DNA of 36,652 bases from Rhodospirillales bacterium (GTDB lineage: Bacteria; Pseudomonadota; Alphaproteobacteria; BOG-932; Roseiterribacteraceae): positions 1-36,652 of the forward strand of contig JAQGIE010000136.1 in NCBI GenBank assembly GCA_028291365.1, read 5' to 3'. This document shows positions 1 through 36,652 of the stretch, one piece after another; the stretch's first letter is position 1; the number at the start of each line of letters is the position of its first letter. Both the position numbers and the translations under genes were made by a program. The notes beneath the pieces are model-generated. The model was given only the letters and a program-made list of their open reading frames with translations. It ran no database searches and was not told the origin of the DNA.

Positions 1-1173
1 CTGAAGCTTTGCGATCGTGGTGTTCGGCACGCCGGCGAAATTGTTCGCGGCCAGATATTGCGGGCTGGTCTTCACCCAGTCCTTCAAACCGATCTCCTGG
101 AACGTACCGTTGTCCCAGGTCTGGACGATCTCGAGATCCTCGTTGCCGATGTTGCGGACCGCATGGCCGAAGCCCGCCGGAATGTACGCGACGTCGCCCG
201 GGTTGAACTCGGCGACCTTGCCGCGTCCGCCCGAGCCGAACATCGCGACCTGGCCTTTGCCGCGAAGATAATAGTGCCACTCATTGGCGTTGGGATTCCA
301 ATGCAGCTCTTTGATCGCGCCGGGCTTGATGACCATCACGCCGCCCGACATCGTCTTGGAGATGGGCCACGCGTCAACGGTGGCGAGGTGGAACGTTCCG
401 CCCTCGAAGTCGCGGCGTGCTTTGGCATCGCGCAGACTGAATTTATGCGTCGAGTCCTTCGGCCACGGCGCGTCCACTGCTTGTGTTACAGGCACCACCG
501 GGCCGGACTGGATGTAGGTCTCGCCTTTCGGAAAGGCGTCGAACAGGTCTTTCGTCACGCCGAAATTCAACGCCAGCAGCTCTTTCGGCGTTACGTCGAT
601 CCAATCGGTGATCGAGAAGGTGCCGTGTTCGGAGAAGGCGCCATTGTCGAACGACAGGATGAAGTGACAGGGCTTGCTGCCGATCGTCTGGATCGAATGG
701 CCATGGCCTCTCGGGAAATACCAGAGATCGCCGGGTCCATAATTGTTGACTTCGGTCTGGCCCGAGGGGTCGAGCACGACCGTCTGGCACTGACCGTCAA
801 TGACGAACGCCCACTCCGCTGCGATCGCGTGCCAGTGCAGCTCGCGCGAAGCGCCGGGGTCCAGGAACATATGGACGCCCGCAATTCCTTTGCTGATCGG
901 GAATTGATGAACCGTCGCTTCTTTGGCCCAGCCGCCCGACGTGATTTTCGGTTTCGAGCCGTCCAGCGAGTAGCGGAATTCGGGCATTGCTCCCACGTCC
1001 TTGGGATCGTGGTAGGCGACCTTGTCGCCCGGCGCGAGTTGCGTAGCGTTACGTCCAAACCCGCCATCGCCGGGCTTGGCGTTGTTCTCTGCGAGCGCTG
1101 GCGTCGCGAGCGCAATCAGCCCGCTCGCACCAAATACTGCACCGCCCAAAAGCGTGCGTCGGCTTGTTTCCAT
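1..1173 (-). CDS. Bicupin oxalate decarboxylase-like protein, partial (C-terminus beyond window)
   Basis: The frame stays open to base 1, giving 391 visible residues. ATG at 1173 has an AGGA ribosome site; an in-frame ATG at 1188 is the alternative. The N-terminus (SRRTLLGG, then ALATPALA) looks like a Tat signal, so export is likely. Two cupin domains follow. The first has the metal set H113, H115, E120, H159 with R110 before it, and a lid-like Ser-Glu-His-Gly-Thr at 181-185. The second has H291, N293, E298, H337, so one of its His ligands is Asn. In characterised OxdC the N-terminal Mn site plus the lid glutamate does the decarboxylation (oxalate to formate and CO2), and both features are kept here. 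The substrate is inferred; a related bicupin with another substrate is possible. It diverges from a LysR regulator, its likely controller. Confidence 0.8.
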   Translation of the reverse strand, partial: METSRRTLLGGAVFGASGLIALATPALAENNAKPGDGGFGRNATQLAPGDKVAYHDPKDVGAMPEFRYSLDGSKPKITSGGWAKEATVHQFPISKGIAGVHMFLDPGASRELHWHAIAAEWAFVIDGQCQTVVLDPSGQTEVNNYGPGDLWYFPRGHGHSIQTIGSKPCHFILSFDNGAFSEHGTFSITDWIDVTPKELLALNFGVTKDLFDAFPKGETYIQSGPVVPVTQAVDAPWPKDSTHKFSLRDAKARRDFEGGTFHLATVDAWPISKTMSGGVMVIKPGAIKELHWNPNANEWHYYLRGKGQVAMFGSGGRGKVAEFNPGDVAYIPAGFGHAVRNIGNEDLEIVQTWDNGTFQEIGLKDWVKTSPQYLAANNFAGVPNTTIAKLQ

Positions 1174-1229
1174 CTTGGTGTTCCTCATGGCGCAATCCGG
1201 GTCGCGTAGTGCCCAGACTTGATCTCTGC

Positions 1230-1242
1230 CAGTATGAAACTG
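1230..1242. promoter_or_regulatory. Possible LysR-type binding dyad between oxdC-like gene and lysR
   Basis: CAGT-atgaa-ACTG forms a short inverted repeat in the 110-bp divergent spacer, which is where a LysR regulator would bind to control both promoters. The arms are only 4 bp, so chance occurrence is plausible. Confidence 0.25.
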
Positions 1243-1285
1243 TGACGCAGCCCGACGCTAACGATTACGGTCATGGAGATTCATG

Positions 1286-2158
1286 ATGACCGTCGCGTTC
1301 GACCCAATTCTTCTACGAACGTTTCTGGCGGTGGTGGAGACCGGCGGTTTCACTGCCGCGGCGCGCAAACTGAATCTCAGCCAGTCAACGGTAAGCCAGC
1401 ATATCCAGCGGCTCGAAGCGGGCGCCGGACGCCCGCTGCTGGCGCGCGACACGCATACGGTCGACCTCACCGTCGACGGCAATGTGATGGTCGATCTGGC
1501 GCGCGAAATTCTCGAAAGCTTGCAGCGCGCGTCCGACTATTTTTCGAACGCCGCGCCGCGCGGCCGCGTGCGCCTGGGCGTCTCGGAGGATGTCGCGCTC
1601 ACGCGCCTGCCGGATCTGCTGCGCGACTTCATCGACGCCTACCCGCTCCTCACGCTCGAGCTGCGGGTGGGACTCACCAGCATGCTCTATCGCCGGCTCG
1701 ATGCGGGTCATCTCGATCTTGTCTTCGCCAAGCGGCGCGAGGGTGACGAGCGCGGCGTTTCCATCTGGCGCGAGAGGCTGGTCTGGATGTGCGCACCGCG
1801 ATTCAGGCTGAATGCCGACGCGCCGATTCCGCTCGTTCTGTACCCGTCCTCTTCGATCACCAGCCAGCTGGCGATGGCGGCGCTGAACCGCGCCGGCCGG
1901 CCCTGGTTCATCGCCGGGACGAGTCAGACGTTGGGCGGCCTGCGCGCGGCGACGCTGGCGGGGCTCGGCGTGACCGCGCAATCGAGCCTGCTGTTACAGG
2001 AAGGTCGGCTTGCGCGTGCGCCCGATGCGCTCGGCCTGCCGGCCACGGGCGAGGTCGAGTTCGTCGTGCTGGGACGCAGCACGCGTCTGTTCGGCGGCGC
2101 GGCCGCGCTCGCGGCGGTCATCGAGCAGCACGGCCCGGAGATCTGGGCCCACGGCTGA
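1286..2158 (+). CDS. LysR family transcriptional regulator
   Basis: This 290-aa protein is the usual LysR length. An N-terminal winged helix-turn-helix (about residues 5-63) contains the family signature FTAAARKLNLSQSTVSQHI, followed by a linker helix and a type-2 periplasmic-binding-like effector domain (about 88-285). ATG at 1286 is preferred over the adjacent ATG at 1283 because GGAGA at 1275-1279 is then better spaced. It lies divergent to the bicupin gene, and LysR regulators commonly control the divergent neighbour. The effector is unknown; an oxalate-like acid is only a guess from context. The downstream gene is convergent, so it is probably monocistronic. Confidence 0.9.
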   Translation: MTVAFDPILLRTFLAVVETGGFTAAARKLNLSQSTVSQHIQRLEAGAGRPLLARDTHTVDLTVDGNVMVDLAREILESLQRASDYFSNAAPRGRVRLGVSEDVALTRLPDLLRDFIDAYPLLTLELRVGLTSMLYRRLDAGHLDLVFAKRREGDERGVSIWRERLVWMCAPRFRLNADAPIPLVLYPSSSITSQLAMAALNRAGRPWFIAGTSQTLGGLRAATLAGLGVTAQSSLLLQEGRLARAPDALGLPATGEVEFVVLGRSTRLFGGAAALAAVIEQHGPEIWAHG

Positions 2159-2213
2159 GCGCTGATTGCACTTTGGTGGCGTCGCGCGCGCAATTTCCGG
2201 GAGCGCAGCCTGT

Positions 2214-3293
2214 TCACCCGAACGTGAACACGAAGACCTGCGCTGCCGGGTCGAGAAACTCGATTTCGAACTGCCGATCCGCGATCGGCGCCTGCTGGCG
2301 GATGAGCTGATACATGCGGGGCTCCTCGACCGTGCCGTGTCCCTCAGCGTCGACATCAACCCCGCTTGATGCGCCAGGTGGCTGTCCGTCAATCGACACG
2401 CGGAATCGAACCGAGGTGTCGCGCGTCGCTGGCCCCATGACGAGATGAACGTCGCGCGCGTGAAAGCGGTAGGTGATCTTCCCGTTGGCGTCGTGCGAAA
2501 CCGCGAACTCTTTCCGCATCGTCCAGCCGCCGGTAAGAGCCCACTCGTTGAGTCGCAGCTGAGCGGGGGCGGCATAGACACGACGCCGGTCCGGAAGTCC
2601 TCCACCGGGAGACGCGAGGCGCTCGGCGCTCGCGTAGCCGACATATGTTTCCGGCGAGCGCAGGCTCTTCCAGTCAGCGCCGGCTTCTGCGCCGTGTCCT
2701 TCGATCGCAACCAGCTGACCTGCTGGCGAACCGTGCCCAGCCTCGGCGAGCAACTGCTGAATGATCCCTTCCAGCTGCTCGTATTCGCCTTCTCCGAACT
2801 GGTGGTGTCGAATACGGCCCTGCGCGTCGACCAGATAGAGGGCAGGCCAATACTGATTTCCGAACGCGTTCCAGATCGCGTAGTCGCTGTCGACTGCGAT
2901 CGGATAGTCGACATTCTGTTCCTTCGCGACCTTGCGAACGTTGTCGACGTCTTTCTCGAAGCTGAACTCCGGCGTGTGCACGCCGACGACGACCAATCCC
3001 TGGTCGCCGTATTTTTGCGCCCAGGCGCGCAAGTAGGGCAGCGTGCGCCGCCAGTTGATGCAGGTGTAGGTCCAGAAGTCGACGAGCACCACCTTGCCGC
3101 GGAGATCCGCGGGGCGCAGCGGTTGCGAGTTGAGCCATGCGGTGGCTCGATTGAAATCGGGCATTTTGCCCTCGTCCGGCAATCGAACCGTTGACGTCAG
3201 CCGCACCATGCCGGTGTCCGCTGCGGAGGTTTCGATCGAAGCGCAGGTCACGCTGAGAGCGACTGCAGCTAGCCAGAGCAGCGGTGATTTCAT
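2214..3293 (-). CDS. Exported thioredoxin-like (redoxin/DipZ-type C-terminal) protein with single active-site Cys
   Basis: The 359-aa product starts at ATG 3293 with a signal peptide (MKSPLLWLAAVALSV, then ETSAA). A thioredoxin-fold domain spans about residues 40-180 and reads FWTYTCINWRRTLPYL: the position of the second active-site Cys (CxxC) is Trp. Downstream motifs (GVHTPEF, PALYLVDAQGRIRHHQFGEG) match the redoxin family attached to DipZ-type proteins, followed by a roughly 150-residue C-terminal beta domain of the kind seen in DipZ. No CcdA-like membrane part is present. I recall a CINW variant in this family, so it is probably natural. A periplasmic redox or binding role is likely, but ordinary dithiol exchange is not possible with one Cys. 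Confidence 0.8.
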   Translation of the reverse strand: MKSPLLWLAAVALSVTCASIETSAADTGMVRLTSTVRLPDEGKMPDFNRATAWLNSQPLRPADLRGKVVLVDFWTYTCINWRRTLPYLRAWAQKYGDQGLVVVGVHTPEFSFEKDVDNVRKVAKEQNVDYPIAVDSDYAIWNAFGNQYWPALYLVDAQGRIRHHQFGEGEYEQLEGIIQQLLAEAGHGSPAGQLVAIEGHGAEAGADWKSLRSPETYVGYASAERLASPGGGLPDRRRVYAAPAQLRLNEWALTGGWTMRKEFAVSHDANGKITYRFHARDVHLVMGPATRDTSVRFRVSIDGQPPGASSGVDVDAEGHGTVEEPRMYQLIRQQAPIADRQFEIEFLDPAAQVFVFTFG

Positions 3294-3631
3294 GATTGTG
3301 CATTCCGATCTGTTCGCCCGCGGGCGAACCAGATGCATGACGGCGACTGCAAAGATACTGCAAAGACCTGAATGCCGCCCGCAGTTCGGCAGCAAATAGC
3401 TCGGGTTGCTCCCGCGCTCCGAAGTGCCTCTGATGCGGTACGAGCGCGGTGACGCCTACGCGGGCTCACGACGATCCGTGCGCAATCATCATCGCGGACG
3501 CGCTCATCGTGATTGGCACGGCGCTCGGGCGAGATTTACGACATGAAGATCTGGGAGAGCGACGCCGTCCCGCTCCGATTGATGCCTGGCATGCGTACGG
3601 ACACGGGCTAGAAAATGGGCGTCCCTCAAAA
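3294..3631. other. Gene-poor stretch upstream of hicAB
   Basis: I find no convincing gene here. There is an 11-bp tandem repeat (ACTGCAAAGAT/ACTGCAAAGAC) near 3345-3370. A short open frame at 3513-3611 ends in a peptide containing GEIYDMKIWESD, faintly like C-termini of LamG/phage structural proteins. It has no start or ribosome site and is interrupted by TGA at 3510, so at most it is a decayed remnant. Confidence 0.4.
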
Positions 3632-3685
3632 GATATCACATTCCGCTATCATTCTCCTTGACCATAGATAGCGGACCCCGATATC
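3632..3685. promoter_or_regulatory. 54-bp symmetric dyad, probable hicAB operator
   Basis: The sequence reads GATATC-N4-TCCGCTATC-N16-GATAGCGGA-N4-GATATC. The inner 9-bp arms are perfect inverted repeats, and the GATATC blocks sit at identical distances outside them. The dyad ends 9 bp before the GTG start of hicA and covers a possible promoter (TTGACC at 3658, TATCAA at 3682). HicB antitoxins with DNA-binding C-termini repress their own operon, so this is the natural operator candidate. The symmetry is seen; the binding role is inferred. Confidence 0.7.
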
Positions 3686-3694
3686 AAACCGGGG

Positions 3695-3949
3695 GTGAAC
3701 AACAAGCATCGCAAGACCCTGGGCGACATCTTCACGAGCCCGACCCGTCTGGACGTGCGCTGGTCGGAAATCGAGGCCCTGGTCCGGGCGCTGGGCGGCG
3801 AGATCGAAGAGCGCGCGGGTAGCCGCGTCGGCATGACCCTGAACGGGATCAGGGCCGTCTTCCACCGCCCCCACCCCAAGCCGACGACCAAGAAGGGCGC
3901 GGTCGACGCGGTGCGGTTGTTCCTGATGAACGCAGGAGTGAAACCATGA
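3695..3949 (+). CDS. hicA: HicA-type toxin (predicted mRNA interferase)
   Basis: This 84-aa protein starts at GTG. It has the compact HicA alpha/beta fold: KTLGDIFTSP, a helix with WSEIEALVRALGGEI, a SRVGMTLNG strand and the His-rich strand VFHRPHP (H57, H60). It ends in the PTTKKGAVDAVRLFLMNAG segment typical of this HicA subfamily. The toxin cleaves mRNA and is neutralised by HicB. Its stop overlaps the hicB start (ATGA at 3946-3949), so translation is coupled. The gene order toxin then antitoxin is usual for hicAB. A large dyad sits directly upstream. The pair may act in stress response, persistence or stabilisation of this locus. Confidence 0.9.
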   Translation: MNNKHRKTLGDIFTSPTRLDVRWSEIEALVRALGGEIEERAGSRVGMTLNGIRAVFHRPHPKPTTKKGAVDAVRLFLMNAGVKP

Positions 3950-4269
3950 CGCTGGAATACAAGGGCTACGTCGCCGGCCCGATCGACTTCGATGCCGACG
4001 ACGGCACCTTCTCGGGCACCGTCGCCGGCCTGAAAGACGTGCTGCATTTCGAGGGCACGACCGCAGACGAGCTGCGCGCGTCGTTCCAAGGCACGATCGA
4101 GGAATATCTGAAGATGTGCGCGGAGCGCGGCGAGCAGCCGGACAAAGCCTACAAGGGCGAGATCCTGGCCCGCGTCGGCCCCGAGCTGCACCGCAAGGCC
4201 GCGATGAAGGCGGCGCAGAAGGGCGAGAGCTTGAGCGAGTACGTCGCGCAGCTGCTCGAGACCGCCTGA
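3946..4269 (+). CDS. hicB: HicB antitoxin
   Basis: This 107-aa protein shows the HicB pattern in order: an N-terminal RNase-H-like domain (YKGYVAGPIDFDADDGTFSG, FEGTTADELRASF, EEYLKMCAERGEQPDK) and a C-terminal segment with ELHRKAAMKAA and SLSEYVAQLL (about residues 80-105), which looks like a ribbon-helix-helix DNA-binding unit. Such antitoxins bind HicA and autorepress the operon through the C-terminal domain, consistent with the dyad upstream. It is translationally coupled to hicA by a 4-base overlap. The stop codon overlaps a further ATG (TGATG), see the next entry. Confidence 0.92.
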   Translation: MTLEYKGYVAGPIDFDADDGTFSGTVAGLKDVLHFEGTTADELRASFQGTIEEYLKMCAERGEQPDKAYKGEILARVGPELHRKAAMKAAQKGESLSEYVAQLLETA

Positions 4270-4442
4270 TGAGCAAACTCGGCGAGGCGCTGATCACGTC
4301 GATGCGCGTCGTCGGAGGTTCGTCGCGCAGACGGGCGTTCCATGTCGACGCAAACGGCGGAGAATTTCGTGTCCCGGCGACCGGCAACTCGGCCCGCCAG
4401 GGGGTGTTACCTGGACGCGATCGGGTCGGTCGAGCGGTACCT
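4269..4442 (+). pseudogene. Possible third-ORF remnant after hicB
   Basis: An ATG overlapping the hicB stop opens a frame beginning MSKLGEALITSMR, which resembles starts of some small HTH antitoxin-type proteins. After about 15 residues any resemblance ends, and the frame then runs through the tRNA-Arg gene on the other strand. The frame beyond 4442 therefore cannot be a real protein. It may be the stump of a gene lost by deletion, or chance. Confidence 0.25.
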
Positions 4443-4463
4443 AAAAAGCCATTGAAAAATGGC
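4443..4463 (-). terminator. Rho-independent terminator of tRNA-Arg(ACG)
   Basis: On the minus strand, GCCATT-TTTC-AATGGC forms a 6-bp hairpin followed by five T. The left arm begins in the tRNA's discriminator/CCA bases, so termination is immediately at the tRNA end. Confidence 0.7.
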
Positions 4464-4535
4464 GCGCCCGGAAGGACTCGAACCTCCAACCTTCTGATCC
4501 GTAGTCAGATGCTCTATCCATTGAGCTACGGGCGC
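4460..4535 (-). tRNA. tRNA-Arg (anticodon ACG), CCA encoded
   Basis: The 76-nt cloverleaf has acceptor GCGCCCG/CGGGCGC, D arm GCTC/GAGC, anticodon stem TCTGA/TCAGA around loop CTACGGA, and T arm GGAGG-TTCGAGT-CCTTC. It has discriminator G and genomic CCA. Anticodon ACG (A34 normally edited to inosine) reads CGU, CGC and CGA arginine codons. It has its own promoter and terminator, and is one of three tRNA-Arg genes in the window. Confidence 0.97.
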
Positions 4536-4568
4536 TTTTTCGGGCGGGGGTGCCGCCGGAAGGCCGGG

Positions 4569-4597
4569 AACCTAGTCTAAGCCTTTGGGGGTTGCAA
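4569..4597 (-). promoter_or_regulatory. Promoter of tRNA-Arg(ACG)
   Basis: Minus strand TTGCAA (-35), 17-bp spacer, TAGGTT (-10). The predicted start is about 27 nt upstream of the mature tRNA 5' end, followed by a G/C-rich segment typical of stable RNA promoters. Confidence 0.6.
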
Positions 4598-4716
4598 GGC
4601 CGCCACGGCAACCTCGGCGCCGCACCCCGAAACCCCCGAGATCATTGACGGATCCACCCGACGCTGCCATTCCAAGATGGCTCCGAAGAAGTAAGTGCGA
4701 GAACCGCGGAGCGCCA

Positions 4717-5793
4717 ATGAGGGATGGACGCTTGAGCCCGCGCGCGCCGCTTCGCCTGGTCGCTTTGTCGAGCCTTGTCGCTCTTACATCCTGCACCCAG
4801 CCCAATGCCATTGCCGCCCAGACCTCGTCGCCTTCCGCGACGCGCATGGCCGCAGCCGAGCGCGCCGTCACGCCGCCGAGCCAGACCGACATCGGCGCCA
4901 AGGCCGCTGAGCTGCGCGCGCAGGCGACCGAACTTCAGACCCAACTCCGTACGCAGCGTTCGACGCTCGAAGCGGCTCGTGGCCAGGCGCTGACCGATCA
5001 GGCCGCCTACCAGGCCGCGACCGCGTCGATCGTGTCGCGCCTGCAGGTCGGCACGCCCAAAGGCAATCCGCGCCTGGTCGCCGCCGCCGGCGAAGCGCAG
5101 GCGCGCCTCGATCAAGTCGAAGGCGACCAGACGCGCGTGCGCGCGCTGGCCGACGACATCCGCCGCGGCGGCGATCGCGCCGGCGCCATCCTGGGCGAAA
5201 CGCGCCGCACCCTGACCCTGTCGGGCGCGGTCGAAGAAGATCACGCGCTGCTGCATGAAGTCGAAGACGAGACCAATGGATTGGTCGTCCAGCTCGCGCG
5301 CCTGACGCGCGAGGTCGATGCCGATGTGCTGCGCCAGACGCAGCTGATCGCCGCCGAGCGCAAGCGACTCGCGGCGCTGCAGATCTCGATCCAGCGCGGC
5401 GAGCTGGTACCCGGCGCCGCCGTGAGCCCGGCCCCCGCCCCGGCTGAGCGCCCCGCCGCTGCAATGTCTGCGGCCGCGGCGCCGGAAAAGAAGTCCGAAC
5501 GTCCGCTGGTGGTGATTCGCTTCGACCGTCCCGACGTCGCCTATGGACCGCAGCTCACCGGCGCGACCAAGGCCGCGCTGGTGCGGGTGCCTGAGGCCAA
5601 GTTCCAGGTCGATGCCGTAGCGCCCCACAAGAAGGGCGAAGCGACCGACAAGGCGCGTATCGCGGCCGCGCACGAAATCGATGGCGTGGTGAAGGTGCTG
5701 GTCGAAGCGGGCGTCGCGCGCGATCGGATCCGCACCGGCGCGCGCAGCAGCGGCACCGCCACCGGTCCGGAAGTGCATATCTACGTGCGCTGA
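4717..5793 (+). CDS. Coiled-coil lipoprotein with OmpA-like-fold C-terminal segment, function unknown
   Basis: The 358-aa product starts at ATG 4717 with GGAG 5 bases upstream. The N-terminus (PLRLVALSSLVALTSC) is a lipoprotein signal with Cys near residue 26. A long Ala/Arg/Glu/Gln-rich helical stretch (about 60-240) should form coiled coil. A Pro/Ala linker (about 240-265) leads to a globular end with PLVVIRFDRPDVAYG and KARIAAAHEIDGVVKVLVEAG, resembling peptidoglycan-binding OmpA/MotB-like folds in its spacing. It is therefore likely an envelope-anchored structural or stress protein. I do not recognise a named family. It stands alone between two tRNA-Arg genes. Confidence 0.7.
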   Translation: MRDGRLSPRAPLRLVALSSLVALTSCTQPNAIAAQTSSPSATRMAAAERAVTPPSQTDIGAKAAELRAQATELQTQLRTQRSTLEAARGQALTDQAAYQAATASIVSRLQVGTPKGNPRLVAAAGEAQARLDQVEGDQTRVRALADDIRRGGDRAGAILGETRRTLTLSGAVEEDHALLHEVEDETNGLVVQLARLTREVDADVLRQTQLIAAERKRLAALQISIQRGELVPGAAVSPAPAPAERPAAAMSAAAAPEKKSERPLVVIRFDRPDVAYGPQLTGATKAALVRVPEAKFQVDAVAPHKKGEATDKARIAAAHEIDGVVKVLVEAGVARDRIRTGARSSGTATGPEVHIYVR

Positions 5794-5841
5794 CACAGCA
5801 GGTCTGGCGTCGCCGGGCAGGCACAAGGCGCGCAGCACCCG

Positions 5842-5870
5842 CTGACGAACCGGGCCTTTCCTGCTAGAAG
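5842..5870 (+). promoter_or_regulatory. Promoter of tRNA-Arg(CCT)
   Basis: CTGACG (-35), 17-bp spacer, TAGAAG (-10), then a GC-rich discriminator (gcgcccgcgc) as in stringently controlled stable RNA promoters. The start point would lie a few bases before the tRNA at 5884. Confidence 0.55.
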
Positions 5871-5883
5871 GCGCCCGCGCGCT

Positions 5884-5960
5884 GTCCCCGTAGCTCAGTC
5901 GGATAGAGCATCGGTTTCCTAAACCGGGGGTCGGAGGTTCGAATCCTCTCGGGGACGCCA
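5884..5960 (+). tRNA. tRNA-Arg (anticodon CCT), CCA encoded
   Basis: The 77-nt cloverleaf has acceptor GTCCCCG/CGGGGAC, D arm GCTC/GAGC, anticodon stem TCGGT/ACCGG with loop TTCCTAA, T loop TTCGAAT and discriminator G, and CCA is encoded. It decodes the rare AGG arginine codon. Confidence 0.97.
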
Positions 5961-5977
5961 GCGCCGCCCCATCCGCC

Positions 5978-7282
5978 TCACGCCCCGATCGTTTCGCCCA
6001 TCGACACGCCCGCCACCCTGCGCTTGCGATAGACGATCAGCGTCGAGATCAGGCCGCAGGCGCCGCCGAATGCCATCCACATGCCCGGTGCGGCCTTGTT
6101 GCCGGTCTCTTCGATCAGCCAGGTCGACACCAGCGGCGTGAAGCCGCCGAAGAACGCGGTCGCGAGCGAATAGGCGAGCGAGAAACCGGCGGTGCGAACT
6201 TCGACCGGCACGATCTCGGTCAGCGCGACCACCATGGCGCCGTTGTAGCTGCCGTACAGACACGACAACCACAGCAGCACGATCAGCATGTGCGGAAAGG
6301 TTGCATTTGCGACCAGCCACGCCAGCGCCGGATACGCGGTCAGCAGCGTGAGGCCGGAGAACAGCAGCAGGATCGGCTTGCGTCCGACCTTGTCCGACAG
6401 CGCGCCCATGACCGGCAGCCAGATGAAGTTCGACACCGCGACGCAGAAGGTCACGATCAGACTGTCGGTCGCCGACAGTTTCAACACGCTCTTGCCGAAG
6501 GTCGGCGTGTAGACGGTGATCGCGTAGAACGAAATCGTCGTCATCGCGACCATCAGCATGCCGAGCAGAACGATGCGCCAGCTGGTCGCGAGTCCGCGAA
6601 AGATCTCGCGCGCATTGGGTCGGCGATGACGGCGCAAAAATTCCGGGGTCTCTGCGAGTGAGCTGCGAATGTAGAAGAGGAACGGCACGATCAGGCAGCC
6701 GATGACGAACGGGACACGCCAGCCCCACTGATTCATTTCGTCGGGATTGAGCTGCTGACTCAACACATAGCCGAGGATCGCCGCGAACATGATCGCGACC
6801 TGCTGGCTGGCCGATTGCCAGGCGACGTAGAACCCTTTGCGCCCGGGCGTTGCCATTTCCGACAGATAGACCGACACGCCGCCGAGCTCGACGCCGGCCG
6901 AAAAGCCTTGCAGCAAGCGTCCTGCGAGGACCAGCAACGGCGCGACCAGCCCGATGGTCGCGTAGCCGGGCACGAACGCGATCAGCAACGTGCCCATTGC
7001 CATGATCAACAATGTGACGATCAGGCCGCGACGGCGGCCGACGCGGTCGACATACGCGCCGAGCAAGATCGCGCCCAACGGACGCATGAGAAATCCCGCC
7101 CCGAACGTCATGAAGGTCAGCATCAGCGAAGCGAATTCGCTGCCGGTCGGGAAGAAGGTTCTGGAGATATAGGTCGCGTAGAAGCCGAACAGAAAAAAGT
7201 CGAACATTTCGAGGAAATTGCCGCTGGTCACGCGCAGCACGGTCGCGACTTTCGACCCAAGACGCGCCGCTTCACCATCCAT
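5978..7282 (-). CDS. MFS transporter, metabolite:H+ symporter (citrate/tricarballylate type)
   Basis: The 434-aa, 12-helix carrier starts at ATG 7282. The opening [20 protein letters not shown] closely resembles citrate/tricarballylate-proton symporters (CitA/TcuC group of the metabolite:H+ symporter family). MFS motif A copies are seen as DRVGRRRG after TM2 and [10 protein letters not shown] after TM8, with [14 protein letters not shown] in TM4. It should import a carboxylate, probably a di- or tricarboxylate, with protons across the inner membrane; substrate assignment is by resemblance only. It is convergent with the tRNA-Arg(CCT) gene (17 bp between ends) and has no operon partner. Confidence 0.88.
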
Positions 7283-7697
7283 GACGTCTGTTCCCGATGT
7301 TTTGCGATTGCTTCGCAGGACGCTACGCGAGCACGTGCGCAGCGAGAAGTTCTCGCGCCCGATCGGCGCGCTCCAAATTGCTTGCGGCTGGCTAACGTGA
7401 CCTTTGTCGTTGGCGCCCGCGTGACGTCGCGGCTTGCGCAACTCGTCCGTCGCACCGGCGCGGTTGATATGGAAGCGCGACATCGAGATCGCCGAGCAAA
7501 ACGGATTCGCCGCGCGCCGGTGACGATGCTGACCGCGCGATCTCGGCCGGACGACTCTTGAAGACGTTTTCCATAGGATCGAGCGCATCGCTGGTTTCGG
7601 TGACGTGCGCCGATCACTTCGCGACCGCGCTTCAATTCCTTCGGCATGCGCGCCGCCCGGATGTCTCCCGACCCTGCGTGGGACAGGGAGCTCGCCC
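7283..7697. other. Upstream region of the symporter; no gene recognised
   Basis: This stretch of over 400 bp separates the divergent symporter and small lipoprotein genes. It must contain both promoters. I see only overlapping weak frames with no family resemblance, and no tRNA or clear structured RNA. Confidence 0.4.
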
Positions 7698-7721
7698 GTT
7701 CCGCCCAGCGGGCAGCGGAAC
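7698..7721 (+). other. Hairpin in the leader of the small lipoprotein gene
   Basis: GTTCCGC-N10-GCGGAAC gives a perfect 7-bp stem, lying 43 bp before the start codon. It could affect leader stability or translation; no specific role is shown. Confidence 0.3.
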
Positions 7722-7763
7722 GCCGCCTTCCCGGCACGGTTTCTTCTCCCAGGAGGAAACGAC

Positions 7764-8015
7764 ATGAGACGAGTGTGGAGAAAGGCGGTGTTGGCCGCCG
7801 TGCTGGGGCTGCCGCTGGCTGCCTGCGCCGACCCGTACGCGTATAATCGCGGCTACGGCTACAACACGAGCGGCTATCGCGACCGGGTCGACAGCGCCTA
7901 TCGGCGCGGCGACATCTCGGCCGAAGAGGCTTGGCGCGCCGAACGCCGTGCCGATCGTGTCGACACGACGAACGAGCGTTCCTACGACCGGGACCGCCCC
8001 GGCTATGGCTATTGA
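7764..8015 (+). CDS. Small Tyr/Gly/Arg-rich lipoprotein, unknown function
   Basis: The 83-aa product has a very strong ribosome site (AGGAGG, 7 bases before ATG). Its lipoprotein signal [21 protein letters not shown] gives the lipid-modified Cys at residue 21. The mature part starts Tyr/Gly-rich ([10 protein letters not shown]), becomes charged ([16 protein letters not shown]) and ends GYGY. No family is recognised. The strong ribosome site suggests abundant synthesis, as for small envelope lipoproteins. Confidence 0.75.
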
Positions 8016-8035
8016 GTTTTTTAGACGCGAAGCGC

Positions 8036-8068
8036 CTCCCGGATTTCAATCGACCTGAAATCCGGGAG
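8036..8068. repeat. Perfect 13-bp-stem hairpin between convergent genes
   Basis: CTCCCGGATTTCA, a 7-base loop, then its exact complement TGAAATCCGGGAG. Flanks GAAGCG and CGGCTTCG nearly extend the stem. It lies between converging gene ends (8015 and 8088). No T-run follows on either strand, so it is a strong mRNA 3'-end structure or REP-like palindrome rather than a classical terminator. Confidence 0.6.
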
Positions 8069-8087
8069 CGGCTTCGCCGCTACGGCA

Positions 8088-9248
8088 TCAGTTCTCGTCG
8101 CGCGAGAGATCGACCAATGCCGCGAGCAGATCGCGGATAGCGCCGCCGGGCATGCGACGGCCTGGATAAGAACCGCTGCGCGTCGACCAGACTTCGACCA
8201 TGTGCTGCGCCCGCGCCAGCGACAGGCCGATTACGGTGAACTGTTCCTGCGCGTTTTTGAGGAATGCCAGGAAGGGGCGCGGATCGCCCTTCTCGCCGAA
8301 CAAGGCCTCGAACGAGTTCTCGTAATTCTTTATGCGCTCGCGCACCTCCTTGACCGTCAGCGCCAGCCGGCCATAGACGTCGCGCAGCACCGCCTGCATC
8401 CCCTGGCGCGCCCTCGAGTCGGCGATCTGGGGCAGGTCGGCGTTTGCTTTCAGCCATTCGAAGCAAGGCTGCATCGTCGGCCAGGCGCGCGCGAACTCGA
8501 ACTTGAAATAGATGACGCCCTTCCACGCATAGAACGTGTCGAGGCAATCGCCGCGCGGGATCTGGAACGCGTCGGCAAGTTCTTCGAGTTCGGCGACGTC
8601 CGACAGGGCCCACAATTTGTCGAGCAGGCGATCGAATTTCTCGCGATTGGCCTTGCGCTGATCGGGCAGGATCGCGTCGACGATGCGGGAGAATTCCAAG
8701 CGGATGAAGCTGCAGATCTGCCGCCACTCTTCTTCCGGGAGCTGGTAGTAGCGGCCGTCGACTTCGATCCTCGACAGTTCCAGCCGGTCCCGCAGCAGGA
8801 ACGGCGCCAGCGACGGCAGCTTGTCGAGCATGACCAGCTTCGCGCAGTCGCTCTCGAACGCGGCGCGCTTGGTGGGCTGGTCGAGATCGATCAACCCGGC
8901 CATCGCGGACTGGAACTGCTTGGTGCCGAAAAAGCTCGTCTGCCCGCCATCGGCGAGACGGCGGCCGTCAAACGGCACGTAGATCTTGGTGCCGACGCGC
9001 GTGCGCGGCTGGCCGCGCGAATCGACGAAGCGATGATCGGGCGGCAGCGCCTTGATCAGCACCGCCGTGTTCAGCGCCGGAGTCTGGAACAGCAGCGGGC
9101 CGGGTGGCTCGGCGCCGGGTCCGATCGCGGCGATCGCTTGCGCGACGCTGCAGCAATCAAGGACGCGGCTCGAACCCGCGGTCAGAACGTTGCGAATGTC
9201 CGGCGCGGTATGGCCGCCACCGGCGCGAGCGGAAGAATCAACCTGCAT
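8088..9248 (-). CDS. Hypothetical protein, 386 aa
   Basis: I do not recognise the family. From ATG 9248 (a TTG at 9281 is an in-frame alternative; neither has a clear ribosome site) the protein is soluble-looking and mixed charged, with no signal peptide or membrane helix. The first 150 residues hold strands and turns (LLFQTPALNTAVLIKALPPD, GTKIYVPFDG). The rest is mainly helical (LEFSRIVDAILPDQRKANRE, ELEELADAFQIP, VKEVRERIKNYENSFEALFG). The consistent G/C third-position pattern and full-length open frame support a real gene. It is divergent from the reductase operon at 9367. Confidence 0.7.
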   Translation of the reverse strand: MQVDSSARAGGGHTAPDIRNVLTAGSSRVLDCCSVAQAIAAIGPGAEPPGPLLFQTPALNTAVLIKALPPDHRFVDSRGQPRTRVGTKIYVPFDGRRLADGGQTSFFGTKQFQSAMAGLIDLDQPTKRAAFESDCAKLVMLDKLPSLAPFLLRDRLELSRIEVDGRYYQLPEEEWRQICSFIRLEFSRIVDAILPDQRKANREKFDRLLDKLWALSDVAELEELADAFQIPRGDCLDTFYAWKGVIYFKFEFARAWPTMQPCFEWLKANADLPQIADSRARQGMQAVLRDVYGRLALTVKEVRERIKNYENSFEALFGEKGDPRPFLAFLKNAQEQFTVIGLSLARAQHMVEVWSTRSGSYPGRRMPGGAIRDLLAALVDLSRDEN

Positions 9249-9366
9249 TGCGCGGGGATCAGGCGCTCCATTTCTTGCCAAACTGTTAGTTTTCGGGCCG
9301 GTTCACAACGCTGTCGCGGATCTCGTCACCTCGACACGCCTGCTTGCGATTCGATCGGGAGAAATC

Positions 9367-10251
9367 ATGGCCGAGCCAGTGTATCGACGGCGCGTGGCGG
9401 TGCTTGGAACCGGACTGATGGGAAGTCCGATGGCACTGCGCCTGGTCGAGGCCGGACATCACGTTACCGCTTTCAACCGCACCGCCGGCAAAACCGCGGC
9501 GCTGGAACCGGCCGGCGCGACGATTGCCGGGTCGATCGAAGCGGCCGTCGCGGGCTGCGAGCTTGTCATCACCATGCTGTCCGACGACGAGGCGGTCGCG
9601 TCGGCGCTCGAGGCGCTGCTTGCGGCGCTGCCGGCCGGCGCGACCATGATCGACATGAGCTCGGTCCGCCCCGATACGGCGCGCGCTCACGCCGCGAGGC
9701 TGGCGGCGCGCGACTGCTTCTATCTCGATGCGCCCGTCAGCGGCGGCCAGATCGGCGCCCGCGACGGCACGCTGTCGATCATGGTCGGCGGTGACGAAAC
9801 CGTCTTCGCCCGCTGGTCGCCGCTGCTCGAAGCGATGGGGCGACCGCTGCATGTCGGCCCGGTCGGCGCCGGGCAGCTCGCCAAGCTCGCCAATCAGCTC
9901 CTCGTCGGCGTCACCCTCGCGGCGGTTGCCGAAGCGCTGCTGCTGTTGCGGCGCGGCGGCGCCGACGCGGGCAAGGCACGGCAGGCGTTGCTGGGCGGCT
10001 TCGCTGCCAGCCGCGTGCTCGACGTGCATGGGCAGCGCATGCTCGAAGGCCAGTTCGAGCCCGGCGGACATATCGCGACCCAGCTCAAGGACATGGACAA
10101 TGTGCTGACCGCCGCCGGCGATCTCGACCTGCCCTGCACCAGGATCGCGCGCGAACTTTTCGCCGAAGCGGTCGACCAGCATCTCGGCGATCGCGACCAG
10201 GCCGCGATCTATCTGACCGTGGCGGCGCGCAACGCGCGGGCGCCGTCATGA
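9367..10251 (+). CDS. NAD(P)-dependent beta-hydroxyacid dehydrogenase (GlxR/3-hydroxyisobutyrate dehydrogenase family)
   Basis: The 294-aa protein starts at ATG 9367 after GGGAGA. It has an N-terminal Rossmann motif VLGTGLMGSPMALRLVEAGH with FNRT at the end of beta-2. It also has the substrate-loop signature DAPVSGGQIGARDGTLSIMVGG and the catalytic-lysine helix GAGQLAKLANQLLVG, then an all-helical C-terminal domain with QLKDMDN. Family members oxidise or reduce 3-hydroxyisobutyrate, tartronate semialdehyde or 2-hydroxy acids. The next gene is hydroxypyruvate-isomerase-like, which favours a tartronate-semialdehyde reductase or similar (GlxR/LtnD-like) role over valine degradation, for which a second paralogue sits at 23060-23950. 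Its ATGA overlap couples it to the next gene. Confidence 0.87.
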   Translation: MAEPVYRRRVAVLGTGLMGSPMALRLVEAGHHVTAFNRTAGKTAALEPAGATIAGSIEAAVAGCELVITMLSDDEAVASALEALLAALPAGATMIDMSSVRPDTARAHAARLAARDCFYLDAPVSGGQIGARDGTLSIMVGGDETVFARWSPLLEAMGRPLHVGPVGAGQLAKLANQLLVGVTLAAVAEALLLLRRGGADAGKARQALLGGFAASRVLDVHGQRMLEGQFEPGGHIATQLKDMDNVLTAAGDLDLPCTRIARELFAEAVDQHLGDRDQAAIYLTVAARNARAPS

Positions 10252-11048
10252 TCCGCCTTGCCGCCAACCTGTCCTTCTTGTTTCCCGAGCTGGATTTCCT
10301 CGACCGGTTCGACGCCGCCGCCACATGCGGATTTGCCGGCGTCGAGTTCCTGTTTCCGTACGAGCATGCAACCGACGCGATTCTGTCGCGGCTGCATCGC
10401 AACGACCTGACGCAAGTCCTGTTCAACCTGCCGCCGGGCAACTGGAACGCAGGCGAGCGCGGCATCGCGGCGCTGCCGGGGCGCGAGCAAGAGTTTCGCG
10501 ACGGCTGCGCCCGCGCCCTCGACATCGCCGCCGCGCTGGGCACACAGCACCTGCATGCGATGGCGGGGCTGATTCCGGCCGGTGTCGCTGCCGAACGGCT
10601 GCACGACGTCTATGTCGCCAACCTCGCCTATGCCGCCGACCTCGCACGTCCGTACGGACTCACGATCACGATCGAGCCGATCAACCGCATCGACATGCCG
10701 GGCTATTATCTCGAACGCACCGAACCGGCGCTGCGCGTGATTGAATCGGTCGCGGCGCCGAATTTGCGGCTGCAGCTCGACCTCTATCACCGCCAGCGCA
10801 GCGAGGGCGAGCTGCTGCTCGGCATCGATCGCTGCCGCAGCGTGCTGGCGCATGTGCAGATCGCGGGCGCACCGCACCGGCACGAGCCCGAGCCGAGCGA
10901 GATCGATTTCGCCACCGTGTTCGCACATCTCGACGCCACCAGGTATGACGGCTGGATCGGCTGCGAGTACCGGCCGCGCGGCGACACGCGCGCGGGGCTG
11001 GACTGGGCCCGGCGGCGCGGCCTGTTGCACCTGCGGGAGACGGCATGA
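10248..11048 (+). CDS. Hydroxypyruvate isomerase-like TIM-barrel enzyme
   Basis: The 266-aa xylose-isomerase-like TIM barrel has Hyi/OtnI signatures: NLSFLFPELDFLDRF at the N-terminus, FNLPPGNWNAGERG (about 59-72), GTQHLHAMAG, TIEPINRIDMPGYYL with Glu143, and IGCEYRP with Glu240. These two glutamates match the catalytic pair of hydroxypyruvate isomerase. It should interconvert hydroxypyruvate and tartronate semialdehyde, or a 2-oxo-tetronate in the OtnI branch. No carboligase, aldolase or kinase is adjacent, so which branch applies is open. It overlaps both neighbours by ATGA. Confidence 0.86.
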   Translation: MIRLAANLSFLFPELDFLDRFDAAATCGFAGVEFLFPYEHATDAILSRLHRNDLTQVLFNLPPGNWNAGERGIAALPGREQEFRDGCARALDIAAALGTQHLHAMAGLIPAGVAAERLHDVYVANLAYAADLARPYGLTITIEPINRIDMPGYYLERTEPALRVIESVAAPNLRLQLDLYHRQRSEGELLLGIDRCRSVLAHVQIAGAPHRHEPEPSEIDFATVFAHLDATRYDGWIGCEYRPRGDTRAGLDWARRRGLLHLRETA

Positions 11049-11845
11049 ACGAGGCGTGGCGAGAGCTGGACCAGGACGCGCTCGATCGCGGACTCAACAA
11101 TACGGCGGGCGTGGCCGACAGCGCCGCGATTCTGGCGGGCTGGGACCGGCGCAGCGCCGCGTTTCGCGAGTCGTGCGACGACCGGCGCGAGATCGTCTAC
11201 GGCCCGAAGCCGCGCAACCGCATCGACCTGTTCGGTGCCAGGCCGGGGGCGCCGCTGTTCGTGTTCGTCCATGGCGGTTACTGGCAGTCGCGCAGCCGCG
11301 AGAACTTCCACTTTCTCGCCGAAGGGCCGATGTCGCGTGGCCTCGACGTTGCGATGGTCGGCTATACGCTGGCGCCCGACGCGACGCTCGACGCGATCAT
11401 CGGCGAAGTGCGCAGCGCGCTCGACGAGCTCGACCGCGAGACCGCTGCGCCCTTGCTGCTGGGCGGCTGGTCGGCAGGCGCGCATCTGGCGGTGATGGCG
11501 GGCGATCGTCCCAGCGTGCGCGGCACGCTGGCGATCAGCGGCATCTACGATCTGGAGCCGGTGCGGCACTCGTATCTGAACCAGAAGCTGCAGCTCGACG
11601 AGGCGGCGTCGTTGCGCAATTCACCGATGCGCCGTTTGCTTCGGCCGAGTGCAAAGCTGGCGCTCGCGGTCGGCGGCGCCGAATTGCCGTTGGTGCGCGG
11701 ACAGACGCTGGATTACGCCGCAGCGCTGGGCGTGCCGGTGCAGGCGATTGCAGGCGCCAACCATTTCACCATTCTCGACCAGCTCGCCTCGCCCGACGGC
11801 GTGCTGACCGAGACGCTGGCCAAGCTCGCCAGCTTTTTGCGCTAG
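11045..11845 (+). CDS. Alpha/beta hydrolase, kynurenine formamidase-like
   Basis: The 266-aa alpha/beta hydrolase has the arylformamidase/esterase oxyanion motif HGGYW (76-80), nucleophile elbow GWSAGAH with Ser143, and a probable catalytic His in GANHFTILDQL. The spacing and the segment AVGGAELPLVRGQT are like kynurenine formamidase-type hydrolases. No other tryptophan-pathway gene is nearby. Tight coupling to the reductase and isomerase suggests instead that it hydrolyses an ester, amide or lactone whose product feeds those enzymes. The substrate is unknown. It converges with the small membrane gene at 11847, with one base between. Confidence 0.82.
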   Translation: MNEAWRELDQDALDRGLNNTAGVADSAAILAGWDRRSAAFRESCDDRREIVYGPKPRNRIDLFGARPGAPLFVFVHGGYWQSRSRENFHFLAEGPMSRGLDVAMVGYTLAPDATLDAIIGEVRSALDELDRETAAPLLLGGWSAGAHLAVMAGDRPSVRGTLAISGIYDLEPVRHSYLNQKLQLDEAASLRNSPMRRLLRPSAKLALAVGGAELPLVRGQTLDYAAALGVPVQAIAGANHFTILDQLASPDGVLTETLAKLASFLR

Positions 11846-11846
11846 C

Positions 11847-12032
11847 CTAGCCGCGGTCGTCGCTCTTGCGGGTGACTTCGGGGAACACCCACATCGCCGC
11901 GACCATGAACACGCCGAGGAAGGCGGTGGCATATTTCGGCCCCACCTGACCCAGCGACTCCTGAAAGAAATAGGCGGCGATCGCGACCAGGATCACGACC
12001 ACCGACAGACCGAACTTGATCGGGAACGGCAT
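11847..12032 (-). CDS. Small two-helix membrane protein
   Basis: The 61-aa protein starts at ATG 12032 with GGAGG 5 bases upstream. It has two membrane helices (FGLSVVVILVAIAAYFF and YATAFLGVFMVAAMWVF) joined by a short loop, and a charged tail KSDDRG. It is the last gene of a three-gene leftward operon. No family is recognised; it may be a subunit or accessory of the upstream membrane hydroxylase. Confidence 0.7.
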   Translation of the reverse strand: MPFPIKFGLSVVVILVAIAAYFFQESLGQVGPKYATAFLGVFMVAAMWVFPEVTRKSDDRG

Positions 12033-12051
12033 CAACGCCTCCTTGCGCGCG

Positions 12052-12393
12052 TCACGACACGAGCGCGATCAGCAACAAGACCAGCAGCAGCGCGAGGCCC
12101 GGACGCCCGTCGCGCCAGCCATGCGGCAAGGGCTGCACCAGGAACGGTCCGCTCAGCAGCAGCAACCCGGCGATCACCACGATGCCCGGCCACGGCGCCG
12201 CCACCAAGCCGCGCCACAAGGCCAGCGCCGCGAGCAGCGGCAGCAGCACCAGATCGGCGATCACCAGCGCGCTTCCGCCCGGGAGCCGTGAAGCTGCGGG
12301 GCGCGACGCCAAGGGCAGCATGCCGAGCAGCAGGAACAGGCCGGCGCAGCACAGCAGCCAGCGCAGGCCGAATTCCAGCAGCCCGGCGATCAT
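12052..12393 (-). CDS. Hydrophobic membrane protein, unknown function
   Basis: The 113-aa, Leu-rich protein has about four membrane segments (LRWLLCCAGLFLLLGML, ALVIADLVLLPLLAALAL, WPGIVVIAGLLLL and a C-terminal LALLLVLLLIALVS). It begins 8 bases after the hydroxylase stop and is followed after 19 bases by another small membrane protein, so it is part of one operon. No family is recognised. Confidence 0.65.
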   Translation of the reverse strand: MIAGLLEFGLRWLLCCAGLFLLLGMLPLASRPAASRLPGGSALVIADLVLLPLLAALALWRGLVAAPWPGIVVIAGLLLLSGPFLVQPLPHGWRDGRPGLALLLVLLLIALVS

Positions 12394-12401
12394 CGGCCAG
12401 G

Positions 12402-13193
12402 TCAGGCCGCACGGCCCGCCGCCGGCATCATGTCGGGCCGCGGCGTGCGCGAGGTGCGGCGCATGTTGGTTTTGACGTGACGCGTGCTGTAGCCGTTGAA
12501 AAGGTGGCCCAGCAGGCCGCGATCGAGATCCGACGTGCCGAGCAGCCAGTCCATCACCGGGAAGGTGAGATTCATGTTCCGCTCCATCATGATCGACTGG
12601 GCGTGATGCGCGGTGTGGTGGCGCCGGATCGTGTTGACGAACGGCATATTGCGCACGAACGCATTGTCGTCGACGTGACAGCAGAAATGCATGAACTCGT
12701 AGATCAGATACATCGACGTGGTGGTGGTGATGAACAGCCAGCCCACGTTCGGCGTCAGCAGATAGCCAAGCACGACCGCGCCCGGGATCGACATCAGCGT
12801 GAAGGTCGCCAGCGCGTAGGGCGGAAAGAACGTCACGCGCCAGTCATGATGGTCGGCAAAGCGCATCTCGTGTTCGGTGAAGAACTGGTGATGCATCAGC
12901 GTGTGCCGGTTGTAGATCGCGCGGGCGGCGCGGAACTGCAGCGGCCGGTGCATGACGAAGCGGTGAATCCACCACTCGAAGAAATTGCAGATCAGGAAGG
13001 TGACCGGGATCGTCAGCCATTCCACCGCCTGCACCGCGGCGATGTTACTGAGATAGATGTACAGCGCGGTCAGGCCGATCGTGTAGATCAGGAACACGTG
13101 CAGCCAGCCATTGTAATGGCCGGCAACGCGCTCGCGGTAGGTCCGGCGATAGGCCAATTGCCGGCCCGACATCGGGCTCTGCTGCAGTTCCAC
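12402..13193 (-). CDS. Fatty acid hydroxylase/sterol desaturase superfamily membrane protein
   Basis: The 263-aa integral membrane di-iron protein has the superfamily His clusters: HRFVMH (77-82), HTLMHH (97-102), EFMHFCCH (166-173) and HHTAHH (192-197). Several hydrophobic helices lie between them. It should use O2 and an electron donor to hydroxylate or desaturate a lipid or carotenoid/sterol-like substrate in the membrane; the substrate cannot be read from sequence. It is the first gene of an operon with two small hydrophobic proteins and diverges from a DUF6166/alcohol dehydrogenase pair. Confidence 0.88.
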   Translation of the reverse strand: MELQQSPMSGRQLAYRRTYRERVAGHYNGWLHVFLIYTIGLTALYIYLSNIAAVQAVEWLTIPVTFLICNFFEWWIHRFVMHRPLQFRAARAIYNRHTLMHHQFFTEHEMRFADHHDWRVTFFPPYALATFTLMSIPGAVVLGYLLTPNVGWLFITTTTSMYLIYEFMHFCCHVDDNAFVRNMPFVNTIRRHHTAHHAQSIMMERNMNLTFPVMDWLLGTSDLDRGLLGHLFNGYSTRHVKTNMRRTSRTPRPDMMPAAGRAA

Positions 13194-13244
13194 GAGGCGC
13201 CTCCTCCAAAGCCTTGGGCAGCGCTTGGCCGCTGCTTCCGCGTC

Positions 13245-13254
13245 TGATATATCA
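13245..13254. promoter_or_regulatory. Palindrome TGATATATCA in divergent spacer
   Basis: A perfect 10-bp AT-rich palindrome in the 136-bp spacer between the hydroxylase operon and the DUF6166 gene. It could be a -10 element in either direction or a small operator. Confidence 0.25.
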
Positions 13255-13329
13255 CTGGTGCATCAGCACGGCAAGGCGCGTCCCGCCGCGCCGCTTGCAC
13301 CAAAATGACGGGACGCGAGGGGAGGCGTG

Positions 13330-13638
13330 ATGAAGGTCTATGTCGGCGACCGCACGATCGACGGCGTGTCGGTGCGCGTGAACGGTGCGCCGCTCGATCC
13401 GCGAACCGATCTCGCGCGGTTCACGCCCAATGGATTCGAATGGAGCTACGAAGGCCAGGAGCCGCGGCAGCTGGCGCTGGCGCTGCTCGCCGACCATCTC
13501 GGCGACGGCAAGGAAGCGCTCAAGCTGGCCGATATTTTCATGCGCAACGTCGTCGCCAATTTCGACAATGAGTGGGAGCTGCGCGGCGAAGATATCGACG
13601 CGGCGCTGCGCGTGCTGCGGCCGCAAGTCACCGCCTAG
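13330..13638 (+). CDS. DUF6166 domain protein
   Basis: The 102-aa protein starts at ATG 13330 (GGAGG four bases upstream; GTG at 13327 also in frame). The sequence order VYVGDRTIDG, VRVNGAPLDPRTDL, PNGFEWSYEGQEPRQLALALLADHLGD and a final ELRGEDIDAALR is the DUF6166 pattern. The function of the family is not established. It lies 8 bases before the alcohol dehydrogenase gene, so the two are cotranscribed. Confidence 0.85.
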   Translation: MKVYVGDRTIDGVSVRVNGAPLDPRTDLARFTPNGFEWSYEGQEPRQLALALLADHLGDGKEALKLADIFMRNVVANFDNEWELRGEDIDAALRVLRPQVTA

Positions 13639-13646
13639 CCGCAGCG

Positions 13647-14756
13647 ATGGAGCGAGACTATCGCGCCGCCGTACTGGCCGGCGCCGGACAGAAGCATCGG
13701 ATCGAGACGGTGCGCAGCGCACCGCTCGGCGCCAAGGACGTGCTGGTGCGGGTGCGCGCGGCCGGCCTGTGCCACACCGATCTGGAAGTGATCGACGGAT
13801 CGCTGCGCGTGCCGATGCCGGTCGTGCTGGGCCACGAAGCCGCGGGAATCGTCGAAGCGGTGGGCGGCGAAGTCGAGCATGTCGTGCCCGGCGATCACGT
13901 CGTCCTGTCGTGGAATCCGCGTTGCGGCCATTGTTTCTATTGCGACCGCGACCTGCCGATCCTGTGTGCGCAATATCTGGCCAACGGGCCCAAGGCGCTG
14001 CAGTTCGACGGTCGGCCGCGCGCGTTCCGGGCTGACGGCGAGCAGCTGCACGCGCTGATGTTTCTCGGCGCGTTCGGCGAGTTCTGCATCGTCGACGGGC
14101 AGCAGGCGGTGCCGATCGATCGCGAGATGCCGTTCGACCGCGCCTGCCTGCTCGGCTGCGCCGTCATGACCGGCGTCGGCGCAGCGCGCAACATCGCGCA
14201 TATCGAGCCGGGTGCCTGCGTGCTGGTGATCGGCTGCGGCGCGGTCGGGCTTGCCGCGTTGCAGGGCGCGCGGCTGGCCGGCGCCGGCACCGTCTTCGCG
14301 GTCGATCTGCGCGACGAAAAACTGAGCCTGGCGAAAAGCCTCGGCGCCGTGCCGCTGCATGGCGAACGCGATGACGTGCTGGCCGCGGTACGCGGTGCAA
14401 CGGACGGGCGTGGTGCCGACGTGGTGCTGGAATCGGCGGGCGCGCCGTCGGCCTTCCGCCTCACCACCGAAGCGGTGCGGCCGGGCGGTGAAGTGGTCTG
14501 GCTGGGCAAGCTCGACGTCGAGCGCGACGTCGGTTTTCGCTGGGGTTCGCTGATGCAGGAGAAACGCATCCGCCGTTCGAGCTATGGCGGTGCCGAACCG
14601 GCGCGCGATTTTCCCTGGCTGGCGCGCGCCTATCTCGATGCGCAGCTGGCGCTCGACCCGCTGATCTCGCGCCGCATCACGCTCGACGAACTCGATGACG
14701 GGTTTGCAGCGCTGCGCAACGGCGAGACCATCCGCAGCGTCGTGATGTTTCCCTAA
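13647..14756 (+). CDS. Zinc-dependent alcohol dehydrogenase (class III/AdhC-like MDR)
   Basis: The 369-aa medium-chain dehydrogenase has catalytic zinc ligands C42 (GLCHTD) and H63-E64 (GHEAAGIVE) plus a Cys in LLGCAVMTG. The four structural-zinc cysteines are at 93, 96, 99 and 107 (CGHCFYCD...LC), and the Rossmann motif is GCGAVGLAALQGA. It should oxidise a primary alcohol or a glutathione/other thiol adduct with NAD. It lacks clear marks that fix the substrate. It is cotranscribed with a DUF6166 protein and converges with a GntR regulator. Confidence 0.9.
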   Translation: MERDYRAAVLAGAGQKHRIETVRSAPLGAKDVLVRVRAAGLCHTDLEVIDGSLRVPMPVVLGHEAAGIVEAVGGEVEHVVPGDHVVLSWNPRCGHCFYCDRDLPILCAQYLANGPKALQFDGRPRAFRADGEQLHALMFLGAFGEFCIVDGQQAVPIDREMPFDRACLLGCAVMTGVGAARNIAHIEPGACVLVIGCGAVGLAALQGARLAGAGTVFAVDLRDEKLSLAKSLGAVPLHGERDDVLAAVRGATDGRGADVVLESAGAPSAFRLTTEAVRPGGEVVWLGKLDVERDVGFRWGSLMQEKRIRRSSYGGAEPARDFPWLARAYLDAQLALDPLISRRITLDELDDGFAALRNGETIRSVVMFP

Positions 14757-14758
14757 TT

Positions 14759-14774
14759 CCCCGCTTGCGCGGGG
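14759..14774. terminator. Short GC hairpin between convergent genes
   Basis: CCCCG-N6-CGGGG lies just after the dehydrogenase stop and just before the gntR stop on the other strand. The T content after it is weak (gcgtcattcg), so it is at best a weak terminator. Confidence 0.3.
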
Positions 14775-14776
14775 CG

Positions 14777-15526
14777 TCATTCGATCGTCTGCCGCGCGAA
14801 GCTTTCGATATAGTCGACCAGACGATCCGATGCCTTGGCCGCGGCGGCTGCCTTCTTTTCGGCGATCGCGTCGGCCACTTCGGCATGCAGCCGCGCCGCA
14901 AGCGGCAGGTCGGCGACCTGCTGGTAATGCTGGTACCAGAAGCGTCGCGACAGGCCGTGCATCAAGCCCATCGCGCGCGCCGCGAATTCATTGTGCGCCG
15001 CCTGACTCACCAGCGTGTTGAAACGGCGGTCGAGCCGCATGAAGCCCTTGTCGTCATTCTCGGCCGCAGCGCGCAGCATGCCGCGCGCGACATCGGCGAA
15101 CTGGGCCCGCTCGTCCTTGGTCGCGTTCTCGGCCGCGAGACGCGCCTGCAGCCGTTCCAGCTCGCGCCGCACGTCGAGCAGCCGTAGCTGCGTTTCGAGA
15201 TTGATCGCCGAAACGAGAATGCCGCGGCGCGGCAGCACCGTCACCAGCCCGTCGCGGGCCAGCCGCTGCAAAGCTTCGCGGATCGGGGTGCGCCCGATTT
15301 CGAGCCGCTGCGCCAGCGTCTGTTCCGACAGGACCGTGCCGGGCGGCAATTGCAGCGTGACGATCAGCTCTTCCAGCTCGTGATAGGCGCGATCGGTCAG
15401 CGTCGCGTATTCGGCTTCGTCGGCGGGCGCGGCAGCGGCCGCAGCCCCGGCACGCTTGGCCGGCGCGCCGGTCTTGGCGCTCTTTCGGCGCAGGGCCGGC
15501 TCGGCTTTGCTTCGCGTGGTCGCCAT
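14777..15526 (-). CDS. GntR family regulator, FCD subfamily
   Basis: The 249-aa protein has a low-complexity Lys/Ala N-terminal tail (1-38). A winged helix-turn-helix (about 42-108) contains LSEQTLAQRLEIGRTPIREAL and RDGLVTVLPRRGI. An all-helical FCD effector domain follows (about 115-245) with LRLLDVRRELERL, FMRLDRRFNTLV and a late His (RLHAEV). FCD regulators bind carboxylate or sugar-acid ligands through a metal site. It is divergent from an MFS transporter, whose promoter region carries a dyad, so it probably represses that gene. Confidence 0.92.
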   Translation of the reverse strand: MATTRSKAEPALRRKSAKTGAPAKRAGAAAAAAPADEAEYATLTDRAYHELEELIVTLQLPPGTVLSEQTLAQRLEIGRTPIREALQRLARDGLVTVLPRRGILVSAINLETQLRLLDVRRELERLQARLAAENATKDERAQFADVARGMLRAAAENDDKGFMRLDRRFNTLVSQAAHNEFAARAMGLMHGLSRRFWYQHYQQVADLPLAARLHAEVADAIAEKKAAAAAKASDRLVDYIESFARQTIE

Positions 15527-15623
15527 TTTCCCCGTGATCGCTGCTCTTTTTTCGCGTTGGGCCTGTCCGCATTCGGCTTGTACCGGCCCCGCGACGGCCG
15601 GGCAACGGACCGGCTCGACCGCA

Positions 15624-15656
15624 TTGACAGGCTTTCTGATATGTTAGTCATATATT
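15624..15656 (+). promoter_or_regulatory. MFS promoter with overlapping ATATG/CATAT dyad
   Basis: A perfect TTGACA (15624-15629) is followed by the inverted repeat ATATG-ttagt-CATAT (15639-15653), which overlaps the -10 region (TCATAT at spacing 18, or TATATT at spacing 21). A short dyad overlapping the promoter, next to a divergent FCD-GntR gene, is the expected operator layout. Binding is inferred. Confidence 0.5.
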
Positions 15657-15695
15657 CGAAATGGCCGCAGCAGAAGGCCTGACCGGGGAGGAAGC

Positions 15696-17105
15696 ATGAG
15701 CGACCAGACGCAGTTCGCGAGTCCGGCCTATGCAGCCGGCACCACCACCGATGCACGCACCGCGGCGCAGAGCGCCGCAATCGCCGCCCGCCTCGAACGG
15801 CTGCCGCTGACCTCGTATCAGCGCGGGCTGTTCGCGATCATCGCGACGGCATGGTTCTTCGACAGTCTCGATCTCGGCGCGCTGACTTTCGTGCTCGGTT
15901 CGATCCGCACGGAATTCCAGCTCACCACCGCGCAGGCGGGACTGCTGTCGAGCATGAGCTTCCTCGGCATGTTCATGGGCGCCGCCAGCGCCGGGTTGCT
16001 GGCCGACAAATTCGGCCGCACCCGCGTGTTCCAGGTCAGCATGATCTTCTGGGGCGTCGGTTCGATCCTGTGCGGCCTGTCGCCCGACGCCACCACGCTC
16101 GGGCTGGCGCGCGTGCTGCTGGGCTTCGGCATGGGCATGGAATTCCCGGTCGCGCAGTCGATGGTGTCGGAAATCATCCCGGCCAAAAGCCGCGGCCGCT
16201 ATATCGCGTTCCTCGAAGGTTTCTGGCCGATCGGCTTCGTCGTGTCGGGCCTGCTCTGCTACGTCGTGCTGCAAAACGCCGACTGGCGCTGGGTCTTCAT
16301 CATCGAAGGTGTCCCCGCGATTTTCGTGCTGGTGGTTCGGCGTCTGGTGCCGGAATCACCGCGCTGGCTTGCCTCGCATGGCGATCACGAACGCGCCGAA
16401 CGCGTGATGCACGAGATCGAGGTCAAGGTGCAGCAGCGGCTGGGCGGCGCCGCGCTGCCGCAACCTGCACTCGCGGTACCGGCGCCGACGACGCGGGGCG
16501 GCGGCATCGCTGCGCTATGGTCCAAACCCTATGCGCGCCGCACCACGATGCTGTGGTGTCTCTGGTTCTTCGCGTTGCTGGGTTTCTACGGTCTGACGAC
16601 CTGGCTCGGCGCGCTGCTGCAGGCCAAGGGCTTCCCGGTCACCAAATCGGTCTTCTACACGATCACGATTTCGCTGGCGGGCATCCCCGGCTTCCTGTGC
16701 TCGGCCTGGCTGGTCGAAAGCTGGGGCCGGCGCGGCACGCTGATCACGATGCTGCTGGGCGGCGCGGTTGCGTGCTGGTTCTACGGCAACGCCGCCGACC
16801 AGACGATGCTGATCGTCTACGGCCTGGCCATGCAGTTCTTCCTCTTCGGCATGTGGTCGGCGCTTTACGCCTACACGCCCGAACTCTACCCGACGCGCAT
16901 TCGCGCCACCGGCACCGGCTTCGCGTCAGCGATCGGCCGCGTCGGCTCGCTGATCGGTCCGTATGTGATCGGCATCATCCTGCCCACCATGGGATCGGCC
17001 GGCGTGTTCGCGCTGGGTGCGGGCGCCTTCGTCGTCGCGGCGATGGCGGTCCTGCTGCTGGGTGAAGAAACCCGCGGGCGCGTGCTCGAGGATATTGCGA
17101 GCTAG
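15696..17105 (+). CDS. MFS transporter, sugar/aromatic-acid porter-like
   Basis: The 469-aa carrier has a strong ribosome site (GGGGAGGAAGC before ATG), a 45-residue cytoplasmic lead and about 12 helices. Seen motifs are FFDSLDLGALTFVLGSI in TM1, motif A LADKFGRTRVFQ, RVLLGFGMGMEFPVAQS, PESPRWLASHGDH at the central loop, WGRRGTLITM, and LYPTRIRATGTGFASAIGR. This matches the sugar-porter/aromatic-acid:H+ symporter branch. Substrate is unknown; control by the divergent GntR-FCD regulator suggests an organic acid. It converges with DUF167, with 3 bases between. Confidence 0.9.
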   Translation: MSDQTQFASPAYAAGTTTDARTAAQSAAIAARLERLPLTSYQRGLFAIIATAWFFDSLDLGALTFVLGSIRTEFQLTTAQAGLLSSMSFLGMFMGAASAGLLADKFGRTRVFQVSMIFWGVGSILCGLSPDATTLGLARVLLGFGMGMEFPVAQSMVSEIIPAKSRGRYIAFLEGFWPIGFVVSGLLCYVVLQNADWRWVFIIEGVPAIFVLVVRRLVPESPRWLASHGDHERAERVMHEIEVKVQQRLGGAALPQPALAVPAPTTRGGGIAALWSKPYARRTTMLWCLWFFALLGFYGLTTWLGALLQAKGFPVTKSVFYTITISLAGIPGFLCSAWLVESWGRRGTLITMLLGGAVACWFYGNAADQTMLIVYGLAMQFFLFGMWSALYAYTPELYPTRIRATGTGFASAIGRVGSLIGPYVIGIILPTMGSAGVFALGAGAFVVAAMAVLLLGEETRGRVLEDIAS

Positions 17106-17108
17106 ATT

Positions 17109-17438
17109 TCAGGGTCCGGCGACCCACGCCGCCAGGCGCTGGGCAAGCACCGCCGGGTCGCCGTCGATCTGCAGCGACTTGCGTCGGACGCCCGCGCCGG
17201 TGGCGATCCGAATCGCCGATCTCGGCACGCCGAGAAGCCGCGCCAGAACCGCGACCAGCTCGTCATTGGCTTTGCCGTTTTCGGGCGGGGCGGCGACGTC
17301 GACCGCGAGCGCGACGCCGCCATCGGCCAGATTCTTCAGCCCGCTGGGCTTGGTGCTGGGCCGGCCCGGCCGCGCCTGCAGTTCGAGGCGCAGACCGGTC
17401 GCGGTCGCTTTCCAGGGTGTCGGGTCACGGTTCGTCAC
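17109..17438 (-). CDS. DUF167 (YggU-like) family protein
   Basis: The 109-aa product starts at GTG 17438. The core VDVAAPPENGKANDELVAVL, LGVPRSAIRIATGAGVRRKS and IDGDPAVLAQRL is the DUF167/YggU pattern. This small conserved protein has no defined biochemical role. Its start lies 78 bp from the divergent peptidase start, so promoters overlap in that spacer. A longer frame upstream is not conserved-looking and is rejected. Confidence 0.88.
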   Translation of the reverse strand: MTNRDPTPWKATATGLRLELQARPGRPSTKPSGLKNLADGGVALAVDVAAPPENGKANDELVAVLARLLGVPRSAIRIATGAGVRRKSLQIDGDPAVLAQRLAAWVAGP

Positions 17439-17516
17439 GGCCCCCGCGTTGCCCGCGGCACGCCGGCTGGTCAAGATCCGGCCCTTCCTTCTCCGTCGGA
17501 GTCCTCGTCCGTGCGC

Positions 17517-19402
17517 ATGATCGTTTCGCTCCGAGCCGCCGTTGCATGCGGCGCCCTGCTCGCCGCCGCCGCTCCCGCCCTGTCTTATGCCGCCAATCCC
17601 CCGGCCGAAGCGCACAAGGTCGACGAGCGCTGGATGTGGGACTGACCCAACTCTACCCCAACGAGGGGGCCTGGGACGCTGAACGCCTGGCGGTGAAGGG
17701 CGCGCTGCCCAATCTGAAACCCTTCAAGGGCACGCTCGGCACCGATGCCGCGACCTTGCTGCGCGCGCTCGACGAGTCGTCTTCGGTGCGCAAGCGGCTC
17801 GACCGTCTCGGCGTCTACGCCAATCTCAAAGCCGACGAAGATCTGCGCAGCACCAAGCCGCAGGAGATGCGGCAGCTGATGCAGGCGTTGAGTTCCGAAT
17901 ACGGGCAGGCCGTGTCCTGGATGCGTCCCGAGATCGCCGCGCTGGGCAAGGACAAGATCGAGGCGTTCATCACGGCCGAACCCGGCCTCGCCAGACATGC
18001 CTTCGCGCTGCGCGACGTGCAGCGCCTGGCCAGCCACGTGTTGAGCGACGAAACCGAATCGGTGCTGGCCGGCAGCTCGGTGGTACGGGCCGGTCCCAAC
18101 GCCATCTATTCGCAACTGTCGAACGCCGAACTGCCGTGGCCGACGATCACGCTGGCGACGGGCAAGAAGATCCGTCTCGACAGCCCGGGCTCTTCGGACG
18201 CGCGCCAGGCGACCCACCGCGACGACCGAAAGAAGGTGTTCGACTCTTTCTTCGGGGCCTGGAACCAGTATCGCAACACGATCGGCCAGATGTATGTCGC
18301 CTCGGTGCGCGGCGATGTGTTCTCGGCACGGTCGCGCAAATATCCGACCGCGCTCGCCGCGTCGCTGGCGGCCAACGACGTGCCGGACGACGTGTATCGT
18401 TCGCTGGTGCAGGCGGCAAATGACGGGCTGCCGACCTTGCATCGCTATTTCAAGCTGCGGCAGCGCCTGCTCGGCCTGAAAGAGATCCGCTACTACGACA
18501 TCTATCCGCCGATGCTGAAGTCAGACCGGAAATTCCCGATCGAGCGCACGCGCGAACTGACCCTGGCGGCGGTGCAGCCGCTGGGTCCGGACTATGTCGC
18601 CAAGATCACCAAGGCGACGGCGGAGCGTTGGGTGAATGTCTATCCGAGCGAGGGCAAGCGCAGCGGCGCCTATATGAGCGGCAGCGCCTACGACGTGCAT
18701 CCGTTCCTGCTGCTGAACCATCACGAGTCGTATGACGGCCTGTCGACCTACGCGCATGAATGGGGCCACGCGCTGCATTCGGTGCTGGCGAACGAAGCGC
18801 AGCCTTACGAGACGGCGGGCTATCCGCTGTTCCTCGCCGAGATCGCGTCGACCTGCAACGAGATGCTGCTGGCCGACCGCATGGTCGCCGAAGCCAAGAG
18901 CAAGGACGACAAGCTGTTCTATCTCGGCCAGATCCTCGAGACGCTGCGCGGCACCTTCTTCCGCCAGACCATGTTCGCCGAGTTCGAGCTCAAGACGCAC
19001 GAAGCGATCGAACGCGGTGAAGCCCTGTCCGGCGACAAGCTGAGCGCGATCTATCTCGACCTGCTCAAGCGCTATCACGGCGACGCGCAGGGCGTGATGA
19101 AGATCGACGATCTGTATGGCGTCGAATGGGCGTTCATCCCGCATTTCTATCGCGCCTATTACGTCTACCAGTACGCGACGTCGATCTCGGCGGCGGCGTG
19201 GTTCGCCGAGCAGATTCAGACCAAGGGCGACGCGGGCCGCGACAATTACCTCGCGGTGCTCAAGGCCGGCGGCTCGGATCACCCGGTGGCGATCCTGCAG
19301 AAGGCCGGGCTCGACATGACCAAGCCCGAGCCCTACCAGGCGCTCGTGCGACGCATGAACACGATCATGGACGAGATGGAAAAGCTGCTCGCGCCGGCCT
19401 AG
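17517..19402 (+). pseudogene. pepF: Exported M3 family oligoendopeptidase (PepF-like), one-base frameshift after the signal peptide
   Basis: From ATG 17517 a clear signal peptide (MIVSLRAAVACGALLAAAAP, then ALSYAANPPA) leads to ...DERWMWD, then TGA at 17643. The very next reading in the +1 frame resumes at LTQLYPNEGAWDAER and continues to 19402 as an M3B oligoendopeptidase. Its zinc motif HEWGH is at 18755-18769 and the third-ligand helix follows with EIASTCNEM. Adding one C after 17642 would give a continuous 628-aa protein, normal for the family. Upstream residues in the peptidase's own frame are Arg/Pro-rich and unlike a real N-terminus. It is either a recent null mutation or a sequence error; rescue from an internal start would give a cytoplasmic enzyme. 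Confidence 0.85.
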
Positions 19403-19478
19403 CGCGTTTCGCTTCAGCGAAAACGCGCCAGACCAAAATGTTAGACGCATGATCCGATCCAATTGGATCGGATCATGC
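19400..19478 (+). repeat. Double-hairpin repeat, copy 1 (fused to the pepF stop codon)
   Basis: Hairpin A (19402-19428) is a 12-bp stem with one bulge and a 3-base loop, starting TAGCGCGTTTCG, whose TAG is the pepF stop. After 18 bases comes B (19447-19478), a perfect 32-bp palindrome with arms GCATGATCCGATCCAA/TTGGATCGGATCATGC. A second copy with the same order and orientation relative to its gene lies at 32337-32418. Confidence 0.8.
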
Positions 19479-19499
19479 TTTAAGCCGGCGCGAGACGCC

Positions 19500-21197
19500 T
19501 CATCGCACGACGAGCTGACTCAGCGGCCAGAGATAGGCCTGGCCGATGACCAGAAGTCCCATCAGCGACGCCAGCGCGAGGCTGTGGAAGAACACGTAGC
19601 GCAGGATGTCGCCTTCGTGGCCGAACCATCGCGTCGCCGTACTGGCGACGACGATGCTCTGCGCGTCGATCATCTTGCCCATCACGCCCCCCGAGCTGTT
19701 GGCCGCGGCCATCAAGGTCGGGCTGAGGCCCAACTGTTCGGCGCTGACGCGCTGCAGACCGCCGAACAACACGTTGGAAGCGGTGTCTGAGCCGGTCAGC
19801 GCGACGCCGAGCCAGCCGAGCAACGTGCCGAAGAACGGGTAGAACACACCCGCATGTGCCATGGTCAGCCCGAGCGTCGCATCAATGCCCGCATAACGCG
19901 TCGTGAAGCCGATCGCGAGCATCGCCGCGATGGTCAGCAGGGACAGCCGCACGCGCCATAGCGTCTGGCCATAGATGCGCAGCATCGCCAGTGGCGAGAA
20001 GCGCATGACGAACCCCGCGATGATTGCCGCAATCAGGATCCCCGAACCCGTCGCCGAGAGGTAGTTGAAGATGTAGATCGCGCCCTCGCGGGCCGGTTTG
20101 GTGACGACCGGCGGCACGCGTTCCACCATCTCATGCAGGCCGGCCATCGGAATCTTCACCACCGAGATCGCATCGAGCGCCACTTTCACCTGCGGCGTGC
20201 CCCAGGCGAACACGACGACGCTGAGGATCAGCCAGGGGAGCCAGGCCAGGAAGACCTCGCGTCCCGAAGCTGGCGGTCGGCGCTGCACGCCGCCGTCCGG
20301 GACGGCCTGCGCACCGATGCTCGCCGGCGCATGCGCCGGCTCGAAGGCTTCGGCTCCGCGGAGCGCCGTGCTGCGCCAGATGTGGCGCGGGTGCCAGACG
20401 CGGAGAAACAGGGTCAGCGCTACGATCGAGCAGATCGCCGCGACGACGTCGACCAACCACGGCCCGTGCAGATTCGAGACAAGAAATTGCGGAATCGCGA
20501 AGGACGCGCCTGCGATCAGGACCGCGGGCCAGATCTCGGCCATGGCGCGGAAACCGGCGAAGGCCCAGACCAGCCAGAACGGCACCAGAATCGAGAAGAA
20601 CGGCAATTGCCGCCCGATCATCGCCGAGAGATCGAAGATGTCGAGACCGGTGACTGCGGCGAGCGCGATAACCGGCGTGCCCAACGCCCCGTAGGCAACG
20701 GGCGCGGTGTTCGCGATCAGCGACAAGCCAGACGCCGCCAGCGGGCTGAAACCCAGCCCGATCAGGATCGCACCGGTGATCGCGACCGGTGTGCCGAATC
20801 CCGAGGCGCCTTCGAAGAACGCGCCGAAGGAGAACGCCACCAGCAACACTTGCAGGCGGCGATCCTCAGTCACTCGGGACAGGCTGTCCTGCAAGGTCGT
20901 GAATGCGCCTTTCTCCGACGTCATTTGGTAGAGAAAGATCACGTTCAAAACGATCCAGCCGATCGGCAGCAATCCGTACGCGCCCCCGAACACCGCCGCG
21001 CGGGTGGCCAGGGCCACCGGCATGCCATAGGCGAGGATCGCGACGGCGAGGGCCGCCGCCAGACCGAGTAGCGCCGCCCGGTGTGCCGGCCAATGCAAGA
21101 AGCCGAGCGCGCCCAGCAAACAAACGATCGGCACCGCGGCGCATAGCGCCGAAAGCGGCAGACTGCCGAACGGGTCGTAGAGTTGCGTCCAGGGCAT
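19500..21197 (-). CDS. L-lactate permease family transporter (LctP)
   Basis: The 565-aa protein with about 13-14 helices starts at ATG 21197 (GGAG upstream). Lactate permease signatures are present: WTQLYDPFGSLPLSAL at the N-terminus, FGAFFEGASGFGTPVAITGA, ANTAPVAYGALGTPVIALA, LTGSDTASNVLFGGLQ and ANSSGGVMGKMIDAQSIVVA. It should carry lactate, or glycolate, with protons across the inner membrane. It is the last gene of a long leftward run and follows cfa by 41 bases. No lactate dehydrogenase is in the window. Confidence 0.92.
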   Translation of the reverse strand: MPWTQLYDPFGSLPLSALCAAVPIVCLLGALGFLHWPAHRAALLGLAAALAVAILAYGMPVALATRAAVFGGAYGLLPIGWIVLNVIFLYQMTSEKGAFTTLQDSLSRVTEDRRLQVLLVAFSFGAFFEGASGFGTPVAITGAILIGLGFSPLAASGLSLIANTAPVAYGALGTPVIALAAVTGLDIFDLSAMIGRQLPFFSILVPFWLVWAFAGFRAMAEIWPAVLIAGASFAIPQFLVSNLHGPWLVDVVAAICSIVALTLFLRVWHPRHIWRSTALRGAEAFEPAHAPASIGAQAVPDGGVQRRPPASGREVFLAWLPWLILSVVVFAWGTPQVKVALDAISVVKIPMAGLHEMVERVPPVVTKPAREGAIYIFNYLSATGSGILIAAIIAGFVMRFSPLAMLRIYGQTLWRVRLSLLTIAAMLAIGFTTRYAGIDATLGLTMAHAGVFYPFFGTLLGWLGVALTGSDTASNVLFGGLQRVSAEQLGLSPTLMAAANSSGGVMGKMIDAQSIVVASTATRWFGHEGDILRYVFFHSLALASLMGLLVIGQAYLWPLSQLVVR

Positions 21198-21238
21198 GAT
21201 GGTATCTCCAACCTCGTGAAGACTCCCTCCAGGTCCCT

Positions 21239-22492
21239 CTAGGCGCTGCGCGCGCTCGACCCTGACGCCTGTTCGAGCAGGCGCGTTTCTTCGGCGACCA
21301 TGTAGTCGCGCGTGAACGGAACTGCGTGCTGTTCGCGGGCAAGCTGGATCTGGAACACCATGCCGCTCCAATATTCGAAATTCGCCTCCGACGCGGCGAG
21401 GTAGAATTCCCACATGCGGCAGAAACGTTCGTCGTAGAGCTTGGCGATCTGGTCGCGGTTGTTTGCGAACCGCACCTGCCATTCGCGCAGCGTCCAGGCG
21501 TAATGCATGCGCAGGATTTCGACGTCGGTCGCCCACAGTCCGGCACGCTCGACCGACGGCAGCACTTCCGACAAAGCCGGCGAATAGCCGCCCGGGAAAA
21601 TATATTTGCGCAGCCACGAATTGGTCAGGCCCGGCCCATCGGCGCGGCCGATCGAATGCAGCAGCGCGACACCGTCCGACGGCAACAGCCGGTGCACGGT
21701 CTGGAAGAACGTGTCGTACTGCGTGACGCCGACATGCTCGAACATGCCGACTGAGACGATGCGATCGTACTGCCCCGTCTCCTCGCGATAATCCTGCAGC
21801 TTGAACTGCGCACGGCCCGACAGGCCGGCGCGGCGCGCGCGCTCGGTGGCGTAGGCATGCTGTTCGGTCGACAGCGTGAGACCGGTGACTTCGACGCCGT
21901 AATGTTCGGCGAGGAACAGCGCCAGACCGCCCCAGCCCGACCCGATATCGAGCACGCGCTGGCCGCGCTTGAGCAGCAGCTTCGAAGCGATATGGCGCTT
22001 CTTGTCGAGCTGCGCGACCTCGAGCGGCGTGCTCAGGGTGCGGAAATACGCACAGGAATATTGGCGGTCGGGATCGAGGAAGAGATCGTAGAGCTCGTCC
22101 GACAGGTCGTAGTGATGGGCGACGTTGCGGCGCGAGCGGCGGGCCGAGTTGGCCTGGTGCAGCTTGAGCATCAGCGGCCGGAAATATCGGGCCAACCGGT
22201 CGGCGGGCAGGCTGCCGCCGGTGACCTGCAGATTGCGCATCAACAGCCTGATCAGGTCGCGCGCCGTGCCGCGCTCGATGACGAAGCGGCCATCCATGTA
22301 AGCTTCGCCGAAGGCGAGGTCGGGCCGCAGCGCCAGCGCCAGCGCCACCCTGGAGTCGGTCAGCCGGATGGCCACCGGCACGCTGTCGTCGGGGGCGCCG
22401 TACTCACGGACGCGCCCACGATGATCGGTCACCGTCAGTCGACCCTGCCGGATAAGCCGGGTCAGAAAGGCATGCAGTAACGCAGGACCCAT
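21239..22492 (-). CDS. cfa: Cyclopropane-fatty-acyl-phospholipid synthase
   Basis: The 417-aa protein starts at ATG 22492. It has an N-terminal lipid-binding region (FGEAYMDGRFVIE at about 61-73), then NVAHHYDLSDELYDLFLD (123-140) and the SAM-binding motif VLDIGSGWGGLALFLAEHYG from 180. Family hallmarks SVGMFEHVG, LLHSIGR and YIFPGGYSP follow. It transfers a methylene from SAM to unsaturated phospholipid chains in the membrane, making cyclopropane fatty acids during stress or stationary phase. Length is near the usual 380-420. It lies in the same-strand run upstream of lactate permease. Confidence 0.95.
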   Translation of the reverse strand: MGPALLHAFLTRLIRQGRLTVTDHRGRVREYGAPDDSVPVAIRLTDSRVALALALRPDLAFGEAYMDGRFVIERGTARDLIRLLMRNLQVTGGSLPADRLARYFRPLMLKLHQANSARRSRRNVAHHYDLSDELYDLFLDPDRQYSCAYFRTLSTPLEVAQLDKKRHIASKLLLKRGQRVLDIGSGWGGLALFLAEHYGVEVTGLTLSTEQHAYATERARRAGLSGRAQFKLQDYREETGQYDRIVSVGMFEHVGVTQYDTFFQTVHRLLPSDGVALLHSIGRADGPGLTNSWLRKYIFPGGYSPALSEVLPSVERAGLWATDVEILRMHYAWTLREWQVRFANNRDQIAKLYDERFCRMWEFYLAASEANFEYWSGMVFQIQLAREQHAVPFTRDYMVAEETRLLEQASGSSARSA

Positions 22493-22585
22493 GTTCCACC
22501 GCCTCGTTCCGTGATTGCACCAGGAACGAGCCGCGGCGTCGAGAGTTCGATGTGAAACGCTGGCGAGGGGCTGGGTTTCCCCGGG

Positions 22586-23011
22586 TCAGACCTCGTGGTC
22601 GGCCCGGTAGTCCTGGGGCTCGCCGTTCCGGCGGTCTTCCATGTCGGCGCCGTGCTCGCCCTCTTCGGTGTCGAAATCGTCGAGCTTGTCCATCGCGACC
22701 GAGTGGTCGCCACCGGCCGCCAGAACGGCGGTTTCGCGCGGGCCACGCGTGCGGTCGATGCCGTAGACGAAATGAATGCCCTCGCTGTCGGCCACAGCGC
22801 GGGCGGCACGTAGGGCCTCTTCGAAGCTCATTTTGCGGCCGTCGGCATGGACCGGTTCGGTCTGCTCGTCCGGCCCCTCGCCGCGCGACAGGATCATCTG
22901 GATCACCGTCTCGCGGGGCGAATCTTCGTGGAACTGTTTGATGACGATGACGTGCCGGCCACGCCCCTCGGGCATGGCGTCGTGCGCGTCCAGCATCCGG
23001 ATTTCTGCCAT
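22586..23011 (-). CDS. Hypothetical acidic protein
   Basis: The 141-aa protein from ATG 23011 (AGGAAGG upstream) has no recognised family. An N-terminal half with HVIVIKQFHEDSPRETVIQM and FEEALRAARAVADSEGIHFVYGIDRT suggests a small alpha/beta fold. The C-terminal 35 residues are acidic and likely disordered (DDFDTEEGEHGADMEDRRNGE). It sits between mmsB and cfa, same strand, 48 bases after mmsB. Confidence 0.65.
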   Translation of the reverse strand: MAEIRMLDAHDAMPEGRGRHVIVIKQFHEDSPRETVIQMILSRGEGPDEQTEPVHADGRKMSFEEALRAARAVADSEGIHFVYGIDRTRGPRETAVLAAGGDHSVAMDKLDDFDTEEGEHGADMEDRRNGEPQDYRADHEV

Positions 23012-23059
23012 CTCGCGTCCCTTCCTGTTGAGGTCAGAACGCGAGCGTGGCCCCATTGT

Positions 23060-23950
23060 TCAGTTCTTTGTCGTGAGGAACTCGAACAGCGACGAGAAAT
23101 CCTTCTTCGCGAAGCCGCCCTGCGCCGCCAGCGCATAGAGTTGCGTCGCCACCGCCGCCAGCGGCGTGGCCGCGCCCGAGCTGGCACCCGCGTCCTGCGC
23201 CAGCCGCATATCCTTGAGCATCAGCTCGGTCAGGAAGCCGCCTTCATAGTCGCGATTGGCCGGCGAGGCCGGCACCGGACCCGGCACCGGGCAATTGACC
23301 GTGAGCGACCAGCACGAGCCCGAGCTCTTCGAGGCGATGTCGAACAGCTTCTGGCGATCGAGGCCGAGCCGGTCGGCCAAGGCGAAGCCTTCGGCAACAG
23401 ACAGCATCTGAATGCCGAGCATCATGTTGTTGCAGAGCTTGGCGGCCTGGCCGTTGCCGGGGCCGCCGGCATGAATCACCGCCTTGCCCATCTGCTGCAG
23501 CACCGGGGTGGCGCGCGCGACCGAGTCGTCCGAGCCGCCGACCATGAAGGTCAGCGTCGCGTTCTGGGCCCCGACCGTGCCGCCCGACACCGGCGCGTCA
23601 AGAAATCCAACAGCACGCGAAGAAGCCGCCGCGTGCAGCGCGCGCGCCGTGTCGACGTCGATGGTCGAACTGTCGATCGCCAGCGCCCTGGGTGCCAGCT
23701 TCGCCAAGGCACCCTCGTCACCCAGCAGCACCGAGCGCACATGCTTGCCGGCAGGCAGCATGGTGATCAGCAGCTCGGCACCGTCGGCCGCCTGGGCAGC
23801 ACTGGTCGAGACCGCGCCCCCGGCCGCGTGCAGCGCTTCGCAGGCGACGGGCGACAGGTCGACGCCGATCACCTGATGCCCGGCCTTCACCAAATTCTGC
23901 GCCATCGGCAGGCCCATATTGCCGAGCCCTACGAACGCGATCTTGGCCAT
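23060..23950 (-). CDS. mmsB: 3-hydroxyisobutyrate dehydrogenase
   Basis: The 296-aa protein has Rossmann motif FVGLGNMGLPMAQNLVKAGH, the family loop FLDAPVSGGTVGAQNATLTFMVGG, the catalytic Lys helix GNGQAAKLCNNMMLG, and KLFDIASKSSGSCWSL, which is characteristic of true 3-hydroxyisobutyrate dehydrogenases. It oxidises 3-hydroxyisobutyrate to methylmalonate semialdehyde with NAD in valine breakdown. It follows the CoA hydrolase by 27 bases in the acd-hydrolase-mmsB order. The next enzyme (mmsA) is at 29463. Confidence 0.95.
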   Translation of the reverse strand: MAKIAFVGLGNMGLPMAQNLVKAGHQVIGVDLSPVACEALHAAGGAVSTSAAQAADGAELLITMLPAGKHVRSVLLGDEGALAKLAPRALAIDSSTIDVDTARALHAAASSRAVGFLDAPVSGGTVGAQNATLTFMVGGSDDSVARATPVLQQMGKAVIHAGGPGNGQAAKLCNNMMLGIQMLSVAEGFALADRLGLDRQKLFDIASKSSGSCWSLTVNCPVPGPVPASPANRDYEGGFLTELMLKDMRLAQDAGASSGAATPLAAVATQLYALAAQGGFAKKDFSSLFEFLTTKN

Positions 23951-23977
23951 GCGTGTCCTCCGGAAATTCGTTCGTCT

Positions 23978-25069
23978 TCAGTCTTCGAACGTCAGGTCGC
24001 CATCCGGCGGCGTGACGAAATAGTTGGTCACGTCGCGCACTTCGGCCAGCGTCGCGGGCCGCCATTTCGGCTGCTTGTCCTTGTCGATCAGCAGCGCGCG
24101 GATGCCTTCGTAGAAATCATGGTCGGCGAGCACGCTCTGCGTCAGCCGGTATTCCATGCGCATGCAGTCGTCGAACGACAGGTCACGGCCGCGGCGCATT
24201 TCCTCGAGCGTGATCTTGCAGCTGGTCGGCGACATGGTGCGGATGGTCGCTGCGGTTTCGCTGGCGAAGACGCCTTGCGTCTTGTCGAGAGCCGCAAGAA
24301 TCGCCTCGACCGTATCGAGCCCGAAACACGCATCGATCACGTCGCGATGCTCCGCGAGCGGCGCCGCGCCCGGCGCGACACGGAAGGTCTTCAGCACAGT
24401 ATCGACGATTTCGCGTGCACCGCCCGCCTGCCAATCCGCCGCGACCAGCGCGTCGACGAGGTCGTCGAGACGGCCGGACTCGATCACGTCGGTCGCCATG
24501 CCGAGATGGGCGAGATCGGGCGCGCCGAGCCGCGCGCCGGTGAGCGCGAGATACGGGCCCAGCGCCCCCGGCAGACGCGGCAGCACGTAGGACGCGCCGA
24601 CATCGGGAAACAGGCCGATGCCGGTTTCGGGCATCGCCGCCAAGGTGCGTTCGGTCGCGACGCGGTGACTGCCATGCATCGACAGGCCGATGCCGCCGCC
24701 CATCGTGACGCCGTCGATCAAGGCGACCAGCGGCTTCTCGAAGCGCTGCAGACGGCGGTTCATCCGGTATTCGGTGCGGAAGAAATCGCGCGTCAGCCCG
24801 TCATCGTCGCCCTGTTTGCGGCCGATGCCCGACTCCGCCACCGCGCGCACGTCGCCGCCGGCGCAATAGGCGCGACCGCCGGCGCCGCGCGTGACGACGG
24901 CGCGCACCGACGCGTCGCGACCCCAATCGCGCAGACTGCCGTCGATCGCCGCGCACATGCCGGTGGTCAGCGCGTTGAGCGCCTTGGGCCGGTTGAGCGT
25001 GATGATGCCGATCTGCCCGCGCCGTTCGAACAGGACTTCGGGCGCCGAGAAATTCTTGTCCGCAGTCAT
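23978..25069 (-). CDS. 3-hydroxyisobutyryl-CoA hydrolase (crotonase superfamily)
   Basis: The 363-aa crotonase-fold protein starts at ATG 25069, overlapping the acyl-CoA dehydrogenase stop (TGATG). Oxyanion-hole and active-site segments seen are GGRAYCAGGDVRAV, DGVTMGGGIGLSMHGSHRVATE and PETGIGLFPDVGASYVLPRL, where the Glu/Asp pair of HIBCH enzymes lies. The length and C-terminal region (SPTSCKITLEEMRRG, EGIRALLIDKDKQPKW) are diagnostic of 3-hydroxyisobutyryl-CoA hydrolases rather than enoyl-CoA hydratases. It releases CoA from 3-hydroxyisobutyryl-CoA in valine degradation. No separate methacrylyl-CoA hydratase is in the window. Confidence 0.94.
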   Translation of the reverse strand: MTADKNFSAPEVLFERRGQIGIITLNRPKALNALTTGMCAAIDGSLRDWGRDASVRAVVTRGAGGRAYCAGGDVRAVAESGIGRKQGDDDGLTRDFFRTEYRMNRRLQRFEKPLVALIDGVTMGGGIGLSMHGSHRVATERTLAAMPETGIGLFPDVGASYVLPRLPGALGPYLALTGARLGAPDLAHLGMATDVIESGRLDDLVDALVAADWQAGGAREIVDTVLKTFRVAPGAAPLAEHRDVIDACFGLDTVEAILAALDKTQGVFASETAATIRTMSPTSCKITLEEMRRGRDLSFDDCMRMEYRLTQSVLADHDFYEGIRALLIDKDKQPKWRPATLAEVRDVTNYFVTPPDGDLTFED

Positions 25070-26220
25070 CACGGTTGCCAACCTTGCTCCAGCATGCGGC
25101 GCGCGATGATCACGCGCATGATCTCGTTGGTGCCTTCGAGAATACGATGGACACGCAGGTCGCGCAGATAGCGCTCGACGCCGTAATCCTTGATGTAGCC
25201 GTAGCCGCCATGGAGCTGCAGCGCCTCGTCGACGACCTGCCAGCAAATGTCGGTGGCAAAACGCTTGCCCATGGCGCAGCGCATCGTCGCTTCGGGATGT
25301 TTGGCGTCGAGCGACGCGGCGCCGCGATGCACCATCAGACGCGCCGCGTCGAGATGGGTCGCCATGTCGGCGAGGCGGAATTGCGTCGCCTGGAAATCGG
25401 CGATGCGCTGGCCGAACTGCCGGCGCTCCTGCACATAGGCCAGTGCCAGGGACAGGGACGCGCGCGCGCCGCCGAGCGAGCAGGCCGCGATGTTGAGCCG
25501 GCCGCCATCGAGACCGCGCATCGCGATCTTGAAGCCGTCGCCTTCTTCGCCGATGCGGTTGGTCACCGGCACGCGGCAATCTTCGAAGCTCAGCGCCGCG
25601 GTCGGCTGGCTGTTCCAGCCCAGCTTCTTTTCGCGCTTGCCGATCGAGAAACCCGGCGTGCCGCGTTCGACCGCGATGCAGGAAATCCCTTTGGGCCCCG
25701 CCCCGCCGGTGCGCGCCATGACGAGGTAGAGATCGGTCTCCGCCCCGCCCGAGGTGAAGGCCTTGGCGCCGTTGAGCACGTACTGATCGCCGTCGCGCGC
25801 GGCGCGCGTGGTGAGGTTGCCCGCGTCCGATCCGGCGCCCGGCTCGGTGAGGCAGTAGCTCGCCAGTGTCTGCATCGTGAACAGGCCCGGCAACCAGCGC
25901 GCGCGCTGCGCGTCATTGCCGAACGTGTCGACCATCCAGGCCGCCATGTTGTGGATCGAGAGATAGGCCGCGGTCGACGGGTCGGCGGCTGCCAGCTCTT
26001 CGAACAGCAGCGCCGCGTCGAGCCGCGTCAGGCCGGAACCGCCATGCGCCGGGTCGCAATAGAGACCGGCAAAGCCGAGCGCGGCGGCTTCGCGCAGCAC
26101 GTCGACCGGAAAATGGCTTTCTTCGTCCCACTGGGCCGCATGCGGCGCCAGCCTGTCAGCGGCGAAGGCGCGCGCCGTATCGACCAGCGCACGCTGGTCG
26201 TCGTCGAGTTCGAACTGCAT
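25069..26220 (-). CDS. Acyl-CoA dehydrogenase, probable isobutyryl-CoA dehydrogenase
   Basis: The 383-aa FAD enzyme has the N-terminal helical domain ending at AAYLSIHNMAAWMV and the FAD-binding signature ASYCLTEPGAGSDAGNL. The ALSFEDCRVPVTNRIGEEG strand and the C-terminal catalytic segment RYLRDLRVHRILEGTNEIMR carry the base Glu. The sequence resembles the ACAD8-like branch, and its tight coupling to 3-hydroxyisobutyryl-CoA hydrolase and 3-hydroxyisobutyrate dehydrogenase points to isobutyryl-CoA oxidation to methacrylyl-CoA. Electrons normally go to ETF, which is not encoded here. Confidence 0.92.
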   Translation of the reverse strand: MQFELDDDQRALVDTARAFAADRLAPHAAQWDEESHFPVDVLREAAALGFAGLYCDPAHGGSGLTRLDAALLFEELAAADPSTAAYLSIHNMAAWMVDTFGNDAQRARWLPGLFTMQTLASYCLTEPGAGSDAGNLTTRAARDGDQYVLNGAKAFTSGGAETDLYLVMARTGGAGPKGISCIAVERGTPGFSIGKREKKLGWNSQPTAALSFEDCRVPVTNRIGEEGDGFKIAMRGLDGGRLNIAACSLGGARASLSLALAYVQERRQFGQRIADFQATQFRLADMATHLDAARLMVHRGAASLDAKHPEATMRCAMGKRFATDICWQVVDEALQLHGGYGYIKDYGVERYLRDLRVHRILEGTNEIMRVIIARRMLEQGWQP

Positions 26221-26252
26221 GGGGCAGCGTTGTAGCGCGGTCGCGCGCCAAT

Positions 26253-26398
26253 TTCACCGCCAAGGCGCCAAGAACGCCAAGAAGCGCCAAGATTGCGCAG
26301 CGCGGGCATGGAACGAGGCAAATCAGGACTGCAGCGCGCGGCGTCGGCGCCGATTCTTACCCTGGCGATCCTGGCGGCCTTGGCGTCTTGGCGGTGAA
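26253..26398. repeat. 146-bp element with 20-bp terminal inverted repeats built of CGCCAAG units
   Basis: The left end TTCACCGCCAAG-G-CGCCAAG (26253-26272) and right end, read inverted, TTCACCGCCAAG-A-CGCCAAG (26379-26398) match at 19 of 20 positions. Inside the left arm CGCCAAG recurs at 7-10 base steps; the right arm holds decayed units (CGCCAG). The core has no gene. It fills nearly all of the 188-bp gap between ferredoxin and acyl-CoA dehydrogenase genes, like a MITE or hairpin repeat. Confidence 0.75.
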
Positions 26399-26408
26399 GG
26401 GTGCCGAC

Positions 26409-28530
<2,122 letters not shown>

Positions 28531-28718
28531 ACGCTTGGATCCTGCGCTAAACCGCTTCGCGGGGCGAACCGGTTCGTTTTGGAACTAGCGCGCCTGCGCG
28601 CGCGGGAGGAGGTCGGGCTGCATAGCAAGGCGGCCCAGCCTGGGACAAGCGCTGCTAGGTGCGTAACCGGCATGGAAGCCGTGCGAATGGGGCGGCAGGC
28701 AGCGTGTCGAGGGGCTTT

Positions 28719-29360
28719 ATGAGGACGGAATTCCGAGCCGTCGCGGTGGCAATTACACTCGCGATTGGGATGATCGGCACGGCGCAGGCGAGCGAGTTGC
28801 AACCGCCGCCCGCATCGGGCCTCAAGGTCGCGACCTTCGCGGGCGGCTGTTTCTGGTGCATGGAGCCGCCCTTCGACAGCACGCCGGGCGTGGTCGCGAC
28901 CATCAGCGGCTATACCGGCGGCACGGTTGCGAATGCCAGCTACGAGCAGGTCTCGTCGGGATCGACCGGTCACGCCGAGGCGGTGCAGATCGTCTATGAC
29001 CCGGCCAAGGTCACCTACCAGCAGCTGCTGTACGTCTACTGGCGCAACGTCGACCCGCTGACCAGGGACCGGCAGTTCTGCGACGGCGGCACGCAATACC
29101 GCACCGCGATCTTCACCAGCGACGCCGAGCAGCGACGCGACGCCGAAGCGTCACGGGCCGACGTGCAGAAGCGGTTCGGCGACAAGCCGGTCGTGACCCA
29201 GATCGCCGACGCGGGTCCGTTCTTCCGCGCCGAGGAATATCACCAGGACTATTACAAAAAGAATCCGACCAGCTACCGCTTCTACCGCTTCAATTGCGGC
29301 CGCGACGCGCGGCTGAAGCAATTGTGGGGCGACGAGGCGGGCGGCGGCGTCGGGCACTGA
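28719..29360 (+). CDS. msrA: Periplasmic peptide methionine-S-sulfoxide reductase MsrA
   Basis: The 213-aa protein starts at ATG 28719 with a signal peptide (AVAITLAIGMIGTAQA), so it acts in the periplasm. MsrA signatures are AGGCFWCMEPPFDSTPGV with catalytic C44 and C47, SGYTGGTVANASYEQVSSGSTGHAEAV, DPLTRDRQFCDGGTQYRTAIF and AEEYHQDY. A late Cys (FNCGRD) can resolve the disulfide. It repairs the S-form of oxidised methionine. It is divergent from the SDR operon (188-bp spacer) and followed by a strong terminator. Confidence 0.95.
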   Translation: MRTEFRAVAVAITLAIGMIGTAQASELQPPPASGLKVATFAGGCFWCMEPPFDSTPGVVATISGYTGGTVANASYEQVSSGSTGHAEAVQIVYDPAKVTYQQLLYVYWRNVDPLTRDRQFCDGGTQYRTAIFTSDAEQRRDAEASRADVQKRFGDKPVVTQIADAGPFFRAEEYHQDYYKKNPTSYRFYRFNCGRDARLKQLWGDEAGGGVGH

Positions 29361-29391
29361 ACGGCGGCGACGAGCGAACCCGAACGAAAAT

Positions 29392-29415
29392 GGGCGCGTT
29401 CTCGCGAACGCGCCC
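29392..29415 (+). terminator. Rho-independent terminator after msrA
   Basis: GGGCGCGTTC-TCGC-GAACGCGCCC is a perfect 10-bp stem followed by TTCTTGTT. It lies 31 bases after the msrA stop and before the convergent mmsA end. Confidence 0.8.
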
Positions 29416-29462
29416 TTCTTGTTCAGACCGCGACGATCAGTGTCGCGCGCTTCCTTTGCGCG

Positions 29463-30965
29463 TCAGTGGCCGCGCGACGCGAAATGGAACTCGGCACCGC
29501 TGCGGATGCCGGTCGGCCAGCGCGCCGTGATCGTCTTGACGCGCGTGTAGAAGCGCACGCTTTCGGCGCCGTACATATTGTGGTCGCCGAACGACGAGCG
29601 CTTCCAGCCGCCGAACGAGTGATACGCCATCGGCACCGGGATCGGCACGTTCACGCCGACCATGCCGACCTGAATGCGGCTGGCATATTCGCGCGCCGCG
29701 TCGCCGTCGCGCGTGAAGATGGCGGTGCCGTTGCCGTATTCGTGCTTGTTGACCCAGTCGACCGCCTGGTCGAACGAGCTGGCGCGCGCGACCGACAGGA
29801 CGGGACCGAAGATCTCTTCCTTGTAGATGCGCATGTCGGTGGTGACGTTGTCGAACAGACAGCCGCCCATATAGAAGCCGTTCTCGTAGCCCTGCGCGGT
29901 GAAGTTGCGGCCGTCGACGACGAGACGCGCGCCTTCCTTGATGCCGGTTTCGACGTAGCCCAGCACCTTGTCGAGATGCGTGCGCGTCACCAGCGGACCG
30001 AACTCGGCTTCGGGATCGAGACCATGACCGACTTTCAGCGAGCGCACGCGCGGCGCCAGGCGCTCGACCAGCGCGTCGGCGGTCTCTTCACCGACCGGCA
30101 CCGCCACCGAAATCGCCATGCAACGCTCGCCGGCCGAGCCGTAGCCTGCCCCGATCAACGCGTCGGCGGCCTGATCGAGATCGGCGTCCGGCAGGATGAT
30201 CATGTGGTTCTTGGCGCCGCCGAAACACTGGGCGCGTTTCCCCGCCGCCGTTGCGGTGGCGTAGACATACTCGGCGATCGCGGTCGAGCCGACGAACGAC
30301 ACCGCCTGGATCACCGGATGTTTCAGCACCGAATCCACCGCGACCTTGTCGCCGTGCACGACGTTGAAGCAGCCGTCGGGCAGGCCCGCTTCCTTGAACA
30401 GCTGCGCCAGCAGCATCGAGCAGCTCGGATCGCGCTCGCTCGGCTTGATCACCACGGTGTTGCCGGTGGCGAGGGCGATCGGCGTCATCCACATCGGAAT
30501 CATCGCCGGGAAGTTGAACGGCGTGATGCAGCCGACGACGCCCAGCGACTGGCGCATCGAATAGCTGTCGATGCCGGTGCCGACCTGTTCGGTGTAATCG
30601 CCCTTCAGCAGATGCGGGATGCCGCACGCGAATTCGACCACTTCGAGTCCGCGGCCGATTTCCCCTTTCGAATCCGGCAGCGTCTTGCCGTGCTCGCTGG
30701 TGAGCAGCCGGGCGAGCTTGTCGGCATTGGCTTCGACCAGCGCCTTGAAATTGAACATGACGCGCGCGCGTTTCAGCGGCGACGTCTGCGACCAGGCCGG
30801 GAAGGCTGCGGCAGCCGCCTGAACTGCGGCATCGACTTCGGCTTCGCTGGCGTAATCGACCCGCGCCTGCACCTCACCGGTGGCGGGGTCGAACACGTCG
30901 CCGAAGCGGCCGGATTTGCCTTGGACTTCCTTGCCGTCGATCCAGTGATGGATGGCGCGCGTCAT
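29463..30965 (-). CDS. mmsA: CoA-acylating methylmalonate-semialdehyde dehydrogenase
   Basis: The 500-aa aldehyde dehydrogenase begins HHWIDGKEVQGKSGRFGDVF. It has the MmsA-specific QSLGVVGCITPFNFPAMIPM, CFGGAKNHMIILPDADLDQA and the catalytic Cys (about residue 282) in AGERCMAISVAV. The C-terminal SFGGWKRSSFGDHNMYGAESVRFYT segment is typical. It converts methylmalonate semialdehyde to propionyl-CoA with NAD and CoA, completing the valine pathway started by the genes at 23060-26220. It converges with msrA and has its own start region. Confidence 0.96.
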   Translation of the reverse strand: MTRAIHHWIDGKEVQGKSGRFGDVFDPATGEVQARVDYASEAEVDAAVQAAAAAFPAWSQTSPLKRARVMFNFKALVEANADKLARLLTSEHGKTLPDSKGEIGRGLEVVEFACGIPHLLKGDYTEQVGTGIDSYSMRQSLGVVGCITPFNFPAMIPMWMTPIALATGNTVVIKPSERDPSCSMLLAQLFKEAGLPDGCFNVVHGDKVAVDSVLKHPVIQAVSFVGSTAIAEYVYATATAAGKRAQCFGGAKNHMIILPDADLDQAADALIGAGYGSAGERCMAISVAVPVGEETADALVERLAPRVRSLKVGHGLDPEAEFGPLVTRTHLDKVLGYVETGIKEGARLVVDGRNFTAQGYENGFYMGGCLFDNVTTDMRIYKEEIFGPVLSVARASSFDQAVDWVNKHEYGNGTAIFTRDGDAAREYASRIQVGMVGVNVPIPVPMAYHSFGGWKRSSFGDHNMYGAESVRFYTRVKTITARWPTGIRSGAEFHFASRGH

Positions 30966-31041
30966 CGCTCTCGTGCCTCAAAGGTTGGCGTAACGGAATG
31001 ACGCGTACGATAGACCCCGGGCTCGCGCTTGTAACCGGCCC

Positions 31042-31479
31042 TCAGCGCAGCTTCAGGCCGAGCGACGGCGACGGGATGAAAATCGGTTGCGGCTGGGCGA
31101 GCTGCATCTGGATTACGGCCAGGTCGCGCTGACCGTGATCGGCCTGGATCTCGTTCGAAAATTGCTGATTCTGGTTCTCGCGCTGGATCTTCTGCGTGGT
31201 TTGCGCAGCTTCCGCGTTCGCGGATTGCTGGGCGGCCTGTTCGTCGGCCAGGTCGCGCTCGTCCTGGCGCCGCTGGGCGTCGCCCGGATGCAGGTGCGAA
31301 TGCGCCTTGCGCAGCGGCGCCTGTTTTTCGGCCAGCGGGGTTCGGCCGAAATCCCCGGGGGGCGCGACCGACACCATGCCGTCACCGGGCGCCCAGGGCG
31401 TCGCATCGACTTGCACCTGCGCCGCAGCAAGCGGGCTCCACGACAACAACATCAACAGGAGGGGAATGGTGGTTCGCAT
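31042..31479 (-). CDS. Small exported Gln/Ala-rich protein, unknown function
   Basis: The 145-aa protein from ATG 31479 (AAGGTGG upstream) has a clear signal peptide (IPLLLMLLSWSPLAAAQ). The mature protein is polar, with a Gln/Ala/Asn-rich helical stretch (about 75-125: DLADEQAAQQSANAEAAQTT, IQRENQNQQFSNEIQADHGQ) probably coiled-coil. It ends IFIPSPSLGLKLR. No family is recognised. It is probably periplasmic, 73 bases downstream of the degenerate SDR gene, same strand. Confidence 0.65.
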   Translation of the reverse strand: MRTTIPLLLMLLSWSPLAAAQVQVDATPWAPGDGMVSVAPPGDFGRTPLAEKQAPLRKAHSHLHPGDAQRRQDERDLADEQAAQQSANAEAAQTTQKIQRENQNQQFSNEIQADHGQRDLAVIQMQLAQPQPIFIPSPSLGLKLR

Positions 31480-31552
31480 AACCAACCACCTTGCGCGCGC
31501 AACGCCGGTTTCAATCCCGCCGGCGGGGTGCGGCGAACCGGCCGGCCGAACC

Positions 31553-32275
31553 TCAGTGACCGACATTGGCGCCGCCATCGACGGTCAGGATGGTGCCATT
31601 GACGTAACTCGCGCCGGGCGAGGTCAGGAAGCGCACCGCCGCCGCGACTTCATCGATATGGGCGAGACGTTTCATCGGGTGGCTTTCGGTCAGGCGTTCG
31701 CGATCCTGGTCGGCGAAAAGCTGGGTCGCCTGGCTTTCGATCAGGCCAGGCGCCACCGCGTTGACCAGAATTCCGTGCGCCGCACCGGCTGCGGCATAGA
31801 CCCGCGTCAGCGCGTGCACGCCCTCTTTCGACGCCGCCCAGGCCGGATGTACTTCGAGCCCGCCGCGCCGTCCCGCCACCGCGCCCAGATTGACGATGCG
31901 TCCGCCGCCCGCGTTGCGCATCACGTCGAACGCTGCGGCACAGCCGTAGAACGTGCCGGTCAGATTGACTGCGATGGTGCGGTGCCAGTTGGCCTCGTCG
32001 GCTTCGGCGATGTCGGTGGGCACGAAGATGCCGGCGCTGTTGATCCAGATCGCCAGGCCGCCGGGCTGGTCGGCGGCGCGCGCCGCCAGCATGAACACCG
32101 CGTCGCGATCGGTGATGTCGATATTGAGCGGCAGCACGCGCTCGCGCTTGGGCACCGCTTCGATATCCGCAGCGACGACGATGAAACCATCTTCGGCGTA
32201 GTCGCTGACCAGTCGCGAGCCGAGGTCACCGGCGGCCCCGGTAATGACGACCGCGCCCTTTTTTGGTCCAGACAT
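31553..32275 (-). CDS. SDR family protein lacking catalytic Ser and Tyr
   Basis: The 240-aa protein has a normal SDR frame: cofactor loop TGAAGDLG (12-19), INSAG (N79), VNLTG (N104), and a C-terminal end typical of SDRs (SPGASYVNGTILTVDGG). At the active site the expected Ser is Ala132 (VNLGAVAG) and the expected Tyr is Trp146 (HPAWAASK), while Lys150 remains. Trp differs from a Tyr codon by two bases, so a simple read error is unlikely. It therefore cannot use the standard SDR mechanism. It may bind nucleotide as a regulator or have another chemistry. The downstream exported protein may be cotranscribed. Confidence 0.82.
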   Translation of the reverse strand: MSGPKKGAVVITGAAGDLGSRLVSDYAEDGFIVVAADIEAVPKRERVLPLNIDITDRDAVFMLAARAADQPGGLAIWINSAGIFVPTDIAEADEANWHRTIAVNLTGTFYGCAAAFDVMRNAGGGRIVNLGAVAGRRGGLEVHPAWAASKEGVHALTRVYAAAGAAHGILVNAVAPGLIESQATQLFADQDRERLTESHPMKRLAHIDEVAAAVRFLTSPGASYVNGTILTVDGGANVGH

Positions 32276-32336
32276 GTGATCCAGCTACCACGTCCAGCGA
32301 TCAAACCCAGGGGCGAGGATTGCGACAGAATACTCT

Positions 32337-32418
32337 AAAGCACGACCCGAACCGATTGGATCGGATCGTGCTTTCTACCTGTTTGATTTGGCGCGTTTTC
32401 CCGCCGCGAAACGCGCTA
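32337..32418 (-). repeat. Double-hairpin repeat, copy 2 (fused to the stop codon of the gene at 32416-32721)
   Basis: Read on the minus strand it starts TAGCGCGTTTCG (identical to copy 1), with TAG as the stop codon of the upstream gene. Hairpin A occupies 32391-32418. After 16 bases comes the imperfect palindrome B (32337-32374), arms matching at 16 of 19 with core ATTGGATCGGATC shared with copy 1. Confidence 0.8.
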
Positions 32419-32721
32419 GCGCCCGACATATTGGGCGAAGGTCCAGCCCAGCTCGGTCCGCTGGTCCGGCCACAGGACCCGGACCTTGGCCGCGCCAAGC
32501 TTGCGATCCAACGCGACTTCGATGATGCGCGCGCCTGCCTCGATGCGGCGGCAGCCCTTGATCGCGCCCAACCAGACCGTGTCACGGCGCGCGGTCGCCT
32601 GGGCCGCCTCGGCCAATTGCGGCTTGCCCCGGCACAGCACCATCCCCGCCGTCGACGTGAAATCGGCAGCCACGGCCGTCTTGGCCGCAACCAACAGAAG
32701 GACGATTGCCAGATACCGCAT
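32416..32721 (-). CDS. Small exported protein, unknown function
   Basis: The 101-aa protein has a signal peptide (YLAIVLLLVAAKTAVAA). The mature 80-odd residues contain two Cys (MVLCRG and IKGCRR), which could form a disulfide in the periplasm, and a basic Ala-rich middle. It ends WTFAQYVGR with TAG supplied by a repeat element. No family is recognised. It is divergent from the DUF2076 gene. Confidence 0.65.
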   Translation of the reverse strand: MRYLAIVLLLVAAKTAVAADFTSTAGMVLCRGKPQLAEAAQATARRDTVWLGAIKGCRRIEAGARIIEVALDRKLGAAKVRVLWPDQRTELGWTFAQYVGR

Positions 32722-32831
32722 TCATCTGAGAAATACTACAGCTGGAATGATCTCGCCAGGGCGCGTTGCGCCGGGCTGGGGCTCGCCCTACCTAGAGTCG
32801 CGACCGCTTTCTCTTTCCATCGGAGCAATCC

Positions 32832-33542
32832 ATGACCCCGCAGGAACGCGACCTGCTGACTCAGCTGATCGATCGTCTGCGCGCGGCACCGCCGCAGCAG
32901 AAGGACCCCGAAGCCGAGCAGCTTATCCGCGACGCCGTGCGACTCGTGCCTGACGCGCCCTACCTGTTGGCGCAGACGGTGCTGATGCAGGACTTCGCGC
33001 TGAACCAGGCGCAGCAGCGCATCCAGGATCTCGAACGCCGCGTCGCCCAGCCCGCCGCGCAAGGCGGCGGCAGCTTCCTCGGCGGTCTCTTCGGCGGCGG
33101 CGCTTCACGTCCGCAGCCGCCCGCGGCGGCGGGCCCGTGGGGCGGAGCGCCGCAGGGCCCGGGCCAGCAGCAGGCGCAGCCGCAGGGGCAGCCGCAGCCG
33201 CAATACGCGGCACCGCCGGCCCAGGCTTTCGCCCCGCAGGGCCAGCAGCCTTCGTTCCTGCGTTCGGCCGCGACCACCGCGGTCGGCATCGCCGGCGGCG
33301 CGCTGCTGTTCCAAGGCCTCTCGTCGATGTTCGGCGGCCATCAGGGCTTTGCGCAGGCGGCAACGCCGGGTCTCGGCGAGACCGTCGTCAACAACTACTA
33401 CGGCGACAGCGCCGGCGGTGCCGACACCAGTACCGATCGTTTCGCCGACGACCCGTCGAGCGGTTCGGATTCGAGCTCGAACTGGGACACCGCTTCGAGT
33501 GACGATTCGTTCGACAGCGGCGGTGGCGACGACTGGGCCTGA
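32832..33542 (+). CDS. DUF2076 family protein
   Basis: The 236-aa protein has an N-terminal helical domain (1-75: TPQERDLLTQLIDRLRAAPP, EAEQLIRDAV, LAQTVLMQDFALNQAQQRI) that is the DUF2076 signature. A Gly-rich turn (GGGSFLGGLFGGG), a Pro/Gln-rich low-complexity region and a hydrophobic segment (TTAVGIAGGALLFQGLSSMF, about 155-175) follow. The acidic Ser/Asp-rich tail ends GGGDDWA. Function of the family is not established; envelope association is assumed from the hydrophobic segment. It is followed by a strong terminator. Confidence 0.88.
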   Translation: MTPQERDLLTQLIDRLRAAPPQQKDPEAEQLIRDAVRLVPDAPYLLAQTVLMQDFALNQAQQRIQDLERRVAQPAAQGGGSFLGGLFGGGASRPQPPAAAGPWGGAPQGPGQQQAQPQGQPQPQYAAPPAQAFAPQGQQPSFLRSAATTAVGIAGGALLFQGLSSMFGGHQGFAQAATPGLGETVVNNYYGDSAGGADTSTDRFADDPSSGSDSSSNWDTASSDDSFDSGGGDDWA

Positions 33543-33555
33543 CGCCGAGTTCGAC

Positions 33556-33583
33556 AACGCCCGGTGCACATGCGCCGGGCGTT
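33556..33583 (+). terminator. Rho-independent terminator after the DUF2076 gene
   Basis: AACGCCCGG-N10-CCGGGCGTT forms a 9-bp stem followed by TTCGTTT, 13 bases after the stop codon. Confidence 0.8.
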
Positions 33584-33594
33584 TTCGTTTCGGC

Positions 33595-34281
33595 CTAATG
33601 CAGCAGCCCGGCGACGATGTTGATCGACAGCGCGACGATGCCGGTATTGTAGAAAAACGAGATCACTGAATGCAGCAGCACCAGCCTGCGCATGCCGCGC
33701 CCGCGCACCGTGACGTCGCTGGTCTGGAACGTCATGCCGACGGTGAAGGCGAAATAAAGAAAATCGGTGAAGTCGGGCGGAAGCTCGCCGGGAAATTGCA
33801 GCGGTGCCGTTTCGGCCTTTTGCGCCGCGCTTTTCCTTGAGACGTTGTCGTGTTCGTACCAGTCGTGCGCATAGTGAAGCGCGAACAGAGTCTGCATCAG
33901 CGCCCAGCTCAACACGATCGTGCCGGCCGTCTCGACGGCGTACTGCAGCAACGTCCAGCCATGCAGCGTCTCGGCGGGCCGGATCGCGAAACCGATCGCG
34001 AACGAACTTGCCAAGCTGGCGATCAGCAACAGCCCCAGAATGACGAAACGGCCTTCATCCTCGCGTTGCGCACGCTGACGAAGCAGGTCCGGTCCGCACG
34101 TTGCCAGTGACGAGATCAGCGCCAGCGACACGAAGGCGAACACGTCCCAGCCGAGCAGCGCGCGGCTGGCCCAGCCGAGCGTTTCGGGCAGCATAAGCCC
34201 GACGACCAGGCCGACCACCGCTGCGATGAAGGTGCGTGCATGCGCGACAATGGTGTGGCGCAGGATGGATACGACTCGCAT
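33595..34281 (-). CDS. DUF1345 family membrane protein
   Basis: The 228-aa protein starts at ATG 34281 with about five membrane helices (HARTFIAAVVGLVVGLMLP, FAFVSLALISSLAT, VILGLLLIASLASSFAIGF, ETAGTIVLSWALMQTLFALH, LLHSVISFFYNTGIVALSI). The family marks HYAHDWYEH, LPPDFTDFLYFAFTVGMTFQTSDVTV and LLHSVISFFYNTGIVAL identify DUF1345. Function unknown. It is divergent from the GNAT gene with 65 bp between starts. Confidence 0.88.
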   Translation of the reverse strand: MRVVSILRHTIVAHARTFIAAVVGLVVGLMLPETLGWASRALLGWDVFAFVSLALISSLATCGPDLLRQRAQREDEGRFVILGLLLIASLASSFAIGFAIRPAETLHGWTLLQYAVETAGTIVLSWALMQTLFALHYAHDWYEHDNVSRKSAAQKAETAPLQFPGELPPDFTDFLYFAFTVGMTFQTSDVTVRGRGMRRLVLLHSVISFFYNTGIVALSINIVAGLLH

Positions 34282-34346
34282 ATCCTGCACGGTGACAGGA
34301 TCCGCGCTCGACGCACAGGTCAGCCCGGCGCAACATCGATCCCATC

Positions 34347-34910
34347 GTGCCCGACCCAGCCGACCTGCCCGACCACGAAGTCGCGCTGCCCGACGGGACG
34401 CATGTTCGCATCCGGCCGGTCGGCCCGGACGACGCGCCGCGCTTCTACGCCAATTTCCTGCACGCGACCGAAGAGGATTTGCGCAACCGTTTCTTCGAGG
34501 CGCTGCCGTCGCTGCCCGACGAACTCGTGTCGCGCCTGGCGCGCTATGATCGGACGCGCGAGATCGCGCTGGTGGCGGTGCCGCTGCCGGGCGCGGATGG
34601 GCCGCTCGACGCTTATGGCGTCGCGCGCCTGTCGCGCGATCCGGCCCCGGGCAGCAGCGCCGAGCTGGCACTGATCGTGCGCCATGACTGGCAGCGGCGC
34701 GGGGTCGGTCGCGCGCTGACTCGGGCGCTGCTCGAGGCCGCGCAGCGCTACGGCGTGCTCGATATCTGGGCGCTGGTGCTGCGCGAAAATCGTCCAATGC
34801 TGCGGCTGCTCGCGGGTTTCGGGTTCACCGTTGCGGTCGAACCGGGGGACCCGATGCTGGTCCGCGCGCGCTGGACGTCGCCACTGGCCAGGGCCGTACC
34901 CGTGGGGTAG
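34347..34910 (+). CDS. GNAT family N-acetyltransferase
   Basis: The 187-aa protein starts at GTG 34347. The N-terminal [23 protein letters not shown] and [10 protein letters not shown] resemble the GNAT module of Pat-type protein lysine acetyltransferases. The acetyl-CoA pyrophosphate loop is [17 protein letters not shown] after [10 protein letters not shown], and [17 protein letters not shown] closes the fold. Target unknown; as a stand-alone domain it could acetylate a protein or small molecule. tRNA-Arg(CCG) follows 23 bases later. Confidence 0.88.
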
Positions 34911-34933
34911 GGTCCGCGCCCGCAAGTGACCGG

Positions 34934-35010
34934 GCACCCGTAGCTCAGATGGATAGAGCGCTGCCCTCCGAAGGCAGAGGTCACAGGTTCGAATCCTGTC
35001 GGGTGCGCCA
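34934..35010 (+). tRNA. tRNA-Arg (anticodon CCG), CCA encoded
   Basis: The 77-nt cloverleaf has acceptor GCACCCG/CGGGTGC, D arm GCTC/GAGC, anticodon stem CTGCC/GGCAG with loop CTCCGAA, T arm ACAGG-TTCGAAT-CCTGT, discriminator G and encoded CCA. It decodes CGG. No separate promoter is obvious; it may be cotranscribed with the GNAT gene. Confidence 0.97.
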
Positions 35011-35330
35011 CTCCCGCGCGCTTCACTTTCATCGCCGACATCATTCCGCCGGACGCGCGTTTCGCGGCCGCGCGGCACGTCATTCCGCGACGCCACGAAC
35101 TGTCCGCCTTCGCGCCTGCACAAATGTGCTGCAGCGCAAAGCCAGCGGCGCGAATCGACGCATCATTGCGTTGTCCACCGGTATCATGTGCAATGGCGGC
35201 GTCGAGATCCCCTTTTATAGTTGCCGCGCCGCGTCTCGGTTTCGTAAGCGGATGCTCGTTCGCCAAAGAATCGGCCTGCAAGAATCGCGGGTCCAAGAAC
35301 CAGCGGGGCACCAGCGCCGTTCGGGGGGAC
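35011..35330. other. Spacer between tRNA-Arg(CCG) and pckG; no gene recognised
   Basis: This 320-bp stretch must hold the PEPCK promoter and leader. A TATAGT at 35216 could be a -10 box but lacks a good -35. I see no ORF with family resemblance and no clear structured RNA. Confidence 0.4.
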
Positions 35331-36652
35331 ATGCACCTCGAACAGCTACCTGCGAGCCCCCGCCCGACCGGAGGATTCGCCGCGCCGATGCAACGAAGCA
35401 TCATCCCGACGCGACACGCACGCCTGATCGAATGGGTCCAGGCCATGGCGGCGCTCGCCGAGCCCGAAAGCATCCATTGGTGCGACGGTTCGGCGGCCGA
35501 ATATGAGTCGCTGTGCGCGCGGCTGGTCGAAAGCGGCACGTTCCGCAAACTCGACCATGCCAAGCGCCCCAATTCCTACCTGGCGCTGTCCGATCCCCGC
35601 GATGTCGCGCGCGTCGAAGACCGCACCTTCATCTGCTCTGCCTCGTCCGACGATGCCGGCCCGACCAACAATTGGCGCGAGCCGCGCACGACTCGCGCCA
35701 AGCTGACCGAACTGTTCCGCGGTTCGATGCGCGGCCGCACCATGTATGTGGTGCCGTTCGTAATGGGCCCGCTCGGTTCGCCGCTCGCCGAAGTCGGCGT
35801 CGAGTTGACCGACAGCCCGTATGTCGCAGCCTCGATGCGGCTGATGACCCGCATGGGCGAGGCCGCGCTGCAGCAGCTCGGGCAGGACGGCGAGTTCGTG
35901 CCGTGCATGCATTCGGTCGGCGCGCCGCTCAACGACGGCGAAGCCGACGTGCCGTGGCCCTGCGCGCCCGAGGAGAAATGGATCGTCCATTTCCCCGAGA
36001 CGCGTGAGATCTGGTCGTACGGCTCGGGCTATGGCGGCAATGCGCTGCTGGGCAAGAAATGTTTCGCGCTGCGTATCGCCAGCGTCATGGCGCGCGACGG
36101 CGGCTGGCTGGCCGAGCACATGCTGGTGCTCAAACTGACCGCGCCCGACGGCCGCGTGAAATACGTGACCGGTGCGTTCCCGAGCGCCTGCGGCAAGACC
36201 AATCTCGCGATGCTGATCCCGACCTTGCCGGGCTGGAAGGTCGAGACGATCGGCGACGACATTGCGTGGATGCGGTTCGGTGCCGACGGACGTCTCTACG
36301 CCGTCAATCCCGAAGCGGGCTTTTTCGGCGTCGCGCCCGGCACCGGACGCAACACCAACCCCAACGCGATCGAAACCGTGGCCGCGGATTCGATCTTCAC
36401 CAACTGCGCCGCGACGCCGGACGGCGACGTGTGGTGGGAAGGCCTGACCAAGCAGCCGCCGGAGCGTCTGGCCGACTGGCTCGGTCGCGCCTGGACGCCG
36501 AGCATGGGCACGCCGGCGGCCCATCCCAATGCGCGCTTCACCACGCCGGCCGCGCGCTGCCCGTCGATCGCGCCGGAGTGGGAAGATCCCGCCGGTGTGC
36601 CGATCGACGCGTTCCTGTTCGGCGGACGGCGTTCGACCACGGTGCCGCTGGT
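35331..36652 (+). CDS. pckG: Phosphoenolpyruvate carboxykinase (GTP), partial (C-terminus beyond window)
   Basis: 440 residues are visible of about 600 expected. ATG 35331 follows CGGGGGGAC. The N-terminal segment [20 protein letters not shown], then [23 protein letters not shown], is the GTP-PEPCK pattern. Catalytic parts seen are [51 protein letters not shown]-loop [13 protein letters not shown] with the active-site Cys, kinase-2 TIGDDIAWM, and [14 protein letters not shown]. It interconverts oxaloacetate and PEP with GTP, the gluconeogenic entry step. Propionyl-CoA from the valine genes here would reach PEP through this enzyme via succinate. Confidence 0.96.

Follow-up and report, generated by a model that had tools for sequence, protein, structure and literature searches.

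An SDR-fold protein of Roseiterribacter with alanine and tryptophan at the positions of the catalytic serine and tyrosine

The window analysed here is a 36,652-nucleotide stretch of a Rhodospirillales genome (4.37 Mb in 271 contigs). On its minus strand, at 31553-32275, it encodes an SDR-fold protein in which Ala132 and Trp146 stand in place of the catalytic Ser and Tyr. Both residues are found in both genomes analysed from the genus Roseiterribacter, all eight orthologues found outside the genus keep Ser and Tyr, the gene is under constraint and its set of cofactor motifs is intact by sequence. By ancestry and fold the Ala/Trp protein is an SDR, but it is not an SDR enzyme of the standard type. 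It is probably, although by no means certainly, a lineage-specific NAD-binding pseudo-dehydrogenase, which would have lost Ser and Tyr on the Roseiterribacter branch and then been held by purifying selection in a non-catalytic role.

Fold, cofactor motifs and catalytic positions

The open reading frame starts with ATG and encodes 240 amino acids, a full-length classical SDR. This assignment draws on the translation, alignment, a structure model and Pfam (adh_short_C2, E=1.2e-44; adh_short, E=3.3e-36). A named NCBIfam family was rejected: 215 models match, and the best 25 all fall under their cut-off (top score 166.2 against 296 bits). The structure model was built from five sequences (mean pLDDT 78.6, pTM 0.83) and has the SDR fold. 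Compared with solved SDRs it gives Z values of 26.6-28.1 in the best 50 matches, the best of these (Z 28.1) having an rmsd of 2.5 with 221 residues aligned. An earlier model, based on only two sequences, was of low quality (mean pLDDT 51.5). Loop 134-142 of the five-sequence model has a pLDDT below 50, and no conclusion rests on the geometry of the pocket.

All of the following features lie on the minus strand. The TGxxxGxG cofactor motif is present as TGAAGDLG (residues 12-19; 32219-32242), of which residues 12-17 and 19 are invariant in a nine-row family alignment. Asp37 (32165-32167) is placed at the end of β2, where an acidic residue as a rule favours NAD(H) over NADP(H); its presence suggests that NAD(H) is the preferred cofactor. 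Asn79 (32039-32041) belongs to the N-x-A-G motif. The Asn-Ser-Tyr-Lys tetrad is incomplete: Asn104 (31964-31966) and Lys150 of the YxxxK motif (codon AAA; 31826-31828) are there, and codon comparison identifies Ala132 (GCG; 31880-31882) at the Ser position and Trp146 (TGG; 31838-31840) at the Tyr position. Three alignments to solved SDRs likewise put A132 on the column of the catalytic Ser and W146 on that of the YxxxK Tyr. Asp37, Asp53, Asn79, Asn104, Lys150 and Pro176 are identical in all ten family members, the two from the genus and the eight from outside it. The original prediction, of an SDR that has exchanged Ser for Ala132 and Tyr for Trp146 but kept the Rossmann loop, both structural Asn and the Lys in an otherwise healthy frame, is therefore borne out by translation, alignments and Pfam, and the frame is intact and full length in the window and in the second genome of the genus, TMPK1.

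The changes were set against 40 comparison SDRs, 34 from the window's genome and 6 from other genomes. Two proteins of a different motif type (L059 and L060, see below) were left out of this set; with them added, Tyr and Lys are each conserved in 40/42. Of the 13 positions conserved in at least 90% of the set, 11 are unchanged in the genus and two, S132 and Y146, are replaced. At the 70% level the genus differs at 11 of 45 positions, seven of which vary in the eight outside orthologues too, leaving V54I, S132A, Y146W and E163A. The genus has thereby lost E163, a residue that is frequent among SDRs and that all the outside orthologues keep. Among the 86 positions invariant in those eight proteins, 18 differ in the genus; at four of these (171, 211, 219 and 233) the residue of the genus is the commonest one in other SDRs. 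The active-site loop 136-141 (31853-31870) is remodelled, reading RRGGLE in the window and RRGGLD in TMPK1 where the eight orthologues have Q/H at 136, L/V at 137 and G/S at 141. At position 151 the genus has Glu and all eight orthologues have Ala.

These replacements bear on the idea, unlikely in our judgement, that the protein is an enzyme of altered chemistry. NAD(H) and Lys150 would then be catalytic, an acid at 141, a water or a substrate hydroxyl would replace the Tyr, and Trp146 would shape a new pocket. The remodelled loop with R136, R137 and E/D141, and the replacement at 151, would suit such an enzyme, and the retention of Lys150 together with the new acid at 141 leaves room for one. 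There are also published parallels. Eugenol synthase has the SDR fold without this Tyr and is reported to depend on its Lys132 (PMC1991597), and BcSDR from Burkholderia cenocepacia, with LxxxK, is proposed to use Ser131 or Asn83 (PMC11614110). However, in the Ala/Trp protein the Ser has gone as well, and the Trp must fit at the place of the substrate carbonyl. Residue 141, moreover, is a candidate from sequence alone and lies in the loop modelled at a pLDDT below 50.

Distribution and origin of the Ala/Trp pair

The one other genome of the genus in the analysis is that of Roseiterribacter gracilis TMPK1. Its locus lies on BOPV01000001.1, under the name Rhodospirillales bacterium TMPK1, and was counted once. 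The published description names this soil strain Roseiterribacter gracilis and places it in the family Roseiterribacteraceae (PMC11164329). Its orthologue is 90% identical to the protein of the window, also carries Ala132 (codon GCA) and Trp146, and stands in a near-identical gene order. A sequencing or assembly error is unlikely, because this separate genome has the same two residues.

Outside the genus, Ser and Tyr are kept in 8/8 orthologues found (G067, G082, G186, G219, G308, G383, G117 and G385), which belong to other alphaproteobacterial families and are 47-54% identical over nearly their full length. They share the TGAAGD and HPA(Y/W) motifs with the Ala/Trp protein, from which they differ in their intact Ser/Tyr pair. 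A draw of 385 genomes from the class (314 well-complete, 276 genera) gave 13 matches at 1e-34, namely the two genus members, seven at 47-54% identity and four at 37-42% that served for comparison only; the eighth orthologue was added by gene-order searches around relatives (5, 1 and 2 genomes searched). In the large genome draws the seven best candidates per genome were scored, so relatives may be missed. The other genus of Roseiterribacteraceae was represented by three genomes. A 33% match (E 3e-31) occurs in one of them; the remaining two, of which one is only 65% complete, show no match at 1e-30. In a draw of 398 genomes from the phylum the window itself was the sole match at 1e-60. The viral collection yielded one 35% relative, an ordinary SDR by profile, and among plasmid records the best 5000 matches were all below 60% identity, with 37-40% in the best 20.

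The codons of the eight orthologues are TCG/TCA for Ser and TAT/TAC for Tyr, against GCG/GCA and TGG in the genus, so the change from Ser to Ala took at least one base change and that from Tyr to Trp at least two. Since Ser and Tyr are found in all eight, the change to Ala/Trp is placed on the stem of the genus. The original prediction had asked whether Ala and Trp are conserved in orthologues. The answer is divided: they are in both genomes of the genus and in none of the eight proteins outside it.

A tree of 23 rows, which included 7 of the 36 other SDR-like proteins of the window's genome, places the genus pair as sister to the eight Ser/Tyr orthologues (100/98 and 100/97), with the family stem at 100/100. 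The paths from the family ancestor are 0.47 and 0.51 for the genus pair and 0.72-1.20 for the eight sisters, and are thus the shortest of the ten, on a tree in which the placing of the ancestor hinges on the comparison rows and columns 132 and 146 are included. The comparison rows are long-branched, and the chosen outgroup does not fall on one side.

Two further features of the Ser/Tyr orthologues may be recorded. In the copy from G067 (L013) the conserved Pro is followed by Tyr (NAVAPY), where the other seven have Gly. Each of the five family f114 genomes (L025, L026, L028, L029 and G385:C85:5178-6611) has an oppositely oriented RraA-like gene next to the orthologue; one of the five copies of this gene was tested with PF03737. 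No match to this gene at 1e-8 was found in the window's genome (G000), TMPK1 (G001), G002-G004, G067 or G082; G186 has a weak one, located elsewhere. The RraA-like neighbour is a local link and possibly a hint, but only a hint, at the ancestral reaction or substrate.

The window's genome has 38 SDR-like places including that of the Ala/Trp protein, and all but one of the 37 others (36 proteins) were examined, the exception being a 29-residue fragment at a contig end. With L059 and L060 counted, the Tyr position is occupied by Tyr in 34 and Ser in 2, the Ser position by Ser in 32, Thr in 3 and Asp in 1, and the Lys of the motif is Lys in 34 and Arg in 2. Ala at the Ser position or Trp at the Tyr position occurs in none of these 36 proteins. 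L059 (G000:C203:4600-5500) and L060 (G000:C124:7400-8700) have SNSLR at the YxxxK motif, with both Tyr and Lys replaced; they are not of the same type as the Ala/Trp protein, as the Lys is replaced there too. L050 (G000:C89:14500-15800) has Asp at the Ser position and keeps Tyr and Lys, a pattern that we take to resemble pteridine reductase/FolM. Full-length matches to the Ala/Trp protein elsewhere in the genome are 25-40% identical, so there is no close intact paralogue that could take over. A recent duplicate freed from constraint was rejected on the same values, the contig-end fragment (69%) being the one exception.

Selection and gene neighbourhood

Between the window and TMPK1 the gene differs by 80 synonymous and 25 amino-acid-changing codons. 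The dN and dS values are 0.066/0.777 (NG86), 0.063/1.13 (YN00) and 0.060/1.12 (ML), giving a dN/dS of 0.05-0.085 that is only approximate because dS is near saturation. By NG86 the dN is the second lowest of seven gene pairs, the six neighbours ranging over 0.029-0.26. The amino acid differences are unevenly spread, with 2/67 at residues 123-189 and 23/173 elsewhere (Fisher p 0.018, for a region picked after viewing the differences; p is 0.049 and 0.057 when the cut is made in two other ways), and the silent differences number 26 within 123-189 and 54 elsewhere. The same deficit of amino acid changes at 123-189 is found in 4/4 Ser/Tyr pairs compared. The low rate of change in this region is the usual constraint of the family and nothing beyond it. 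As only two genomes carry Ala/Trp, and most of their sites agree at 90% identity, constraint on 132 and 146 alone is not separable from that on the rest of the protein.

These values weigh on the explanation that the gene is decaying after a recent loss of function. Its starting point is sound, as the Ser and Tyr of 8/8 outside orthologues mean that the ancestor was most likely canonical, and E163 has been lost as well. However, the frame is intact in two species, dN/dS is low across a dS of 0.78-1.13, the paths from the ancestor are the shortest among the ten family members, and the change from Tyr to Trp takes two base changes. Given this conservation, decay is disfavoured and appears highly improbable. 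According to the original prediction, Ser/Tyr orthologues combined with relaxed selection on this copy would point to a decaying gene; the orthologues are indeed of that kind, but the selection is not relaxed. Its proposal that the protein is selected despite the lost residues finds support in the shared Ala/Trp pair, the low dN/dS and the lack of any rate acceleration. Two marks of an SDR pseudoenzyme, loss of catalytic residues and purifying selection, are present as judged from these comparisons.

The order common to the window and TMPK1 is a second SDR, an MsrA-like gene, an aldehyde dehydrogenase, a small protein, the Ala/Trp SDR, a small protein, DUF2076, DUF1345 and an acetyltransferase-like gene; the MsrA-like and acetyltransferase-like labels were assigned by us from sequence and the other names come from Pfam. 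Downstream on the strand of the SDR in the window lie the small protein, which has no Pfam match and a start that by eye resembles a signal peptide, and then the aldehyde dehydrogenase. TMPK1 has an extra ORF of 671 amino acids (L010 8850-10865, plus strand) between the aldehyde dehydrogenase and the MsrA-like gene, with no counterpart there in the window. A promoter and terminator scan around the SDR recognised none. An inverted repeat at 32337-32374 (17-nt arms, 88% complementary, 4-nt loop), not called by the terminator scan, sits between the small gene at 32416-32721 (minus strand) and the start of the SDR.

The second SDR of the window (27769-28530, minus strand) has Ser, Tyr and Lys intact and is 94.9% identical to its TMPK1 counterpart (L010 11820-12581). 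It raises the question of whether the Ala/Trp protein could form a hetero-oligomer with one of the cell's intact SDRs, serving as the subunit without catalytic function, an arrangement like that of BbsCD which we regard as decidedly unlikely. SDRs are commonly tetrameric, which counts for this reading, and the fold matches of the model include human ketoacyl reductase, a heterotetramer (4cqm, 4cql). The BbsCD paper, by its title, concerns a heterotetrameric SDR with inactive pseudoenzyme subunits. The second SDR shares the strand of the Ala/Trp gene and lies at a distance of 3.0 kb in the window and 5.1 kb in TMPK1. It is, however, only 29% identical to the Ala/Trp protein and is not adjacent to it, an aldehyde dehydrogenase and an opposite-strand gene lying between them, and as nearly the whole region is collinear in both species this proximity says little. 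Adjacency to an active SDR gene of the kind seen for BbsCD was not found in either genome, the second SDR being the nearest intact one in both.

Possible role and comparison with other SDRs

Under the explanation that we favour, that of an NAD-binding pseudo-dehydrogenase, the catalytic Ser and Tyr of a classical SDR would have been lost along the lineage to Roseiterribacter, and the resulting Ala/Trp protein would have been under purifying selection since then. NAD(H) would still be bound through the Rossmann loop, Asp37, Asn79 and Lys150. In SDR chemistry the Tyr acts as the acid/base and the Ser as its partner. Because both have gone, and the ring of Trp146 is expected to fill the carbonyl site on the substrate side, the protein would be unable to carry out ordinary carbonyl/alcohol redox, and its selected job would for that reason be non-catalytic. 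This job would most likely be NAD-dependent ligand binding or sensing, or else contact with a non-SDR partner. A more detailed version, in which an NAD-loaded binding or sensing protein uses Trp146 as a ligand contact over the nicotinamide together with the charged loop (R136, R137 and E/D141), is offered tentatively and is rather doubtful as it stands. A literature search covering titles and the beginnings of abstracts gave, among the matches listed, no SDR-derived sensor with an Ala/Trp pair, and no mention of a WxxxK SDR.

Human HSDL1, with Phe for the catalytic Tyr, is a further precedent for the loss of this residue. The nearest published case found, going by the account given in PMC11614110, is BcSDR, which has the SDR fold and the TGxxxGxG motif, keeps the Lys and has a non-polar residue in place of the Tyr, a replacement reported there as conserved in Burkholderiales. 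It differs in that the catalytic Ser is kept and the Tyr is replaced by Leu, whereas the Ala/Trp protein has Ala and Trp; and it was solved with NADP+ (PMC11614110), whereas Asp37 suggests NAD. BbsCD, from anaerobic toluene degradation, is likened to the present protein by description, its paper's title referring to an SDR relative as an inactive subunit; bbsC and bbsD were cloned together as bbsCD, while the Ala/Trp SDR is without an adjacent SDR. NmrA, HSCARG/NMRAL1 and MAT2B are SDR-related proteins described as acting through protein contacts and sensing NAD(P), the sensing by MAT2B being a speculation of its authors (PMC3793261). MAT2B keeps the S/Y/K triad and resembles nucleotide-sugar SDRs, in contrast to the Ala/Trp protein, which is FabG-like and classical. 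A review covers pseudoenzymes more widely, including some whose catalytic residues have been relocated (PMC10211241).

Relative to the known SDR pseudoenzymes and Tyr-less SDRs, the replacement of both Ser and Tyr, with Trp at the Tyr position and across the genus, is new. It provides a clean natural experiment, in which the loss of two catalytic residues can be assigned to a single branch and nearly all other conserved positions were kept. With Ser/Tyr sisters at hand and TMPK1 in culture, retention for binding only can be tested directly against other chemistry in an SDR.
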